Shown here: positions 1 to 64,000 of the stretch, piece by piece
How positions within the stretch are numbered: the first letter of the stretch is position 1
Layout: every line of letters starts with the position of its first letter
Assembly (NCBI GenBank): GCA_035710515.1
Contig: DASTDE010000004.1
Coordinates: 653,434 to 717,433 of the forward strand
DNA: 64,000 nt
Source of the DNA: Candidatus Rubrimentiphilum sp.
GTDB lineage: Bacteria > Vulcanimicrobiota > Vulcanimicrobiia > Vulcanimicrobiales > Vulcanimicrobiaceae
Direction: 5' to 3'
Made by a program: the position numbers and the translations under genes
The notes under the pieces: model-generated
What the model was told of the DNA's origin: nothing
The model's database searches: none
The model's input: the letters and a program-made list of their open reading frames with translations, nothing else

Positions 1-102
1 GAAGAGCGTTCCGTAGTGATTCACGTCGGTTGGAAAGACGACTTCCGTGCGCCGTTCGACGATTGGTTCTTTGCTCGCCATCGCCGCGAGGGTTCCAGCT
101 GA
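1..102 (+). CDS. C-terminal fragment of an unidentified protein
   Basis: An open frame runs from the left edge to a TGA at 100-102 and encodes 33 residues, including VVIHVGWKDDF and a basic tail. It has no start in the window and too little sequence to assign a family. The stop lies 36 bases before the start of the downstream SDR gene on the same strand, so the two could be co-transcribed. It may be the end of a real gene, but chance openness of a GC-rich frame is not excluded. Confidence 0.45.
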   Translation, partial: EERSVVIHVGWKDDFRAPFDDWFFARHRREGSS

Positions 103-137
103 AAGCGCGGGAGCCCCGCGGGGCGAACCCCGCTGGC

Positions 138-905
138 ATGGACCTGGGAATACGCGGACGCACCGCGCTCGTAACGGGCGCGAGTTCGGGCCTCGGCCGT
201 GCTTGCGCGCTCGCGCTGGCGCGCGAGGGCGCGCGCGTTGCGCTGGCGGCTCGCCGGAAGCCGGAGCTGGAGGCTGCGGCGGGAGAAGCGCGAGCTGAAG
301 GCTCACCGGATGCACGCGGTTATACCGTCGATCTGCGCGACGCCGGTTCGATCGATGAAATGCTCGCACAGGTGCAATCGGATTTTGGCGCGATCGACAT
401 CCTGATCGCCAACGGCGGCGGTCCGAAAGCCGGTACGTTTACGCAGTTGCAGCCCGCGGACTGGGACGAAGCGTATGCGGGGACGCTGCGCCCGATGCTG
501 CAGCTCGTGCATGCTGTTGTCCCCTCGATGCGGGAACGCCATTGGGGACGCATAGTCGCACTGACGTCCACCTCGGTCAAACAGCCGATTCCGAATCTGG
601 CGCTTTCAAATATTTTTCGCACGGCGCTCGTCTCGGCGCTCAAGACACTTTCGTCCGAGATCGCGAGCGACGGCGTGACGGTCAACGCGATTGCGACCGG
701 CCGCGTGCGAACTGCGCGGCTGCGCGCTATCTACGGCGGCGACGAAGCGATGGAACGCGCCGGGAATGACGTGCCGATCGGGCGCATTGCATCGCCGGAA
801 GAGTTTGCGCAGTTGGTGACGTTTTTGTGCGGCGAGCCGGCAGGTTACATTACGGGGCAAACGATCGCAATAGACGGCGGGTTGACCGCGGGAGTGTTCG
901 GATGA
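138..905 (+). CDS. Atypical SDR-family oxidoreductase (FabG-like)
   Basis: A 255-residue Rossmann-fold short-chain dehydrogenase. The cofactor motif TGASSGLG lies near the N terminus and ANGGGP replaces the usual NNAG. The active-site region is unusual: a Ser precedes it (ALTSTSVK), but the YxxxK pair aligns with Ser and Arg in ALSNIFRTALV. This resembles the known FabG-like SDR subgroup with an imperfect tetrad, so reductase activity cannot be assumed. The ATG at 138 was chosen because the frame upstream (TTG at 30) gives non-homologous residues and overlaps the preceding fragment. The stop overlaps the next start as ATGA. The substrate is unknown. Confidence 0.85.
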   Translation: MDLGIRGRTALVTGASSGLGRACALALAREGARVALAARRKPELEAAAGEARAEGSPDARGYTVDLRDAGSIDEMLAQVQSDFGAIDILIANGGGPKAGTFTQLQPADWDEAYAGTLRPMLQLVHAVVPSMRERHWGRIVALTSTSVKQPIPNLALSNIFRTALVSALKTLSSEIASDGVTVNAIATGRVRTARLRAIYGGDEAMERAGNDVPIGRIASPEEFAQLVTFLCGEPAGYITGQTIAIDGGLTAGVFG

Positions 906-1393
906 ATTGGGACCCCGTAACCGGAACCGCGGGCGGCGCCGAATTCGGCGAAGCGCTGCGCGCGTATGCGGCCGAACGCGAACTGCCGGACGAACGTTTG
1001 GCGGAAGCCGCCGGCCTCGACGCCGAGGGACTGCGGGAAGTCTATGCCGGCACGCGGCGGCTGGCGACCGGCGCGCTGGCGCGGCTGGTTCTCGCCTTGC
1101 GCACCAAGCCAATCGAGTTCATGCAGCACACGCACTTGCTCTCGCTCGAGTTGTACGCGTTCGGCTTGGACCCGCTGTATTTTCTGCCCGAAGGGCAGCT
1201 GCGGTACGACGCGCGCATCTACATGCGCGAAATCAATCCGCGCCACCGGGTCCCCGAAGGCGACATGACGCGCCGCAATCCGACGATCAAGGCTATCGCC
1301 GAGGATCCCATCCTGGACGCGCCCGGAAAGATCGAGCTGGAACTGGCCTACTTGCTTCGCGCGGCCTCGCAGCAGATAGGACAGACCTCGTAG
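902..1393 (+). CDS. Small protein with an HTH-like N-terminal region
   Basis: A 163-residue soluble protein. Residues of about 12-65 are helical and read like a Cro/XRE-type fold (ALRAYAAE, LAEAAGLD, LREVYAGTRRLATGAL), in which a short turn would separate scanning and recognition helices. The rest (ELYAFGLDPLYFLPEG and onward) is not recognised. The start ATG overlaps the SDR stop (ATGA), so the two are probably translationally coupled and may act together. The DNA-binding call is tentative because the HTH pattern is weak. Confidence 0.6.
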   Translation: MNWDPVTGTAGGAEFGEALRAYAAERELPDERLAEAAGLDAEGLREVYAGTRRLATGALARLVLALRTKPIEFMQHTHLLSLELYAFGLDPLYFLPEGQLRYDARIYMREINPRHRVPEGDMTRRNPTIKAIAEDPILDAPGKIELELAYLLRAASQQIGQTS

Positions 1394-1426
1394 GCACCGC
1401 TCGCCCCCGGAGAGAAACCGAGGCGC

Positions 1427-1990
1427 ATGCAATCAGTTGAAGGAAAACGCATCGCCGCGCTGGTCGGCGACGGCTTTGAAGAATCAGAACTTACCGAGCC
1501 CCGGCGCGCCTTGGAAGAAGCAGGCGCCATCGTGACCATCGTCGGCATCGACGAGAAGTCGCGCCAGAAGATTCGCGGGAAGCGCGGATTGGACGACGGC
1601 CAGAGCGTCAAGGCCGAGGAACTCGTCGCGGACGTTACGGCCGAAGATTTCGACGCGCTGCTGATTCCGGGCGGCACCTCGCCCGATCACATCCGCACGA
1701 ACAAAGACGTGCAGCGCCTGGTGCGCGAGTTCGACGCCGTCAAGAAACCGATGTTCGTGATCTGTCACGGACCGCAAGTCTTAATTTCGGCGCAGATCGT
1801 TCGCGGCAGACAACTCACCGGCGTGCATTCGATCGCCGACGACATTCGCAATGCCGGTGGCCTCTATCGCGATCAGCCGGTCGTGCAGGACGGCAACTGG
1901 GTTACGTCGCGGACGCCTGAAGATCTGGCACAATTCAATCGCGCCATCGTGGAGAAACTCGCGACCGCGATACCGATGCCGATCGTCTAG
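1427..1990 (+). CDS. DJ-1/PfpI family protein (class I glutamine amidotransferase-like)
   Basis: A 187-residue protein covering the full PfpI domain. The conserved Glu lies in GDGFEESE near residue 16, the fold motif LLIPGG lies mid-protein, and the nucleophile elbow is VICHGPQ with Cys followed by His. Members of this family act as intracellular proteases, glyoxalases/deglycases or chaperones, usually in stress defence. The sequence does not decide which applies. It stands alone downstream of the SDR pair and is convergent with the XRE regulator, leaving 5 bases between the stops. Confidence 0.9.
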   Translation: MQSVEGKRIAALVGDGFEESELTEPRRALEEAGAIVTIVGIDEKSRQKIRGKRGLDDGQSVKAEELVADVTAEDFDALLIPGGTSPDHIRTNKDVQRLVREFDAVKKPMFVICHGPQVLISAQIVRGRQLTGVHSIADDIRNAGGLYRDQPVVQDGNWVTSRTPEDLAQFNRAIVEKLATAIPMPIV

Positions 1991-1995
1991 CCGCG

Positions 1996-2229
1996 CTAAT
2001 CGTCGCCCGCGTGTAGGTCCGTTTCGTCCCGATCGTACTCGAGGATGTCTCCCGGCGCGCAGTCGAGGACGAGACACAGTTTGGATAATGTGTTAAAGCG
2101 CATTCCTTTGACTTTGCCTGTGCGCAATTGGCTGAGTTGGGTTTCGGAAAGGCCAATCTGCTCGGCGATATCGCGAGCGCGCATCTTGCGCCGCGCCAGC
2201 ATGACGTCCAACGTAACGCGTACCGGCAT
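1996..2229 (-). CDS. Small XRE-family (Cro/CI-type HTH) regulator
   Basis: A 77-residue protein that is almost entirely one helix-turn-helix: MLARRKMRARDIAEQIGLSE followed by LSQLRTGKVKGMRFNTLSKL and a C-terminal CAPGDILEY, as in YozG-like compact regulators. Its ATG overlaps the stop of the DUF2975 gene (TAATG), so the two are translationally coupled. Paired XRE-DUF2975 genes are a common module of unknown role. The palindromic AT-rich DNA upstream of the operon (2720-2775) is a plausible autoregulatory operator for this protein. Confidence 0.92.
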   Translation of the reverse strand: MPVRVTLDVMLARRKMRARDIAEQIGLSETQLSQLRTGKVKGMRFNTLSKLCLVLDCAPGDILEYDRDETDLHAGDD

Positions 2230-2708
2230 TAGACGAACTGATCCAGCTGCGATTGCAGCTGCTGTCCTTGCCGCGCCAGCAGGATCAGTACGAGCCCAAT
2301 CAGCGCAATCGTCAGATTTTCGATGGTGAGATCGAACTTGACGCCCTGCATTTCGCTCCAGCCGTTGCCGATGAGGAAGATCAGGCTTGGCTGCACGATG
2401 ATGGCGATGAAAGCTCCGAGCATCAGGCAGCCGCCGATTTCCTTCAGCGCTCTGACCGCTGCGGGGCCGAAGGCGTCGCCGCGATCCATACGGACGAGGG
2501 CGTCGGATGCCGCCTTCAACGCCGCCAGATAAAAGATTGGCGCGAGGAGACTCACCCAGTAGACAGGTGTCGTCATGAAACGGCCATCCGATCCGTCGAG
2601 ATGGAGTAAATGGCGCGCGCCGAGCTGTTCGAAAAACAGGGCCAGGGCGAGCCCCAAAACGACGATCCGGATCACTAGGGCGGTAACGGGCAGGGCGGTT
2701 TTCGGCAT
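2229..2708 (-). CDS. DUF2975 family membrane protein
   Basis: A 159-residue integral membrane protein with about four hydrophobic helices: a TM near residues 5-25, one near 45-65 (PVYWVSLLAPIFYLAAL), one near 90-112, and one near 130-150. The linker contains the motif GDAFGPAAVRALKEIG, typical of DUF2975. The ATG at 2708 was preferred over an in-frame GTG at 2720 because GGGAG lies just upstream of that ATG at normal spacing, and the GTG itself falls next to that ribosome site. It is coupled to the following XRE regulator. Its molecular function is unknown. Confidence 0.88.
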   Translation of the reverse strand: MPKTALPVTALVIRIVVLGLALALFFEQLGARHLLHLDGSDGRFMTTPVYWVSLLAPIFYLAALKAASDALVRMDRGDAFGPAAVRALKEIGGCLMLGAFIAIIVQPSLIFLIGNGWSEMQGVKFDLTIENLTIALIGLVLILLARQGQQLQSQLDQFV

Positions 2709-2719
2709 CGGATCTCCCA

Positions 2720-2775
2720 CTAAAGTCTAAAATTATATGCTTTAGAATTACTTTACTTTAAGTATTACTTAAAGT
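2720..2775 (-). promoter_or_regulatory. Promoter with palindromic operator-like repeats upstream of the DUF2975-XRE operon
   Basis: This AT-rich stretch stands out from GC-rich surroundings. It holds a perfect 8-bp inverted repeat (ACTTTAAG, five-base spacer, CTTAAAGT, at 2755-2775) and a second inverted pair, CTAAAG/CTTTAG (2720-2725 and 2740-2745). On the minus strand a perfect TATAAT lies at 2732-2737, between the two palindromes, in the right orientation for the operon. The repeated TAAAGT words flanking a -10 box fit autorepression by the XRE protein encoded in the operon. That link is inference. Confidence 0.65.
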
Positions 2776-2801
2776 CAAGCGATGGGGGGAGAGAGGTGCC
2801 C

Positions 2802-3398
2802 TCAGGACGGGATCGGACTCCACTTTGCAAGGGCCTCGCCGTATTGGCGCAGGCCGATGAAGCCTGCGATCCCGCAGAAGAGAAACGCAGCCGGCAACTG
2901 CGGATACTCTAAGACCACGATGATCGCCGCGGTGACGCCGGCCAGCAGAATGTAAGCCGCTTGCCGGACGCCGGTACGGACTGTCGCGCCGAGTGCCACC
3001 ACGGAGACCGCACAAGCGCAAGCTATCGAGAGAAAAATTGGCGCGGCGGCCAAATCTCGCGGCCCCGATGAAATGCTCGTGACCAGCCAATACACCGCCA
3101 GCGCGATGATGACGCCTACGCACGGAACCAGCGCCGTATTGCGTGCTACTTCGCGCGCATAAAGCGGTGCGGATTGCTCGCAAAGCTCGAGGTCGCGCAT
3201 GCGGCGGCCACGCTGCGCGAGAGCAAGATAGATTCCGGCAAGCGAACCGAACAGTGCTCCCCCTAACGCATGCGCGCCGAGATCCGCGTGCATTTGCAGC
3301 GCCGCAACCAAAGCTGCGGCTGCGGCGGCGTACAGAATTTGCCCGGCGGTGCGCTGCAATCGGGTTACCGAGATTGCCCATGTCGTTGATTGCAGCAC
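2802..3398 (-). CDS. Multipass membrane protein paired with a degenerate ABC ATPase
   Basis: A 198-residue hydrophobic protein with about six predicted helices, including LYAAAAAALVAALQM, ALVPCVGVIIALAVYWLV, and a C-terminal segment of AFLFCGIAGFIGL. No domain is recognised by eye. The GTG at 3398 was chosen because it forms a TAGTG junction with the upstream gene and has GAGGG just before it. An upstream in-frame GTG at 3416 would instead overlap the neighbouring gene. The context (directly after an ABC ATPase-like gene) suggests a small or remnant ABC-2-type permease. Confidence 0.7.
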   Translation of the reverse strand: MLQSTTWAISVTRLQRTAGQILYAAAAAALVAALQMHADLGAHALGGALFGSLAGIYLALAQRGRRMRDLELCEQSAPLYAREVARNTALVPCVGVIIALAVYWLVTSISSGPRDLAAAPIFLSIACACAVSVVALGATVRTGVRQAAYILLAGVTAAIIVVLEYPQLPAAFLFCGIAGFIGLRQYGEALAKWSPIPS

Positions 3399-3958
3399 TA
3401 GACCCTCACCCGGCACGCATCGGCGAATCGCGCCGCATCGTTGTCGGAACCATGCGTCGAGAAGATAGCGCAGTTGCGCGCGACCTCAACGAGCTGCGGC
3501 GCGTAAACTGCTTGCGGTCGATCCAAAACCAACAGGCGGGGCTGCGCGATCAGCGCGCCGGCCAGCGGATAGGCGAAGGCTTCGTGGACGCCTTCCAGCT
3601 GCGCGAGAATATGGCGGGCGCGCACGACGCTTTCCGCCGGCGGCAACCGCCACAGCGCGGCGCGATAATCGATGTAGCGTTCGAAGGTTTGGAATTCGTG
3701 AGGCAGCGCTTCGTGCGCGACGTATCCGGCCAGCCGTTTGACTTGCACCGGCTGAATTCGCGGATCGAAGGCGCCGACGAAAACGCTCCCGCTTGTCGCG
3801 CGCACCAGACCGGCGGCCATCATGGCGACGATCGAGGCCGCGCGATTTCCGTTACACGCATGCGCGAGCCGGCCGCCTTCTTCGAGTTCGATCTCCTGCG
3901 GGGAAACAATCGCCGATCCGCGATCCGCAAACGCGGCCGCGCGCATTTCGAGCAGCAC
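3398..3958 (-). CDS. Degenerate ABC-transporter ATPase homologue, lacking nucleotide-binding motifs
   Basis: A 186-residue protein that follows an ABC nucleotide-binding domain throughout but has lost its catalytic residues. The Walker A position reads ACNGNRAAS with no Lys. The Q-loop region reads GYVAHE instead of GYVPQE. The LSGGQ signature appears deleted. The Walker B run LLVLDRP has Arg for the catalytic Glu. The ISTH-like H-loop (FSTHG) and the segment RYIDYRAALWRLP remain. The frame is intact and coupled on both sides (TAGTG at 3958-3960 and 3398-3400), arguing against a recent pseudogene. It could serve as a structural or regulatory partner of the membrane protein that follows. Confidence 0.7.
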   Translation of the reverse strand: MLLEMRAAAFADRGSAIVSPQEIELEEGGRLAHACNGNRAASIVAMMAAGLVRATSGSVFVGAFDPRIQPVQVKRLAGYVAHEALPHEFQTFERYIDYRAALWRLPPAESVVRARHILAQLEGVHEAFAYPLAGALIAQPRLLVLDRPQAVYAPQLVEVARNCAIFSTHGSDNDAARFADACRVRV

Positions 3959-5064
3959 TATTGAACGAGTTTCAGGCGCGGATTCGGGCGCTCCGGCCGG
4001 CCGACCTTATGACACTCACGCCACGCGCCGTCCGCCTCGAGTGCGACGACGTCGGCCGTGTACTCGGTTCGCCCGCTGCCCGCGCCGAGGAAAAATGCGC
4101 CGCCGACAGCGTACGCATCGACGGGAACGCGATCGCGCTCGAACTCACGAATGCGCTGCGCGGTGAAACCGCCGCTCACCACGATGTGCACGTGCTGGAA
4201 GTTCTCGGCGTCGAGCGCGCGCCGTACGTTGAAGACGAGCTGCGGTGTAACACCGGTCGGTCTGAACGTGCCCATCATATTCCAGATCGACTTGTCGACC
4301 AGCGTTTGCGAAGTGTCCAAGCGCACGCCCCACAGCCGGTCGCCAAGCGCGCGGGCGACGGCCAGGCTCGTCTCGACGCAGTCGTTATCGAAGTCAACCA
4401 GCGCGATCACGTTGACGTTGGGATCGATGTATTCGGCAAACTTGCGCGTGGCCAATACCGTGTCGCCGCCGTACGCGGCAATCAGTGCGTGCGGAACCGT
4501 CCCCATGCCGCCGGCTCCCCACCATTCCGCATTCGCGTCGGTGGAGACGCCCAACGCGCCGGAAATGTACGCCGCATACCCGTCGCCCGTTTGCATCAAA
4601 TGATGATCGAAGCGCGCCGGAAAGAATAAGACTTGTTTGCCGTTGGCCGCGTCAACGATCTCGCGCGCGTTGGTGGCGATCCGCGTGCGCCGCGACAGCA
4701 CGCCCAGATAGCACGTTTCCAAATGCGCGAAAATGTCGTAGTCGCCCTCGATCGTCATGATCGTTTCATACGGTCCGATGCGGTCGCCGTCGTAGAGCGC
4801 GTGCACGCGCAGTGATTGCCAGCCGTCCTCCCACTCGCCCGACGGTAAACGCCGTCCGGAGCAGAGGCGCAAGATCGCGATGGCTTCGTCGATGCCGCAC
4901 AGCACCGCGTCGCTGCGCTGAAAGACCTGCATGCGCACGCTCGGGTGATAGCCGTCGCGCTCGAGGATCTGCCTGGCGCGGTTGAAATACGTGTCGGAGT
5001 AGTAGCCGTCGCGCATCTTCTCGACAGGCAGGTTAAATATTTCCGGCGGCAATCTGGTAGGCAC
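3958..5064 (-). CDS. pncB: Nicotinate phosphoribosyltransferase
   Basis: A 368-residue enzyme of NAD salvage that forms nicotinate mononucleotide from nicotinate and PRPP. Family motifs include MRDGYYSDTYF near the N terminus (substrate-binding YxSD), YETIMTIEGDY, a His pair in RFDHHLMQTGDGY, FRPTGVTPQLVF and VSGGFTAQRI before the C-terminal phosphate-binding AVGGAFF. The length fits the shorter archaeal/bacterial branch. The start is GTG at 5064. The gene heads an operon that continues into the degenerate ABC ATPase and membrane protein. Only 29 bases separate it from the divergent polX gene, so the two promoters must be compact or overlapping. Confidence 0.9.
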   Translation of the reverse strand: MPTRLPPEIFNLPVEKMRDGYYSDTYFNRARQILERDGYHPSVRMQVFQRSDAVLCGIDEAIAILRLCSGRRLPSGEWEDGWQSLRVHALYDGDRIGPYETIMTIEGDYDIFAHLETCYLGVLSRRTRIATNAREIVDAANGKQVLFFPARFDHHLMQTGDGYAAYISGALGVSTDANAEWWGAGGMGTVPHALIAAYGGDTVLATRKFAEYIDPNVNVIALVDFDNDCVETSLAVARALGDRLWGVRLDTSQTLVDKSIWNMMGTFRPTGVTPQLVFNVRRALDAENFQHVHIVVSGGFTAQRIREFERDRVPVDAYAVGGAFFLGAGSGRTEYTADVVALEADGAWRECHKVGRPERPNPRLKLVQ

Positions 5065-5093
5065 GTTAGTGCCTATACGTTGAAAATCGCTTC

Positions 5094-6824
5094 GTGCCCT
5101 CGAATACGGAAGTCGCCGAGACCCTGCTGCGCATCCGGAAGCTCATGGAGCTGGCCGGCGAGACCTTTTACAAGTTCACGGCCTACGAGCGCGCCGCGGC
5201 GACCCTCGAGAATGCGCCGCCGGTCACCGATTTGCTGGCGGCCGGCGAACTGACGAGTTTGCCGGGCATCGGCAAGTCCATCGCCGCGACGATCGAAGAG
5301 ATCGTGCGCACCGGCACCTGCGAGCAGCTGGAGATTTTGCAGCAGCGCTATCCGCCGACGATCTTCGAAGTGCTCGGCGTTTCGGGAATCGGCATCAAGA
5401 CGGCGGCGATGCTCTTCGAACAGTACGGCGTCGGATCGCTGGCGGACCTCGAACGCGCCATCGATTCAGGCGCGCTCGCCGAAGCGCCGCGCATGGGACC
5501 GAAAACAATTGAGAACATCCGGCGAGGCATCTTGGCGTATCGCGGACGGCTGCGGCGCACGCCGCTGCCGCGCGCGCTGCAGATCGCGCGCGAAGTCGTC
5601 GCCTATCTCGAATCCGGTCCGCCGGTGCATCGCTTGGAGTTCGCGGGCAGCCTGCGGCGGCGGGAAGTAACCGTCGGCGACATCGACATCGTCTGCACCT
5701 CCGATGCAGCCGCCGCGGTTATCGATCACTTCGTGCGCTGGGATCGCGCGCGAGCTGTGCTGGCGGAGGGCCCGACCAAAGGCAGCATCTGGCTCGACGA
5801 CGGTTTGCAGATCGACCTGCGCGTCTTGCCCGATCATCTCTACGGTAATCTCTTGCAGCACTTCACCGGCAGCCGCGAACACAACATTCAAGTTCGCGAG
5901 AACGCGGTGCGCAAGAACTTGCGCGTCAGCGAGAACGGCATCCTGAACCTGGAGAACGGCGACGTCACCGCCAGTCGCGACGAACAGGGCGTCTATGCCG
6001 CGCTCGGCATGCAATATATACCGCCCGAACTGCGCAGCGGCATCGGCGAGGTCGAATTAGCCCTGCGCAACGAGGTTCCGGAGCTGTTGGAAGCCGCGGA
6101 CGTGCGCGGCGACTTCCACATGCATTCAACCTGGAGCGACGGGCGTCAAACGCTTGAAGAGATGATAGCCGCCGCTGCCGCACGCGGATACGCCTATCAT
6201 GCGATAACGGATCATTCGCCCGCGCGTGGCGCGATCGGCTGTAGCGCGGAAGAGCTGCGCGAACAGCGCGAACACATCCGCACGCTCGGCGATCGCTACG
6301 GCGTGCGTACGCTCTGGGGCAGCGAGGTGGACATTCTGCCGGACGGCTCGATGGATTTCCCCGACGACGTGCTCGCCGATATGGACATCGTCGTCGCCAG
6401 CGTCCATTCGGAGTTTCGCCAGTCGCGCGACGAGATGACGCAGCGCTTGCTCCGCGCCATTGAAAATCCGTACGTGACGATCATCGGACATCCGACCGGC
6501 AGAACGATCGAAGGCTTCGGCGGATACGACTTCGACTACGACGCGGTCTTTGCGGCGGCCGCGCGCACCGGCACGGCGCTCGAGATCGACGGCCAGGTCA
6601 AGCGGTTTGATCTTCCCGCAAACCTTGCGCGGCGCGCGAAGAGTTTGGGCGTGACGCTCACTGTCGACAGTGACGCGCACGATGTCACGCAGCTGGCGAA
6701 CATCGATCTGGCAATCGGCCAAGCGCGCCGCGCTGGTCTCACGCGCGACGACGTCCTGAACGCGCGAACATTAGAAGGTGTGCTGGAGTTCGTACGCGCC
6801 AAGCGCGATCGCGCTAAGGCGTAA
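5094..6824 (+). CDS. polX: DNA polymerase/3'-5' exonuclease PolX
   Basis: A 576-residue family X polymerase for gap-filling repair. Residues 1-150 form the 8-kDa and HhH region (LPGIGKSIA at about 56-64, LGVSGIGIKTA at about 94-104). The nucleotidyltransferase core has GSLRRRE with catalytic Asp196 and Asp198 (GDIDIV) and Asp241 (QIDLRV). The C-terminal PHP domain starts near residue 338 (FHMHSTWSDG) and carries SEVDIL, VASVHSEF, IIGHPTGR and DSDAH, so the Mn-dependent exonuclease site looks intact. The start is GTG at 5094. Its 3' end overlaps the convergent fdhD gene by 11 bases. Confidence 0.96.
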   Translation: MPSNTEVAETLLRIRKLMELAGETFYKFTAYERAAATLENAPPVTDLLAAGELTSLPGIGKSIAATIEEIVRTGTCEQLEILQQRYPPTIFEVLGVSGIGIKTAAMLFEQYGVGSLADLERAIDSGALAEAPRMGPKTIENIRRGILAYRGRLRRTPLPRALQIAREVVAYLESGPPVHRLEFAGSLRRREVTVGDIDIVCTSDAAAAVIDHFVRWDRARAVLAEGPTKGSIWLDDGLQIDLRVLPDHLYGNLLQHFTGSREHNIQVRENAVRKNLRVSENGILNLENGDVTASRDEQGVYAALGMQYIPPELRSGIGEVELALRNEVPELLEAADVRGDFHMHSTWSDGRQTLEEMIAAAAARGYAYHAITDHSPARGAIGCSAEELREQREHIRTLGDRYGVRTLWGSEVDILPDGSMDFPDDVLADMDIVVASVHSEFRQSRDEMTQRLLRAIENPYVTIIGHPTGRTIEGFGGYDFDYDAVFAAAARTGTALEIDGQVKRFDLPANLARRAKSLGVTLTVDSDAHDVTQLANIDLAIGQARRAGLTRDDVLNARTLEGVLEFVRAKRDRAKA

Positions 6825-7653
6825 TCCGCTCCGGCGACGTGTAGACGTTGCACTTCGATCCCCGGACGAAGCCGCACAGCGTAACGTTAAAAGCGCGCGC
6901 TGTCTCGACCGCAAGACTGCTCGGCGCGGATACCGCACAGACGATTGGAATGCGCGCCATGATGGCTTTTTGCACCAGCTCGTAACTCGCGCGTCCGCTG
7001 ACGAGAAGTACGCTGCCGCTCAGCGGCATGCGGTCGTTTAAGAGTGCCCACCCCGCGATCTTGTCCAGCGCGTTGTGCCGCCCGACGTCCTCGCGCAGGG
7101 CGAGCAACTCGCCGCGCGCATCGAACAGCGCGGAGGCGTGCAGTCCGCCGGTGGAAGCGAAGATACGTTGCGCGCTTCGCATCCGTTCCGGCAGATTCGC
7201 AATAAGCGCAGCGGAGACGCGCGTGTCGCCTTGCAACGGCTCCGCGTGCATGTGCAGCGCTTCGATACTCGCCTTTCCGCACACACCGCACGCGCTGCTT
7301 ACCGTGAAGTGACGTTCGAGCCGTTCCAACGGCGGCATGGCGCCGGCGAGTTCGACGGTTACGATATTGTAACGTTGCTCGGCGTCGATTGCCGGATCGA
7401 CGCAATAGGCGATGCTGAGAATATCGTCGCGCTTACCGACAATGCCCTCGGAAAATAAAAAACCGGCCGCGAGTTCGAAATCGCTGCCGGGCGTGCGCAT
7501 GGTGACGGCTAGGCTGCGAGTCTCGCTGCCGGCAGCCAAGCGAATCTCGAGCGGCTCCTCGGTCGCGAGATCGTCAACGATCTCGCGACGATCCCCGTTC
7601 TCGAACGCGGTGACCGCCGCCGGCGTCGTCAAACCGGGCCGTTCCGCCATCAT
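6814..7653 (-). CDS. fdhD: FdhD sulfurtransferase for formate dehydrogenase maturation
   Basis: A 279-residue protein that transfers sulfur from a cysteine desulfurase to the molybdenum or tungsten cofactor of formate dehydrogenases. It has LATEEPLEIRL, RTPGSDFELAAGFLFSEGI, the catalytic cysteines in SSACGVCG (Cys122 and Cys125), the ASTGGLHASALF loop and GRHNALDKIAG near the cofactor site. No formate dehydrogenase lies in this window. The only other molybdenum-cofactor gene here is the MobA-like gene at 27.6 kb. The stop overlaps the convergent polX stop region by 11 bases. Confidence 0.96.
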   Translation of the reverse strand: MMAERPGLTTPAAVTAFENGDRREIVDDLATEEPLEIRLAAGSETRSLAVTMRTPGSDFELAAGFLFSEGIVGKRDDILSIAYCVDPAIDAEQRYNIVTVELAGAMPPLERLERHFTVSSACGVCGKASIEALHMHAEPLQGDTRVSAALIANLPERMRSAQRIFASTGGLHASALFDARGELLALREDVGRHNALDKIAGWALLNDRMPLSGSVLLVSGRASYELVQKAIMARIPIVCAVSAPSSLAVETARAFNVTLCGFVRGSKCNVYTSPERITP

Positions 7654-7662
7654 CGCGATTGC

Positions 7663-9966
7663 TTACCGGCGGCGAACCGCGTGTTCAAGGATGTCGTTGA
7701 GCACCTTCGGATCGACGGCGTCCGGCCTACTAAAATTCAGCCGTGCGCTGATGGCCGAACCGTAGGCGGCTTTCGAGTTGAGCGCGTTCATGTCGATGCC
7801 CGGTTTTATTGCGGTATACGGCTTCGCGTTGACCGGCCGCGTCGCAAAGGTGTTGTAAAGCGGCTGCGTCGTGGTGTCGGCGACTGAAAGCGGTTGGAGC
7901 CCAAGCAGCAGTTCTATGGTACGCACGAAACTCACCGTCGAGTAATGCGAATGATCGACGCCGCCGCGCGCGTAGGCGCTGGCAACGTAAAACGTCGAAC
8001 GCTGATCGCTCACGTGGTCCGGGCCATTCTGCGCGTCGTCTTCGAGTACGAAGATTGCGGTGGATTTCCAATACCGGGAATGCGACACCGTATCGACGAG
8101 CTGTCCGACGGCCCAGTCGTTCATTGCGACGTACGCTTCCGGCGTCAGTTCGTTCGCCCTCGTGCCGGCGGTGTGATCGTTCGGCAGATAGAGGATCTCG
8201 AGTTGCGGCAGCTTTCCGTTTGCGACGAAGGCGTTGAACTCGCGCTTCCACTCATTAAAGCGATTCTGGTCGCTGTATTTGAGATTCCACCCAACGGAAG
8301 CGGAGTCGTAGTGCCCCTGCAGCGACGGATGATCCGTTGATGAGATCGGCGGCCCCGCGCTGATCGACATGTCCTCGCCGTAGTCGCGATACGTGATGCC
8401 TGCGCGCTTGGCCGCATCCCACAGGTAACCCGAATGCGGCACCGGCGCTCCCACGCCGTTTTGGGAATCGTAGCCCGCGCGGCGGTTGCCGTAATTTACG
8501 GGCCACATACGTTCGAGATAATCGTTCGCAGTCGCGGCGTCAGCCCAGTTGTGGCCGTCGGCGCTCACCTGCGCGTCCGCGTACGCGTTATCCAAGACGC
8601 CGAACCGTTGCGCGATGGCATGCTGATTCGGCGTGACCGCGCGCCCGAACATGACGAGCGATGCGTCGCCGTTGGCTTTGGGGATATCGCCCAACACTTG
8701 GTCGTACGAACGGTTTTCTTTGATGACGTAGATGACGTGCGAGATCGGGCCGTGCGGGCGCACGATCGTCGCCGCAGCCGCCCGCGGCGCCCACAGCGGC
8801 ATGAGATCGCTTAGGGCCTGCGCGGTCATGGCAGTAACGCGTTCGTAGGCGGCTCGCGGAATGGCGCGCACCGAGCCGACGGTTATCGCGGCGACGTAGC
8901 CGGGGCTGTTGCGCTTTCGCGGATCGAACTGTGGGTTCGCCGGAGACTTTTCGCCTTTGCCGTTGCTGACGTAGAGCGTCCCGCTCGCGCCCATCGCAAG
9001 ACCTGTCGGATACCAGCCGGCAGGAATATAGCCGATGACGCGGTCGTTGCGTAGATGCGCGACGGCATTCTCGCCGCCGAGACTGACGAACAGATCGTTT
9101 CCGTGAACAAGCAGCGCGTTCGGATTAGCGCCGTACCCGTTCACGCGTGCGGTTTTCATTCCAACGGGGATGTTTGCGATTCGCCTATTCGTACGCGTAT
9201 TTATGATAGCAACTGAATCGTTGTCGCATACAGCGACGTAGAGTTTGGATCCATCGCTTGACATCGCAAGGTCGCAGGGATGCGATCCGACGGCGATCTG
9301 TCGGATGACGCGGCCCGCTGCCGCGTCAACGAGTGCCACCGAGCTTTGCCCGCGCAGCGCGACATAGACGAATTTGCCATTCCCCGTACCGATGGCCGCG
9401 CCCGGATGCGAGCCCACGGCGATCGCGCGTTGTGCGACCGTTGGGCTGGCGGAGATCTGAGCGATCGTTATCGTGCCGCCTACCGGGCTATTGTGATCGT
9501 CGGCTGTGACGGCGAGCGGAATTGTCTGCGTGCCCTGACGCATGAAGATCAGCGAGACGGAAACCGGCCACGCGCCTTTGGCAAGCGAAAATGGTTGAAC
9601 GACGCCGCGCGCGATGTCGACGGCTTGAATCGCATCGGTTGCCGCGCCCGGAACGCAGACGAACGGCGTACACCACACCGGTTTCCCAAACGCACCGCTG
9701 AGCGGGATCGACTTGATCGTTTGCAGCGTTTTTGCATCGAGCAGACGCAGCGCGGCGGGATCGACGCCGGACTCGACGACGGCCAGGGTTTTACCGTCGG
9801 GTGAGAGCGCAATGCCTTGCGGCATGGTGCCCACGGTCGCCAGCGCGCCGGCAGGGGGCGTTAGGCGCCACCCGCTCGGCAATACCGTCTGCACAATGGC
9901 CGCGCCCGCGGCAACCCCAAATGCGGCCGCCCCAAGGGCGGCAAGAAAGATGAACCGTCGCAGCAT
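7663..9966 (-). CDS. Secreted YncE-like beta-propeller / phosphoesterase fusion
   Basis: A 767-residue exported protein. A hydrophobic N-terminal signal covers residues of about 1-27. Residues of about 40-370 form a YVTN/YncE-type propeller with repeats such as MPQGIALSPDGKTLAV, GKFVYVALRGQSSVALVD and CDLAMSSDGSKLYVAV. From about residue 410 an alkaline-phosphatase-superfamily phosphoesterase begins (HVIYVIKENRSYDQVLGD), with LPNDHTAGT and FVLEDDAQNGPDHVSD as metal-site candidates. This two-domain architecture is known in many bacteria. Its substrate is undefined, and phosphate scavenging or a phospholipase C-like role is possible. It sits 9 bases downstream of fdhD's start, on the same strand. 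Confidence 0.9.
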   Translation of the reverse strand: MLRRFIFLAALGAAAFGVAAGAAIVQTVLPSGWRLTPPAGALATVGTMPQGIALSPDGKTLAVVESGVDPAALRLLDAKTLQTIKSIPLSGAFGKPVWCTPFVCVPGAATDAIQAVDIARGVVQPFSLAKGAWPVSVSLIFMRQGTQTIPLAVTADDHNSPVGGTITIAQISASPTVAQRAIAVGSHPGAAIGTGNGKFVYVALRGQSSVALVDAAAGRVIRQIAVGSHPCDLAMSSDGSKLYVAVCDNDSVAIINTRTNRRIANIPVGMKTARVNGYGANPNALLVHGNDLFVSLGGENAVAHLRNDRVIGYIPAGWYPTGLAMGASGTLYVSNGKGEKSPANPQFDPRKRNSPGYVAAITVGSVRAIPRAAYERVTAMTAQALSDLMPLWAPRAAAATIVRPHGPISHVIYVIKENRSYDQVLGDIPKANGDASLVMFGRAVTPNQHAIAQRFGVLDNAYADAQVSADGHNWADAATANDYLERMWPVNYGNRRAGYDSQNGVGAPVPHSGYLWDAAKRAGITYRDYGEDMSISAGPPISSTDHPSLQGHYDSASVGWNLKYSDQNRFNEWKREFNAFVANGKLPQLEILYLPNDHTAGTRANELTPEAYVAMNDWAVGQLVDTVSHSRYWKSTAIFVLEDDAQNGPDHVSDQRSTFYVASAYARGGVDHSHYSTVSFVRTIELLLGLQPLSVADTTTQPLYNTFATRPVNAKPYTAIKPGIDMNALNSKAAYGSAISARLNFSRPDAVDPKVLNDILEHAVRRR

Positions 9967-10085
9967 GCGGGTCGTTTCTCCTTATGGCGCAGGGGAGCCC
10001 CTGCCGGGAGTCTGCCATTGGCCGCTTGGCCGGAGGACGGGGCGGGGTATACCGGAATCGAGCCTGCGATAAGGAGCCGCGAAAA

Positions 10086-11033
10086 GTGAACCTGAGCGAA
10101 CTCACCGTATACGCCGGCGGCGAATTCCGGAACTACGACGACGCCAAAATCGGTCTCTTGACCCACGGACTGCAATATGGAACCGGGTGCTTCGAAGGCA
10201 TTCGGGGCTATTGGGCGCCGGGAGATCGCGAGCTCTATCTTGTCCAGTTGCGCGAACATTTCGAACGCTTGGCGATCAGCGCGAAGATCCTGTTGATGAA
10301 AATGCCGCACTCCGTCGACGAACTGATCGAAATCACGTCGGATCTCTGTGCGCGCAACCGTTTTGAAAGCAACACGTACGTTCGGCCATGCATGTTCAAG
10401 TCTGCCGAAGACATCGGCGTGCGCCTACATAACGTGCATGAATCTCTTGCGATTGTCGCAATTCCATACAACATGGATTACCTGGATGCCGGCGGCGTGG
10501 CCGCGGGAACCAGTTCATGGCGCCGTGCCGACGATTCGGCTGCACCACCACGCGCGAAGATCACCGGGCTCTATGTGAACAGCGCGCTTGCGAAGAGCGA
10601 AGCAATTGCCAATGGCTACGACGAGGCGATCATGCTTTCGCACGACGGTCACCTGGCCGAGGGCTCGGCCGAAAATATTTTCCTAGTTAAAAACGGCGTG
10701 CTGCTCACGCCGGATCCGTCGCAGAACGTGTTGGAGGGCTGCACGCGGCGCTTAATCCTCGACGTTGCAAAGCGCGAGTTTGGTATCGAAGTCGTCGAAC
10801 GCGCGATTGACCGCAGCGAACTCTACGGGGCCGAAGAGATCTTTTTCACCGGCACGGGGGTCGGCATTGTTCACGTGAAATCCGTCGACCGGCGCGCTGT
10901 GGCTGACGAACAAATGGGCCCGGTAACTCGAAAACTCGCCGGTTTCTACGACCGGTTCGTCCACGGCCAAGAGCCGAAATACCGGGAACTGCTGACGCCG
11001 GTCTACGCCGGCCGGGCTGTCGCTACGGCGTAG
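10086..11033 (+). CDS. ilvE: Branched-chain amino acid aminotransferase (class IV, PLP)
   Basis: A 315-residue fold-type IV aminotransferase that interconverts Leu/Ile/Val and their 2-oxo acids. It carries GLQYGTGCFEGIRGYW near the N terminus, TYVRPCMFKS, the PLP Lys in PRAKITGLYVNSALAK, EAIMLSHDGHLAEGSAENIF and the C-terminal FFTGTGVGI phosphate loop. The GTG at 10086 was chosen because AAGGAG lies 9 bases upstream. The longer frame has no homologous residues before it. It is a single gene, convergent with the serine hydrolase (11-base overlap). The nearest named relative could also be a D-amino-acid transaminase, but the motif set favours IlvE. Confidence 0.93.
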   Translation: MNLSELTVYAGGEFRNYDDAKIGLLTHGLQYGTGCFEGIRGYWAPGDRELYLVQLREHFERLAISAKILLMKMPHSVDELIEITSDLCARNRFESNTYVRPCMFKSAEDIGVRLHNVHESLAIVAIPYNMDYLDAGGVAAGTSSWRRADDSAAPPRAKITGLYVNSALAKSEAIANGYDEAIMLSHDGHLAEGSAENIFLVKNGVLLTPDPSQNVLEGCTRRLILDVAKREFGIEVVERAIDRSELYGAEEIFFTGTGVGIVHVKSVDRRAVADEQMGPVTRKLAGFYDRFVHGQEPKYRELLTPVYAGRAVATA

Positions 11034-12018
11034 ACTCGGGGTTGGGCGTAGCCGGGACGGGGGTCTGCGGCGCCCACATCGGCACGTCATCGTTCGATTC
11101 GGTCGCGACCGGCGGCTGCGCCGGGCCATCGAAACCATTGAGCGCACGCCATTTGCCGAACTGCTGAAGATGCGAGTATGCCATGCTCGAAACGCGGCGG
11201 ATGAAGCGCCGTCCGGCCGAGAGCGTTGGGAGATGCGTCGTCATGACGGCAATCACATACGCGCCGTTTGAAGCATAGACGATACCGACGTCGTTGAGCG
11301 TGTCATCGAGCGATCCGGTCTTATGTGCGATCGGAATCTCAGGCAACGACGCGGGAATCAGCGAATTGATCTCTTGCCGTTCGAGGATCGCAATCATCTG
11401 TTGCGACGACCATTCATCGACAAGTTTGTTTTGCGCCATGCCGGTCAGCAAGCGCACCATGTCCGCGGGACTCGTGCGTAACGTGTTGCGGATGCTCCAG
11501 CCGGCCGTGTGAATATAATCTGACAGCCGCGTATGATGCAAGCCGAGCTCCCGCATCGTGTCATTGATGTGCGTGCGTCCGACCAAGCGAATCAACATAT
11601 TGGCGGCAGTATTATCGCTGACCGCGATCATTTGCGTCAGCAATTCCGAGACCGGGAACGTCGAGCCGACCGGCGCGTCGGCGATCGCGCCCGAACCCCA
11701 ATCGCGATCGCGGGGCATCAGCGTCACGCGATGATTCAAATCGAAGCTGCCCGCCTGCAGTTGCTTGAACACTTCCACCATGACGGGAATCTTTATCGTG
11801 GAGGCGGCCGGCATCACCGCGTTAGCGTTGATCGAGGAGACCAAGCCCGTTCCGAGGTCCTTGACTTCCATGGCGACGTGACCCGGGGCGCGGCCGCATG
11901 CGCGCGCCATCGTAGCCTGCAAATCTGCAAGCGGCGCGGGCAATGACATCGCGTTTGCCGGTTGAGCGTACGAACCCGCGATCGCCGCCACCGCAAAAAT
12001 AGCTAGGATATGCCGCAC
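11023..12018 (-). CDS. Secreted serine hydrolase of the class A beta-lactamase fold
   Basis: A 331-residue protein with a signal peptide (cleavage likely after AQPANA, near residue 23). The penicillin-binding motifs are present: STIK with Ser73 and Lys76, SDN at 134-136, and KTGS from 233. The omega-loop region after LGLHHTRLSDY contains no Glu where class A enzymes have ExxLN, so the general base for deacylation seems missing. A Pro-rich tail follows from about residue 300. It fits the Beta-lactamase2 family better than a true resistance enzyme. A role as a DD-peptidase, esterase or penicillin-binding-like protein is more likely. Confidence 0.85.
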   Translation of the reverse strand: MRHILAIFAVAAIAGSYAQPANAMSLPAPLADLQATMARACGRAPGHVAMEVKDLGTGLVSSINANAVMPAASTIKIPVMVEVFKQLQAGSFDLNHRVTLMPRDRDWGSGAIADAPVGSTFPVSELLTQMIAVSDNTAANMLIRLVGRTHINDTMRELGLHHTRLSDYIHTAGWSIRNTLRTSPADMVRLLTGMAQNKLVDEWSSQQMIAILERQEINSLIPASLPEIPIAHKTGSLDDTLNDVGIVYASNGAYVIAVMTTHLPTLSAGRRFIRRVSSMAYSHLQQFGKWRALNGFDGPAQPPVATESNDDVPMWAPQTPVPATPNPESTP

Positions 12019-12067
12019 GGTTGGCTCCTATGCTGTTATTGTCGGCTAACTTCGAGGCAGTCCTTAA

Positions 12068-12160
12068 TCTGTCATCCTCTGGCCCGGCGTGTCATCCCGA
12101 GCCCTAGTGTCATGGTGAGCCTGTCGAACCACAGCCGAGCCTGTCGAGGCGGGCTTTAAA
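12068..12160. repeat. Dispersed intergenic repeat, copy A
   Basis: This gap contains three successive GTCATCC/GTCATGG words, then a run matching the element at 41923-42102: GTGTCATGGTGAGC, a one-base change, then TGTCGAACCAC and GAGC. It lies between the serine hydrolase and the orphan gene, has no start-to-stop frame of interest and looks like a decayed or partial member of that repeat family. The terminal inverted repeats seen in the second copy are not recognisable here. Confidence 0.65.
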
Positions 12161-12188
12161 GGGCCGGATGCGCGCTGCTACGCTGTGC

Positions 12189-13808
12189 TCAACAATTAAG
12201 GGGCTCGACTGCAACGCTCCAGGTTGATGTCTCGATCCGGTAATTTCGATAATATCCGCAAGGCAGGTTATCGGCATTTCTCGGCACGGTCCGCGGTAGA
12301 TAAACCTCATAGTATGTTGTGTCCGGTTTCGAATGGGATCGATCGAAGTTGCGCTGTTGGATCGTGAAGTTTGCTGAACGGAGATCTTCAAGAGGCGCTA
12401 GCACGTCGAGCGCCCCCGAAAGCATCTTGTTGTAAAGAATAATCAGAGCTTTGGCGTCAAGCGCGGACATGCCTATACCGTTACCGTCAAAAGAAAACGG
12501 CATCATCCCTTTCAGGTCGGTCACAGCGCCCGTCTGTTCGTCGACCTGGTAGGTCAATACGTTTCCATTATGGTCGCGAGCGAGAATAACATTGATTTTA
12601 CCGTTCTTAGTGCCGACCTCAACTTGCTGACTCGCGAGCGCCACATTGTCGAGGCTAGCGAGCTCACCTCCAAGCGATGTGCTAAGCGCGTGTACGGCTT
12701 GTCCGGGCAGCGTGATGTAATCTAAGGACGGATCTCGCAGCATGGCTTCGATTTTGATCCGCCTGGAATCGCTGATGCCTGACTCTACGAAGATCCGGTC
12801 GAGCGCGGCGTAATCCGAAGGCGCTCCGCAGGGAGCAACTTTGCCAAGAAGATCAAGGCTCGTTTCAAAAATGCTTGTTGAGAGATCATCGAGTTGCTTG
12901 ACCTTGCGATAGTCTTCGTAGCTGACCCGATAACGTTCCAGATCTTGTAACTCTTTAGCACGAACCGCGGCGTTCTGCTCCTGCGTGCGAGTCAGATCGC
13001 AATATCCCGGGATAAGGACGCTCATAGCCCGATTGTCGAGCCGCAGCTGCGGACAGGGCAGGCGTTTGTCGGGATCAAACTTTGGGTCGTACGCATCTTC
13101 GATCGCGCGCAGCACTTGCGCCCACCCACTGACGAACGTGCGACGCTTCAAAGTGAAAGCGCCCACTCGAAACAGGTGCACATCGAGTGTTCCCTGCATC
13201 GCGTAAATCGCGGTTCGCAAATCATCTAGCGCGCGGGAGCGTCTGTAAGCTTGGAGCTTGTCTAGCGCGTCCTCGACGCGACCTTCGATCGTCGTCGCGA
13301 GTTGAATCGCGCTAATATTTACTACTAACGAGGCATTATGCAGATCGACGGTTAGCACTCCGTTTTTGAATATCGACGGTAGATGAGCCAGATCGAACTG
13401 AGGCTCGGAGGTGCCGCCGGTTGCGCCTGTCTGTATGTTGTAGTTGCTGGCGATTCTCGTTTGCAGGCCATAATGCGCGGTCGGCATCGGTTTGGCGATG
13501 TTCAGAATGAGCTTCGGAGTGCCGTAGAAATGAACGACGCCAGCCGGTCCGCTCAGCGCGATCGTGAGTTGATAATAGGGCGCGTAGTTGGCGTTGCCGC
13601 CGAAAGGCTGGACGCCCAAAAGTTCTACTCCGACCGGCCCGTTGGCTTCGATGTGAATGTGTTCACCATCAGGCATGTCACTGGCGGGATAGACGAGCTG
13701 CGCGCTTACTCCGTCGGCACTGGGTATTTGTATAGTTCCGCCGCGCCGATCGAGCGTTGAATCGACCTGTCGCGTGACAATCGCCGGCGGCGCAGACGCG
13801 ATAATCAT
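12189..13808 (-). CDS. Orphan protein of unknown function, lower GC than neighbours
   Basis: A protein of about 539 residues from the ATG at 13808 (a TTG at 13847 is the alternative). The N-terminal 110 residues are beta-rich, with GGTIQIPSADGVSAQLVYPA and LTIALSGPAGVVHFYG. The centre is helical and charged (LDKLQAYRRSRALDDLRTAIYAMQGT, KELQDLERYRVSYEDYRKVKQ). The C terminus is beta-like with several Cys. I see no signal peptide, although the N-terminal repeat style is one I would expect in secreted proteins, so the leader may have been lost. Codon use is visibly more AT-rich than in flanking genes, suggesting transfer. It follows the ABC importer on the same strand but has no obvious functional link. 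Confidence 0.65.
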   Translation of the reverse strand: MIIASAPPAIVTRQVDSTLDRRGGTIQIPSADGVSAQLVYPASDMPDGEHIHIEANGPVGVELLGVQPFGGNANYAPYYQLTIALSGPAGVVHFYGTPKLILNIAKPMPTAHYGLQTRIASNYNIQTGATGGTSEPQFDLAHLPSIFKNGVLTVDLHNASLVVNISAIQLATTIEGRVEDALDKLQAYRRSRALDDLRTAIYAMQGTLDVHLFRVGAFTLKRRTFVSGWAQVLRAIEDAYDPKFDPDKRLPCPQLRLDNRAMSVLIPGYCDLTRTQEQNAAVRAKELQDLERYRVSYEDYRKVKQLDDLSTSIFETSLDLLGKVAPCGAPSDYAALDRIFVESGISDSRRIKIEAMLRDPSLDYITLPGQAVHALSTSLGGELASLDNVALASQQVEVGTKNGKINVILARDHNGNVLTYQVDEQTGAVTDLKGMMPFSFDGNGIGMSALDAKALIILYNKMLSGALDVLAPLEDLRSANFTIQQRNFDRSHSKPDTTYYEVYLPRTVPRNADNLPCGYYRNYRIETSTWSVAVEPLNC

Positions 13809-13860
13809 TTTGTATCCATTACGGATTGAGGTCCATTCGCGTGACAAACGCGAGAAAGCT

Positions 13861-14763
13861 TTAGTACGGTACTCCGTCTGCCGCGGGCGCGCGCACGCGA
13901 CCTACGAGACCCGCTATCGCAAAGAGGGCGGCAAGATATGGAAGCGCCTGCATGGCGTCGCTGGGAAGCCAACTGATACGACCTTGCAGCACGTATTGCA
14001 GCGCTTCGAAGAAGCCGAAGAAGACGGCAGCGCCGGTCGCGCCCCACGGAGTCCAGCGTCCGAAGATCACAGCCGCCAGCGCGATGAATCCGCGTCCCGC
14101 GGTCATGCCGTCGGAATACAGGTTGACTTCGCAAATCGATAAGAACGCGCCGCCCAAGCCGGCGAGTGCGCCGCTGACGATCACGCTATAGAGACGCAAC
14201 CGCAGCGGATCCAAACCGGCGTCGGTAACCGCGCGCGGATTTTCGCCGCATGCTTGAATGCGCAGCCCCCACGGCGTGCGATAGATGAACCAATTCAAAC
14301 CGAACGCGCACAGTACGGCGAGCACGATGAATGCGGCTTCGCCCGTCGTCACTTGCGGCAGGAACGGAACGCCTCCCGATCCGAGTTGGTTGACTTGCGG
14401 GCTCGCGCCAGGCTGATTGAAGATCAGCACCAAGCCGTATGCTGCTCCGCCCAACGCGACCAAGTTGATGCCGACGCCGGCCACAATTTGATCGACTTTA
14501 AAGAACGTCGCCGCGAATCCCAAAATGAAGCCGAGGAAAGCCCCGAAGAAGATGCCGGCGAGCAGTCCAATGATCGGACTCCCCGTCATATTCGTAAAGA
14601 CGACCGCGCTGAAAGCGCCGGCGGTCATCATGCCTTCCAAACCGATGTTCACGACGCCCGAACGCTCAGAGATCACGCCGCCCAGCGCCGCGTACACGAT
14701 CGGCACCGACTTGATCAGCGTCAAGAACAGAAGGGTCAGCGCGAGCGAAATGCCGGAACTCAT
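13861..14763 (-). CDS. BMP-type ABC importer permease 2 (NupQ/YufQ-like)
   Basis: A 300-residue membrane permease with the family hallmark ALGGVISERSGVVNIGLEGMM near residues 25-45, followed by about eight helices and the cytoplasmic coupling segment RTPWGLRIQACGENPRAV. This family pairs with BMP lipoproteins and imports nucleosides or related compounds. The ATG at 14763 was chosen because it overlaps the upstream permease stop (ATGA). The residues coded further upstream are not permease-like. It is the last transporter gene of the operon. Confidence 0.93.
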   Translation of the reverse strand: MSSGISLALTLLFLTLIKSVPIVYAALGGVISERSGVVNIGLEGMMTAGAFSAVVFTNMTGSPIIGLLAGIFFGAFLGFILGFAATFFKVDQIVAGVGINLVALGGAAYGLVLIFNQPGASPQVNQLGSGGVPFLPQVTTGEAAFIVLAVLCAFGLNWFIYRTPWGLRIQACGENPRAVTDAGLDPLRLRLYSVIVSGALAGLGGAFLSICEVNLYSDGMTAGRGFIALAAVIFGRWTPWGATGAAVFFGFFEALQYVLQGRISWLPSDAMQALPYLAALFAIAGLVGRVRAPAADGVPY

Positions 14764-15803
14764 ATCGGTGCCGTCGCGCGCGACGCGAAGTAGCGCCGCG
14801 CGGCCAAAACAAGGATGATCAAGCCTTCGATAACGCGGATCGCGTCTTTCGGAACGCCCGCATTGGCTTGCATCATAAGGCCGCCGGCCTCCAGGATGCC
14901 GAAACCGAACGCTGCGACGCACACCCACAGCGGATTCAGATCGCCCACCAGCGCGACCGCAATGGCAGTGTAGCCGTAACCCGGCGAGAGTGAGGTATTA
15001 AAGCGGTGCAGCACGCCGGTGACGATCGCGGCTCCGCCCAAACCGGCGACCGCTCCCGACAAGGTGAGCGCGATGAGGGTCATGCGCGGCATGTTGATGC
15101 CGCTGCGGCGCGCCGCCTCGGGCGCTTCACCCGCCGCGCGCAGCTCGTAACCGAAAACCGTTCGGGTAAAGACGAAGCGAATAACGAGCGCCGTTGCGAT
15201 CGCGATCAAGATCGAAATCGTCAACCGCGTGTCGCCGAAGCTGATCCCGAAGATCGTCGGAAAAGCGGGAAGCCAGTTGTTTGGAAGCAACGGCGCGGTC
15301 TCGGCGCCGGATGCGAGCGGGCTCTTCAGCGGTCCCGCAACTAGATATCCCGTAAGCGAGAGCGCGACGAAGTTCAGCATCAGTGTCGAGATGATCTCGC
15401 TGGCGTTAAAGCGCGCGCGTAACCAGCCCGCGATGCCGCCCCAGATTCCGCCGCCCACCATGCCGAGCAGCAACAGCACGAAGACCGTCATCCACTGCGG
15501 TCCGGCGAAATGCGCGCCGACCGCACCGGCCAGCAAGCCGCCCATCAGCAGTTGGCCCTCGGCACCGATGTTGAACAGGCCCGCGCGGAATGCGAGCGAG
15601 ACTCCGAGCGCGGGAAAGAGCAGCGCAGTAGTTTGCACCAGCGTCTCGGCGATTGGGCGGCGGCCGCCGAGCGATCCGCGCAACAGCCAGTAGAATCCGT
15701 CGACCGGATTGACGCCGGCGATCAACATGGCCAGCGCGGCCAAAACAAACGCAAGCAGCAGCGCTCCGGCCGGTCCGGCCAGCAAACGCAGGACGACTCT
15801 CAC
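14760..15803 (-). CDS. BMP-type ABC importer permease 1 (NupP/YufP-like)
   Basis: A 347-residue permease with about ten helices. The conserved ALFPALGVSLAFRAGLFNIGAEGQLLMGG and the EAA-like loop TVFGYELRAAGEAPEAARRSGIN identify the branched-chain/nucleoside permease family. The start is GTG at 15803, which overlaps the stop of the ATPase gene (GTGA), and the gene overlaps the next permease by 4 bases. It would form a heterodimeric channel with the product of 13861-14763. Confidence 0.94.
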   Translation of the reverse strand: MRVVLRLLAGPAGALLLAFVLAALAMLIAGVNPVDGFYWLLRGSLGGRRPIAETLVQTTALLFPALGVSLAFRAGLFNIGAEGQLLMGGLLAGAVGAHFAGPQWMTVFVLLLLGMVGGGIWGGIAGWLRARFNASEIISTLMLNFVALSLTGYLVAGPLKSPLASGAETAPLLPNNWLPAFPTIFGISFGDTRLTISILIAIATALVIRFVFTRTVFGYELRAAGEAPEAARRSGINMPRMTLIALTLSGAVAGLGGAAIVTGVLHRFNTSLSPGYGYTAIAVALVGDLNPLWVCVAAFGFGILEAGGLMMQANAGVPKDAIRVIEGLIILVLAARRYFASRATAPI

Positions 15804-17200
15804 GTCAATCCCGCCATCAAGCGCCCGATCTTGCCGCGGTCGATCTCAGCGCCGGTGAACGATCCCGTCACTTTGCCGCGGAACATGACGAGCACGCGAT
15901 CGGCCAGCGCCAGAATTTCGTCGAGCTCGAATGAGATCAGCAAGATCGCGCAGCCTCTATTACGCGCTTCGATAAGTCGCGACTGCACGAGCGCCGCGGC
16001 CCCGACGTCGATGCCGCGCGTCGGCTGATAGGCGAGTACGAAACGCGGATCGCCGATGAGCGCGCGGCCCACGAGCAGCTTTTGCTGGTTGCCGCCCGAG
16101 AGCGTCTTGACGCTCACGTCGAGCGAAGCGGCGCGCACATCGAAACGCTCGACGATCGCCGCCGCGTCGGCGCGCGCGGCGCGCCAATCGGTCAGCGCGC
16201 CTTTGCGCATGCCGGGGAGATTCTGGCGGCCGAGAATCGCGTTCTCGACGATCGACCAATTCAACACCAGGCCTTCGTGGTGGCGATCTTGCGGGACGAT
16301 GCCGATGTTCTTGCGATGGCGCAGCGCCCCGGCGTCGCCGTCGAGTTCGATGCTGCCGGTGTACGGAATCATGCCGGCGATGGCGTCGGCCAGCGCGGTC
16401 TGTCCGTTGCCTTCGACGCCGGCGATGCCGACGATCTCGCCCGCGTGCACGTCGAACGACAAGTCCGCGATCGTCGTCGTATCGGATCCGGCGCTGACGT
16501 CGCGTACGGCCAAGCACGGCGCGACTCCGGTCGCGTCCCGTTGCGCAACCTGCGGCAGCTCACCGCCGACCATCGCGCGCGCGATGGCGTCAACGCTGGT
16601 CTCCGCCGTTTCGAAGTGCGCCACAATCTTGCCGTGCCGCATGACGCTCACGCGCGTGGTGTAGTCGATCACTTCTTGCAATTTGTGCGTGACGACGAGG
16701 ATCGCGGTTCCGCGCTTGGCGAGCTGCACGACGGTGGCGAAAAGCGTTGCAATCTCGGCCGGCGCAAGCGCGGCGGTCGGCTCATCGAGCAGCAGTACCG
16801 ATGGCTCGCGCTCGAGTTCGCGCAGCAGTTCGACGCGCTGCTGGACGCCGATGGGCAGTTCTTCAACGAATGCGTCAGGATCGATGGCCAAGCCGTTGCG
16901 TTCGGCGAGTTCGGCGACGCGTGACCGCGCCTTGTCGACGTCCACCACCGCGCCTTTGCGCGGTTCGCGGCCGAGCATGATGTTCTGCCACACACGCAGA
17001 CGGCCGACGAGTTCGAAGTGCTGATGAACTAAGCCGACGGTGCCGTTGGCCTCGATGGTTCCGGCGTCGGGCTTAACTGCTCCGAAGGCGATGTTCGCGA
17101 GCGTCGATTTGCCGGCGCCGTTTTCACCCACCAGCGCATGGATCTCCCCGGGCAGCAGATCGAGGTCGACGCCGTCCACTGCGACGACGCCGGGGTACAC
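15800..17200 (-). CDS. BMP-type ABC importer double ATPase (NupO/RbsA-like)
   Basis: At least 466 residues with two nucleotide-binding domains. NBD1 has GENGAGKST, the signature-like PIGVQQRVEL, LLLDEPTAAL and VVTHKLQEV. NBD2 has the usual degenerate Walker A GVEGNGQTAL, a canonical LSGGNQQK and LAYQPTRGIDVGA. The start is in doubt. The GTG at 17200 leaves out the first strand, while homology continues upstream (LRLRGIRK before VYPGVVAVDG). The only ribosome site, GGAGG at 17230-17234, is 29 bases from that GTG but 11 bases from an in-frame CTG at 17216-17218. It lies in one operon with the lipoprotein and both permeases. Confidence 0.94.
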   Translation of the reverse strand: MYPGVVAVDGVDLDLLPGEIHALVGENGAGKSTLANIAFGAVKPDAGTIEANGTVGLVHQHFELVGRLRVWQNIMLGREPRKGAVVDVDKARSRVAELAERNGLAIDPDAFVEELPIGVQQRVELLRELEREPSVLLLDEPTAALAPAEIATLFATVVQLAKRGTAILVVTHKLQEVIDYTTRVSVMRHGKIVAHFETAETSVDAIARAMVGGELPQVAQRDATGVAPCLAVRDVSAGSDTTTIADLSFDVHAGEIVGIAGVEGNGQTALADAIAGMIPYTGSIELDGDAGALRHRKNIGIVPQDRHHEGLVLNWSIVENAILGRQNLPGMRKGALTDWRAARADAAAIVERFDVRAASLDVSVKTLSGGNQQKLLVGRALIGDPRFVLAYQPTRGIDVGAAALVQSRLIEARNRGCAILLISFELDEILALADRVLVMFRGKVTGSFTGAEIDRGKIGRLMAGLT

Positions 17201-17229
17201 TTTTCGAATGCCGCGCAGGCGAAGCGCGG

Positions 17230-17234
17230 CCTCC
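17230..17234 (-). promoter_or_regulatory. Ribosome binding site deciding a non-ATG start of the ABC ATPase
   Basis: GGAGG on the minus strand, just downstream of the lipoprotein stop (TAA at 17242-17244). Its spacing suits CTG at 17218 (11 bases) or CTT at 17224 (5 bases), not the GTG at 17200. This is the main evidence for a non-canonical start. Confidence 0.5.
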
Positions 17235-17241
17235 GAAAGAT

Positions 17242-18270
17242 TTAGAGCTTGGCCGGTTTCCAGGTCGCGAGCTCCTCACGCGTCGAGGGCGGCGAGATCT
17301 TTCCGTTGACGATGTCCTGGCGGATTGCGTCAACTCTCTCGATGTTCGCTCTGCCGATGATCGCGCGAGTGTATTTGAAGTCGGTCAGCCCGACGCCGTC
17401 GTCTTTCAAACCGAAGATCAGGTGGCCTTGCAGCCCTTTTTTCTGTTGAACGGCTTTGGCGATATCGAAAACCGCGACGTCAACGTGCTTGACCATCGAC
17501 GTCAGCACTTTGCCGGGCGCCATGCTGTCCTGGTCGGAGTCGACGCCGATGACGAACGCGTTGGCGCGCGTCTTCACCGCGTCGATCGCACCGATGCCCG
17601 CTTTGCCGGCCGCGGCGTACACGATGTCCGCGCCGCCGTTGAAGAGCACGTTGGAGAGTTCTTGGCCCGCCGCGACGTCCTCGAACGATCCGACGTACTT
17701 CACGTCAACCTTCGTTGACGGATCGATCTGGTGCGCGCCGGCGATGTAGCCGACTTCAAACTTGCGAAGCAGCGGGATGTCCTGGCCGCCGAGAAACGCG
17801 ATGTGGTGGGTTTTGCTGACGAGCGCTGCCAGCGCGCCGGCCAAGAACGACCCGTCTTCCTCTTTAAAGGTAGCCGAGACGACGTTTGGATCGGGCACCA
17901 CTGCGTCAATAATCGCGTAGTGCTGTTTCGGATACTGCTTGGAGATCTGGTCGAGATCTTTGTTCATCAGGAACCCGATCGCGTAGATCATATCCAGATG
18001 TTTTTCCGAAAGCGCGGTCAGGTTCGGCTGATAGTCCGAGGCCGAACGCGACTGCAGCACTTGCTTCTGTGCGCCGAGCGACTTCTCGGCCTCCAACAAT
18101 CCGCGGTAGGCCGAGTCGTTGAACGACTTGTCGCCTAGGCCGCCGATGTCCGTCACCATACCGAGCGTGAGTTGTCCGGGCCGGGCCGCGCCCACGCCGT
18201 GGCGGCCGCAGGCGGCCAGCGTCAGCAACGCCGCAGCGACAGCGAAAGAAACGATCGCCTTGTGCTTCAT
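17242..18270 (-). CDS. BMP-family substrate-binding lipoprotein
   Basis: A 342-residue lipoprotein. Positive N terminus MKHK, hydrophobic stretch and lipobox LAAC with the lipidated Cys near residue 21. The PnrA/BmpA domain follows, with MVTDIGGLGDKSFNDSAYRGL at its start, YAIGFLMNKDLDQI, AIIDAVVPDPNV, GSFLAGALAAL and NGGADIVYAAAGKAGIGAIDAV. Proteins of this family bind purine nucleosides or similar ligands outside the membrane. The ATG at 18270 gives the proper leader. It is the first gene of the importer operon and is divergent from the DUF5069-transporter gene across 75 bases. Confidence 0.95.
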   Translation of the reverse strand: MKHKAIVSFAVAAALLTLAACGRHGVGAARPGQLTLGMVTDIGGLGDKSFNDSAYRGLLEAEKSLGAQKQVLQSRSASDYQPNLTALSEKHLDMIYAIGFLMNKDLDQISKQYPKQHYAIIDAVVPDPNVVSATFKEEDGSFLAGALAALVSKTHHIAFLGGQDIPLLRKFEVGYIAGAHQIDPSTKVDVKYVGSFEDVAAGQELSNVLFNGGADIVYAAAGKAGIGAIDAVKTRANAFVIGVDSDQDSMAPGKVLTSMVKHVDVAVFDIAKAVQQKKGLQGHLIFGLKDDGVGLTDFKYTRAIIGRANIERVDAIRQDIVNGKISPPSTREELATWKPAKL

Positions 18271-18301
18271 CGGGGTATCGTACGCACAACCGCAGGCCGA
18301 A

Positions 18302-18317
18302 GCCTCCGAACGGAGGC
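18302..18317. other. Short perfect stem-loop in a divergent intergenic region
   Basis: GCCTCCG, two bases, then CGGAGGC form a perfect 7-bp hairpin between the divergent BMP lipoprotein and DUF5069-transporter genes. It could be an operator, a transcript structure in either leader or a fragment of an intergenic repeat. There is no T-run, so it is not a terminator. Confidence 0.45.
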
Positions 18318-18345
18318 CGTCAGAGGCCTCCCGAAGGGCAACTGA

Positions 18346-20001
18346 GTGCACGCCAAAGACCTGAACACAACTGCGCCGCGGCGCTGGTCGGAGGAACTCG
18401 GCGGGATTCGCTGGCTGCCGCGCCTGATCGACAAGGCGCGCGCGGCAATCGCGGGATCGCTCGGCGACTATCTCTACGGTCAGAGTCCCATCGACCGCGG
18501 ATTACTGCGCGCTTTGGGTTTAACGTACCGGGATTTCACCGGCATCGTGCGCGCCGCGGGCGATGACGACGATGCCGTGCTGGCGGCGTTACAGAAACGC
18601 GTGCCCGAAGGAGTCGAGCGCGCGCGCAAGTGGAGCGAACGTCTGCCGTTGCGTCATCGATCGCTGCTTTTCTTAATCGATCTCGACGACGGCCATAACG
18701 CGGCTTTGCGGCCAATACGTGGTTTCGTGCACATGCTGACCCGCCTCGAAACACACTACATCCGCTATCGCTGGCCGGCGGAAGCGTCGCTCATCGGTTT
18801 AGAGATCGAAGCGCAAAAAGCCGGCGAACGTGCGGCGGCTGCAAGCGGCACCGACGAAGAACCCTATCGCTGGCTCACCGCGCAAAACGTCGACATGGCC
18901 TGGAAGATTCTGCTTTCGATCGTTTTGATCGGCGTAATGCTTTACTATGCCATCCATTTCGTCGAACGGATCGGATTTGTCGCGTTCATCATCATCGGCG
19001 CGATCTTTTTTGCGTACTTGATCTATCCGCTCGTGCGATGGCTCAACAGAAAGCTGCATCTGATTCTCGCCATCCTGGTCGTCTACGCCATTTTTGCGGC
19101 GGTCGTCGCGATCGGCTTATCGTACGGCATTCCGGCGATCTCCGGAGAGCTCACAAGACTCACGCATGACGGGCCGATGATTCTTGCAAAAACCCGGGAC
19201 TTTCTGACAAGCCCGTCGACGCCTGTGCTTGGAAGTGCGCCCGACTCGATTCGCCGGGAACTCGCGCAGCTGCCGGCTCAGGCCGTCACCTGGTTTCAGC
19301 AGCACGGCGGCGGCGCGGCTGCCGGGGCCGTTACCGTCATCCTCGGTACCGCGGCTTTTTTGGGCTCGCTCATCGCAATTCCGGTCTTGGCCGCATATCT
19401 ATTATTCGATTCGGAGATCATCAAACGGTTCTTCATGGGATTCGTGCCGGAACGGCGGCGCGAGGCTACATTGGGTTTGCTCGCCGAGCTGGAAGAAGTT
19501 CTGGGCGGATTCATTCGCGGGCAGCTCCTGGTCGGCGCGACGATCGGGATAATCATCGCAGCCGGCTTGATGATCTTCAGAGTGCCTTATGCGATTTTGA
19601 TCGGCGCAGGGGCCGGCGCGCTGGATCTCATTCCGTACATCGGGCCGGTGATCGCTTTCATTCCGGCGCTCATTATCGGCTTCTCGGCGGGCGGGACGGG
19701 CATGGCGGTGAAGGTCGCCGTCGTGTTTCTCATCGCTAATCAGCTCGAGGGCCACGTGATCGCGCCGAATATCGTCAGCCGTACGATCAAACTGTCGCCC
19801 AGCGCGATCGTTGTGGCGGTGCTTATCGGCGGCGAGCTCTACGGCGTGCCGGGGATGTTCATCGCTGTACCGATCGCGGGAATCATCCGCGTCTTGCTGC
19901 TGCACGTCATTCCGGGTTCGGTGAGCCGCGAAGAAGCGCGGCCTGTCCTGACCAAAGAGTCGCAAGAGACCGTCGAAGCCGACGCGCAGGCGCAAGCATG
20001 A
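18346..20001 (+). CDS. DUF5069 domain fused to an AI-2E exporter (PerM/TqsA-like) transporter
   Basis: A 551-residue protein. Residues of about 13-150 are a DUF5069 domain (ELGGIRWLPRLIDKARAAIAGSLGDYLYG, then LGLTYRDF). A short linker leads at about residue 183 into a complete AI-2E exporter/PerM domain. That domain begins with KILLSIVLIGVMLYYAIHF, has a periplasmic helix region and the conserved IPYIGPVIAFIPALI, and ends near residue 535 with VPGMFIAVPIAGIIRVLLL. The family exports small molecules or acts as a Na+/H+ antiporter. DUF5069 has no known function. The start is GTG at 18346. The stop overlaps the arginase start (ATGA), so the two are co-translated. Confidence 0.93.
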   Translation: MHAKDLNTTAPRRWSEELGGIRWLPRLIDKARAAIAGSLGDYLYGQSPIDRGLLRALGLTYRDFTGIVRAAGDDDDAVLAALQKRVPEGVERARKWSERLPLRHRSLLFLIDLDDGHNAALRPIRGFVHMLTRLETHYIRYRWPAEASLIGLEIEAQKAGERAAAASGTDEEPYRWLTAQNVDMAWKILLSIVLIGVMLYYAIHFVERIGFVAFIIIGAIFFAYLIYPLVRWLNRKLHLILAILVVYAIFAAVVAIGLSYGIPAISGELTRLTHDGPMILAKTRDFLTSPSTPVLGSAPDSIRRELAQLPAQAVTWFQQHGGGAAAGAVTVILGTAAFLGSLIAIPVLAAYLLFDSEIIKRFFMGFVPERRREATLGLLAELEEVLGGFIRGQLLVGATIGIIIAAGLMIFRVPYAILIGAGAGALDLIPYIGPVIAFIPALIIGFSAGGTGMAVKVAVVFLIANQLEGHVIAPNIVSRTIKLSPSAIVVAVLIGGELYGVPGMFIAVPIAGIIRVLLLHVIPGSVSREEARPVLTKESQETVEADAQAQA

Positions 20002-20870
20002 GCGGTCCGCGCGTTGACATCATCGGCGTTCCGATGGATTTGGGCGCCAGCCGGCGCGGCGTGGACATGGGACCCTATGCGGTGCGCTACGCGCAATTGC
20101 ACGAACAGCTGCGTGCGCTGGGCATCGAGCGCATTGAGGATCACGGCAACTTGCACGTGCCGATTCGCGAGGCGGTCGACCCGCACGACAAGCACGCCAA
20201 GTACCTCGACGTGATCGACAGGATCTGCGGCGAGCTGGCCGAGCTGGTAGAGCGCTCGGTTCGTGCGGGCGGTTTCCCGGTTATTCTGGGCGGCGACCAT
20301 TCCATCGCCATCGGCACCTTGGACGGACTGAAACGGGCGCGCGGCAAGCCCGCGGGCTTGGTGTGGATCGACGCGCACGGCGACATCAACAGTCCGAAGA
20401 GCTCGCACTCCGGAAACGTGCACGGCATGCCGCTGTGGTTTGCGCTGGAGCGCGGCTATGCAGATCCAAAGCGCACGGTCCAGATCGGCCTGCGCGATCT
20501 CGAAGCTTCCGAAAAAGAGAACCTGCGCAGTTCCGGCGTCAAAGCATTTACGATGAGCGACGTCGACAAAATGACGATGACGCGCGTCATGGAGGAAACG
20601 ATCGCGATTGCAGGCGCCGGCGACACGCCGCTGCACGTCTCGTTCGATCTGGATGCGATCGACCCGCGCGAAGCGCCCGGGACCGGCACGCCGGTCAAAG
20701 GCGGCCTGAGTTTCCGTGAAGCGCACCTTGCAATGGAGATGCTGGCGGAGTCGGGCAAACTCGGATCGATCGAAATGGTCGAGATCAATCCGATTCTCGA
20801 CACGCGCAATCAAACCGCATTGCTTGCGGTCGGGCTCATAAGCTCGGGTCTTGGTAAAGCGATTTTATAA
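19998..20870 (+). CDS. rocF: Arginase
   Basis: A 290-residue ureohydrolase that splits arginine to ornithine and urea. The Mn-binding motifs are all present: GGDHS near residue 98, [14 protein letters not shown] and SFDLDAIDP in the last third. The N-terminal [20 protein letters not shown] is typical of true arginases rather than agmatinases. It is translationally coupled to the DUF5069-transporter gene, suggesting that the transporter handles a related amine or amino acid, but this is inference. Confidence 0.95.
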
Positions 20871-20904
20871 CGAAAGACCGCTTTTGTTTGTGCGTGATGC
20901 GGAG

Positions 20905-20975
20905 GCCGAAGGCGGGGGACCCCATCGGCTTTGCCGATGGGGGGCGTGGAGCGCGCAGCGCGGATACGCCGGTTA
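20905..20975. repeat. Hairpin-containing intergenic repeat, copy 1
   Basis: Directly after arginase lies a perfect 10-bp hairpin (CCCCATCGGC, TTT, GCCGATGGGG, 20920-20942). It is framed by the words GATGC-GGAGGCCGAAGGC on the left and AGCGCGCAGCGCGGAT on the right. The same frame with a slightly different hairpin recurs at 38118-38200. It may terminate transcription of the arginase operon or the opposing gene, but there is no clear T-run, so a mobile palindromic repeat is as likely. Confidence 0.6.
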
Positions 20976-20990
20976 GACCCGAAAGCTATA

Positions 20991-21749
20991 CTATAGTTTT
21001 ATTGTTGCGACGCCTTCGCAACTGACGCCGCCGCCGCACACCGCGGCATCCCATGTCGCAGCCGCCAGCATCGTTTGAATAGCTTTTTGAGTCTGATCGT
21101 CGAGCGGCGGATGAAATTCGATTTTCTTCGTGTGGCCGTCTTCGTCGACCGTTATAACCAACGTGACGTGCACGTTGAAGCGTTGCATCAGCGCAGTCTT
21201 GACGCGCGGATCGAGCACCGGCGGTTGCTCGGCGCCGAAGGGTGAGACGCCGCCGCGATCGTTCACGCCGCTGCCCGCGATGGTGACGTTGGCCGTGCCT
21301 TGCGGGTTCGGCACGATTCCGGGCTCGCGCTGAAGCGTCGGTTCCTTCGGTAGACGCGTTCCCGGCGCACGCGCCACCAGCGGCACGGGTTGCCGCGCCG
21401 GCACCAGGCGCGGCGCCGCCGCGACCCGGCCTTGCGGACCGTTCACGGGTGTCGGACGCGAGCGCGGATTATGATTCTTCGCCGAGAGCTCGCTGTGTCG
21501 CCGCTCGAACGACACCGTAGGTGAGCGGCGGTTCGTTCGCGGCATCGCGACGGGAAGCGGCCGCGCGTCGGCATGCTTTTCGATGTGAATGTGCGCGATG
21601 CGCGCAAAGGAGAGTGTCTCGACCGCTTCCGGGCCCTGTGGTAATAGCGCCGGCCACATGGGAATGAGGAAGGCTACGACCAGATGGATGCCGAGCGACG
21701 CGGCGAACGCGCGCCGCAACGTTTGGCCGGAACCGGCAGTTTGAAGCAT
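20991..21749 (-). CDS. TonB-like protein with N-terminal anchor
   Basis: A 252-residue protein. Residues of about 12-38 form one hydrophobic anchor (AFAASLGIHLVVAFLIPMWP). A long Arg/Pro/Asn-rich linker follows (residues of about 60-160). The last 75 residues resemble a TonB C-terminal domain (VTLVITVDEDGHTKKIEFHPPLDD). Unusually, two Cys lie in AAVCGGGVSCEG near the end. The ATG at 21749 has AGGGG at suitable spacing. TonB proteins couple the proton-motive force to outer-membrane receptors, but no ExbB/ExbD or receptor is nearby, so the partner is unknown. Confidence 0.75.
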   Translation of the reverse strand: MLQTAGSGQTLRRAFAASLGIHLVVAFLIPMWPALLPQGPEAVETLSFARIAHIHIEKHADARPLPVAMPRTNRRSPTVSFERRHSELSAKNHNPRSRPTPVNGPQGRVAAAPRLVPARQPVPLVARAPGTRLPKEPTLQREPGIVPNPQGTANVTIAGSGVNDRGGVSPFGAEQPPVLDPRVKTALMQRFNVHVTLVITVDEDGHTKKIEFHPPLDDQTQKAIQTMLAAATWDAAVCGGGVSCEGVATIKL

Positions 21750-21821
21750 CACAGCCCCTTACACTCGAGTCAATGAGAATACGACCCGCTCTGTGACGGG
21801 GACCTTTCTGGAGAAACGCTC

Positions 21822-22079
21822 GTGCGACCGACCGATATCGTTCTGTATCAAACCGACTGGTGCCCATACTGCACCCGCGTGCGGGACAAACTCGCCGAAC
21901 TGCAGTTGGAGTACAAAATCGTCAACGTTCCGGACAGCCACGCGCAACGCACCGTCGTGCGCGAGATTTCCGGACAAACGGGAGTCCCGGTGCTAGTGGA
22001 TGGTAAGGTCGTACTCGATGACGACGATGTCATCATCCCGTATCTCGAAGAAACCTACGGTCAGACGGCGGTCAAGTAA
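21822..22079 (+). CDS. Glutaredoxin
   Basis: An 85-residue single-domain glutaredoxin. The dithiol active site CPYC is at residues of about 14-17 (QTDWCPYCTRV), the cis-Pro loop is TGVPVLVDGK, and the C-terminal helix is DVIIPYLEETYG. It would reduce disulfides or carry Fe-S clusters in the cytoplasm. The start is GTG with TGGAG upstream. Its 3' end overlaps the DUF92 gene on the other strand by 19 bases. Confidence 0.92.
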   Translation: MRPTDIVLYQTDWCPYCTRVRDKLAELQLEYKIVNVPDSHAQRTVVREISGQTGVPVLVDGKVVLDDDDVIIPYLEETYGQTAVK

Positions 22080-22846
22080 ACCGCCGCCAGCGATCCCGCG
22101 ATGAGCGCGCCTACTAAAGTTGCAAGCGCGTTGACGGCATCGTTGTCGATCCAACGCAAACCGCGTACCAATGACGTCCTGTTTCCGCATACGTGCGGGC
22201 TCGTTTCGCAGCGGCGTTGGCAGCGCGCGCAGTAGTACAAGGCCTGTACGCTCGCACCGAGGATCGAATCGGCGATCGCACCCGCGAAACCGGCGGGCGC
22301 AACGATCCACAGCGGCGCAACGCCGACCGCGTAGGCGAACAGTCCGACAACGGCAGCTCCGCCGGCTTCGGCCAGCGTGCCGGCGAGCGTTACGCCACCG
22401 GAGAGTCCGCGCGGGACCGTTTGGAATCCCAGAATCGATCGCGGCAGCGATCGCGCGAGCGTGCCGAGCTCCGTCCCCCATGTGTCGGCGGCGGCAGCCG
22501 CAAATGCGCCGCCGAATGCGGCCGCGAGCACTATCGAATGCGTGAATGCGTACCCGATCGCGCACACGGCGGCAATTCCGCCGTTCGCCAAGACCTGCCG
22601 CGCGTCGCGCGCGCCGCGTTTGTCTACGTCAACCAACGCTTTTTTAAACCGCTTTCCGGAACGCGAGAGCGCGATCGCCGGGATGAAGAATGCAAAGAGG
22701 ACAACCGCAAAGGGCCAGTCCCCGGACGCAAATACGGCTGCGCCGACAAACCAAGCCGCGAACGCTCCGTCGAGCGTCAGCGCCTGGGCGCGCCATGCGG
22801 CGAGCGCGACGGCGCCGGCAAACCCAATCGCAATTACAACTGTAAT
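22061..22846 (-). CDS. DUF92 family membrane protein with an apparent non-canonical start
   Basis: A multipass protein of about 261 residues. The DUF92 signature is clear: AAWRAQALTLDGAFAAWFVGAAVF, DKRGARDARQVLANG, AAFAAAAADTWGTELG, SVPRGLSGGVTLAGTLAEAGGA-like text and a C-terminal CCxxC-rich loop (CARCQRRC). Residues matching the family start at ITVVIAIGFAGAVAL, but no ATG, GTG or TTG lies in frame nearby. ATT at 22844-22846, inside the CobA-HemD coding end, is the best position. Related enzymes such as phytyl-phosphate kinase VTE6 are CTP-dependent polyprenyl-phosphate kinases, and that function is only a suggestion here. Last gene of the tetrapyrrole operon. Confidence 0.85.
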   Translation of the reverse strand: MTVVIAIGFAGAVALAAWRAQALTLDGAFAAWFVGAAVFASGDWPFAVVLFAFFIPAIALSRSGKRFKKALVDVDKRGARDARQVLANGGIAAVCAIGYAFTHSIVLAAAFGGAFAAAAADTWGTELGTLARSLPRSILGFQTVPRGLSGGVTLAGTLAEAGGAAVVGLFAYAVGVAPLWIVAPAGFAGAIADSILGASVQALYYCARCQRRCETSPHVCGNRTSLVRGLRWIDNDAVNALATLVGALIAGSLAAVYLTAV

Positions 22847-24333
22847 GCGGCCACGAGCCCTTGCGCGGTGTACTCTTCGGCGACGACGTGCACGGCCAAG
22901 CCCTGATCGCGCGCGGCTTGCGCGGTGATGGGGCCGATGCAAGCGACGATCTTTCCGTCGCTGGCTTCGCGCGCGTTCGCAGCTCCGCCCAAGTTGTGGA
23001 TGAAGCCCTTCACTGTGCTCGCGCTGGTGAACGTCAAAATGTCGCTCTGCTGCACGCGCTGCGCGAAGAGCGGGTCGTCGGTAAAAACTGTTTTGTACGC
23101 GGCCACGACCTCTACCGGACGTCCGGCGGCGGTTAGACGCTCGGGAAGCACGTCGCGCGCTTCGGCCGCGCGGTACAGCAGCATACCATCGCCCTTGCAC
23201 GATGACGCGATCAGCAGATCGGCGAGATCCTCGGCAACATAGCGCTGCGGCACCGCGTCCGCGTAGATGTTTCGTTGGAGCAGCGCTTGCGAGGTCTTTA
23301 ACCCGATAGCTGCGATCTTTGCTTCGCCCAGAGTCCGCGCGTCGTCGCGGCGCGCATCGAGGTGATCGAAGAACGCCTTCACGCCGTTCGCGCTGGTGAA
23401 GATCACCCAGGCATAGCGTGAGGGATTGACGGTGGCTTGTTCGGCGGCGCGGAGATCGTCGGGCGGCGCGATGGCGATCGTGGGCGCGACGACCGGCTGC
23501 GCACCGTGGCGGAACAACTCGCGCACCATGTCGTCGTTTTGGCCCGCCGGCCGCGTCACCAGCACGCGTTTGCCGAAGAGCGGAAACTTTTCGAACCAGG
23601 CAATCTGCGAACGCAATCCGACCACGCTGCCGATGACGACGATCGCAGGCGCTTGCAGACCCGCACGTTCCGCTTCATCCGCAATGGTCGCAAGCGTGCC
23701 GGTGGCAGTGCGCTGCGACGGCCGCGTTCCATCCTGAATGACGGCAGCCGGCTGCGTCAACGGCAAACCGTTTGCGATCAGTTGCGCGGCGATGTCGCGC
23801 AGATTGCCCATGGCCATCAGAAAGACGAGCGTTTGCTGCGGATCGGAGAGGCGCGACCAGTCGATCGCGGATCGGTCCTTCGTTGGATCTTCGTGGCCGG
23901 CGACGATCGTCAGAATGGTGTTATGGTCGCGATGCGTTACCGGAATGCCGGCGTACGCGGGAGCCGCCAGTGCGGAACTGATGCCGGGAACGATTTCGAA
24001 TGGAATGCCGGCGGCGTGGAGCGCTTGCGCCTCTTCGCCGCCGCGGCCGAAGAGAAACGGATCGCCGCCTTTGAGACGCACGACGCGTTTGCCCTCGCGG
24101 GCCTTGGCGATCATCAGCGTTTCGATTTCGTCCTGCGGCATGGTGTGATCGCCGCCGCGTTTGCCGGCGTAGATGCGCTCGCACGATTCGGGCGCGAGCG
24201 CGACAATTGCGTCGGCAGCCAGCGCGTCGTACACCAGGACGTCCGCAGTTTTCAGAACTTCGTGAGCGCGCACGGTGAGCAGCCCAGGGTCGCCCGGTCC
24301 GGCTCCCGCCAGAAAGACCTTACCGGTCGGCAA
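22834..24333 (-). CDS. Uroporphyrinogen-III C-methyltransferase / uroporphyrinogen-III synthase fusion (CobA-HemD)
   Basis: A 499-residue bifunctional enzyme. Residues 1-245 are the SAM-dependent CobA domain (VFLAGAGPGDPGLLTVRA, VRLKGGDPFLFGRGGEEA, VPGISSALAAPAYAGIPVTHR). Residues of about 255-499 are a complete HemD domain (FGKRVLVTRPAGQN, YAWVIFTSANGV, ILTFTSASTVKGF). Together they close and then methylate uroporphyrinogen III to precorrin-2. Such fusions are known. Here a second, shortened HemD domain also exists at the end of the HemC fusion upstream in the same operon. It overlaps hemA by 14 bases. Confidence 0.95.
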   Translation of the reverse strand: MPTGKVFLAGAGPGDPGLLTVRAHEVLKTADVLVYDALAADAIVALAPESCERIYAGKRGGDHTMPQDEIETLMIAKAREGKRVVRLKGGDPFLFGRGGEEAQALHAAGIPFEIVPGISSALAAPAYAGIPVTHRDHNTILTIVAGHEDPTKDRSAIDWSRLSDPQQTLVFLMAMGNLRDIAAQLIANGLPLTQPAAVIQDGTRPSQRTATGTLATIADEAERAGLQAPAIVVIGSVVGLRSQIAWFEKFPLFGKRVLVTRPAGQNDDMVRELFRHGAQPVVAPTIAIAPPDDLRAAEQATVNPSRYAWVIFTSANGVKAFFDHLDARRDDARTLGEAKIAAIGLKTSQALLQRNIYADAVPQRYVAEDLADLLIASSCKGDGMLLYRAAEARDVLPERLTAAGRPVEVVAAYKTVFTDDPLFAQRVQQSDILTFTSASTVKGFIHNLGGAANAREASDGKIVACIGPITAQAARDQGLAVHVVAEEYTAQGLVAALQL

Positions 24334-25606
24334 CGTCGAGTTCGAAGAGCTCCTCGAGCAAACGCGCGTGCGCTATCGCCTCAGAGCTGTTCAGCGAAGC
24401 CTTCTCGCGCAATCTCGTCACGACCGTGTGCAGCAACTTCGAGATAATCGTGAGCGACGCTCCGGTGATCAGCATCTTTTCGCGCTCGCTCAATTCGGGG
24501 CAGCGCGCGAAGAGGCGATCTAATTCCGCGGACCGCACCGACTCCGCTTTTTGCGTGAGCGATGCAATGACCGGAACGGTCGCGCGTCCCCGATACCACT
24601 GCCGGAAACGATCGACGTATTCGGCGACGATCTCCTCGACCTGCGGGATGGCGGCACGGCGCACTTCAAGTTTTTCATCAACGTGTGATTTGAGGCCGTC
24701 GATGTCCACCAGCGTAACGCCCGGGATCTCCGCAATGCCCGGATGCGCGTCGCGCGGCACCGCGATGTCGATGACGAAAAGCGGCCGCTGCGGGCGGTGC
24801 GCCATGGCCGCGCCTACATTCTCCGGCGTCAGCACGAAATGCGAAGCGCCGGTGGAGGTGACGACGATGTCCGCCGCTGCGAGAGCGGCGATCAGCTCGC
24901 CCGGTTCGAGCGCCTCGCCGGCGCCGATCTGCGCGATCACTTCCTGCGTTCGCTTGACGGTCCGGCTGAGCACGGCGAGATTGCGCGCACCTTCGCTGCG
25001 GAAACGTTTGGCCGCGGTGCTGCCCATCTTGCCGGCGCCGATCACCAACACGTCGCGTCCTTCGAGCGATCCGAGCCGCCGCTTCGCGAGCTCTATCGCT
25101 GCGGTAGCAACGGACGGCGACTCTTCGCCGATGCGCGTCTGCGTGCGCGCAGCTTTGCCCGCGCTCATCGCTTCGCGCAGCAGTTTGTGCAGCGTCTCGC
25201 CGATCGCGTGAGCATCTTGCGCGGCCGCGTATGCGTCTTTGACTTGCCCGAGAATCTCCGCTTCGCCGATCAGCATCGAATCGAGTCCGGTGCAGACGCG
25301 GAAGAGATGCTCGACCGCTTCGCGGCCCAGCAGCGTATATAAGTACGATTCCAGATCGTAATCGACGGACGAGTGCCGGAAGTTTTGCAGAAAAGACTTG
25401 AGCTGCGTGACGCCGGCTTCGTAGTCGTCAAGCTCCGCGTAGATCTCGAGCCGTCCGCATGTCTGCAGCATCATCGCTTCGCGCACGGCTTCGTAGTCGC
25501 GCAGCGCGACCAGCGCTTCGCCCATCCGCGAAACCGGAAAGACGTGACGCTCGCGGACTTCCACCGGCGCCGTGTTGTGCGAAAGGCCGAGACAGACTAA
25601 CGGCAT
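24320..25606 (-). CDS. hemA: Glutamyl-tRNA reductase
   Basis: A 428-residue enzyme that commits glutamate to tetrapyrrole synthesis (C5 pathway) by reducing glutamyl-tRNA to glutamate-1-semialdehyde with NADPH. It has the N-terminal LSHNTAPVEVRE, the catalytic Cys in LQTCGRLEIY (family consensus TCNRxE; Asn is Gly here), GEAEILGQVKDAY, the NADPH motif VIGAGKMG and the C-terminal dimer helix. Its start lies inside the rex 3' end (10-base overlap) and its stop inside the CobA-HemD gene. Confidence 0.97.
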   Translation of the reverse strand: MPLVCLGLSHNTAPVEVRERHVFPVSRMGEALVALRDYEAVREAMMLQTCGRLEIYAELDDYEAGVTQLKSFLQNFRHSSVDYDLESYLYTLLGREAVEHLFRVCTGLDSMLIGEAEILGQVKDAYAAAQDAHAIGETLHKLLREAMSAGKAARTQTRIGEESPSVATAAIELAKRRLGSLEGRDVLVIGAGKMGSTAAKRFRSEGARNLAVLSRTVKRTQEVIAQIGAGEALEPGELIAALAAADIVVTSTGASHFVLTPENVGAAMAHRPQRPLFVIDIAVPRDAHPGIAEIPGVTLVDIDGLKSHVDEKLEVRRAAIPQVEEIVAEYVDRFRQWYRGRATVPVIASLTQKAESVRSAELDRLFARCPELSEREKMLITGASLTIISKLLHTVVTRLREKASLNSSEAIAHARLLEELFELDVADR

Positions 25607-26289
25607 TCGTTCTCCGCTGCGGCAAACGACAGGCGATGCGTGAGAATCGAGAGCTCGCCGGCAAGGTCGATATTGCGAACGATCACCGGATGACGCATGC
25701 GCAGCGAGACCGGCGCGAAATTCAGCAGCGCGCGCACGCCGTTCCCGGCCAAGCGGTCCGCGATCGATTGCGCGGCTTCGGCCGGAACGGCAATAACGCC
25801 GATATTCGCATCAATGCGCGCGAGTGCGCTCTCCAAACCGGCTACGTCCTCCACGGAAACTCCTTGCCAGATCTGTCCGACGACTGCCGCCGAATTGTCA
25901 AAAATTGCCGCAACCTTGAACCGTTCCTCGCGCGCCGCCAAAAACGTGGCGAACGCGTGTCCCAGGTACCCAAAGCCGACGATCGCAATGCGCCAGTCCC
26001 GTTCCAATCCTAAGACAAGGGCTAGCTGGTCTACCAGTGGTTTTATCGCATAGCCCTGTCCGCGCCGTCCCAGCGGTCCGAGCGCCGAGAGATCCTTGCG
26101 GATCTGCGTCGACGATATAGTATGCCCCAGCAAGTCGGCCAGGCCGATCGACGTGATGACGGTCTTTCCGTCCGCGGCAGCCTGCGCCAGCGCGCGATGG
26201 TAGGCGAAGAGGCGCGGGATTGCGACCTCGCTTTGGGCCAGCCGCAGCGCGCCGGCCTTGAGAACCGGAGCGCGAATCGGATCGATCAT
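25597..26289 (-). CDS. rex: Redox-sensing transcriptional repressor Rex
   Basis: A 230-residue regulator. The N-terminal winged helix covers residues of about 20-80 (RLFAYHRALAQA, SSTQIRKDLSALG). The Rossmann domain starts with IAIVGFGYLGHAFATF and senses NADH/NAD+. Rex proteins release DNA when NADH rises, de-repressing fermentation or respiration genes. It lies between hemL and hemA in the tetrapyrrole operon, and an equivalent rex-hemACD order is known from Streptomyces. I saw no clear TTGTGA-N6-TCACAA site nearby. It overlaps hemL by 4 bases and hemA by 10. Confidence 0.94.
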   Translation of the reverse strand: MIDPIRAPVLKAGALRLAQSEVAIPRLFAYHRALAQAAADGKTVITSIGLADLLGHTISSTQIRKDLSALGPLGRRGQGYAIKPLVDQLALVLGLERDWRIAIVGFGYLGHAFATFLAAREERFKVAAIFDNSAAVVGQIWQGVSVEDVAGLESALARIDANIGVIAVPAEAAQSIADRLAGNGVRALLNFAPVSLRMRHPVIVRNIDLAGELSILTHRLSFAAAENECR

Positions 26290-27590
26290 CGAACCGCCGC
26301 CGTGGCGAGGTGAGCGAGCGCTTCGTCGGCCACCGAAATCGTTCGCTGAATCTCGCGTGTCGTGTGCGCGGTGGAGACGAACGTGGACTCGAACTGCGAG
26401 GGCGCCAGATAGATGCCGCGATCGAGCATCGCGTGAAAATACTTCGCGTATGCTGCCGTATCCGAACGCATCGCACTTTCTAGATCGGTGACGGGACCGG
26501 GCGTGAAGAACGTGCAGAGCATCGAGCCCGAATACGTGCTGTACTGAGCGACGCCGTGCTTTGCGAAGACTTCACCGAGGCCGTCGCATAAAAGTTTGGT
26601 CAGCACTTCGAGACGTTCATAGAGCGTCGGATCGCCGGCGATCGTGCGCAGCGTTGCGATACCCGCGGCCATCGCCAGCGGATTCCCCGAAAGAGTGCCG
26701 GCTTGGTAGACTGCGCCCTCCGGTGCGAGCTCGGCCATGATCTCGGCGCGACCGCCCAGCGCACCGATCGGAAGCCCGCCGCCGATCACCTTGCCGAGTG
26801 TCGTCAGATCCGGCACGATGCCTTCGCGTTCTTGCACGCCTCCGCGCGCAACGCGAAAACCGGTCATCACCTCATCGAAGACGAGCAGCGCGCCATGCGT
26901 ATCGCAGAGGTCGCGCAGCATCCGCAGATAACCGGGCGCCGCCGGAACGAAACCCATGTTGCCCGCGTACGGCTCGACGACGATTGCCGCAATTTTTCCC
27001 GTATTCGCATCGAAGGCGCGCGCGACGGCGTCCGCATCATTGAACGGTAGCACGATCGTGTCGTGCGCAACGCCGGTCGTGATTCCCGGTGAATTCGGAA
27101 TGCCGTTGGTAAGCGCGCCGCTGCCGGCGGCGATCAGAAACGTATCGGCGTGTCCGTGATAACAGCCGGCGAACTTGACGATCTTGTCGCGTCCCGTGAA
27201 TGCGCGCGCCAGTCTGCTCGCGCTCATCGTCGCTTCCGTGCCGCTCGAGGTAAAACGAATGCGCTCGATCGACGGCATCATGCTCGCGATCAGCTCGCCG
27301 AGTTCGGATTCGGCCTCGGTCGGCGTGCCGAACGAGCTGCCGCGCCCGGCGGCTTGGACGATCGCTTTGACGACGCCGGGCGGAGCGTGTCCGAGAAGCA
27401 ACGCTCCCCACGAGAGGACGTAATCGACATACTCGTGGCCATCCAGATCGTACAGAAATGGGCCTGAGCCACGCTGCATGAAGACCGGCGACCCGCCGAC
27501 TGCGCGAAATGCGCGCACGGGCGAGTTAACGCCGCCTGCGATAATGTCGCGCGCGCGCGCGAAAGCCGAAATCGACCGTTCTAATCTCAA
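26286..27590 (-). CDS. hemL: Glutamate-1-semialdehyde 2,1-aminomutase
   Basis: A 434-residue PLP enzyme that converts glutamate-1-semialdehyde to 5-aminolevulinate. It has IAGGVNSPVRAFRAVGG, ISWGALLLGH-like text, the active-site Lys in TTLGKVIGGGLPIGA, FDEVMTGFRVARGG and AGTLSGNPLAMAAG. The length is normal for the family. Its start overlaps the MobA-like gene stop (ATGA), and its own stop overlaps rex. Confidence 0.97.
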   Translation of the reverse strand: MRLERSISAFARARDIIAGGVNSPVRAFRAVGGSPVFMQRGSGPFLYDLDGHEYVDYVLSWGALLLGHAPPGVVKAIVQAAGRGSSFGTPTEAESELGELIASMMPSIERIRFTSSGTEATMSASRLARAFTGRDKIVKFAGCYHGHADTFLIAAGSGALTNGIPNSPGITTGVAHDTIVLPFNDADAVARAFDANTGKIAAIVVEPYAGNMGFVPAAPGYLRMLRDLCDTHGALLVFDEVMTGFRVARGGVQEREGIVPDLTTLGKVIGGGLPIGALGGRAEIMAELAPEGAVYQAGTLSGNPLAMAAGIATLRTIAGDPTLYERLEVLTKLLCDGLGEVFAKHGVAQYSTYSGSMLCTFFTPGPVTDLESAMRSDTAAYAKYFHAMLDRGIYLAPSQFESTFVSTAHTTREIQRTISVADEALAHLATAAVR

Positions 27591-28174
27591 CGATAAAGTC
27601 CTAAAAGTGCATCGCGATCGGCGCTGGTGTTGACATTGGCCAGCCGCCGTTCGTCGGAAAGGCGAACGCGCCGGTGTCGCAGTCTTTCGACGACCGCGCT
27701 CACGGCTCCCGAGCCCGTTTCGAGTTCGCGGACGCCCTCACGCAGAAAGGCTGCGCGAGCGTACAGGCCGCACAACGGCTCGACCCGTCCGTCGCGCTCG
27801 GCCACGACGGCTTCAAGCCCGTCTTCCCATGCCGCCAGCAGCTCGCCGAGCGCCTCCCCGTCGAGGAACGGAGCGTCGCCGGCAACCGCAAAGCAGCGCG
27901 CTTGCGGAACCTTTTCAAAGGTAGAGACGAGTCCGCCTAACGGTCCGAGACCGGGCCGCCGGTCGGCGACGACCGGGCAATCGAGTTCGCGTGCGATCGC
28001 CTCGCCGAAGGGAGCGTTGGCCGAAACATACACCGGGCCGATCGATCGAACGTTGCGATAGACGCGCAGCAGCAGCGGGACGCCGCCGGCGTCGCTCTCC
28101 AACTTGCCCGGAAAACGCGATGCTTGCCCCCCGGCTAAGATAACGACTGCGATGCTATCGGCTGCGGGCCGCAT
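27587..28174 (-). CDS. MobA-like molybdenum cofactor nucleotidyltransferase
   Basis: A 195-residue GT-A-fold NTP-transferase. The nucleotide motif is VVILAGGQASRFPGKLE near residues 8-24, followed by GPLGGLVSTFEKV and the metal-binding AVAGDAPFLD. It fits molybdenum cofactor guanylyltransferase, which attaches GMP to molybdopterin. The ATG at 28174 overlaps the hemB end by 20 bases, and this start gives the family-typical N terminus. Its place within a tetrapyrrole operon is unexpected, and FdhD at 6.8 kb is the only other Mo-related gene here. Confidence 0.85.
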   Translation of the reverse strand: MRPAADSIAVVILAGGQASRFPGKLESDAGGVPLLLRVYRNVRSIGPVYVSANAPFGEAIARELDCPVVADRRPGLGPLGGLVSTFEKVPQARCFAVAGDAPFLDGEALGELLAAWEDGLEAVVAERDGRVEPLCGLYARAAFLREGVRELETGSGAVSAVVERLRHRRVRLSDERRLANVNTSADRDALLGLYR

Positions 28175-29141
28175 ACTCTTTGGCGAAGTACGTGATGACG
28201 ATGTCCGCGCCGGCACGCGCAAAGCCGACGAGCATCTCGTGCACGGCACGTTCTTCATCGATCCAGCCGTTGAGCGAGGCGGCCTTGATCATCGAGTACT
28301 CGCCGCTGACGTTGTACACCGCGAGCGGCAGATCGAAGCGCTCGCGCGCCGCGCGAACGACGTCCAAGTAGGCCAGCGCGGGCTTTACCATTAAAATGTC
28401 GGCGCCTTCCTCGACATCCAGCGCCATCTCGCGCATCGCCTCACGCACGTTGGACGGATCCATTTGATACGTGCGTCGATCGCCGAACTGCGGCGTCGAG
28501 CCGGCTGCGTCCCTGAACGGCCCGTAAAATGCGGACGCGTACTTGGCGCTGTACGCCATGATCGCGGTCTCCTCGAAATCTTCGCCGTCCAGCGCTTCAC
28601 GGATCGCGCGCACGCGGCCGTCCATCATGTCGGACGGCGCCACGACGTCGACGCCGGCGCGCGCATACGTGAGCGCCGTGCGCACGAGCAGTTCGACCGT
28701 CGCATCGTTGTCCACGTCGCCGCGTTCGTTGATGATCCCGCAGTGGCCGTGGTCGGTGTACTCGCAGTTGCACAGATCGGCAATCACGACCATATGTGGT
28801 AGCGCACGCTTTATTTCACGCACGGCACGCTGGACGACGCCGTCGGGATCGTAGTTGCTCGTTGCCTTCGCATCTTTGGTTTCGGGAATCCCGAAGAGCA
28901 AGACGCTGCCCAGTCCGAGTGCATCAAGCGTCAACGCCTCGCGAACGGCGCCTTCCACGGTGAAGCGCTCGATGCCCGGCATCGATGCGATCGGTCCGGC
29001 GTCATTGCTGTTTTCCACGACGAACAGCGGCTGGATCAATTGCTCCGGATCGATCCGGTGCTCGCGCACGAGTGCGCGCATGGCGCTGCTGCGGCGCAGT
29101 CTGCGCGGGCGGATCGCTTGCCGCAGTTTCGTGCGAATCAT
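28155..29141 (-). CDS. hemB: Porphobilinogen synthase (delta-aminolevulinate dehydratase)
   Basis: A 328-residue enzyme that condenses two 5-aminolevulinate molecules to porphobilinogen. The Zn-binding cysteines occur in ADLCNCEYTDHGHCG. The two Schiff-base Lys lie in AYSAKYASAFYGPFRDA and MVKPALAYLD. The C-terminal VYNVSGEYSMIKAA is typical. The zinc-type metal site is complete, so it is not the Mg-only variant. It is coupled to the HemC fusion by ATGA. Confidence 0.97.
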   Translation of the reverse strand: MIRTKLRQAIRPRRLRRSSAMRALVREHRIDPEQLIQPLFVVENSNDAGPIASMPGIERFTVEGAVREALTLDALGLGSVLLFGIPETKDAKATSNYDPDGVVQRAVREIKRALPHMVVIADLCNCEYTDHGHCGIINERGDVDNDATVELLVRTALTYARAGVDVVAPSDMMDGRVRAIREALDGEDFEETAIMAYSAKYASAFYGPFRDAAGSTPQFGDRRTYQMDPSNVREAMREMALDVEEGADILMVKPALAYLDVVRAARERFDLPLAVYNVSGEYSMIKAASLNGWIDEERAVHEMLVGFARAGADIVITYFAKEYAARSR

Positions 29142-31015
29142 GAAATGGAATGCTCCTTGGAGTTCAAGTGCGAGCGGATTGCGCCGACGAGCGCGTCGAT
29201 TTCCGCCTCGGGCGCAACCAGGTCCGGGGTGAAGCCGGCGGCGTGCGCGGCCGCCGAACTGGCCGGGCCCATCGCGGCGATGGCCGGCCGCCGTTCGAAA
29301 CGGTGGACTCGCGCCAAGTACGCCGAGGCGGCGCTCACCGAGCCGCTCGAGGCGAAAACGATCATATCCGGTTCGCGTTCGCCCAGGCCCGAAGGTTCCG
29401 CTTCACCGGAGCGCATCTCGACCACTTCCGCCCCATCCGCCCGCAAGGCGGCGGCAATCCGGCTGGCTTGCTCCTGTGTGCGCGGCAGAACCACGAGCCT
29501 GCCGCGTAGCGGCTGCTCCGCACGCTGCGCGCCGAGGACTTCGGACGCGCCTTGCGCCTCGAGCGCGGCGGCCACATCCGCCCCCAGCGTTTCAGCTTGC
29601 GGAACCGTTTCGACCGGCCGGCGCAGCTGCGTCCGAATAATACGCGAGCCGTCGAGCGCCGCCACCGCGCCGGTCGCTTCCAGCTGTCCGTCTTCGAACC
29701 GCGCATGAAGGCCGATTGGAGCCTGGCAACCGCCGCGCAGTGCGCGCAGCGCGGCACGCTCGCACACGATCGCGAGTTCGGCTTGCGGATCGTTGACGGC
29801 GGCCCGGACCTCGCGCGCAAGCTCGTCGTCTGTCCGCAGCTCGACCGCGAGCGCGCCTTGACCCGCGGCCGGCACCATCTGCGCGATCGTGAACGGCCGC
29901 ATATGTTTGGCTGTCGCGTGCAAGCGCTGCAAACCTGCGGCTGCCAAGACGATTGCTTCATACTCGCCCTCGCGCAACTTGCGAAGACGTGTATCCACAT
30001 TGCCGCGCAGATCGACGTACTGCAGATCGCTGCGCAACGCAGCGAGTTGCGCGCGCCGCCGAAGGCTTGACGTACCGACGCGCGCGCCTGCCGGCAGCGC
30101 GTCGAACGTTTCAAAACGTTCGCTGCAGAAGACGTCGCGTGGATCTTCGCGTGAAGAGATCGCGGCGAGCTGCATGTCGTCCGGTATCGAGCTGGGCAGA
30201 TCTTTGGCGGAATGAACGGCGTACCGCGCGCGCCGCTCGCGCAGCGCAATTTCGAGTTCCTTGACGAATAAATTCTCCGCGCCTATGTCGGCAAACGATC
30301 GATCGCGAATGCGGTCGCCGGTCGTCGTGACGTTCAAGAACGTGGTTGCGACGCCGCGCTGCGCGAGTTTGGCGGCGACCGTGCGCGCTTGTATCATGGC
30401 GAGCGTACTGCCGCGTGTGGCGCAGACTACCGCGTCGACGCTCATCGCCGCAAGCTGTTCGACCGGAAGCTCCGCCAGTGCGCGCAGCACGCCGGCGCGT
30501 TCGTCTTTTGGTACTTCGGATTTGACGTACTCGCGCATCCGTCCAAGCGTTTTTATGGCGGCTGCATACGATTCGCCGAAATGCTCGCGCAGTTCGCCCG
30601 TCAGCCGCTTGGCAAACGCCGGAGCTGCACCGCCGGTGTCGACTGCAAACGTCAGGTCGCCGATCTGTACCGTTGCCGACATCGCGAAGTCGCCGCGTTC
30701 GGGTTTGGACGCATCGCAGACGAGGACACCGAGCCGGTGCGCGTCCGCGCAGATTCCCGCGTTGACCGCATCGTCGCCGGTCGCGGCGATGGCCAAAAAT
30801 GCTCCCTCCAGATCGCCCACGGCGTAGGCGCGCTCGTGCAGCTCGAACCCATGTTGCGCCGCCGATTTGCGCAGATCGTCTGCAATATCGGGCGCGACCA
30901 CGCGCAAGCGCGCGCCGGCCGCGTGAAGCGCCGCGCTCTTTTTGCGCGCCACCTCGCCGCCGCCGGCCACCACTGCCAGGCGGCCGCGAACGTAAAGTGT
31001 GATCGGAAACGACAT
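29138..31015 (-). CDS. Three-domain fusion: precorrin-2 dehydrogenase (CysG_N) - porphobilinogen deaminase (HemC) - short HemD-like domain
   Basis: A 625-residue protein. Residues 1-190 are an NAD-binding CysG_N/SirC domain (VVAGGGEVARKK at 15-26, VCDASKPERGDF). Residues of about 195-498 are HemC, with VVCATRGSTLAMIQA, the catalytic Asp in HSAKDLPSSIP (Asp272), GTSSLRRRAQL and the dipyrromethane-cofactor Cys430 in LRGGCQAPIG. Residues of about 505-617 resemble a shortened HemD (RLVVLPRTQEQASR, MIVFASSGSVSAASAYL), under half the usual length. The ATG at 31015 starts at the family boundary. One polypeptide could make hydroxymethylbilane and later oxidise precorrin-2. The first gene of the operon. 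Confidence 0.92.
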   Translation of the reverse strand: MSFPITLYVRGRLAVVAGGGEVARKKSAALHAAGARLRVVAPDIADDLRKSAAQHGFELHERAYAVGDLEGAFLAIAATGDDAVNAGICADAHRLGVLVCDASKPERGDFAMSATVQIGDLTFAVDTGGAAPAFAKRLTGELREHFGESYAAAIKTLGRMREYVKSEVPKDERAGVLRALAELPVEQLAAMSVDAVVCATRGSTLAMIQARTVAAKLAQRGVATTFLNVTTTGDRIRDRSFADIGAENLFVKELEIALRERRARYAVHSAKDLPSSIPDDMQLAAISSREDPRDVFCSERFETFDALPAGARVGTSSLRRRAQLAALRSDLQYVDLRGNVDTRLRKLREGEYEAIVLAAAGLQRLHATAKHMRPFTIAQMVPAAGQGALAVELRTDDELAREVRAAVNDPQAELAIVCERAALRALRGGCQAPIGLHARFEDGQLEATGAVAALDGSRIIRTQLRRPVETVPQAETLGADVAAALEAQGASEVLGAQRAEQPLRGRLVVLPRTQEQASRIAAALRADGAEVVEMRSGEAEPSGLGEREPDMIVFASSGSVSAASAYLARVHRFERRPAIAAMGPASSAAAHAAGFTPDLVAPEAEIDALVGAIRSHLNSKEHSIS

Positions 31016-31059
31016 CGGTGCGCATGACTTCGCTGGATGACTGCCCAAAACTGCAGCGC

Positions 31060-32715
31060 ATGCGACCTCCCGTCCGCGCCGCGTTAATAGGAGCGGCTAT
31101 CGCCGCACTGGCGACCCTCCCCGGACTCGGCAGCGGCACGCTTTGGGATAACAGCGAGACCGCCTACGGCGAGGTGGCCCGGGAGATCTTCCTGGCGCGC
31201 GACTGGGTCGTTTTACATCTGAACGGCTCGCCGTGGTTCGTACAGCCGCCGCTCTATTTTTGGCTGGCGGCGATCTGCGCGAAAATCTTCGGCGTCACGA
31301 CTTTTGCGTTGCGGTTGCCTGCTGCTCTGGCGACCATTGCCATGGGCGCGATGACGGCGTATGCGGTGGCGCGCCAAGCCGGCGCACGCGCCGGCGTCTA
31401 TGCGAGCCTCATTCTTTCCACGTGCCTGATGCAAGCGATCGTCGGCAGGCTGGCGATCATGGACGCGCTCCTGGACCTCGGCGTCGCGGCGGCGATCTTC
31501 TGGTGGTTCCGCGCGGTGCAAACGGGACGCGACAGTTATTTCATCTATGGATGGATCGCGGCGGCGTTCGGCTTTCTGGCGAAGGGCCCGGTGGCGCCGG
31601 TTGCCGCGCTGCTCGTGATGGTTCCATATTACCTGTGGGAGCGCCGCGCTACGCATGCGCGGCCGCCGAGCTGGCGCGCGTGGGCTGCGGGCTTGGCGAT
31701 TTTTGTGGTGATCGTTGCACCTTGGTTTGCCGCGCTGTGGATGCGCGCGGGCGGCGGCGCCGTCGCGCAACTGCTCGGGCATTACACGTTCGGCCGTTAC
31801 ACGGGCACGATCGAAAACCAAGGCGGTCCGCTTTGGTATTACGTGCCCGTGCTGATCCTGGGATTCTTTCCGTGGATCGCATTCTTTCCGTCGGCGCTCG
31901 CGTTTGGAATCAAACAGTTGCGCGAACCGGCCGCGACGACTCCCGAGCGAGGTTTGCAGCAGCTCGTCCGGCTCTCCATTGTCTGGGTGCTGGTGCCGTT
32001 TATTTTCTTTAGCTTTGCGCGCACGAAGCTGCCGAACTATGTCGCGCTGGAACTTCCGGCCTTTGCACTGCTGGTAGCGCTTTATTTTGAATCCGTCGTC
32101 GAGCGCGTACGTAGCCGCTCGGCGTTGATCTCGACATCCGCCGTACCACTGACGATTCTGCTGCTCGCGATAGCGATCGTCTGGTTTTCGCGCGACAACC
32201 GTTTGACAACGGAGCTCTATGTGGCGGCGCGGAGTTTGATCTGGGTGGGCGCGGCGATCTTCGCGGGATCGATCGCGGCCTTCATCGTCCTGCTCAATCG
32301 CAAGCGTGCGGAAGCGGCGCCGTACGTGCTGGCAGTCTCAATGGTTTTTGCCCTGGGCTTTCTCGGGCTGCTGGTTCTGCCGCAAGCCGAGCAGTTCAAG
32401 CCCGTGCCGCATCTCGCCGCCGTCATCGATCGCGATCGTCAACCCGGGGACGCCGTGGCGATACAAAATTTCTCCGGCGGCAATGCCCTCGTGTTCTATA
32501 CGCAGCCGGTGGTGTACGTCTTGGCGTCGCCCGATGCGCGCCGCGCCGACGACGGCGCCGATCCGCGCAACGTGATCTGCGGATCGCCCCGCACCTGGCT
32601 GGTCGCTCCGCGGCACCGGCCGTTCACCTCGCAGACGTTCGGACGTGCGCGGCACCTCGTCTCCAATTGGGGTGAGGCGAACCTGTACTTGTACGACGGG
32701 CCGGCGTGTAGCTAA
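31060..32715 (+). CDS. GT-C fold glycosyltransferase (ArnT/PMT-like)
   Basis: A 551-residue multipass protein with about twelve hydrophobic segments. The first periplasmic loop carries the acidic motif LWDNSETAYGEVAREIF, the counterpart of the DE-containing catalytic loop in ArnT and protein O-mannosyltransferases. It then has the conserved GSPWFVQPPLYFWLAA and FLAKGPVAP segments. It would move a sugar from a polyprenyl-phosphate donor to a lipid or protein outside the membrane. The ATG at 31060 puts the first helix at the N terminus; a GTG at 31018 is possible. It is divergent from the HemC fusion and convergent with the PhyH gene (4-base overlap). Confidence 0.85.
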   Translation: MRPPVRAALIGAAIAALATLPGLGSGTLWDNSETAYGEVAREIFLARDWVVLHLNGSPWFVQPPLYFWLAAICAKIFGVTTFALRLPAALATIAMGAMTAYAVARQAGARAGVYASLILSTCLMQAIVGRLAIMDALLDLGVAAAIFWWFRAVQTGRDSYFIYGWIAAAFGFLAKGPVAPVAALLVMVPYYLWERRATHARPPSWRAWAAGLAIFVVIVAPWFAALWMRAGGGAVAQLLGHYTFGRYTGTIENQGGPLWYYVPVLILGFFPWIAFFPSALAFGIKQLREPAATTPERGLQQLVRLSIVWVLVPFIFFSFARTKLPNYVALELPAFALLVALYFESVVERVRSRSALISTSAVPLTILLLAIAIVWFSRDNRLTTELYVAARSLIWVGAAIFAGSIAAFIVLLNRKRAEAAPYVLAVSMVFALGFLGLLVLPQAEQFKPVPHLAAVIDRDRQPGDAVAIQNFSGGNALVFYTQPVVYVLASPDARRADDGADPRNVICGSPRTWLVAPRHRPFTSQTFGRARHLVSNWGEANLYLYDGPACS

Positions 32716-33443
32716 AGGAAAAGGAATGCGGCGTCGCCCACGCGTTCGAGCGTGGGGTTTTCGATCCGCGCGGTGCCGGCGATTGCAGCGCCGCGTTTTG
32801 CAAAGGTAATCTGTAACGCGTGGCGCGTCTCGTTCGACACGTTGCGCGTGCCGGAGTGCAGCACGTGGCCGTTAAAAACAATGGCCGATCCGGCCTTGCA
32901 TTGCATGAGACGTTGGCTCGGATGCGGCGTGTCGGCATCGGCCGGCGTCGGGGTATTTCTTTGCCGGTGTGAGCCCGGAACGATGCGCGTCGGGCCGTTT
33001 TCCGCGGTGAAATCGACGAGCGCGACGATCGCCGTCGCCGCCATATATTCGCCACTGTGCACTTGCATGTAATCCGCATGGAGCGTCTGCGCGCCGTAGC
33101 CGGGCTTGGGCGCGCGGTAGGCCAACGAACCGATTTTCAGATCGTAGCCGAGAATATGTGCGATTGCAGCCAGCAGCCGCGGCGACTTCCAAACCGGGTC
33201 GAACGCGGGATCGTTGACGAGGTCGATCAGATGCAGCGTACCTCCGGCGCGCCACGTCGGATCGAGCCTGGCTTGCGCGATCAGTCTGTCGATCGCGGTT
33301 CGAACCTTAGCGAGCTGCTCGGCATTCAAGAGATCGACAATAACGTAGCCGTCCGTATCCAGCGTGGCCCGTTCGGCATCCGTCAGTTGCGATTCATCGG
33401 CGCCCAGCGAGCGCAGCAACGCCTCGGTCTCGGCGCTCTCCAT
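32712..33443 (-). CDS. Phytanoyl-CoA dioxygenase family (PhyH) Fe(II)/2-oxoglutarate oxygenase
   Basis: A 243-residue protein with the PhyH jelly-roll layout. LDTDGYVIVDLLN lies near the N terminus, the iron ligands HxD are in TLHADYMQ, NGPTRIVPGSHR is the 2-oxoglutarate-side segment and the distal His is in VLHSGTRNV. The substrate cannot be predicted. The ATG at 33443 was chosen because the upstream frame overlaps the cytochrome gene and is non-homologous. It lies 8 bases after the cytochrome b/c stop on the same strand, so it may be part of that operon. Confidence 0.88.
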   Translation of the reverse strand: MESAETEALLRSLGADESQLTDAERATLDTDGYVIVDLLNAEQLAKVRTAIDRLIAQARLDPTWRAGGTLHLIDLVNDPAFDPVWKSPRLLAAIAHILGYDLKIGSLAYRAPKPGYGAQTLHADYMQVHSGEYMAATAIVALVDFTAENGPTRIVPGSHRQRNTPTPADADTPHPSQRLMQCKAGSAIVFNGHVLHSGTRNVSNETRHALQITFAKRGAAIAGTARIENPTLERVGDAAFLFL

Positions 33444-33451
33444 GCCGCGGT

Positions 33452-34891
33452 TTACTTTTTGAGTTTCGCTACGTCCGACGCGCTGACCGCGCTCGCGCTG
33501 TTCGATCCAAGTGCCGAGCGGATGTACGTAACGACATTGGCGACGTCGTTCGTCGAGAGCGTCGCCTTCCATGGCGGCATTATCCCGTTGTAATTCTGGC
33601 CGTTGACTTGGATTGCGCCGTTTTTTCCGTTGAGTACGGTGAGAATCACTTGCTTAGGATCGCCCGTGACGAACGCGTTGCCGGCCAGCGGCGGAGCAAC
33701 GTTGGGCATTCCCGCGCCCGCGGCGCCGTGGCACGAGCTGCAGTTTGTCGTATAGACTTTCTGTCCGGCTTTGGCAGCGGGGCTCACGCTCGCGGAGGTA
33801 CTAACCGGCGCGTTAGCGGCCGCCGGCGGTGCGCTGGCCGCGGCTTGGGACTGTTTGCCCATGATCGAGAGCTGACTCCAAATCGTCAACCCCCAGATGA
33901 TCGCGAGCGAGACGGCGAGCACCCATAAAATAAACTTGCGCGAGCCTAAGACGCGTGTCGTGCTCCGGTCAATCCACGGCAAAAGAAACAGTACTGTCGT
34001 TGCAAAGCCCGGAATGATGATCGCGCCGATGATCTCCAAATTGCCTGGAACGATATTGAGCAAGCCGAAGAGATCGAGGAAATACCAAGCCGGGTACGGC
34101 GTGAACGCCACTGTTGGATCGGCTTTTGCGTCCAGGAACGGCGGCCAGAACGTGGCCAGCGCAACGATAAAGATCAAGACGAGCAGCGATGCGACCGTGT
34201 CCATGAAGAGCTGATCCGGCCAGAAACGGCCCTTGCGCAACGGCCGCGGATCCTCGACCGGCGGACCGGCCGGCCCGTTGTGGCGGAAGATCGCCAGATG
34301 CGCGCCGACCAGCGCAACCAGCGCCGCCGGCATCAGCCAGACGTGCAAACCGAAGAACCGGTTGATGGTGAGCGTTCCCATCGTAGTGCCGTCCTGCGCG
34401 AACTGTTGAATCCAGCCGCCGATGAACGGTACGTTGAGCGTGAGATTGATGGCGACTTGCGACGCAAAGTACGCGTCCATGTCCCACGGGAGCAGATAGC
34501 CGGTGAGGCCGAGCACCATTGTCGTGAGCAGCAAGAGCACGCCGACGATCCACTGGATCTCGCGCGGCGACTTGTACGCGCCCCAAATCACCACTTGCAG
34601 TAAGTGCAGGAACAGCAGGGCAATCATCGCGGACGCGCCCCAGTAGTGAATGCTCAGCACGGTGTGCTGGAACGGATGTGCGTAAATGTACTTGGTGGAT
34701 TCCCACGCCGTCATCGCCGATGGCGCGTAGAAGAACGTCAGGAAAATGCCGGTGACGATCTGCACGATCATCGCAAAGAGCGTCGCGCTGCCGAAGACGT
34801 ACCAATAGCTGGCGCCGCCGGGGACGTCCTCGGTGAGAAAATCTTTCGCCATGGTGACGAACCCGGTGCGGCGGTCTATCCAATTAAGCAT
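33452..34891 (-). CDS. Cytochrome b (b6-type plus subunit IV) fused to a C-terminal cytochrome c
   Basis: A 479-residue membrane subunit of a quinol oxidoreductase. Helix B has haem-ligand His residues 14 apart (HYW to LFLH); helix D has His 15 apart (LHVW to GAHL), the spacing of b6-type proteins. The Qo loop reads YPAWYF where most relatives have PEWY. After the last helix (near residue 335) an Ala/Pro/Ser-rich linker leads to a class I cytochrome c with CSSCH at 384-388 and the Met ligand in IMPPW near 438. It would pass electrons from menaquinol through the Rieske cluster to its own c-haem. It is coupled to the Rieske gene by TAATG. Confidence 0.94.
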   Translation of the reverse strand: MLNWIDRRTGFVTMAKDFLTEDVPGGASYWYVFGSATLFAMIVQIVTGIFLTFFYAPSAMTAWESTKYIYAHPFQHTVLSIHYWGASAMIALLFLHLLQVVIWGAYKSPREIQWIVGVLLLLTTMVLGLTGYLLPWDMDAYFASQVAINLTLNVPFIGGWIQQFAQDGTTMGTLTINRFFGLHVWLMPAALVALVGAHLAIFRHNGPAGPPVEDPRPLRKGRFWPDQLFMDTVASLLVLIFIVALATFWPPFLDAKADPTVAFTPYPAWYFLDLFGLLNIVPGNLEIIGAIIIPGFATTVLFLLPWIDRSTTRVLGSRKFILWVLAVSLAIIWGLTIWSQLSIMGKQSQAAASAPPAAANAPVSTSASVSPAAKAGQKVYTTNCSSCHGAAGAGMPNVAPPLAGNAFVTGDPKQVILTVLNGKNGAIQVNGQNYNGIMPPWKATLSTNDVANVVTYIRSALGSNSASAVSASDVAKLKK

Positions 34892-35544
34892 TATGCTGTG
34901 TACGACACGACGAGGCGATCGGGGATCGTCGGAGCGTAGCGGATCCATTCGATCTGTGCGACGCCGCTCTGTTCGCGCAGCGGCAGCGGGTCGAGTCCGC
35001 GCGCCGCGGGTCCGTGCGTTAGGCCGCCGACCGCATCGAATTGCGAGCCGTGACACGGACAAGCAAACTTGTTGTTGGCTGCATCATAGTTGTAGTAGCA
35101 CCCCAAGTGCGGACAGATCGGGCTAAAGAGTACGAAGCCCAGTGTCACGATCGGGTATGGAAGCATGTTTTTGCCGGCCGGCGTGAACAGGTCTTTGCGA
35201 TCCTTCATGAACTTCTGCGGATCCTTGACCTTGATGCCCCAGACCGATTGCGGCGAGGCCTCTTCGGGGAGGTAGGCGTCTTTGCTCTTGAGATTGATGT
35301 CGATGTGCACGGCCTTGTCGGTCGCCGTCTGCAGCTGCTTCCAGCCGTTTTCGTCCAGGCCCGTCCAGACTGCGCCGCCGGCGCCCACGTCGGGGTTCAG
35401 CGACCCTATGATCGGAATGGCAAGGGTGAGACCGATCACCCCGCTGATGGCAACGGTGGCCTTGGCCATCCACTGCCGGCGAGTGATCTCCTCAGGTGTT
35501 TCGGCCTCTTCGAAGCCGTGGGGCACGTGCGCATGGCTCGACAA
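34891..35544 (-). CDS. Rieske 2Fe-2S protein of the cytochrome bc/b6f-type complex
   Basis: A 217-residue protein. A twin-Arg motif (TRRQWM) precedes the hydrophobic anchor TVAISGVIGLTLAIPIIG, typical of a Tat signal anchor. The cluster-binding motifs are complete: CPHLGC and CPCHGSQFD, with the expected spacing. A long insertion precedes them. It is the first gene of the complex operon, followed by cytochrome b/c. The tatA/tatC genes 3.5 kb upstream on the same strand would export it. Confidence 0.95.
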   Translation of the reverse strand: MSSHAHVPHGFEEAETPEEITRRQWMAKATVAISGVIGLTLAIPIIGSLNPDVGAGGAVWTGLDENGWKQLQTATDKAVHIDINLKSKDAYLPEEASPQSVWGIKVKDPQKFMKDRKDLFTPAGKNMLPYPIVTLGFVLFSPICPHLGCYYNYDAANNKFACPCHGSQFDAVGGLTHGPAARGLDPLPLREQSGVAQIEWIRYAPTIPDRLVVSYTA

Positions 35545-35661
35545 ATCGCGTTTCCTCCACTCCGATTCTAGGGCGGCTTTTCCGCCGGCGCCACGACCAA
35601 CCTCTCAGATGGGCACGGGACCGCTTTAGCGAGTCGCCCTAACAGTCGCTGTCCTCCAGGA

Positions 35662-35714
35662 GCCCTATGTCGTTCGAGCGATTAACCTTCGCCAAAGCGA
35701 GAACGACATAGGGC
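35662..35714. repeat. Long inverted repeat between ccsA and the Rieske gene
   Basis: GCCCTATGTCGTTC (35662-35675) and GAACGACATAGGGC (35701-35714) form a perfect 14-bp stem with a 25-base loop. The loop also contains GAGCG and CGAAAGC-like words typical of dispersed intergenic palindromes. It begins 2 bases after the ccsA stop on the minus strand. There is no T-run on either side, so it is not a standard intrinsic terminator. It may protect the mRNA 3' end, be a processing site or be a REP-like repeat. Confidence 0.75.
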
Positions 35715-35716
35715 GA

Positions 35717-36721
35717 CTATAACTTATAGCTGTGGAGGCCGCTGATGAATATGTTCACGCCAAAGTAGCAGAACATGATCGAAAGGAAGCCGCCAACGCT
35801 GACCCATGCGGAGCGCACTCCGCGCCACGCGTTGCGCGTATGCAAGTGCATGTAAATCGCGTAGACGATCCAGGAAAAGAGAGCGGCCGTTTCCTTGGGG
35901 TCCCATTGCCAGTAATGGCCCCAGGACTCGTGGGCCCACATCGCGCCCGTGATTATCCCCAATGTCAAAAGCGGCAGTCCGACGGCGACGATGCGATAGA
36001 TCAGCACGTCGAGTTGTGCGAGGCTCGGAATGGTGTTGAGCCATTGCGCGACGGCGTTGCCTTGCGAAGCGGCGGCTACAATGTTCGGCGTGTCCATTTT
36101 GAATGAAACCGGGGTCACTGTAAGGCCGGCATCCTGTATTGCGAGCGAAGCGGCCTGATAGGCGTACGTGCTTCGCATCGCCACGCCGGCGACATCTGCG
36201 AACGGGGTCACAGGCTGACCACCAAAATAGCGTTCGAAATAATACTTCACGAGAAACAGAATGCTCATGACGAACGAAACCATGAACGCCGCGTACGACG
36301 AGACCACGAGCGGGACGTGAATCTTTGCCCAGTACGATTGCAGCGACGGCACGGCCGGCATCGTGCCCTCGTTCCACGTTATGCCATATGCGAGAAAGAT
36401 CGCGGCCAAGCCGATGACGAATGCGCCGGCGAACCACAGGTTGTAGCGGAATGCGAAAAAAATGAAAATCGCTACAGCAACCGCGGCAAAGAGCGACAGC
36501 GAGCCGTAAAGGTTCAGCAGCGGCCATATGCCGGTGATCTCGTAACGCGCGATTAACTGTGCGAACTGCGCTACGCAGCCGATAATAGCGAGCGGAATGC
36601 CCAAGTGCCGCAGCCACTCGTCGCGAGAGAACAGGTAAACCAAAAGCGCGAGTGCGCTGACGATGTACGCGCCCAGCGCGACGATCATCAGAACTTCGTC
36701 GAGCGGCATCTTTGGTTGCAT
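35717..36721 (-). CDS. ccsA: Cytochrome c biogenesis protein CcsA (system II)
   Basis: A 334-residue membrane protein with about eight helices. The haem-handling WWD-type motif occurs as WGHYWQWDPKETAALFSW, followed by YAIYMHLHTRNAWRG and the conserved His residues of the flanking helices (AKIHVPLVVSSY, MWAHESW). It works with ResB to deliver haem for cytochrome c attachment, for example to the c-domain of the adjacent cytochrome b/c fusion. The ATG at 36721 has GGAGG 12 bases upstream; the ATG at 36709 is an alternative. Confidence 0.94.
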   Translation of the reverse strand: MQPKMPLDEVLMIVALGAYIVSALALLVYLFSRDEWLRHLGIPLAIIGCVAQFAQLIARYEITGIWPLLNLYGSLSLFAAVAVAIFIFFAFRYNLWFAGAFVIGLAAIFLAYGITWNEGTMPAVPSLQSYWAKIHVPLVVSSYAAFMVSFVMSILFLVKYYFERYFGGQPVTPFADVAGVAMRSTYAYQAASLAIQDAGLTVTPVSFKMDTPNIVAAASQGNAVAQWLNTIPSLAQLDVLIYRIVAVGLPLLTLGIITGAMWAHESWGHYWQWDPKETAALFSWIVYAIYMHLHTRNAWRGVRSAWVSVGGFLSIMFCYFGVNIFISGLHSYKL

Positions 36722-36725
36722 GCGC

Positions 36726-38099
36726 TTACGTTGCCTCCGCCAGATTGAGTTTCGGCGCCGGCCGCCGCGGATTGAGATCGCGGTCGAGCTCGGCGACCAG
36801 GTCGTTGAATTGCTTTTCGAAGATGTCGTAGCCCTTGACCGTCGTCGCAGCAACTCCGATGGTGGCGCCCGCCGGTGTCGGGTCCACGCGCACGAAGAAC
36901 CGCGCGGGCAGCATATGGAACGAAATAATCAAGCCCGCCAAGAGTACGAACGCTCCGATTCCGACCAGCGGAACGCCCGGATCGTGCGTGTATTGGATGC
37001 CGCTCACGAACAGGTACCGCTGCGGAGTGATGCGCCACCCGCCGCCGACGTCGATCGCGGAGTTCATCGGGACAAGCCCCGCGCCGGCGGCTTGGCCGTT
37101 GTCGAAGATTTGCAGAAATACCGCGGGATGGTTGACGCGCGGATCCGCGGAGGGCTGCCCGCTGAGACGGTCCACGGTCGGCACAAATTGAGCAACGGCA
37201 ACGGTGCGCTGCGTTCCCGGAAGAGCGATTTCGTCCCCCGTAAGGTAATCGCGGTTCGCCAAAGCCGGAACGCGCACGCCGTCGTGCGTGACGCCGAAGC
37301 GCAAGGCGAAACCGTAGCTGTTTTGATAGAAGAGCGTGCCGTCGACGTCGAGCGGATGATTCACGCGGACCGTGGCTTGCCGCGGTACGCCGTCTTTGCC
37401 GATCGCGGTGACGCGAGAAACGTAATCGATCGGCTGGTAGACCATGCCGCTCTTGGTGAGAATCGGTTTTATCTTATAGGAGAAGCCGTTCAACCGGATC
37501 GAGGTCTGCGTGTGCGGGACCGAGACCGTTTGACCTGTGACGATCGCCTCGTCGCCCGAGAAGCCTTTGGCCCAGTAGATCGTCGTGCCCGCAGCGATGA
37601 TGACGAAGCCGGCGTGCGCCACCAGTACGCCGCGCCGTGCCCAATTGTGCTTATCCGCGAACGTCCACTCCGTTCCGCCCAGTTCGCGTTTGCGCACCTG
37701 CCAGCCGCGCGTTCGAAAAAATGTCTCGACGCGATCGCGAATGCCTGCGGCGTCGCCCCGGACGTCAATGCTCGCGTGCAGCGGAATCTTTTCGATGTTC
37801 ACCGCGCGCAGCGGAGGAAGTCTGGCTGGGATGACGCGCTTGAACGTGCAGACCGCCAGCGAAAGCAGAATGAGCCCGATGATGCCGACGTAATACGGCG
37901 TGTGATAGATGTTGTCGAAGTTGAGACGCAGGATGAGGCGTGCGAGCGGAGCAGCGTAGGCGTCGAAATACACGCTGGGATCCTTGCCTTGACCGATGAC
38001 CACGCCAATCAGCGTGAGCAGACCCCAAACCAAGAACAGGCACACCGCAAAAAGCACGTTCCCAAACGTCCTAACGAAATCGTCGTACAGTGCGCGCAT
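36726..38099 (-). CDS. resB: Cytochrome c biogenesis protein ResB/Ccs1
   Basis: A 457-residue ResB-family protein. Three N-terminal helices (LFAVCLFLVWGLLTLIGVVIG, YVGIIGLILLSLAVCTFKRV, GVLVAHAGFVIIAAGTTIYW) flank a cytosolic loop, then a large periplasmic domain follows. The last helix near residue 400 (VPLVGIGAFVLLAGLIISFHML) ends in a short tail. It forms the system II haem lyase with CcsA, which follows after 4 bases. Its own start lies downstream of a 131-base gap containing a hairpin repeat. Confidence 0.94.
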   Translation of the reverse strand: MRALYDDFVRTFGNVLFAVCLFLVWGLLTLIGVVIGQGKDPSVYFDAYAAPLARLILRLNFDNIYHTPYYVGIIGLILLSLAVCTFKRVIPARLPPLRAVNIEKIPLHASIDVRGDAAGIRDRVETFFRTRGWQVRKRELGGTEWTFADKHNWARRGVLVAHAGFVIIAAGTTIYWAKGFSGDEAIVTGQTVSVPHTQTSIRLNGFSYKIKPILTKSGMVYQPIDYVSRVTAIGKDGVPRQATVRVNHPLDVDGTLFYQNSYGFALRFGVTHDGVRVPALANRDYLTGDEIALPGTQRTVAVAQFVPTVDRLSGQPSADPRVNHPAVFLQIFDNGQAAGAGLVPMNSAIDVGGGWRITPQRYLFVSGIQYTHDPGVPLVGIGAFVLLAGLIISFHMLPARFFVRVDPTPAGATIGVAATTVKGYDIFEKQFNDLVAELDRDLNPRRPAPKLNLAEAT

Positions 38100-38117
38100 G
38101 CCTTAGTTACCGAGCAT

Positions 38118-38200
38118 GATGCAGAGGGGCCGAAGGCCGGGGGCCCCGACGGTTTCACCGGCGGGGGGCGCGCAGCGCGCAGCGCGGATGCGCCTGTTCA
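38118..38200. repeat. Hairpin-containing intergenic repeat, copy 2
   Basis: Between tatC and resB lies a near-perfect 10-bp hairpin (CCCCGACGGT, TTC, ACCGGCGGGG, one mismatch, 38144-38166). It is preceded by GATGCAGAGG-GGCCGAAGGCC and followed by AGCGCGCAGCGCGGAT. The same frame occurs at 20905-20975, showing a family with conserved flanks and a drifting stem sequence. Both copies follow the 3' end of a gene. Confidence 0.6.
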
Positions 38201-38230
38201 GATGGGAATCGGCGTATAACTCCCGCATGG

Positions 38231-38980
38231 TTACGATCCTACGCTCAACGCTTCAGCGCGCCACGACTTTTCGAGCAGGACGATGATCCACAAGCTGGCT
38301 TCGTACAGCAGATACATCGGCACGGCCATAAGCGCCATCGTCAGCGGGTTGCCGTCCGGGGCGAGGATCGCACCGCAGACGAAGAAGCCGAAGAGAAAGT
38401 ACCTGCGGTTTCGGCGCAGGAAGGCCGAGTTGATGATGCCGATGCGTGCCAGCGCCACCATGATGATCGGCGTCTGAAAGATCAGCGCGAATGCCAGAAA
38501 AATCAGCAGCAGGAAATTGATCGTCGATTCGATTCCAAAAGTTGGCGTGGCGATGTTATTGGTCACCAAAATAAGCGTGCCGACAACCCGCGGCAGCACG
38601 ACGAAATGCGCGAACGCGATTCCGGCGAACGCGAGTATCACGGACGGCGCAATGTAGACGTAGACGAGTTTGCGCGTGCGCGGATGAAAAGCGGGCACGA
38701 CAAACATCCACAGTTGGTAAAGCAGTACGGGCAGTCCAAGTACGATTGCCGCGTAGATCGAGAATTTGAATTCCGCCAGGATCGCGTCGGCAGGGCCGAA
38801 CGCGTGCAGCTGGACGTTGTGGAAATAGGCGTTCTTGAGAAAATCGATTGCATACGGCGCCGGGATGAACAGTACGACGCCCAGTCCGAAGACCGTGACG
38901 ATCGATATCAAGAGACGTTTACGGAGCTCCCGCAGGTGCTCCGTAAAGCTCATTTCCTTTTGGTCCCAGGTTTCGGACAC
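38231..38980 (-). CDS. tatC: Sec-independent protein translocase TatC
   Basis: A 249-residue protein with the six-helix TatC layout. The N-terminal EMSFTEHLRELRKRLLIS holds the signal-binding region, and the first periplasmic loop has PAPYAIDFLKNAYF. FIPGIxxxE-like residues are covered by the AFHPRTRKLVYVYIAPS region. It forms the twin-arginine receptor with TatA. It lies 4 bases after tatA and on the same strand as the Rieske gene it probably serves. Confidence 0.95.
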   Translation of the reverse strand: MSETWDQKEMSFTEHLRELRKRLLISIVTVFGLGVVLFIPAPYAIDFLKNAYFHNVQLHAFGPADAILAEFKFSIYAAIVLGLPVLLYQLWMFVVPAFHPRTRKLVYVYIAPSVILAFAGIAFAHFVVLPRVVGTLILVTNNIATPTFGIESTINFLLLIFLAFALIFQTPIIMVALARIGIINSAFLRRNRRYFLFGFFVCGAILAPDGNPLTMALMAVPMYLLYEASLWIIVLLEKSWRAEALSVGS

Positions 38981-38984
38981 GAGA

Positions 38985-39287
38985 TCAGCCGCTTAACGTT
39001 CCTTTGTCCGTAGTTGGCGGCGGAATGTCGGCGCCGGTGCCGGAGGCGTTGTTCTGCGAGACGTTGTCCATCACGTCGGCGCCGGCTTCTTGGGCGCGCA
39101 CGCGAGCATCCTCGCGCGCTTTGGCAGCCGCCAGGTCAGCCTCGGCTTGTCCCACCATAAACTCTTTTTTCGCCAGACCGGCGCTGCGCGCGAGCTTCGG
39201 CAGCTTCTCCGCTCCGAAGAGCAGGACGCCCAACCCGATGATGATCATGATGATTTCGGGGCTTCCCAGGGCGAGAATCGGGTGCAT
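38985..39287 (-). CDS. tatA: Sec-independent protein translocase TatA/TatB-like
   Basis: A 100-residue protein with one N-terminal helix (EIIMIIIGLGVLLFGAEKLPKLARSAG), the FG hinge and the amphipathic helix with GLAKKEF. The charged, Ala-rich tail (EADLAAAKAREDARVRA) is followed by a Thr/Pro end. TatA forms the protein-conducting pore of the Tat system. It precedes tatC and follows the polyprenyl synthase gene by 13 bases. Confidence 0.94.
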   Translation of the reverse strand: MHPILALGSPEIIMIIIGLGVLLFGAEKLPKLARSAGLAKKEFMVGQAEADLAAAKAREDARVRAQEAGADVMDNVSQNNASGTGADIPPPTTDKGTLSG

Positions 39288-39300
39288 AACGTCTCTCTTT

Positions 39301-40257
39301 CTAGAAAAGTTTTTCGGTCACTTCGGCGGCCAGCAATCGCAGTTCGTCCTTGGCTGCGCCGTCTTGGAGGGGTTGGAGCGAATGCTCCGCGCGTCCGGCA
39401 TACTCGGCGATCTGCGTCCTCGTCGCCTCGACCGCGCCCGAGCGCCGGATCCCGTCGATGACGGCGCCGGTGTCTTGCTCTCTTCCCTCATAGAAACGCT
39501 CGACCATGCCGCAGAGATCGGCGCCGCCTGTCTGCAGCGCCAGAATTAACGGAATCGTCATCTTACGCTCGGCCAGGTCGTTGCCGACGGGCTTTCCGAG
39601 CGTGGCGGCATCGGCGGTCACGTCCAGCAGGTCATCACGCATTTGAAACGCGATGCCGTAGTTCAATCCAAAGTCGCGCAGCGCCCGGACCTCTCGCGCG
39701 CTTGCGCCGCCGGCAATCGCTCCGCATTCGGCCGCGGCGGCAAAAAGCGATGCCGTTTTCTTGGCGACGATCTCGACGTACGCGTCTTGCGAGAGGCTCA
39801 AGTCTCCGAGCGAACGCAGCTGCAGCACTTCGCCGTCGCAGATCTCGGCGAGCACCGCCGAAAGAATGTTCGGAATCGGCGGCGGGTAGGACTCGGTGAC
39901 ATTCTTGAAGATCCACGCAAAGAGATAATCGCCCGCCAGTACGCTGATGCGGTTGCCGAAGTCGACGGCCGTCGCATTGACGCCGCGCCGGGTCTGCGCG
40001 TTGTCGACGACGTCGTCGTGAATCAGCGTGGCGACATGAATCAACTCCATGTAAGCCGCCAGCTGTAAGTGGCGATCCGGCTTCGGATCGCGCACGTGCG
40101 CCGCCATCAGCGTGAGCCGCGGGCGCAGACGTTTTCCGCCGGCCGCCAGCATGCGCTTCACCGCTTCGGTTATCAGCGGATTGTCGGTGGTGAACGTGTC
40201 GCGAAAAAACGTCTCGATCTCGTCGCGCCGCCCATTGACACGTGCGTTCTGAATCAC
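39301..40257 (-). CDS. Polyprenyl diphosphate synthase (heptaprenyl/octaprenyl type)
   Basis: A 318-residue all-helical prenyltransferase. The first Asp-rich motif is LIHDDVVDNA near residue 80, the second is FQMRDDLLDVT near 205, and AGGKRLRPRLTL and GKPVGNDLAERKMTIPL are also conserved. Chain length cannot be fixed by eye. It would make the side chain of menaquinone. Its neighbour UbiE/MenG methyltransferase (ATGA overlap) fits that pathway. Confidence 0.92.
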   Translation of the reverse strand: MIQNARVNGRRDEIETFFRDTFTTDNPLITEAVKRMLAAGGKRLRPRLTLMAAHVRDPKPDRHLQLAAYMELIHVATLIHDDVVDNAQTRRGVNATAVDFGNRISVLAGDYLFAWIFKNVTESYPPPIPNILSAVLAEICDGEVLQLRSLGDLSLSQDAYVEIVAKKTASLFAAAAECGAIAGGASAREVRALRDFGLNYGIAFQMRDDLLDVTADAATLGKPVGNDLAERKMTIPLILALQTGGADLCGMVERFYEGREQDTGAVIDGIRRSGAVEATRTQIAEYAGRAEHSLQPLQDGAAKDELRLLAAEVTEKLF

Positions 40258-40982
40258 TGCGGTTTGCTTCCGTAGTGCACTGCGACCGCTCCGCCCATGA
40301 GCCGCGCGAAGCCGGCGTTTTCAAATCCCGCGGCAGTGAACCGGTCGCGCAGGGCTTCGGCGTTGGGATGATGCGTCAAAGAATTCGGCAGATACGTGTA
40401 GGCTTGCCGCGATCCGCTGACGAGTCCGCCAATCAACGGCACGATCCGGTAGAAATACAAGTCGAAGCACGCCTTCCAGGCGGCGTTGGGAGCCTTGCTC
40501 ATATCGAGATTTGCAAACCGCGCGCCCGGTTTGAGCACGCGCCGCACCTCGCGCAGCGTTGCATCGATATCGGCCACGTTGCGCATGGCAAATCCCATGG
40601 TCGCGCCATCAAAAGTGTTATCGGCAAACGGCAGCCGCATCACGTCGCCTTCGACGAAATCGATCTCGCCGCGAATCCGTTGGGCGCGTGCCCGCGCCCC
40701 CTCCAGCATCGGTTCGCAAAAGTCGACGCCGGTTACACGCAGCGACGGGTCGGTACGCACCAAATGAAAAACGATGTCGCCCGTGCCGCAGGCAAGATCG
40801 AGGATCCGCCCATTATGCGGCGGCCGCAAGAGCGCAATCGTGCGCCGGCGCCAGCCCTCGTCCATTCCCGCGCTGATGACCTTATTCGTCGCGTCGTAGC
40901 GCGGCGCGATCTCGGCGAACATTTCGCGGACATAATCGCTCTTGTCGGTGCCGGGCGGATGGGCCGTCGGAGTAGCGTTCAT
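40254..40982 (-). CDS. UbiE/MenG-family demethylmenaquinone methyltransferase
   Basis: A 242-residue class I SAM methyltransferase. It has YVREMFAEIAPRYDATNKVISAGMDEGWRR, the SAM loop ILDLACGTGDIVFHL, VTGVDFCEPML, LPFADNTFDGATMGFAMRNV and the C-terminal SRQAYTYLPNSL. These are UbiE/MenG hallmarks. The ATG at 40982 gives the normal N terminus; upstream residues of the longer frame do not match. It is coupled to the polyprenyl synthase gene by ATGA. The menaquinone assignment rests on neighbours. Confidence 0.92.
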   Translation of the reverse strand: MNATPTAHPPGTDKSDYVREMFAEIAPRYDATNKVISAGMDEGWRRRTIALLRPPHNGRILDLACGTGDIVFHLVRTDPSLRVTGVDFCEPMLEGARARAQRIRGEIDFVEGDVMRLPFADNTFDGATMGFAMRNVADIDATLREVRRVLKPGARFANLDMSKAPNAAWKACFDLYFYRIVPLIGGLVSGSRQAYTYLPNSLTHHPNAEALRDRFTAAGFENAGFARLMGGAVAVHYGSKPQ

Positions 40983-41057
40983 GCGAAAGGTTACGCTTCC
41001 AAGCGGCGGTCGGCGTTCCTGTGGAGACGCCCTTTGCGGAACCGCCGTCCGTCGTGA

Positions 41058-41933
41058 TTGCGTCATGTGATTTCGCTCATCTCTGAAAAGCAGGTCGTCG
41101 CCGCTATCCGCGGCGCGCGATCGGTCTTGCTGACCGCTTACGCGCTTCGTCCCGGCCGGGTCCTCGAAAACCTCGAAGATGCCGCCAGGCGCGGTGCGAG
41201 CGTGAGGGTTCGTCTCGAAGGACGGCCTTACGGCGACACCGCCGGCCACCTGATCGCGGACAACCGTCGTGCGGTGAAGGCATTGCGCCGGCTAGGCGCC
41301 GACGCCAAACTCGTCGACACCAACGCGCGCAACGGCCCGGCGCTGCACATGAAGGCCGCGGTCTGTGACGGCGTTGCGTATTTGGACGATCGCAACTGGC
41401 CCGACGGCGGCGACACGATTGTGCGCGACGATTTTCGGACTGACATCGCCGCGATCGAAGCAGCGGCGCTTCGACAGCCGTCCGTAAGAAGCGAAGAGTT
41501 TTGGACGAGCAAAGCGCAAGCGCTCGCCGCCGAACGGCGTTTGCTCGCCAGCGCCGCGCACGCGAAACGCGTCGACGTCGAAAGCGAGTCGTTCGGATCG
41601 GGCGGCGGCGCGTATGGCGAATTAAAGCGCTTGGCGCAATCCGGCGTTCCGTGCAGGCTGATCGTCGCGCAGCGCGATCTGAACGCCAAGTCCGAACGCG
41701 CGCTAGCGTCGCTGGCGCAAGCCGGAGTAGCCGTTCGCGTCAGCAGTTCGGACGAAAAGATGGCGATCGTCGACGGCGCGCGCGCGTGGATCGGCTCGGC
41801 GAATGCGACGTCCAGTTACGTGAACGGCGATCAGATCGATTGGGGCCTGCGAACGGACGCACCCGACGTGCTCGCGCATCTTCGCCGCCGATTCCAATCT
41901 ACGTGGAACACGGCAACCCCGTTGTCATCCTGA
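41058..41933 (+). CDS. Phospholipase D-like protein with one degenerate HKD motif
   Basis: A 291-residue protein with two PLD half-domains. The first site, ALHMKAAVCDGVAYLDDRNW, retains H-x-K. The second, SDEKMAIVDGARAWIGSANATSSY, has Asp where the His should be (D-E-K) but keeps the Ser-Ala-Asn-Ala tail. Nuclease, lipid or phosphotransfer activity is therefore uncertain. The start is TTG at 41058 or GTG at 41067. The last residues (LSS then TGA) are encoded by the left end of the repeat at 41923, so the natural C terminus may have been lost. Confidence 0.75.
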   Translation: MRHVISLISEKQVVAAIRGARSVLLTAYALRPGRVLENLEDAARRGASVRVRLEGRPYGDTAGHLIADNRRAVKALRRLGADAKLVDTNARNGPALHMKAAVCDGVAYLDDRNWPDGGDTIVRDDFRTDIAAIEAAALRQPSVRSEEFWTSKAQALAAERRLLASAAHAKRVDVESESFGSGGGAYGELKRLAQSGVPCRLIVAQRDLNAKSERALASLAQAGVAVRVSSSDEKMAIVDGARAWIGSANATSSYVNGDQIDWGLRTDAPDVLAHLRRRFQSTWNTATPLSS

Positions 41934-42102
41934 GCCCCGGTGTCATGGTGAGCTTGTCGAACCACGGCTGAGCAGCGAGCGAAGCGAGCCTGGACGAAGC
42001 CCGCACACGTTCGCCTCACGTGGGCCTCGACAAGCTCGGCCGCCCTTCGCCCTTCGACTCGCATTCGCTCGCTCAGGAGTAAACACTACGCTCAGGATGA
42101 CA
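41923..42102. repeat. 180-bp element with 13-bp terminal inverted repeats (MITE-like), copy B
   Basis: The ends are TGTCATCCTGAGC (41923-41935) and GCTCAGGATGACA (42090-42102), a perfect 13-bp inverted pair. Inside there is a second inverted pair, AGCTTGTCGA with TCGACAAGCT, and repeated GAGCGAAGCGAGC words, so the whole can fold as a nested hairpin. It codes for no transposase. It supplies the stop codon of the PLD-like gene. A related sequence lies at 12068-12160. Its structure resembles a non-autonomous mobile or palindromic repeat. Confidence 0.75.
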
Positions 42103-42130
42103 CTATTTGACCCCGCTCGAAGGCCCTTTC

Positions 42131-42544
42131 ATGACGCAAGCCGATCGTATAGAGGTTGCCGACCGTTATGCTAAGCTGCTGCAGCCGTATGCGAAGAAGC
42201 TAAGCCTGACGCATGAGAAACCCGGCCGGTACATGCTGATGACGAAAGCCAAGTCATTCGAAATACTCGTCAACGGCAAGTGGCAGATCCGGAAAGCGCC
42301 GTTCATGGTAGCTGGGGTCGTCGCGAATAAGAGCTACGTATCGTTCCACCTCGTGCCGGTCTACATGTTTCCGGATTTGATCGCGGCGTGTGCTCCGGAG
42401 CTGAAAAAGCGTATGCAGGGCAAGGGATGTTTCAATTTCCAGACCTATGACGCCGAGGCGGCGCGCGGGCTCAAAGCGTTGCTGAAAGCCGGGCTCGACC
42501 GCACGAAGAAAAGTCCGATGTTCAAACCCGGGACGTTCGATTAA
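42131..42544 (+). CDS. DUF1801-like small protein
   Basis: A 137-residue soluble protein. YVSFHLVPVYMFPDLI, LKKRMQGKGCFNFQTYD and a C-terminal Lys-rich helix resemble the DUF1801/YdhG-like family of small proteins that fold like a sterol-carrier or iron-chaperone domain. The assignment is tentative. ATG at 42131 has GAAGG eight bases upstream. It stands isolated right after the MITE-like element and is convergent with tatD, whose stop is adjacent. Confidence 0.6.
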   Translation: MTQADRIEVADRYAKLLQPYAKKLSLTHEKPGRYMLMTKAKSFEILVNGKWQIRKAPFMVAGVVANKSYVSFHLVPVYMFPDLIAACAPELKKRMQGKGCFNFQTYDAEAARGLKALLKAGLDRTKKSPMFKPGTFD

Positions 42545-43318
42545 CTAAAGCGCTCGGAAGAGCTTCTTCGCATTCTGCGTCGTGATCTCGGCAACGTCTT
42601 GCGCCGGTAACGAAAGAATCTCGGCGACTTTCTGCGCCGTAACCGCGACGTAAGCCGGCTCGTTCCGCTGACCGCGGTGCGGAATCGGGGCCAGATAGGG
42701 GCAGTCCGTTTCGAGCACGAGGCGATCGATGCCGGTGGCAAGGACCGCGTCCCGTATCGGCTGAGCGGTCTTGAACGTGATGATGCCGCCGATGCCTAGA
42801 TACAGCCCGAACTCCTCGACGTACGTCTTCGCCTGCGCCTCATCGCCGGTAAAGCAGTGCACCACGCCGCGCATGCCCGATTGCCACTCGTCGCGCAGAA
42901 TGGCCGAGAAGTCTTCGAACGCGTCGCGATGATGAAAGATGAGCGGCAGCCCGGCTGTGCGCGCGATCGCCATCTGCGCGCGTAGAACGCGTTGTTGGAC
43001 GTCGCGCGGGCTGTGATCGTAGTAGTAGTCGAGCCCGGTTTCGCCGATTGCAGCGATGCGCGAGTTGCGCAGGAACGGTTCGAATGCGGCGGCGATGTCG
43101 GCCGGCGCGTCTTTGGCTTCGTGCGGATGAATGCCGGCCGATGCGAAGAGACCGTACTGCGCGGCGGTCGCGAAGGCTCGTTGCGTATCGCTGAGATCGC
43201 AACCAACGGTAATTGCGGTTGCGACTCCCGCGGCTCGCATGCGCTCGACGGCGGCCCCGCGATCGTCGTCGAAGGCCTTATCGTGCAGGTGTGCGTGTGT
43301 GTCGAGGAGGCTGAGCAC
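42545..43318 (-). CDS. tatD: TatD-family metal-dependent hydrolase/DNase
   Basis: A 257-residue TIM-barrel hydrolase. The metal ligands are DTHAHLHD at the N terminus, GETGLDYYYD, PLIFHHRDAF, GVVHCFTGD and ETDCPYLAP. The family acts as a 3'-5' exonuclease in DNA repair or quality control. The start is GTG, which overlaps the stop of the diguanylate cyclase gene (TAGTG). Confidence 0.94.
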   Translation of the reverse strand: MLSLLDTHAHLHDKAFDDDRGAAVERMRAAGVATAITVGCDLSDTQRAFATAAQYGLFASAGIHPHEAKDAPADIAAAFEPFLRNSRIAAIGETGLDYYYDHSPRDVQQRVLRAQMAIARTAGLPLIFHHRDAFEDFSAILRDEWQSGMRGVVHCFTGDEAQAKTYVEEFGLYLGIGGIITFKTAQPIRDAVLATGIDRLVLETDCPYLAPIPHRGQRNEPAYVAVTAQKVAEILSLPAQDVAEITTQNAKKLFRAL

Positions 43319-44994
43319 TACTCGTGCGCTTCGACCACGCGGTTGCGGCCCTGGCGTTTGGCTTGGTAGAGCGCGTGGTCGGCGCGCGCGAGCAACGATT
43401 CTACCGTGTCGCTGACGGTGGCAACCGCGACGCCGATGCTGACCGTCACGTGCTCGCCGTCCGCGTGGCGAACGTCCAGTGTTGAGATCGCCGCGCGCAG
43501 CCGCTCGCCGATTGCGACGGCTGTTTCGGCGTTCGTGTCGGGCATCAAGATGAGAAACTCTTCGCCGCCGATGCGTCCGCAGCGGTCGTTGCTCCGAATG
43601 GAGTGTACGATCGTCTGTCCGATGGAGCGCAAGCAGTGGTCGCCGGCCTGATGTCCGAGCGTATCGTTGATGGATTTAAAGCGATCGATGTCCACCAGAA
43701 AGACCGCGCAGGCGCCTCCGATGGCGACGTTGTCGACGCGATCGCGCAGCAACTGCATGATGGTCCGCCGGTTGGGCATTCCGGTGAGCATGTCGAGCGC
43801 GGCGGCGTTCTGGGTAGCAGCGATCGAACGGAAATCGCGCAGAAGCGGCGCGAGATCGGCGGCGGCGTCCGTCATACGTTTGCGATCCACGAACTGCGCG
43901 TTGGCGTACGGGCGATGCACGAGCAGCACGCCGAGCAGCGCGTCGTCGGAAGCACGGGCGGCATGCCCGAATGCAAAGAAGCTGCTGTTTCGCACTATAA
44001 CGGCCGGTCTATCGGATCGATTCAATTCCTGAAGAGCGCGGGTGCCAAGTTCCATCTGTTCGGGCTTCGGGTGCGGACCGATTGAGGCAAGCGGCGCGAG
44101 GCGCATGTCGCTCGGGGTGATGGCGGCGTAGATCTGAAGCGTTTCGTGAGCCGCCGGCGTGTGCAAACTCGCCAGGAGCGAGTTCATTTGCGGAATAGGG
44201 TCGCCGGCGCCGAGCATGGCTTGCACAGCATCCCGCGCCAGCCTCAACCGGTGCAGTTCGATTTGGTTTTCATGCAGCTGGCGCAGCGCGATCGCGAGGA
44301 ACGGCAACGGCGCCAGGCTGGCAAGTCCGAATGCAATGCCGATCTGCGACCAGCCGATCGTGCAGACGTATCCCCACGATGTGAGCAGCAGCAGCAAGAC
44401 CATCAGGCGCGAGTCGCGCGAAAGATTTCGCCAGAGCCGGCGCAGCGAGGTTTGCGTCGAGAGCATGCGCAGCGGCGTCCACACTCCGTACAAGAACATG
44501 TAGAACGCCAAGACATAAAAGGCCACGAACGCCAAATATGATCCAATCGAAAGCCCGATGCGTCCGGGATAGAGTTCCAATCGCAGCGCGCCTGCGAACA
44601 GCCACAGAATTGCCTGCGGCGCACCCTGGAAGAGGCGCCGGAATAAACCGCTGCTCCCGCCGCGGCCGCTGGCTGCGATCGGATACGCGACGAGCGTAAG
44701 CGCGGCGGCAATTACCGGTCCGTAGACGTCGACGACAGTCAGGATGAGCGGCAACTCGAGCATGATGCGGCCCGGTTCCGTGCCTCGCTTCCGCGCGAAG
44801 GCCTGCGAGTCAAGCGGAATGTTGATCCGGGCGAGCAGAGTGAAGAGAACGAGTACGAGTGCTAGTGCGATGAGGTCTTGGCGCGGTAAATGCCGCAAGG
44901 CAGACGGCGCAAGCGATGCAGTAATCGCGACGGCCAGCACCAGTACGCCGAGGCGAAACGCGGTGCTGAGTGCCCGCCGGCGCCGGTCGATCAT
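43318..44994 (-). CDS. Membrane-anchored diguanylate cyclase (GGDEF)
   Basis: A 558-residue protein. Residues of about 1-270 hold seven or so hydrophobic segments. A GAF-like middle region covers about 290-400. The C-terminal GGDEF domain has the active-site motif GGEEF, with an RxxD inhibitory site (RSND) exactly five residues before it, and the fold motifs FLVDIDRFKSINDTLGH and LLARADHALYQAKRQGRN. It would synthesise cyclic di-GMP under feedback control. The ATG at 44994 starts the first helix. It is 2 bases after metG and coupled to tatD. Confidence 0.93.
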   Translation of the reverse strand: MIDRRRRALSTAFRLGVLVLAVAITASLAPSALRHLPRQDLIALALVLVLFTLLARINIPLDSQAFARKRGTEPGRIMLELPLILTVVDVYGPVIAAALTLVAYPIAASGRGGSSGLFRRLFQGAPQAILWLFAGALRLELYPGRIGLSIGSYLAFVAFYVLAFYMFLYGVWTPLRMLSTQTSLRRLWRNLSRDSRLMVLLLLLTSWGYVCTIGWSQIGIAFGLASLAPLPFLAIALRQLHENQIELHRLRLARDAVQAMLGAGDPIPQMNSLLASLHTPAAHETLQIYAAITPSDMRLAPLASIGPHPKPEQMELGTRALQELNRSDRPAVIVRNSSFFAFGHAARASDDALLGVLLVHRPYANAQFVDRKRMTDAAADLAPLLRDFRSIAATQNAAALDMLTGMPNRRTIMQLLRDRVDNVAIGGACAVFLVDIDRFKSINDTLGHQAGDHCLRSIGQTIVHSIRSNDRCGRIGGEEFLILMPDTNAETAVAIGERLRAAISTLDVRHADGEHVTVSIGVAVATVSDTVESLLARADHALYQAKRQGRNRVVEAHE

Positions 44995-44996
44995 GC

Positions 44997-46505
44997 TTAC
45001 GTTATCGGCTCCTTGCGCGGGAAGAGCGCTTCGCCGGGAGCCGTCTGCGTGCCGGCGGCGATCCCGCCCCAGCGTAGCGCGTCGTCCCAGCTCGCATCGA
45101 TCGGTTCCTCGACGCCGAGCTGCTGCCACATCGCACGTGCGCGCTCGGGCATGAAGGGCGCTAGTAAGATCGCCAGCCAGCGCAAGCCTTCGCAGAGTTC
45201 GTATAAGAGCGCGTCGAGTTCCGCGCTCCGTCCTTCCTTATATAAGACCCAGGGCTTGCGCTCGTCGATGGTCCGGTTGAGGGCCGTGACGAGCTCCCAG
45301 ATCGCCTCGAGCGCATCCCGGAACTGCAGTTGGAAGATCAGGCCGCGCACGCGTTCGCCCAGGTCCGCGAAGCGCTCGGCGATCGCGCCGTCAACGGCTT
45401 GCGGAACCAGTCCGTTGCGATACTGCGCCAGCATCGAGAGCGATCGCCGCAGCAGATTTCCCAAATCGTTGCCCAGGTCGCTGTTGTAGCGCTGGACGAT
45501 CTTCTCTTCGGAGTACGAGAAGTCGCTGCCGAAGGGCGCTTCGCGCAGAAGAAAATAGCGCATCGAATCCGCGCCGAACCGCTCCGCCAGCGCGAACGGA
45601 TCCACCGCGTTGCCGCGGCTCTTGCCGATCTTTTCTCCCTCGACCGTGATCCAGCCGTGCGCGAAGACCGACTCCGGTGCAGCCTCGCCGATGCTCCACA
45701 GCATCGCCGGCCAGATGAGCGTGTGAAACCGCGCGATCTCTTTTCCAATCAACTGCACGCTGGCCGGCCAGAACCTGCGCATATCTTTTCCGTCGGGCCA
45801 TTCGAGCGCCGAGATGTAGTTCAAGAGCGCGTCGAACCAGACGTAGATCACGCCTTGACCTTCGGGGACGGGAATGCCCCAGCTGAAGTTGGTGCGCGAA
45901 ATGCTCAGATCGTCAAGCCCTTCCTCCAATAGTTGCATCATCTCGTTGTACACCGCGCGAGGGCGTACCCAATTCGGATGCTCGCGAAAATGCTGTTTGA
46001 GGCGTTCTGCGTACTTAGTGAGCCGAAAGAACCAGTCGTCCTCGGAAAGCCACTCGACGGCGCGCCCGCAGGTGGGGCATTTTCCTTCGATCAGCTTGGC
46101 TTGCGGCCAAAACGTCTCGTCGGCGACGCAGTACCAGCCTTCGTACTTTCCGAGATAGACGTCGCCGTTTGCGAGCATTTTCTTGAAGACCGCCTGCACG
46201 ACGCGCTCGTGCCGCGGCTGCGTCGTCCGGATGAAGTCGTCGTACTCGACGTGGTAGAGCGCGAAGAGTTCCTTCCAGCGCGGCACAAGCTCGTCACACC
46301 ATTCCTGCGGCGATTTTCCGGCGGCCGCCGCGGCGTCGGCTACTTTTTGTCCGTGCTCGTCGGTGCCGGTGAGGAAGCGCGCGGGGCCGGCCGTACGCGC
46401 CGTGCGCGCCAAAACGTCGGCGACGATCGTGGTGTACGCATGCCCGATGTGCGGATCGCCGCTAATATAATAGATGGGCGTGGTGACGTAAAACGCTCGC
46501 GGCAT
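44997..46505 (-). CDS. metG: Methionyl-tRNA synthetase
   Basis: A 502-residue class I synthetase. The HIGH motif is GDPHIGHAYT near residue 15, and the KMSKS loop reads GEKIGKSRGN. The connective region has a CPTCG half zinc site, with the partner pair reduced to one Cys (WYCVADETF). The anticodon-binding domain follows from about 360 (NSDLGNDLGNLLRRSL). No C-terminal tRNA-binding extension is present. It begins 6 bases after the rsmI gene and precedes the diguanylate cyclase in the same run of genes. Confidence 0.96.
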   Translation of the reverse strand: MPRAFYVTTPIYYISGDPHIGHAYTTIVADVLARTARTAGPARFLTGTDEHGQKVADAAAAAGKSPQEWCDELVPRWKELFALYHVEYDDFIRTTQPRHERVVQAVFKKMLANGDVYLGKYEGWYCVADETFWPQAKLIEGKCPTCGRAVEWLSEDDWFFRLTKYAERLKQHFREHPNWVRPRAVYNEMMQLLEEGLDDLSISRTNFSWGIPVPEGQGVIYVWFDALLNYISALEWPDGKDMRRFWPASVQLIGKEIARFHTLIWPAMLWSIGEAAPESVFAHGWITVEGEKIGKSRGNAVDPFALAERFGADSMRYFLLREAPFGSDFSYSEEKIVQRYNSDLGNDLGNLLRRSLSMLAQYRNGLVPQAVDGAIAERFADLGERVRGLIFQLQFRDALEAIWELVTALNRTIDERKPWVLYKEGRSAELDALLYELCEGLRWLAILLAPFMPERARAMWQQLGVEEPIDASWDDALRWGGIAAGTQTAPGEALFPRKEPIT

Positions 46506-46511
46506 GGGCTT

Positions 46512-47348
46512 CTATTCCTCGCGGGAGCGTTTTCGCTTGCCCGCCCGCGCGTAGATCGCGTTTCGCTCGCCGAAGCCTCGCGCCGCCAGCGTCTTGGCAA
46601 CGGACGCCACGCTGTGTGAGGTTTCCAAAAGCGCGTCGATGGCGGCGTCGAGATCGCGCGCGGACGGCGGGCACGCCGGCGCTTTCGGCGAGGGCATGAC
46701 GACGAGAGAGATCTCACCGCGAACGCGCTCGCCGAGCTTGGCCTCGATCTGCGCCGCGGTGCCGTGCAGCTGCTCTTCGAAGCGCTTGGTGTATTCGCGT
46801 AGCAAGAAAACACGCGCCGAAGGATCGACGCTCGCGAGATCGCGCAGGCTTGCGCGAATGCGGTTGGGCGATTCGTACCAGATACTTGGAATTCCTAACT
46901 CGAACGCACGTTGAAATGCAGTGCGGCGCGCAGAGCTGGTGCGCGGCGGAAAGCCTTCGAAGATGAAACGGCCGAGCGAAAAGCCCGAGAGTACGGCGGC
47001 GCCCAGTGCCGCGTTGGGTCCGGGCAAGACTTCAACCGCGACGCCGGCGTCGCGCGCCGCCGCGACGAGCTCCGCTCCCGGATCGGAGATGCCCGGCATG
47101 CCTGCGTCCGTGACGACTGCAACCAACTCTTGGCGCGCGCGTTCGAGAATCGATCGCGTCGCCGCGCGCGCGTTCTGTTCGCGATAACTGCGGATCTCTT
47201 TACCCGGCAGCGCGAGGGCGTGCAAAAGCTTTTTTGCAACGCGTGAATCCTCGGCGACGAGCAGCGTGCAGTCGCGCAGGGTGTCGAGCGCGCGCAGCGT
47301 GATGTCGCGGAGGTTGCCGAGCGGCGTCGGCACGAAGACCAAAGGCAT
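46512..47348 (-). CDS. rsmI: 16S rRNA (cytidine-1402-2'-O)-methyltransferase RsmI
   Basis: A 278-residue TP-methylase. It has VFVPTPLGNLRDITLRAL at the N terminus, LVAEDSRVAKKLL, VVTDAGMPGISDPGAELV, VEVLPGPNAALGAAVLSGF and PPRTSSARR, followed by the ESPNRI segment and a basic C-terminal tail. It modifies the decoding region of 16S rRNA. The ATG at 47348 fits the family N terminus; an in-frame ATG at 47375 is closer to a GGAGGG but too close to it (no spacer). Its ATG overlaps the start of the divergent glutaredoxin-like gene in a CATG. Confidence 0.92.
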   Translation of the reverse strand: MPLVFVPTPLGNLRDITLRALDTLRDCTLLVAEDSRVAKKLLHALALPGKEIRSYREQNARAATRSILERARQELVAVVTDAGMPGISDPGAELVAAARDAGVAVEVLPGPNAALGAAVLSGFSLGRFIFEGFPPRTSSARRTAFQRAFELGIPSIWYESPNRIRASLRDLASVDPSARVFLLREYTKRFEEQLHGTAAQIEAKLGERVRGEISLVVMPSPKAPACPPSARDLDAAIDALLETSHSVASVAKTLAARGFGERNAIYARAGKRKRSREE

Positions 47349-47607
47349 GGCTGCCGGGTTCGACGTTGAGCACATCCCTCCGGGGGCAAAGCTGGAGCTG
47401 TATGTCAGTCCCTCGTGCCCGTACTGCCGCGCAGCCCGCGAGTACTACGACCGGGTAAGAACTCCATATACGGTCCATGACGCCGAAAACGACGATCGGC
47501 TGCGCGAGCAAATGTTCGCGCTGACCGGCGGCGACCCGACGGTGCCGGCGATCGTGGTCGACGGAAAGTATGTACAGTCCGGCTGGGGTTCGCCGCCGCG
47601 CGGTTGA
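47347..47607 (+). CDS. Glutaredoxin-like protein
   Basis: An 86-residue thioredoxin-fold protein. The dithiol site CPYC lies in YVSPSCPYCRAAREYY near residues 22-26, and the cis-Pro loop is DPTVPAIVVDGK. The C terminus is short (GWGSPPRG). It is a second glutaredoxin-like gene in the window, distinct from that at 21.8 kb. Its ATG shares two bases with the ATG of the divergent rsmI gene (CATG). Confidence 0.82.
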   Translation: MAAGFDVEHIPPGAKLELYVSPSCPYCRAAREYYDRVRTPYTVHDAENDDRLREQMFALTGGDPTVPAIVVDGKYVQSGWGSPPRG

Positions 47608-47689
47608 ACCGTCTGAACGAGCCGTCCGGTCGGGCGGCGCTCGCTAAGTACCGAGGGGAGGAAGACCGATACTCTAGATCGGCCCCTGC

Positions 47690-49291
47690 ATGATTCTCAC
47701 ACAATCGCTTCCGCGGCTGGCGCCTTCGACGATCCGTCGGCCCCGTCTCGAACGCTGGCTTGCGACGCACGCCGAAACTCCCGTGCGGCTACTGATAGCG
47801 CCCGCCGGTTCCGGCAAGACGACGCTGCTGTTGAAATATCTTGGCGAGAGTACGATCGCCGCGGGCTATTGCGCGTTGCCGCCGGAGTGCTCGGCCGTCG
47901 ACCTGTTTCGCGCCATTGCGTCCGCGCTCGCGTTGCCTCGTCCCGCTAATTCGTACGACGAGCTCGTCACGTATTTGCGGACTGTGCGCGGCCCCGCCGA
48001 ACTGGTGGTGGACGACGCCGACAACGCAACTCCGGATGCGATCGCGATCCTGCATCGTTTGGTGGACGATGCGCCGGAGACACTGAGCCTCGTGTATGCG
48101 TCGCGTTCGCGCGAGGTGTTGGATGCCAAGACGTGGATTGCGCGCGGCCTCGCGGTGTTGTGCGACGCACGGAAACTGGCCTTCGATCCGGCGGAGACGA
48201 AACTGCTGGCCGAAGCCTGCGGCGTCTCGGCGACCGACGTGGATATCTCTCATCTGATCGAAGAGACCGACGGTTGGGCGATCGTCGTCAGCGGTGCGGT
48301 GCGGTGCGCAGCCGAAGACGGGCGCACCCTTAACGGAGCTTTCGAACACTGGCGCACGCGCTACGGCCAGCTCTTTGCCGAGTTCATTGCGGCCGAACTC
48401 GATCGCGCGTCCGAAGAAGATCGCGCGCTCTTGCGCAGCATCATGGCCGGCGCGCTTCCAAACGACGAAGCCCGCTTGCAACGGTTGGAAGCGCAGGGCT
48501 TCTTCATGGTCGACGACGCCGGCGGCTGCCGTCCGCTGCGGCCGCTGCAGCAACTGCGCGGCGGCCGCGTGCGCTCCTCGCAATCCTCGCACCTTGCGCC
48601 GATGTCGGCGCGCATGTTCGGTCACTTCGAGGTGCGGATCGGCAGCGCGGAGATCGCCTGGATTCGCAAGCGCGATCAGCAGATCGTCAAGTATCTCTTG
48701 CTCAAACCCTCCGGAACGGCGACGCGCGCCGAGCTGGCCGCCACTTTTTGGCCCGACGCCGACCGCCAGCTGGCCGCGCAAAGCGTGCGTACCGCGTGCA
48801 GCAACATTCGTAAGGCGATCGCCGCGATTACCGGCTACGCCGCGGTCGAGGCGTATTTTCGCGCGGATCCGGATGTCGCGCTTGAGTTCTCACACGTGGT
48901 GGCTGACGTGCGGCGTTTCGGCTCGCACGTCGCCGACGGTGACGCGGCGTTCGATCGCGGCGATCTGGAAGAGGCAGGCGCGCGCTATCGCGCAGCCGAG
49001 GAACTTTATGCGGGCCGTCTGCTGGATGCGGACGCGCCCGAACCGTGGTTCACTGCGCATGCCCAACTCTTGGAAGATCGCTACGTCATCGTCCTGGAAC
49101 GGCTGGCGCAGCTCGCCTTCGACGAAGGCGACATGAAAGGTGCGGCCGACTACGCATACCGCGTGCAGCAACTGCGCCCCGACTCGTCGGGTTTGGTGAA
49201 GATGCTCGGCAAGATTGCACCGCAGTACCGCATTACGAGCGATCCCGCTTCGCTCGAGGAGCACCGGCGCCGCAAGACCGATAGTGCGTAG
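47690..49291 (+). CDS. AAA/STAND-like ATPase with BTAD (SARP-type) transcriptional activator domain
   Basis: A 533-residue regulator. Residues of about 1-290 are a MalT-like ATPase with Walker A LIAPAGSGKTTLLL near 35-49, LVVDDADNATPD as Walker B, and the GWAIVVSGAV segment. From about 300 a winged-helix domain starts (MFGHFEVRIGSAEIAW, RDQQIVKYLLLKPSGTATRAELAATFWPD). It is followed by a bacterial transcriptional activator (BTAD) repeat region to the end. Such proteins are usually ATP-switched activators of secondary or surface functions. ATG at 47690 is the first start after an in-frame stop; no good ribosome site is seen. It overlaps the glycosyltransferase gene downstream. Confidence 0.88.
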   Translation: MILTQSLPRLAPSTIRRPRLERWLATHAETPVRLLIAPAGSGKTTLLLKYLGESTIAAGYCALPPECSAVDLFRAIASALALPRPANSYDELVTYLRTVRGPAELVVDDADNATPDAIAILHRLVDDAPETLSLVYASRSREVLDAKTWIARGLAVLCDARKLAFDPAETKLLAEACGVSATDVDISHLIEETDGWAIVVSGAVRCAAEDGRTLNGAFEHWRTRYGQLFAEFIAAELDRASEEDRALLRSIMAGALPNDEARLQRLEAQGFFMVDDAGGCRPLRPLQQLRGGRVRSSQSSHLAPMSARMFGHFEVRIGSAEIAWIRKRDQQIVKYLLLKPSGTATRAELAATFWPDADRQLAAQSVRTACSNIRKAIAAITGYAAVEAYFRADPDVALEFSHVVADVRRFGSHVADGDAAFDRGDLEEAGARYRAAEELYAGRLLDADAPEPWFTAHAQLLEDRYVIVLERLAQLAFDEGDMKGAADYAYRVQQLRPDSSGLVKMLGKIAPQYRITSDPASLEEHRRRKTDSA

Positions 49292-50669
49292 GGAGTTCGC
49301 AGCAGCTTTCATCCTTGCGGCCTGCGCGCTGCTGGCGTGGCAGCTGATGGAAACCTCGGCGGTGCGAACGCTTCTCGGTGACTTCCGGGCGTTTTATTGC
49401 GGTGGCTCGCTGGTGCTGCACGGAGCAGACCCGTACGCATCGGGCCCGTTGCTCCGCTGCGAACAGACGCCGGCGCCGTTTGGACTGCACAGCGCCCGCG
49501 AGGCCGATCTGCCGGCACCCTTTCCGGGCTATGCGCTTGCGGCGTTTGCAGTTTTCTCGCTCTTGCCGTATCCCGTTGCGGCAGCAGCGTGGTTTTTGCT
49601 GCTGCTGGTTTGCACCACGCTCGCTTGCATCTTTCTCGGACGTTTGTGCGACCGCCCCGCATTCGCAGCCTTTGCGTTTATCGCGGTTGCTTTTAGCGTC
49701 GCCGTAATTCCTTACGGCGAACTCGCGCCAATTATTCTGGCCGCGCTTACCGGAGGAGCCTTGGCGCTTCGCCGTGGCGTCAATACCGCATCGGTGCTCG
49801 CGCTTGGCGTGCTTGCGCTGTTGCCGCACGTCGCGCTGCCCGTTTTCTTGGCACTTTTCATTTGGAACAAGGCGATGCGGTGGCCGATCGTCGTGATTGG
49901 CATAGTGCTCGCGTGCTTGGATGTAGCAGTGGGCGGTCCGAATCTCGCCCTGGCATATTTTCTGCGAGTCTTGCCCAACCACGCGGCGTCGGAGATTGGT
50001 TTCGTCACGCAATACAGTGTGACGTGGCTTGCGCAAGGTATCGGCGCGCCGGACCGGCTTGCGCTCATTGCGGGGAACGCATCGTATGCGGCGATGGTGG
50101 TTGCGGGTATTTGGTTCGGTGGTTTAGTAAGCAAAAGGTTTCGCGACCCGGCCTTCCTCATGCTGATTCCCGCAGCATGTGCCGTCACGGGCGGATCGTT
50201 CATTCATTATAGCGAGATCACACTCGCGCTACCCGCGGCATTGCTTCTATACGTTCGAAGCACCGGCGTTCCGAAGGTCCTGGCCGCCGTTGCCGCGGTG
50301 CTCGTGGCGTTACCGTGGCAGGCCGTCGTAACCCAGCCGGCACTGATGATTCCTATCGCGGCCGGCGCGATAACCATCGCCGCAGTCGTTTTGCAACTCT
50401 CGCCGCGGTATTCCTTACGAATTGGCGCCGGCGCGACGCTCTTTTGCGCACTTTGCATTCTGGCGGCGTGGCATTTCGGTCCACAGACGGCGCCGCACAC
50501 GGCGGGCCGGCCATTCGATCCGACACTAGCTGAAGCATCCTGGGCCAAGTTGATCTCCGATCAAACGTCGAGCTCCGGAATCGTCTGGTGGATTCCGAAA
50601 CTTCCGACTTGGTCGGGTCTCTTAGCGTTGTTTGCGAGCGGCGTGATGGCGGCAGCCGGCCGCGAGTGA
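49284..50669 (+). CDS. DUF2029/GT87-like membrane glycosyltransferase, copy 1
   Basis: A 461-residue protein with about twelve helices. The first loop holds DFRAFYCGGSLVLHGADPYAS, a GT87-family hallmark with the catalytic Asp, and the PYGELAP motif lies mid-protein. It resembles mycobacterial alpha-mannosyltransferases that use polyprenyl-phosphate mannose. GTG at 49284 was chosen because it overlaps the regulator stop. The upstream frame is the regulator's other frame. It ends in a GTGA junction with its paralogue. Confidence 0.83.
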   Translation: MRREFAAAFILAACALLAWQLMETSAVRTLLGDFRAFYCGGSLVLHGADPYASGPLLRCEQTPAPFGLHSAREADLPAPFPGYALAAFAVFSLLPYPVAAAAWFLLLLVCTTLACIFLGRLCDRPAFAAFAFIAVAFSVAVIPYGELAPIILAALTGGALALRRGVNTASVLALGVLALLPHVALPVFLALFIWNKAMRWPIVVIGIVLACLDVAVGGPNLALAYFLRVLPNHAASEIGFVTQYSVTWLAQGIGAPDRLALIAGNASYAAMVVAGIWFGGLVSKRFRDPAFLMLIPAACAVTGGSFIHYSEITLALPAALLLYVRSTGVPKVLAAVAAVLVALPWQAVVTQPALMIPIAAGAITIAAVVLQLSPRYSLRIGAGATLFCALCILAAWHFGPQTAPHTAGRPFDPTLAEASWAKLISDQTSSSGIVWWIPKLPTWSGLLALFASGVMAAAGRE

Positions 50670-52093
50670 AGCGCGAGAATGCGGCCTCGATTCTCGCCGG
50701 TGTCGCCGCACTTTGCCTCGTTGCCTGGCAAGTAGCTGCGGCGTCGCGTCATGGCGCGTTGTTTGTGGATCTCCGCGCGTTTTATTGCGGCGGCTGGACG
50801 GTGCTGCATCACGGCAATCCCTACGATGCGGCTCCGCTGCTGACGTGCGAACAAACGCCGCAGCCGTTCGGACTGTATACCGTTGCGGTGCCGCTGCTGG
50901 CGCCGTTTCCGGGATATGCGCTCGCGGTGTTCTCGCTTTTGGCGCTGATGCCGTACACCGCAGCGGCGGCGCTCTGGTTGGTGCTGCTCGTGGGAAGCGG
51001 GTTGGGCGCGGCGCTCTTGCTCGCAACGCTTTGCAGAACGGGCATCGCGGGCGCAATTGCAGTAGTGACAGTCGCGTTTGCCGTTGCAGTGATTCCGTAC
51101 GGCCAGCTGACGCCGATCGTTCTGCTTGCGTTGTGCGGCGCGGCGCTCGCTCTGCGCCGGAACATCGTATCCGCGTTGGTCGTGGCGCTGGCGGTAGTTG
51201 CGCTCGAACCAAACGTAGCGCTGCCGGTGTTTGTAGCGGTGTTCCTCTGGCGGCGCGATGCTCGCATCCCGCTGGTCATACTTTGCGCAGCGCTGCTGAT
51301 TCTGCACGTTGTCGTCGTTGGGCCCGCCGGCGCACTCGCTTATTTCACGCAGGTATTGCCCGCGCACGACGCCTCCGAGGTGCGTTTCGTCAACCAATTC
51401 AGTCTCACGTGGATGGCGCAAGCGCTCGGCGCGCCGCTACGCCTTTCGCTGGTGCTCGGGAACGTCGCTTACGTGCTCGTCTGCGCGCTAGGCGTCTGGC
51501 TTGCCGGTGCGCTCGCGTGCCGGCTGCGCGATCCCGCATTGCTTGTGCTATTTCCGGCGGCGTGCGCGGTCATCGGCGGATCGTACGTTCATTACAGCGA
51601 GATCCTGCTGGCACTGCCTGCAGCCTTGCTACTCTTTGCTCATTCATCGCATCGCGGTCGAATCTACGCGGCGTTCGCGGTGGCGCTCATCGCAATCCCC
51701 TGGATTTCGATACCGAGTCAACCTGCAGTCGTACTCGCCGCGGTTGGGGGAGTCGCGGCGATGTGCTGTCTCACGCTGAATCTAAGTGTTTCGGCAATGC
51801 TGCGAGCCGCATTGGGCGCCGCGCTGTTGTGCGCGCTGATTTTGTTGGCGGCGTTTTACTACGGGCCGGCGCTTTCGGCGACTCACACGTTGGGTTTGCT
51901 TGACGCGGGCGCCGCGGACGCTGCGCGTGCCGCGCAGATTGCCGAGAGCGGCGCCAGCGCGGGCATCGTTTGGTGGCTTGTGAAGCTCCCAACCTGGCTC
52001 GGTTTGCTAGCGCTCGTGCTCAGCGGCCTGAACGTGTACACGGAGACGCGTTCTTCGCTGCCGGGAAATGATGCGGTGCTCTCAAGGGGATAG
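50666..52093 (+). CDS. DUF2029/GT87-like membrane glycosyltransferase, copy 2
   Basis: A 475-residue tandem paralogue of the preceding gene. It shares DLRAFYCGGWTVLHHGNPYDA, CEQTP-PFGL, AVIPYGQLTP and the C-terminal SxxGIVWW motif. It begins at a GTG that overlaps the first copy's stop (GTGA), so both are co-translated. Its last 211 bases are overlapped, on the other strand, by the GT39-like gene. Substrate and acceptor are unknown. The neighbouring Tad pilus suggests, but does not prove, surface glycosylation. Confidence 0.83.
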   Translation: MKRENAASILAGVAALCLVAWQVAAASRHGALFVDLRAFYCGGWTVLHHGNPYDAAPLLTCEQTPQPFGLYTVAVPLLAPFPGYALAVFSLLALMPYTAAAALWLVLLVGSGLGAALLLATLCRTGIAGAIAVVTVAFAVAVIPYGQLTPIVLLALCGAALALRRNIVSALVVALAVVALEPNVALPVFVAVFLWRRDARIPLVILCAALLILHVVVVGPAGALAYFTQVLPAHDASEVRFVNQFSLTWMAQALGAPLRLSLVLGNVAYVLVCALGVWLAGALACRLRDPALLVLFPAACAVIGGSYVHYSEILLALPAALLLFAHSSHRGRIYAAFAVALIAIPWISIPSQPAVVLAAVGGVAAMCCLTLNLSVSAMLRAALGAALLCALILLAAFYYGPALSATHTLGLLDAGAADAARAAQIAESGASAGIVWWLVKLPTWLGLLALVLSGLNVYTETRSSLPGNDAVLSRG

Positions 52094-53487
52094 TGCGCCT
52101 TTAAGAAGGCGAGCAGATCCCACGTCTTCGCGTAAGGGACGTGCCATTGATTATGCGCGGTGCTATTGGCCACCAATGCGAGAGTAAGGTGGCGTCGCGC
52201 AAGTTCGGTCGCAACGCATTCGGCGCGCGACAGTGCGTGCGGATCGTTCCACTCCTTCTCATAGCCGGAGCCCCGGAAGGTCTCTGAATCCAGAATTCGG
52301 ACAAACCCGATGAACGGCGTGCCGCGTTCGCGCGCATAATAGTAGAACGTCGCGGCCATGTAGTCCGGCGCGATGATGTAAACGGCTCCCGGTTTGGGTG
52401 GACTCGTCGCAAGAAGCGTTCGGATTCCCGAATGAGGCATCGCGCTCGCAAGTGAGGTAGCTGCGGCGATCGCGACTGCCATAACCAGGGCTGTCGCGCC
52501 GCTCGCGATTGCACACGTCCGTACTATGAGATTGCCTCGAGCCCTGAGTATGCCGGCCGTTTCGACAAGCACCCAAGCTTCGAATACTGCGAAAAAACCA
52601 AAGAACGGATAGATGTAACGTCCCTGTGAGAGGCCGGCGGCGGCTTCCAAAGCAAGTACGAGTAAAAACGTTCCGGCGAGAAGTGCGACGCCGGTACGTA
52701 GTGAGCCAAATCTCAGCACGATGGTAGCGAGGATGCCGAGAATGACTAACGCAGTTAAGGATTGCATTGGGATACTCGTGAGCAACGATAAGTCAAAATA
52801 TGAGACCTTTTCGCCGATGGTTGCGGGCGCCGACCATGGGACTCCGGCCGACGCCTGAGCAAAAAAGGCCGGCAGCCAGAAAACGTAGGGGAGCGCTCCA
52901 ATCAGTAAAGCGGATACAGGCGCCACCGCTCGCTTCGCTCCCCTGCTTGCCACGATTGCGAACGCTAGAAACCCTAAGACTGCCAGAAGTGCAAATTGAT
53001 TCGTATAGATGGCGATCAGCGTTAAGAGCGCTGTTTCAATAAAGTGCTTCCGTGTAGCCGCGGCTCTCAGTTGTAGAAATGACGTCGCCAGGAGTGCAAG
53101 AATCAGCGCCAAGAGAGAATATGGCCGCACATAACTTGAGAAAACAATTGCGATTGGAGTAATCGCAAAAAGAAAAGCAGCCAGTAGCCCGGTGCTTGCG
53201 TTAGCTGCGACTCGGCCGAGCCGGTAAACGGCCGCAATCGCGAGCACGCCGCACGCGAAGGAGGGAAATTTCAAAGCGAGCTCGCTAAAGCCGGCGATGC
53301 CCGTCCAGACGTACATCAGAATGAAATAGAACGGCGACAGAATTAGCGGTAATGAAAAGTCGTGAAAAAACTGCCGAAAACCTACTGCCGATAGTTCCGC
53401 ATAGAGATAAGCCTCATCGCGCCATAAACCCGAATGCAGCAGCGACGGCAACCGCAGGACCGCCCCAAGAAGGACAACTGCCGCCAA
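51883..53487 (-). CDS. GT39-like (ArnT/PMT-type) membrane glycosyltransferase
   Basis: A 534-residue multipass protein. The catalytic-loop motif LWRDEAYLYAEL lies near residue 21. It is followed by about ten helices and a C-terminal periplasmic region (IIAPDYMAATFYYYARERGTP). Text after VYTFRPL (about the last 50 residues) is antisense to the paralogue on the other strand and looks like read-through past a lost stop. The start is TTG at 53487, 40 bases after the preceding gene. The donor is probably a polyprenyl-phosphate sugar. Confidence 0.78.
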   Translation of the reverse strand: MAAVVLLGAVLRLPSLLHSGLWRDEAYLYAELSAVGFRQFFHDFSLPLILSPFYFILMYVWTGIAGFSELALKFPSFACGVLAIAAVYRLGRVAANASTGLLAAFLFAITPIAIVFSSYVRPYSLLALILALLATSFLQLRAAATRKHFIETALLTLIAIYTNQFALLAVLGFLAFAIVASRGAKRAVAPVSALLIGALPYVFWLPAFFAQASAGVPWSAPATIGEKVSYFDLSLLTSIPMQSLTALVILGILATIVLRFGSLRTGVALLAGTFLLVLALEAAAGLSQGRYIYPFFGFFAVFEAWVLVETAGILRARGNLIVRTCAIASGATALVMAVAIAAATSLASAMPHSGIRTLLATSPPKPGAVYIIAPDYMAATFYYYARERGTPFIGFVRILDSETFRGSGYEKEWNDPHALSRAECVATELARRHLTLALVANSTAHNQWHVPYAKTWDLLAFLKAHYPLESTASFPGSEERVSVYTFRPLSTSASKPSQVGSFTSHQTMPALAPLSAICAARAASAAPASSKPNV

Positions 53488-53527
53488 TATCCAGCGCCGG
53501 CTGTTTGCTTTGTCTAGCGCCGGCAGT

Positions 53528-54928
53528 TCAGACAGCGTGGTTGCGTTCGAAGACGACGTAGCCGTGATCGTGGTAGAAGACGTGCCAGCCCGGCTGAGAT
53601 TTCAGTATTTGCGCGAGCGGGCGTCCGGCTTTGGCCAAGACTGTGTCGGCGCCGTATGCATCAAGGGCGCGTGACCAGCGCGGCGTCACCTTCTCGATGT
53701 CCAAATACGCTTTCCAGACGGAATCGGGATACGGATCGCACCGTCCGTCCAGAAACACGCGCACGTTTTTGTACGGCAAGGCCATGCTGCACCAGGCAAA
53801 GTCCTCACAATACAGCTTGTGGACGCCCGGCGCTTGCGCGATCCGGACGATGGCGGTCTGCGGCAGCGGAGACTTTGCCACCGCGGGCGCTTGATTCAGC
53901 GTCAGGATAATCAAGAGCGCGGCAATTGCGCTTGACGCAAGCACGAGTACTTCACTGAACCGTTCGCCTAAGACGACGTTTAAGCGCGCGTGCTGCGGAA
54001 TGGCGTTGCTCAAACGCTGCGCCACCATCGGTGCGATGACGATCGCGCACAGCGACATGTGCCGGATCGCGGTGAACGAAAGCACGGTCATCACCGCGAA
54101 GAGCATTCCGTCCCGCCAGCGTTCCCGCGGCGCGGCGATCCCGAAGAAGCATGCCATCGCGATCAGCGGCAGCAAGCCGACGGCAAACGACGGAATCGTG
54201 ATGTCGGGCGGCTGCCATTCGCTGATCGATGCGCGGATTGCGCTCGTTTGCAGTTGTATCGCGTAAGCCGGAAGGTGCCAGGAGAAGGGCGTGAGCAGGA
54301 CGGCCAGGCCCGTGCCCAGCGTCAGCACGACGTTGCGTTCGACGCGCGCGGTCCAGCCGCGATCTTCGATCGCCGTGCCGAGCGTCCAGACTCCGACGAG
54401 CGCCGGCACGATCAGGGCGCTGGCGTGAATGTTCGCCCACAACACCGTGAGCGGAATGATCAAGAAGATGAGCGGCGACTCCAGATCGAGCAGCAGCATG
54501 ATGATCGCCAGCAGCGCCCAGCCGAAGATCTGCGCGCGCACGCCGAAGGACTGCATCATCGCAAAACCGACGAACGCCGTCGTCAGCACGGTGGCGAACG
54601 TCGAAGCTCCGCGGCGGTGCGCCCGCCAGGCGGTCACCGCCAGCGCGCAAACTGCCGCCAGGGCGGTACCGATCGCCAAGACGTAAAAGCGCCCAGTCGG
54701 AAGCGTCGCCGCAATCGCCGTGCTGAAGAGCCACTCTTGCGCAATCCAGCGGGATCCGGGCGCCGTAAAAGTTTCCAATCCGAGCTGCATCGGAATGTGG
54801 TGCAACGTCAATACTTGATTGCCGAGCCACTGCTGCCACGACAGGTCGGCATCTTGTCCGCGATAATGCCAAGCAATCGCGGCGAAGCGCGCTCCGAAGA
54901 TTGCAATAATTGCCCAGGCGATTCTCAT
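53528..54928 (-). CDS. Multipass membrane protein with C-terminal extracytoplasmic domain, copy 1
   Basis: A 466-residue protein with about ten helices to about residue 340, then a soluble end (VHKLYCEDFAWCSMALPYKNVRVFLDGRCDPYPDSVW). It looks like a GT-C-type or polysaccharide-related membrane protein. Its architecture and parts of the tail (LDxR, ADxVLA) match the next gene, so the two are probably paralogues. It overlaps it by ATGA. Function unknown. Confidence 0.7.
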   Translation of the reverse strand: MRIAWAIIAIFGARFAAIAWHYRGQDADLSWQQWLGNQVLTLHHIPMQLGLETFTAPGSRWIAQEWLFSTAIAATLPTGRFYVLAIGTALAAVCALAVTAWRAHRRGASTFATVLTTAFVGFAMMQSFGVRAQIFGWALLAIIMLLLDLESPLIFLIIPLTVLWANIHASALIVPALVGVWTLGTAIEDRGWTARVERNVVLTLGTGLAVLLTPFSWHLPAYAIQLQTSAIRASISEWQPPDITIPSFAVGLLPLIAMACFFGIAAPRERWRDGMLFAVMTVLSFTAIRHMSLCAIVIAPMVAQRLSNAIPQHARLNVVLGERFSEVLVLASSAIAALLIILTLNQAPAVAKSPLPQTAIVRIAQAPGVHKLYCEDFAWCSMALPYKNVRVFLDGRCDPYPDSVWKAYLDIEKVTPRWSRALDAYGADTVLAKAGRPLAQILKSQPGWHVFYHDHGYVVFERNHAV

Positions 54929-56241
54929 TGCTTCGTCAGTTTCTGGAGCAAGATCGCCCCGCCCGATGAAATCGAACTCTCCCAGCCGTCGGCGTGGAGC
55001 AGCGAAATCAGACGGCTGTCTTTGTCGGCGAGAATCCCGTCAACGTTTGCGTGGCGCAAGTCTTGCTGCCAGTTACCCACCGCATCTGCAACGTCGCGTT
55101 GAATACGCCGTGCGAGCGGACCGGCGACACCCGCGCGATCGTCCAGCACAACCGAAATCGTACGGTTACGGAAGGATGACGCCGCATCGCACCAGCGCGG
55201 CTGCACGCACAAGACGAGATGGCGGCCGGGATGATGGAGCAAGGAACTCAAGAGCGGCGCGACCGCCGGGCTAGGCCAAGCAACGGTCTTCGGTTGAAAC
55301 GCGGTAATGGTCGCCACAAAAGCGCACGCGACGGCGGCAAAAGCGAGCGCGTACGCTGCTAGCGAGAACTTCGGTACGTCGCGCCGTTCCAGGTAGTAGC
55401 TCGCCAGGGCGTCGGCGACGATCGGCGCGGCCACGATACCAAAGAATGGAAGGTTGCGAGCGTCGACGAGACAGAGCAGCAGCAGCGCAAAAAACAGGAA
55501 CGTATCGGCCAGGTGTCCGCGACGCCGGATTCCATACCAGCCCGCCACGACGACGATCGCCGCGAACCCCAGATCCGCGGGCGAGAATGCGCCGACCCAC
55601 AAGCGGTCGCGCTGTGCGCCGCGCAGCAGCGAGTCAAGATACAGTGCGTGAGCGCCGTAAGCGGCAAAGATGCCCGAATGCAGCTGCACCAGCGAAACCA
55701 CGATGCAAGCGGCGGCCGTGCCTAACCTGCGGACGACGGTCGCATCGAACCGGCGCCGCTCGAGCAGCGTTGCAAGTGCGGCCAGCGATACGAGCAGCGC
55801 TCCCAAAGTCGCGCCGCCTTGCAGGATCGACCACGCCGCAGTTATCGCCACGATCGCCGCGGCGCTCCACGCGTCCTCGCGGTCCAAGAGCAAGCAAATG
55901 GCTGCAGCGCAAAGCCAAGCTATCGGATCGAGGCTGACGCCGAGGCGGCCGACCAAGCAAAGCGCGATAAACACCGCCGCCAAGCCGACATGCCAGTCCG
56001 AGGCTCCGCGCAAGCGCGTGCGCCACGCCGCCAGCAAGATTGCTGCGGCCGAAAGCACGGCGCTGACTCCCAGCACCAGCGCAAAACCGAACGTGTGCAA
56101 CAGCCAGGTATAGATTGCTCCGCCGTACAGATTCGGATCGCGCAACTGCACGAAGAATTCAGGCAGCGCGCCGCCGGCGGTGATGACTGCGGTCGCAATC
56201 GCGAAGGCGACGATCGCAGCGGAAAAGCGTCCGCCCTTCAT
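54925..56241 (-). CDS. Multipass membrane protein with C-terminal extracytoplasmic domain, copy 2
   Basis: A 438-residue protein with about ten hydrophobic helices and a C-terminal region with LVLCVQPRWCDAASSF, ISVVLDDRAG and VDGILADKD. It mirrors the order in the preceding (downstream) gene, including the Cys pair and the LDxR segment. It overlaps DUF192 at the start (ATGA) and the paralogue at the stop. It probably forms a pair with it. Reaction unknown. Confidence 0.7.
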   Translation of the reverse strand: MKGGRFSAAIVAFAIATAVITAGGALPEFFVQLRDPNLYGGAIYTWLLHTFGFALVLGVSAVLSAAAILLAAWRTRLRGASDWHVGLAAVFIALCLVGRLGVSLDPIAWLCAAAICLLLDREDAWSAAAIVAITAAWSILQGGATLGALLVSLAALATLLERRRFDATVVRRLGTAAACIVVSLVQLHSGIFAAYGAHALYLDSLLRGAQRDRLWVGAFSPADLGFAAIVVVAGWYGIRRRGHLADTFLFFALLLLCLVDARNLPFFGIVAAPIVADALASYYLERRDVPKFSLAAYALAFAAVACAFVATITAFQPKTVAWPSPAVAPLLSSLLHHPGRHLVLCVQPRWCDAASSFRNRTISVVLDDRAGVAGPLARRIQRDVADAVGNWQQDLRHANVDGILADKDSRLISLLHADGWESSISSGGAILLQKLTKQ

Positions 56242-56582
56242 CGCAGCTCCAAGCGGTCGCCGGGAAGAACGTCGCGGCCTTCGAGGGCTCCGGCCCCCAG
56301 TTCGACAACGTTGCGCGCCCCGAAACAGGCCAGCGCGGGACGATTGTTTTTTACGCGTGCATGCGTGCGCAAGACGCGTTCTTCATCGTCCAGAAAAATG
56401 ACGTCGATCTTTGCCCGCATGAGAAGGGTGTGAATCGCCCAACAGTCGCGGAACCACAGACCCTCGTCGGGCTCGACGATTTTGCGCGGAATCAGTCCGG
56501 CGAAACGCTCCCACCAGCCGTCCGCAACGCGAACGTTCTCAGCGAGAATCTCTCCGGTCGTGGCGTTGCGCAGTTTGGGCAC
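56238..56582 (-). CDS. DUF192 family protein
   Basis: A 114-residue protein covering the DUF192 fold. It has VADGWWERFAGLIPRK, EGLWFRDCWAIHTLLMRAKIDVIFLDDEERVL and AGALEGRDVLPGDRLEL. Genes of this family often sit next to Tad pilus loci, as here. It lies 3 bases after the second prepilin peptidase and overlaps the membrane protein gene downstream. Function is unknown. No signal peptide is seen. Confidence 0.92.
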   Translation of the reverse strand: MPKLRNATTGEILAENVRVADGWWERFAGLIPRKIVEPDEGLWFRDCWAIHTLLMRAKIDVIFLDDEERVLRTHARVKNNRPALACFGARNVVELGAGALEGRDVLPGDRLELR

Positions 56583-56585
56583 AGC

Positions 56586-57203
56586 TCACACCGACCAAAT
56601 CACGCCGATGGGAATCGCCAGGCCGATGGCGGCCGCCAAATACGGAGCAAACGCAATCGGTCCGGTGCGCCGGCCGCGCGCAAAGCTCACGATAACTGCC
56701 GCGACGCATGCCAGTGCAAATGCCAGAAAGGCCGCTTCCGCGCCGAGCACGGCGCCGCCGAGCGCCACCAGCTTGACGTCGCCCCAACCCATGCCTCGCC
56801 CATGCGACAGCGCGGCGGCGATCGCGAACGGCGCAAACGGTGCGGCGACCGAGATGAAAAACACCCATTGATGCTGCCAAATCGCAATCAGCGCCAACAG
56901 CGCGAGCGGACCGAGCGTCAGAGCGTCGGGCACGATCCCGCGCTTGACGTCGGCCACCCAAATCGCCACCAGCACGGCGCAGATGACGGCGATAAGCAAG
57001 AACTGCATCTGCGAAATGTCGCCCGTCGTCACGATCGCGCCGATGCTCGCGCACGCCGCGATGAGCACGACGATCGGCGGACGGCCGGATTCGGGCGCGT
57101 CGTCGAGCGGTTCGATGCGCTCGGCCAGCGTGAGGCCGACGACCGCGCCGGCATAGCCGGCGGCTGCGAAAAAGATGGCGCCGAGAATTGCTGCAGTAAT
57201 CAT
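56586..57203 (-). CDS. A24-family prepilin peptidase, copy 2
   Basis: A 205-residue membrane protease with about six helices. The two catalytic Asp are visible: DVKRGIVPDAL near residue 85 and GMGWGDVKL near 140 (the GxGD motif). There is no N-terminal methylase domain, as in CpaA/TadV-type enzymes. A second peptidase of the same family lies earlier in this operon. It is coupled to tadC (ATGA). Confidence 0.9.
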   Translation of the reverse strand: MITAAILGAIFFAAAGYAGAVVGLTLAERIEPLDDAPESGRPPIVVLIAACASIGAIVTTGDISQMQFLLIAVICAVLVAIWVADVKRGIVPDALTLGPLALLALIAIWQHQWVFFISVAAPFAPFAIAAALSHGRGMGWGDVKLVALGGAVLGAEAAFLAFALACVAAVIVSFARGRRTGPIAFAPYLAAAIGLAIPIGVIWSV

Positions 57204-58051
57204 TTTACAAAATAGTTCGCGACGAGCGCGCCGAAGATAACGACGAAGAGCGCCGGAAGCAAAAACATCGCCATTGGAAAAACCATCTTGACGGGCAGTT
57301 TGGCCGCGTGTTCCTCTACCAGCATGATGCGGTGATTGCGAACGTCTTCCGACAGTTCGTTCAGGACTTTCGAAATGTTGGTGCCCAGCCGCTCGGCTTG
57401 CGTGATAGCCGTGATGGTCGTCGTGAATTGCTGCTGCTGCAACCGGTCGGCGGCCGCGCGTAGCGCTTCGGCCCGGCTCCGTCCCAGGCGTATTTCAGAG
57501 AGCGCGGCTTTGATTTCATCGCCGAGCGGTCCGGGCGCCGAGTCGATCGAGTAGGCCAGCGCGGCGTTGACGGAGAGTCCGGCCTGCACCGTGGTGGAGA
57601 CCATGTCCAGAAAGTCCGGCAGCGTTTTTTGCACGGAGACTTTGCGCGCGTCGCAGGCGCGCTGCAGCGCCGACATCGGCATGTACGCGCCCGCGGCGCC
57701 GGCCATCAGCGTGAAGAGTATCGTCAGCGTCAATTGGAAATGAACGAACTCCAACAACGTGAACGCGAACACCAATCCGAAGATGCCGCCGCCGACGATG
57801 CGCACACCCATCTGCGCGGGCGTAACGGTGTACCAGCCGGCTTCCATGAGCTTGCGCAGCAGCTGTCCGCGCCGCTCGGGTGAGAATATCTTCTCGAACC
57901 GGCGGATGCTCACGGGATCTTTGCTTTGCGAGCTGCGCATTTGCAGCTCCTCGATGCGTTTCTTCAGCGCGCTCTTTTGCGGAATCAGCGAGACCGCGAA
58001 CAGAAACGCGGCGATTGCGCCGAGCACGACGATCGCGATGACGATCATCAT
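57200..58051 (-). CDS. tadC: Tad pilus platform protein TadC
   Basis: A 283-residue type II secretion F-domain protein. An N-terminal helix is followed by the cytoplasmic domain with KTLPDFLDMVSTTVQAGLSVNAALAY and IKAALSEIRLGRSRAEALR. Two C-terminal helices end in VFPMAMFLLPALFVVIFGALV. It forms the inner-membrane platform with TadB. It overlaps tadB by 4 bases. Confidence 0.93.
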   Translation of the reverse strand: MMIVIAIVVLGAIAAFLFAVSLIPQKSALKKRIEELQMRSSQSKDPVSIRRFEKIFSPERRGQLLRKLMEAGWYTVTPAQMGVRIVGGGIFGLVFAFTLLEFVHFQLTLTILFTLMAGAAGAYMPMSALQRACDARKVSVQKTLPDFLDMVSTTVQAGLSVNAALAYSIDSAPGPLGDEIKAALSEIRLGRSRAEALRAAADRLQQQQFTTTITAITQAERLGTNISKVLNELSEDVRNHRIMLVEEHAAKLPVKMVFPMAMFLLPALFVVIFGALVANYFVK

Positions 58052-58854
58052 ACGTCGACCTTCAGCATCTTCACGAGAGTGAAGACTCCCAGAGCTTCGA
58101 GTATGGCGACGATGACCAGTGCGATATGTCCGACGGTGGTAAAGAAGAGCGCGCCGCCCATGCTGGGTTCGGTGAGCGCGATAAATCCGGCTAAGAACGG
58201 CGGCAGCGAGGAAAGAATCGCCGCACCGGCGCGGCCTTCCGCGGTGAGCGCGCGAATCTTCCGCTGAATCCGGCGGCGATCGCGGATCGTATTAGCGAGA
58301 TGCTCGAGGATCTTTCCCAAGTCGCCGCCGGTCTGCGATTGAATGCGAATCGCGCGCGCCATCATCAGCGTTTCATTGCCGGGCATGCGCTTAGCCAGCG
58401 TGTCGAGCGCGTCGTACACGCTCACGCCGATGTTCGTCTGTCCGATCACGCGCATGTACTCGTGGCGCGCCGGATCGGGCATCTCCTCGATGACGATAGT
58501 CAGCGCTTGGCGCAAGCTCAAGCCGATGCGCACGCCGCTGGAGATCAGCCGCAGCGCCAACTCCAGCTGCTGCACGAAGGCGTCGAGGCGCTTGCGCAGT
58601 TTCAGTTGGATGACGACATAGAATCCGCCGGCCGACAATCCCATCATCAGAAAGAACAGCAAGAACGCGGCGACCGGTCCGGGTTTCCACACGAAGGCTA
58701 CCGTCGACCATGCGATTGCGCCCAGGCCGGCTACGCCGAGGCCGACCTCGACCGGACGCATCTGGAGTCCGGCGCGGTCGAGCAGTTCGGCAAGATCTTT
58801 CATCCGCTGCGAACTGGAGTCGAACTGTTTGAATATCGAAGTGCTGTTTACCAT
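58048..58854 (-). CDS. tadB: Tad pilus platform protein TadB
   Basis: A 268-residue F-domain protein. The conserved LELALRLISSGVRIGLSLRQALTIVIEEMP and RIQSQTGGDLGKILEHLANTIRDR segments are present, with helices at both ends. The ATG at 58854 lies within the end of the TadZ-TadA fusion gene (7-base overlap), and this start gives the usual N terminus. It pairs with TadC. Confidence 0.93.
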   Translation of the reverse strand: MVNSTSIFKQFDSSSQRMKDLAELLDRAGLQMRPVEVGLGVAGLGAIAWSTVAFVWKPGPVAAFLLFFLMMGLSAGGFYVVIQLKLRKRLDAFVQQLELALRLISSGVRIGLSLRQALTIVIEEMPDPARHEYMRVIGQTNIGVSVYDALDTLAKRMPGNETLMMARAIRIQSQTGGDLGKILEHLANTIRDRRRIQRKIRALTAEGRAGAAILSSLPPFLAGFIALTEPSMGGALFFTTVGHIALVIVAILEALGVFTLVKMLKVDV

Positions 58855-60968
58855 AGCGACCCCGATGAGGCCAGCGTAGCGAGTTGCCGCACATCGTACG
58901 TGATGCCGTACTCTTCGAATTTCTGCAGACACTGCGGCTGGACGCCGGTGAATTGAAACTCACCCGATACCCGGAGTGCTTCGTCCACGCCTTTTTGCTG
59001 GTAACGGATCAGCTCTTGCATGGTGACGACCTCGCCTTCCATGCCGACGATCTCGCTGACGGAGATAATTTTACGGCTGCCGTCCCGCATACGTGCGGTC
59101 TGGACGATCATGTCGACGGCGCTCGCGATCTGCTCGCGAATGGCGCGAACCGGCAGATCGAAGCCGGACATCAAGACCATCGTTTCAAGACGCGCCAGCG
59201 CGTCGCGCGGCGAGTTTGCATGCGCCGTGGTCAGCGATCCGTCGTGGCCGGTGTTCATGGCTTGGAGCATGTCGAGCGCTTCGCCGCCGCGGCACTCACC
59301 GACGATGATGCGATCGGGCCGCATACGCAGCGAGTTCTTGACCAAGTCGCGGATACCGATCTCGCCGCGCCCCTCGATGTTGGCCGGACGCGATTCAAGG
59401 CGAACGACGTGAGGCTGGTTGAGAAAAAGTTCGGCGGAGTCCTCAATCGTGACGATGCGCTCGCGTTCGGGAATGTAGCCCGAAAGAATATTCAAGAACG
59501 TCGTCTTGCCGGAGCCGGTGCCGCCGCTGATGATGATGTTGAGACGGCCTTCGATGCAGGCCCGCAAGAAGTCGAGCATCTGCTGATTGGATGAGCCCTT
59601 TTCGATCAAGTCCTGGGCCGTGAGCCGCCGCGTTCCGAAGCGCCGGATCGTCAGCGTTGCGCCGTCGATCGACAAAGGTTCGACGATCGCATTGACGCGA
59701 GAACCGTCCGGCAGACGCGCATCGACCATCGGAACGGATTCGTCCAAGCGCCGGCCGAGCGGCGCAATGATGCGCTCGATAATCAGCCGCAGCTGTTGAT
59801 TGCCCGTAAAACTCTTTCCGGTGCGTTCGATCTTACCGAGGCGCTCGACGTAGACTGTCTTCGGTCCGTTCACCATGATTTCGGTGACGGTCTGGTCGGC
59901 CATCAAGTCTTCCAGCGGACCGAGCCCGAGCGCTTCGTTGACGATGTCTTCGCGGATCTGTGCGATCTCTTCAGCCGTCAAGTCGCCGTGGTCTTTGACG
60001 CTGAGCACGTTTTGCACGGTCTCTTCGATCTTCGAACGTAACTCGGCAAGTTTCGCGGAGTCGGTGTGCGCCTGACTCGCCTCAACCAGATTGACGTTCT
60101 TTGCAAGCGACTCGTGAATGTCGATCTTCAGCCGTTCGTACGGATCGATCACCATGTCCGTTGCGCGCCGCGAGGCCTGACCGTTGCCCGACGCCGGTGC
60201 ATCGGTGGCGCGGCGATCGCGCCGTTCGCTGCGGCGGTCTTGCCGCATGGCAGAACGCGGCTCGACGCGGCGATCTTGAATAAATCCTCTGGCGGAAGGC
60301 TTCAGCGCCGTGATCTCCGGCTCGGCCGGAATGGAACGCAGCCACCGCTCGAACGACTGCAGCGCTTTGCTGAAACCGCGATCGTTCTTGCCGGGAAGTT
60401 CGCCGACGACTTTGGTTTCGAGCGCGTGTTCGATGTCCGATCGCTCTGACGCCGGATTTCCGTCGCGGCAATTCGTCAGCAGAACGATTCGCTCGGCCGG
60501 TACGCCGAATTTTTTTAACTCGCTGATCATCGTGCGGGCGGCGGTCAATCCGAGGATTGTCGGCTCCGCGACGACGACGAAACGCGTTGAGCGCACGATG
60601 AATGGCCGCACGGGCGCGGCAAACGGAATCGGAACGTCGACGAGGACGCAATCGTTCTCGTCGGCCAGCAACGTCGCTATGTGTTCGACGTCGTCGAAAT
60701 TAATCGTGAAGGCAGAATCGTAGCTCGGAGCGAGTTCGGCCAGCGTAATGCCGCCGGTCTCGACGGTCGCGATCTTGGTCGCTTCGCCAGTTGCGTCCAA
60801 TTCGCGGACCGCGTCGAACAAGATGGCCGCGCTCCGGCGGCCTGAAAGATCCCCGTCGACGACTGCCACGCGGCGATCGCCGCGCATGAGGTTGGCGAGT
60901 TCGGCGCAGACGGTGGTCGCACCCGAACCGCCTTTCGCGCCGATGAGCGCGAAGACCGGGGCGCTCAC
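58848..60968 (-). CDS. TadZ/CpaE - TadA/CpaF fusion: pilus-localising ATPase joined to the assembly ATPase
   Basis: A 706-residue protein. Residues 1-215 are a ParA/MinD-like TadZ domain. Its Walker A is GAKGGSGATT, lacking the usual Lys after GxG, a known atypical form in this family. A polar linker (about 230-272) is full of RRxRR and Ser/Ala. Residues of about 275-690 are a secretion ATPase with Walker A GGTGSGKTT (482-490), IVGECRGGEALDML as Walker B and the His box SLTTAHANSP. TadZ normally localises the machine and TadA powers pilus assembly. Their fusion here would fix them one to one. It overlaps cpaB and tadB. Confidence 0.93.
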   Translation of the reverse strand: MSAPVFALIGAKGGSGATTVCAELANLMRGDRRVAVVDGDLSGRRSAAILFDAVRELDATGEATKIATVETGGITLAELAPSYDSAFTINFDDVEHIATLLADENDCVLVDVPIPFAAPVRPFIVRSTRFVVVAEPTILGLTAARTMISELKKFGVPAERIVLLTNCRDGNPASERSDIEHALETKVVGELPGKNDRGFSKALQSFERWLRSIPAEPEITALKPSARGFIQDRRVEPRSAMRQDRRSERRDRRATDAPASGNGQASRRATDMVIDPYERLKIDIHESLAKNVNLVEASQAHTDSAKLAELRSKIEETVQNVLSVKDHGDLTAEEIAQIREDIVNEALGLGPLEDLMADQTVTEIMVNGPKTVYVERLGKIERTGKSFTGNQQLRLIIERIIAPLGRRLDESVPMVDARLPDGSRVNAIVEPLSIDGATLTIRRFGTRRLTAQDLIEKGSSNQQMLDFLRACIEGRLNIIISGGTGSGKTTFLNILSGYIPERERIVTIEDSAELFLNQPHVVRLESRPANIEGRGEIGIRDLVKNSLRMRPDRIIVGECRGGEALDMLQAMNTGHDGSLTTAHANSPRDALARLETMVLMSGFDLPVRAIREQIASAVDMIVQTARMRDGSRKIISVSEIVGMEGEVVTMQELIRYQQKGVDEALRVSGEFQFTGVQPQCLQKFEEYGITYDVRQLATLASSGSLW

Positions 60969-61852
60969 GGCTGGCCTGGCGGTCCGCCCGGCGTTATGTA
61001 GTGATCGCCGTCGATGACCATGACCCCGCCATAAGAATGATAAGGTGCGCGCGGCGCCGGCTGTCTTTGAGCGGCGAGCGCCTGCAGCGCCATTGTCGCC
61101 GCGTCGGGCGGCGGCGGAGCTGCGGCTACCGACGGTCCACTATAGCTGCCGCCGCCCGGAAAGTGCAGCGCTTCGGTCGGCTCGGAGTTCAACGGCTCGC
61201 GCGGTGAACGCAACGCGAGGCGCAGGTTTGTCGCGGTGTCGGCCATCGAAAGCAGGTCGGCCTGTTTAGGCGTTACCTCCAGCGTAATCGTCGAGGCGAT
61301 TTGGTCCTGGGGCGAGGGCGTCGCCGAGGCGTTTTCGAGGAGCGGACCGACCGCCAGGACGCGGATGCCGCGCAGAATCGCAACGGCCGGCGGCGGAACG
61401 TCGCCGGTCTTCGGTGGAATGGCGATGACGTCGACGCGGTCGCCGGGCTCAATGAGCCCTGAAACACCTTTGACTTTGTCTATCGGAATGCTGATAGCGC
61501 GCATGCCGGGTTTGAGCCGGACGGGAAGCGCAACGTCCGTCGGACGGCCGACTTTGGAAAGCGTGATGGTCGACCCGGCCGGGATCGTAATCAGCGAAAG
61601 AGCACCGACCGCCTTCGTGGGATCCGTGATGGCGTCCGGTTCGATTGCTGCTGCCGGCCGCGTGGCCTTCGCAAGCATGTCAGGCGTGATGGGAACGCGC
61701 GCCGGAATCTCTCGCGACGCCACCAGAATGTCGCGCGGCTGGTTGTTCAGCGCGCTGGTACGTTGAATCGACGAAAGATAGTTGAGCGTTAACCAGCCCG
61801 TGCCGATCGCCAGTACGAGCGCTACGATGAGAGTGGTACGGCGAGTGTTCAC
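60965..61852 (-). CDS. cpaB: Flp pilus assembly protein CpaB/RcpC
   Basis: A 295-residue protein. One N-terminal helix is followed by the SAF domain (ILVASREIPARVPITPDMLA) and the conserved AISIPIDKVKGVSGLIEPGDRVDVIAI. The C-terminal 65 residues are Pro/Ala-rich and low-complexity. It links the pilus to the outer envelope and usually works with the secretin CpaC/RcpA, which I do not see in the window. It overlaps the TadZ-TadA gene by ATGA. Confidence 0.92.
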   Translation of the reverse strand: MNTRRTTLIVALVLAIGTGWLTLNYLSSIQRTSALNNQPRDILVASREIPARVPITPDMLAKATRPAAAIEPDAITDPTKAVGALSLITIPAGSTITLSKVGRPTDVALPVRLKPGMRAISIPIDKVKGVSGLIEPGDRVDVIAIPPKTGDVPPPAVAILRGIRVLAVGPLLENASATPSPQDQIASTITLEVTPKQADLLSMADTATNLRLALRSPREPLNSEPTEALHFPGGGSYSGPSVAAAPPPPDAATMALQALAAQRQPAPRAPYHSYGGVMVIDGDHYITPGGPPGQP

Positions 61853-62367
61853 GGCAATAACCTCAAGGTGGTAAGACTAAGCGTTGCGGTGCAGATAGCG
61901 CCCGCAAAAATTGCGACCGCGTACGGCATGACGAGTCCGTCGTGCGGCCGCACGGGTTTGACGCCCGCGAAGAGCGGAAGCGCCGTCGCCTGCACGTTGG
62001 CAAGCGTTGCGGATAACCGGCCGCGCAATGCGGCATAAGCTAACGCAAGAACGCCGCCGCACAGCAGCGTGAGTAAGATAAACGAGACGCCGGCCGGATA
62101 GCCGAGCGTCCCGGCAGCCGCCGCGAGCAGCTTGACGTCGCCGCCCCCGATCAGCTTGAACGAAAATGCCACGGTGCCGGCGGCCAAGACTGCGGCGGCC
62201 ACCGCCAGATCGGCAAGCGCGCCCCTCCAGCCGAAAAGCACGGTGTTTTCGATCAGCCCGCAGATGAGAAGCGCCAGCACCAGCCAGTTGGGAACACGCC
62301 TCGTTCGCACGTCACTGACGGCACCGATCAGCGATGCCGCCAGGACGGTTGCGAGGAGAATGGTCAT
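61849..62367 (-). CDS. cpaA: A24-family prepilin peptidase, copy 1 (TadV/CpaA)
   Basis: A 172-residue membrane protease. The catalytic Asp pair is in GAVSDVRTRRVPNWL near residue 19 and KLIGGGDVKLLAAAAG near 75. Its length is typical for CpaA/TadV, which cleaves Flp pilin leaders. It lies 7 bases after the flp1 gene and overlaps cpaB by 4 bases. Confidence 0.92.
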   Translation of the reverse strand: MTILLATVLAASLIGAVSDVRTRRVPNWLVLALLICGLIENTVLFGWRGALADLAVAAAVLAAGTVAFSFKLIGGGDVKLLAAAAGTLGYPAGVSFILLTLLCGGVLALAYAALRGRLSATLANVQATALPLFAGVKPVRPHDGLVMPYAVAIFAGAICTATLSLTTLRLLP

Positions 62368-62374
62368 CTCGTCC

Positions 62375-62533
62375 TTAGAGGTTGTTGTTGACCGAGTTGA
62401 ACGCGTTGGAGACGTTTTGACCCAGCGTCAACACAAGGACGATACAAACGGCAGCGATGAGTGCGACCATGATGCCGTATTCGACCATCGTCGCCGCTGA
62501 ATCGTCGCGCCAGAGCGACATGAGATTTTTCAC
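62375..62533 (-). CDS. Flp/TadG-type pilin, flp1 (unusual cleavage site)
   Basis: A 52-residue prepilin: a short leader, the cleavage region WRDDSA|ATMVEYGIMVAL and the hydrophobic core IAAVCIVLVLTLG with a polar end (SNAFNSVNNNL). The Glu at +5 and the Tyr-Gly are conserved. The residue before the cut is Ala instead of the near-invariant Gly seen in the other two pilins here. GTG at 62533 has AAGGAG seven bases upstream. It is the last of three tandem pilin genes. Confidence 0.93.
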   Translation of the reverse strand: MKNLMSLWRDDSAATMVEYGIMVALIAAVCIVLVLTLGQNVSNAFNSVNNNL

Positions 62534-62556
62534 CAAGATACTCCTTATGTGCAGTG

Positions 62557-62712
62557 TTAGAGGCTGGAATTCAGCGATGAGAAGGCGTTCGAAACCGTCT
62601 TACCCAGCGTCGTGACCAGCACGATACATACCGCGGCGATCAGTGCGACCATGATGCCGTATTCGACCATCGAGGCGCCCGATTCGTCGCGCAGTAACAC
62701 CCATGAAATCAC
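62557..62712 (-). CDS. Flp-type pilin, flp2
   Basis: A 51-residue prepilin with leader VISWVLLRDESG, cleavage after Gly and mature start ASMVEYGIMVAL, followed by AVCIVLVTTLGKTVSNAFSS. GTG at 62712 has AGGAGG six bases upstream, the strongest ribosome site of the three. It lies 23 bases before flp1 and is separated from flp3 by a stable hairpin. Confidence 0.92.
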   Translation of the reverse strand: MISWVLLRDESGASMVEYGIMVALIAAVCIVLVTTLGKTVSNAFSSLNSSL

Positions 62713-62734
62713 GGTAATCCTCCTAGAGAGTTTG

Positions 62735-62768
62735 AGCCGGGGCTGAAGGGAGAGAGACAGCCCCGGCT
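62735..62768 (-). terminator. Perfect 11-bp stem-loop between the flp3 and flp2 pilin genes
   Basis: AGCCGGGGCTG and CAGCCCCGGCT form an 11-bp perfect stem with a 12-base loop, 19 bases downstream of the flp3 stop. A T-run is absent. In transcripts this would act as a partial terminator or a 3'-end stabiliser, letting flp3 exceed the downstream genes. The expression effect is inferred. Confidence 0.75.
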
Positions 62769-62787
62769 ATTGATCTTGAGTTTGGGA

Positions 62788-62949
62788 TTACAGGTTGTTG
62801 TTGACCGAGTTGAACGCGTTGGAAACGTTTTTGCCCAACGTCGTTACGAGCACGATACAAACGGCGGCGATCAGTGCGACCATGATGCCGTATTCGACCA
62901 TCGTGGCGCCTTCGTCGTCGCGAAGCATAGCGATCATATTCTTGAACAT
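62788..62949 (-). CDS. Flp-type pilin, flp3 (probably the major subunit)
   Basis: A 53-residue prepilin: leader MFKNMIAMLRDDEG, cleavage after Gly, mature start ATMVEYGIMVAL, then AVCIVLVTTLGKNVSNAFNSVNNNL. ATG at 62949 has GGAGG four bases upstream. It is the first pilin in the transcription order and is followed by a strong stem-loop, a pattern expected for the major pilin. That role is inference. Confidence 0.94.
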   Translation of the reverse strand: MFKNMIAMLRDDEGATMVEYGIMVALIAAVCIVLVTTLGKNVSNAFNSVNNNL

Positions 62950-62984
62950 GGATCCTCCAGTTGTAGTGTTTGTGTGCAGTTGTG

Positions 62985-63701
62985 TCATCGAGCCGGATGC
63001 GGCGTCGTCTGCTCGAGTGGGACTTTTACTCCCGGGTTGGGGGCGTTGATGACGAGTTGCGCGGACGCCGGTACGACGCCGGGCAACGAAGTGGCAACGA
63101 TTTTGAGTATCGTCCCACGCTCGTAGGCGGACGCGATGGGGATCAATGCCCCGAAACGCCCGTTGACGTCCGTGATGACGTCTTGGCGGCTTACCACGAT
63201 CGTCGGAACATCCGTCGAGACCGTGGCCAGCAAGGTGATGGTGACCGGAGCATTCGGTGGCGCCGAGCCGCCCGCATAGATGGCCTCTGCGCCCTGAAAC
63301 GGCTGAACTTCGAGAGAGATGGCTCCATGCGCAGAGATATCAGATTGAGCGACGACGGTGGCCCTACTGGCGGTCCGGACCATTGAGGGGCTCCGGCCCG
63401 CAAGCGCCGCCAGGCGGCTGGCCAGCGCCGGCGTCACGTAGAGGTCCCCTCGCGAGTAGCTCGGGGACTCATCCGCGACGGCGGTCTGGTTGTTCACCTG
63501 GTAGACCGACTCTCCGGGCCGCAACACAACAACGATGCCGGGCCTGGAAAGGACGACGTAGGCATGGTCGGGCTGCCATTGGTAGGCATATCCGGCCCGG
63601 GCGGCCACGCCGTGCAACGGCAAAAGCGTTCCGTCTGCGGCCGCAAGGGCCGGCAGGCTGAAAAGCATTATAGCCGTGGCAAGAACGAGGGTCGTCCGCA
63701 A
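62985..63701 (-). CDS. Secreted stalk-like protein with a copper-amine-oxidase N-terminal-like domain
   Basis: A 238-residue exported protein. The signal peptide covers residues 1-21 (cleavage near ALAAADG). DGTLLPLHGVAARAGYAYQWQPDH and the following 75 residues look like a copper-amine-oxidase N1 (stalk) domain, common in envelope proteins. The C-terminal half (VTITLLATVSTD, TDVNGRFGALIPIASAY) resembles an Ig-like or cell-surface repeat. It starts at TTG with AGGAG nine bases upstream. It lies 35 bases before the pilin genes on the same strand, so it may be the first gene of the Tad operon. Confidence 0.75.
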   Translation of the reverse strand: MRTTLVLATAIMLFSLPALAAADGTLLPLHGVAARAGYAYQWQPDHAYVVLSRPGIVVVLRPGESVYQVNNQTAVADESPSYSRGDLYVTPALASRLAALAGRSPSMVRTASRATVVAQSDISAHGAISLEVQPFQGAEAIYAGGSAPPNAPVTITLLATVSTDVPTIVVSRQDVITDVNGRFGALIPIASAYERGTILKIVATSLPGVVPASAQLVINAPNPGVKVPLEQTTPHPAR

Positions 63702-63901
63702 GTTACCCGTCTCCTATTCGGTGGCGCCATCATCCCATCGCCGGGCCCGCGGTTCAATAGAAAAGCGGTCGTCTGGACAGACTCTTTACTGCTCGTCTAT
63801 TGATTGTTGACGTGTTAACGTATCTCGGCGTGGGATAATCGTGGACGTTACGAACCGGGAAAATTTCCGGCTCGTGTTTGCCTTTCGGAGGTCACAGCCC
63901 C
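63702..63901. promoter_or_regulatory. Divergent promoter region between the Tad operon and a secreted protein gene
   Basis: This 200-base gap separates two divergent secreted-protein genes. On the plus strand it includes TTGACG near 63808 and a GATAAT-like word, but 21 bases apart, which is too far for a usual promoter. GGAGGT at about 63887-63892 is the ribosome site of the right-hand gene. I see no further genes in it. Confidence 0.45.
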
Positions 63902-64000
63902 ATGCGATCGATGCTCATAGGAACCGCCGCCGCGCTCACGCTCGCGGCCCTGGGCTCGTGCCCGGCACTCGCGCAGTCGGACACCGTCCAATTGCTGTCC
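63902..64000 (+). CDS. N-terminal fragment of a secreted protein
   Basis: The frame runs off the right edge after 33 residues. It begins with a clear signal peptide (MRSMLIGTAAALTLAALG, cleavage likely near ALAQ). The strong ribosome site GGAGGT lies 9 bases upstream. The mature part (SDTVQLLS) is too short for a family call. It is divergent from the Tad operon. Confidence 0.7.
   Translation, partial: MRSMLIGTAAALTLAALGSCPALAQSDTVQLLS

Follow-up and report, generated by a model that had tools for sequence, protein, structure and literature searches.

The 180-bp object at positions 41923-42102 of the window, the whole 64,000-nucleotide stretch of DNA analysed here, probably consists of two non-autonomous palindromic units of REP type, arranged head to head (tags-out), which belong to a family that has multiplied within a lineage of Candidatus Eremiobacterota. 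The best account that we can offer is that the family stands near the CGTC-tagged REPs, has a chained-hairpin build and few opposed pairs, is filtered by selection, and has spread by a route other than a Y1 transposase. A preliminary description had presented the object as a MITE-like element whose end provides the stop codon of a gene.

Anatomy of the element

The object carries three tags, two on the plus strand and one on the minus strand, and consists of two REP-like units together with an extra 5' tag. This extra or 'stutter' tag (TGTCATCCTGAGCCCCGG; 41923-41940, plus strand) lacks a 3' half of its own and is followed by a further tag beginning at 41941, with two mismatches to the 13-mer found at the ends of the object. 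The tag at 41941, TGTCAT, opens unit A (41941-42004, plus strand), which was delimited by the grammar of the family; with hairpin limits set by eye, its hairpin 1 is of the GG/CC class (about 41946-41964) and its hairpin 2 reads GGCT-GAG...CGA-AGCC (about 41966-42001). Unit B (42020-42102, minus strand) is of the CC class and begins with the tag TGTCATCCTGAG at 42102-42091. As judged by eye, its hairpin 1 is rearranged, with a second CCTGAG inside it, and its hairpin 2 reads GGCC-GAG-CTTGT-CGA-GGCC (about 42041-42023).

The structural features reported previously are all present. The 13-bp terminal inverted repeats (41923-41935 and 42090-42102) are complementary over all 13 nt (100%), two more perfect inverted pairs of 11 and 10 nt are nested inside the object, and there is no long gene within its 180 bp. 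The relative that the preliminary description gave as 12068-12160 lies at 12070-12155 (plus strand), where by eye we recognize degenerate tags at 12070 and 12090 and a GG-class unit from 12108, the hairpin 2 of which reads GCC-GAG-CCTGT-CGA-GGC. With up to two mismatches the 13-mer matches five times in the 64-kb window against 1.03 expected, and none of 100 shuffles reached five. The whole 180-bp pair folds better than shuffled sequences (z -3.16).

A family of chained, covarying hairpins

The proposal that the element belongs to a family is borne out on the scale of the genome. With no more than one mismatch the 13-mer has 124 matches in the 2.54-Mb assembly, where the window takes up 653434-717433 of contig 4; 51 of the matches are exact and there are none for the reversed control, and a strict pattern, TGTCATNNTGAGN{3,6}CGAA, recovers 130 copies with none for its control; the repeat is thus present in high copy number, not as a single copy. 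The 13-mer marks only the 5' end of a short hairpin repeat, as a single-ended tag, and is not one of two paired ends. Each unit is composed of the tag and hairpin 1 (TGTCAT-XX-TGAG...CGAA-X'X'), usually followed by further GAG...CGA hairpins, and simple units are about 41-66 bp long. All copies have a TGTC tag, as the pattern imposes, and a few CGTC variants occur.

The two sides of the stems vary together. Among the 100 listed copies of the 130 (those on contigs 1-3), XX and X'X' are complementary in 97, where 39.9 would be expected with independent sides, and the classes of hairpin 1 are CC/GG (55 copies), GG/CC (22), CG/CG (18) and TC/GA (2). When hairpin 1 is held to a fixed register with a 4-nt loop, 58 of 59 are complementary and the best of 2000 shuffles gives 39. 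Hairpin 2, in a set picked solely by the constant GAG and CGA, is complementary in 27 of 27 cases with just two stem types, against 23 for the best shuffle and 0-1 for slid registers. Loop length ranges from 4 to 6 nt among the listed 100, within the 3-6 that the pattern permits. One or two extra hairpins of the same build stand behind hairpin 1 in 81 of these copies, compared with 2 of 2000 after shuffling of the downstream bases, and a pyrimidine precedes GAG in 99 of 99 further hairpins. Next to the tag, T is opposite A in 82 of the 100 and opposite G in 17, and A is opposite C in 87. Listed rows from two other genomes, counted by eye, are complementary in 145 of 150 and include a GC/GC class too.

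Single units receive no support from an energy model with DNA parameters when compared with shuffles (z +0.40, +1.95 and -0.41), and the hairpins therefore rest on covariation. A pyrimidine-GA-purine setting is favourable for tandem sheared G.A pairs, and the stem end of the repeat, which places GA opposite GA in such a setting, could form tandem G.A pairs.

We also note that the base before the tag is T in 50, G in 31, A in 13 and C in 6 of the 100 listed copies. The GG class is usually preceded by G and the CC class by T, so the true end of the unit may be one base longer than the tag.

Cluster organization and orientation

Clusters of tags were drawn from stretches chosen around motif matches, which make up about a fifth of the genome and are not random, and the proportions given here are those of this set. 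It contains 193 tags in 134 clusters, of which 88 are single tags, 39 have direct neighbours only, and 7 have opposed tags. All seven opposed-tag clusters are tags-out, the object at 41923-42102 among them, and none is tags-in; counted as neighbouring tags over the 134 clusters, 52 are direct and 7 are tags-out.

These counts bear on the MITE classification. A classical MITE derives from an insertion sequence by deletion: it keeps terminal inverted repeats, depends on a transposase acting in trans, and has target-site duplications on either side. The object resembles one in its small size, its perfect 13-bp inverted ends (in the copy at 41923-42102 only) and the lack of a long gene inside; the seven tags-out pairs could be read in the same way. 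However, the opposed end is absent from 127 of the 134 clusters, and the pairs vary in span from 132 to 194 bp, with flanks that share merely 5-8 bp in six of the seven. The seventh pair (C1:216240) does have an exact 24-bp flanking repeat. At the PLD-like locus described below, the joined flanks match a locus free of the element with no extra bases at the junction, and no target-site duplication was found in that comparison. With single-ended units and a PLD-like locus without target duplication, we dropped the classical MITE, which we regard as very improbable.

The tags-out pair at G000 C1:216240-216383 (L004, L131) is located at the start of a gene that we take to encode a probable DNA polymerase IV. 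The first codons of this gene recur on either side of the pair in the form of the exact 24-bp repeat, the left copy of which terminates at the TGA of a tag.

The PLD-like gene and its lent stop codon

The PLD-like gene occupies 41058-41933 (plus strand), and Pfam confirms its PLD-like domain (PF13091, E 1.8e-18). The stop codon, TGA at 41931-41933, lies inside the tag and in the left terminal repeat, as had been described. Four relatives with a PLD-like protein 72-76% identical to this one are recorded as Candidatus Eremiobacterota. One further locus, L123, is a second PLD-like copy in genome G004 and is free of the element. When the 180 bp are removed from our sequence the PLD-like frame reads ...ATPSI* in place of the present ...ATPLSS*, its TGA falls in the same column as the L123 stop, and no bases seem to be duplicated; L123 has 70% identity, so the junction is approximate. 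This alignment of the flanks supports the earlier view of an insertion whose end supplies the stop. The TGA at 42108-42110 (plus strand), which aligns with the stop of L123, is likely to be the former stop of the PLD-like gene. The downstream gene (42131-42544, plus strand; the start is that suggested by the L123 alignment) has no Pfam match at E 1e-5, and a relative of it adjoins the PLD-like copy at L123 too.

Five homologues from four genomes of the genus end in ...ATPFAA*, ...AKPYAVSW*, ...ATPYA*, ...AQPF* and ...ATVFQNECI*. A repeat of the same kind is near the stop in four of these five loci, and the homologue ending AKPYAVSW* likewise uses the TGA of a tag, as read from its sequence. 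The claim that the insertion set the C terminus holds for the last residues only, albeit not as a truncation, since all five homologues end within a few residues of the same place.

LigA provides a second set of homologues. Of the six genomes compared, three have a LigA ending ...LL* or ...LLA* and three, including this one, end ...LLSS* by way of the tag TGA, and a repeat stands behind or within the LigA stop in all six. In both sets the stop lent by a repeat alters the last few residues only. At L177 (LigA, G000 C4:245573-247690) a single gene combines an internal repeat that keeps the frame with a stop codon furnished by the TGA of a tag.

Repeats at gene ends

A custom gene scan, with codon scores trained on 19 ORFs of the window, covered 141 outward tags, and 88 of them come after a coding 3' end. 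The gene stops before the tag in 56 of these 88, at the tag TGA in 14, and later in 18, of which 11 are copies inside genes. In 26 of the 56 the stop is within 10 bp of the tag, and 30 of the 88 tags are separated from the preceding stop by over 10 bp.

Where genes could be called on both sides of a cluster (40 of the 134 clusters were excluded), tags face the 3' end of a gene 74 times and the 5' end 27 times. This bias, the 26 tags lying 0-10 bp behind a stop, and the covariation of the paired bases are what a conserved RNA element of 3' ends would give, a transcript end protector or terminator placed by selection and not by transposition. We consider this unlikely as the origin of the family. 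On the opposite side of the clusters the neighbouring gene presents its 3' end 38 times and its 5' end 49 times, 19 of the 134 clusters lie inside genes, and the folding of single units, as noted above, does not exceed that of shuffles. Moreover, no terminator-like site was seen in a search at 41923-42102, and a search of 12 sources returned no Rfam match. Some units may nonetheless work as RNA after insertion.

The position of the stop codon raises a different alternative, in which the repeat aims at the last codons or the stop of genes. Insertions that cut into gene ends have the tag in the TGA frame in 14 of 21 cases, where one third is expected (p = 0.0018), and the tag TGA also ends a PLD-like orthologue in G004 as well as LigA in three genomes. 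However, the excess is reduced to 14 of 32 (p = 0.14) when the 11 copies inside genes are counted, and it can be accounted for by selection against long frame-shifted tails alone. The tags that stand well behind a stop and the clusters inside genes are also not where an element with this preference should be. Although targeting rather than selection may lie behind the frame excess, a repeat that seeks out stop codons seems to us improbable, and we favour REP-type units whose gene-end copies have been filtered by selection.

In-frame copies inside genes

First gene calls placed 38 of the 134 clusters inside genes, and a stricter two-sided test, which requires a single reading frame to continue across the repeat and coding signal to be present before and after it, retained 19. 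The profile of a protein family spans the insert site in 16 of these: release factor 3, UvrC, PurL, a xanthine-dehydrogenase-like protein, ValS, a Dpp5-like peptidase, an ATP-dependent DNA ligase, HemL, a TIGR00366-like protein, error-prone DNA polymerase (DnaE2), a HutI-like protein, a FadJ/FadB-like protein (two sites), a methionine gamma-lyase family protein, IleS and LigA, with the '-like' matches scoring under the NCBI cut-offs. Dxr and a hydantoinase-like protein show portions of their families to either side of the insert, and the insert of a weakly polymerase-IV-like protein (C3:48736) is not crossed by any profile. Gene and tag run in the same direction in 13 of the 19 (frame CH.E in 8 and V..S in 5) and in opposite directions in 6. 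The two in-frame repeats of the FadJ/FadB-like gene at L074:581-2590 (minus strand) point in opposite directions.

We compared orthologues of UvrC, IleS and LigA between genomes that are about 10-30% divergent at the level of the proteins used here. The frame is open across the site in all 19 rows (18 loci); one stop was flagged in several of the IleS and LigA matches, and it falls outside the stretch between the alignment anchors. In UvrC, just two of the six genomes have a tagged unit, CC-class here and GG-class in G004, and the full unit is missing from the four others. The internal site of LigA has a tagged unit in four of six genomes and no full unit in two, and other LigA orthologues stack up to several tags at the one site. 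Because of these differences at UvrC and LigA, units must have been gained or lost within the genus.

IleS has a tagged unit in five of the six genomes compared, CC-class in two and GG-class in three. Hairpin 1 is complementary in all five tagged copies, as is hairpin 2 (three of them read by eye). The IleS orthologues (L160-L165) share the insert site, and the tag is framed differently here than in the other four tagged genomes; this difference at a shared site suggests separate insertions at one tolerant place in the protein.

The same comparisons bear on whether the copies might be old and immobile, with gene conversion and tandem slippage producing the changes of class and the stuttered tags. 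Such a history would fit the 52 direct neighbouring tags, the stacking in LigA, the near-constant presence of a unit in IleS and of a repeat at the LigA stop, and the lack of a candidate enzyme when PF01797 was sought. It fits poorly with the scattered occurrence of units in UvrC and at the internal LigA site, and simple conversion does not yield the difference in tag frame in IleS. Differences of class at one orthologous site could be the result of gene conversion instead of re-insertion, but as an account of the whole family we find immobility rather doubtful and prefer units that move.

Distribution and the search for a mobilizing enzyme

The pattern occurs in 80 of 149 genomes of the phylum, 71 of the 80 belonging to the family of the window, and its control gave one match over the 149 (by eye). 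Genome G144 belongs to another family (f16) and holds 284 copies, with none in the seven other genomes listed for f16; its copies may be due to transfer or to a binning error. At least 120 viral contig stretches carry the CC form, so the motif is not confined to the genomes of the phylum. Two arrangements elsewhere are of note. At G060 C1:1902516-1903099, 21 copies in the same orientation and 25-50 bp apart form a direct tandem array, and at G098 C2:4002-4500 the orientation mostly alternates, with the GC class on the minus strand and the CC class on the plus strand, similar to the REP mosaic elements of enteric bacteria.

PF01797, the Y1/RAYT transposase family, gave no match in the seven genomes of the genus, one of which is just 56% complete, and on these grounds we dropped a Y1 transposase as the mobilizer in the genus. 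Across the phylum it is found in 26 of 149 genomes, 4 of them in the family of the window, and 23 of the 26 hold three or fewer repeats (by eye).

A model for the spread of the repeat

We propose that each unit has an unpaired 5' tag, TGTCA, and one to three small hairpins of the form N3-4-GAG-loop-CGA-N'3-4, the stems of which vary yet remain matched, with tandem G.A pairs possibly formed at the constant GA/GA stem end. Units would move, perhaps as single-stranded hairpins, with the help of an enzyme that is not a Y1 (RAYT) transposase. Selection would then act as a filter that retains copies between genes. At gene ends, copies would be kept in the frame ...TCA-TCC-TGA, which gives an immediate stop and adds about two residues, as with the PLD-like gene, and within proteins the copies that survive would be those in tolerant places that do not interrupt the frame.

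A more far-reaching version is possible, and we put it forward tentatively. The family could be a REP family spreading without a Y1 transposase by way of an enzyme that reads the tag and the tandem-G.A hairpin, with repeated insertion of peptides into UvrC, IleS, ValS, LigA, DnaE2 and RF3, such that orthologous proteins of sister species have different and still changing segments made by the repeat; it might even prefer the stop-giving position at gene ends.

Comparison with known repeat families

Literature searches on the 13-mer, REP/RAYT, CGTC REPs, repeats of Eremiobacterota, Rickettsia elements and intragenic palindromes, covering titles and the first parts of abstracts, returned no description of this family. 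As far as these searches show, the lineage, the chained covarying hairpins and the evidence from orthologues are new.

The closest relatives in build are the CGTC-tagged REPs, which we compare as they appear in portions of the account of Di Nocera et al. (2013; PMC3733652). In those portions, the repeats have an unpaired CGTC or TGTC tag and a hairpin with alternative complementary stem residues and short loops; the stem begins with a paired A and T, and the loop is 4-5 nt. They are mostly intergenic near gene 3' ends, with some already known to occupy DNA synthesis or repair genes, they have no associated transposase, and what moves them is left open. HH dimers dominate, HT dimers are negligible and clusters are rare. 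The phyla named for CGTC repeats are the Proteobacteria, Chlorobi, Bacteroidetes, Spirochaetes and Thermotogae, and RPE-4 and RPE-6 are classed under these repeats. The present family has in common with them the TGTC tag, a short-loop hairpin with alternative complementary stems, and copies that are mostly intergenic near gene 3' ends with some inside DNA repair and synthesis genes. As to a transposase, the genus gave no PF01797 match. In contrast to what those portions describe, it chains one to three hairpins, the A adjacent to the tag usually faces C although the T mostly faces A, direct neighbours dominate with few tags-out pairs, and the host phylum is outside those named. With many copies, no Y1 transposase found in the genus, and several covarying stem classes, the family offers a clean case for the question of how CGTC-type repeats are moved, and the same genus also provides orthologous sites with and without units.

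GTAG REPs and REPINs share with this family short palindromic units that occur as singles, inverted pairs and arrays, and the donation of stop codons; the same portions of that account report that the ends of GTAG REPs often hand stop codons to neighbouring genes (PMC3733652), so that this property was known before. Those repeats go with RAYT transposases, whereas here the tag is TGTC and PF01797 is absent from the seven genomes of the genus. Finally, the Rickettsia palindromic elements, as described in part of a published account (PMC10969869), are about 150 bp long and were already known to be inserted in-frame in many unrelated genes. By that description they are like the present repeat in standing in-frame inside genes and unlike it in size, the simple units here being shorter. 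In-frame invasion of proteins by palindromic repeats, known in Rickettsia, is thereby extended to a distant candidate phylum.
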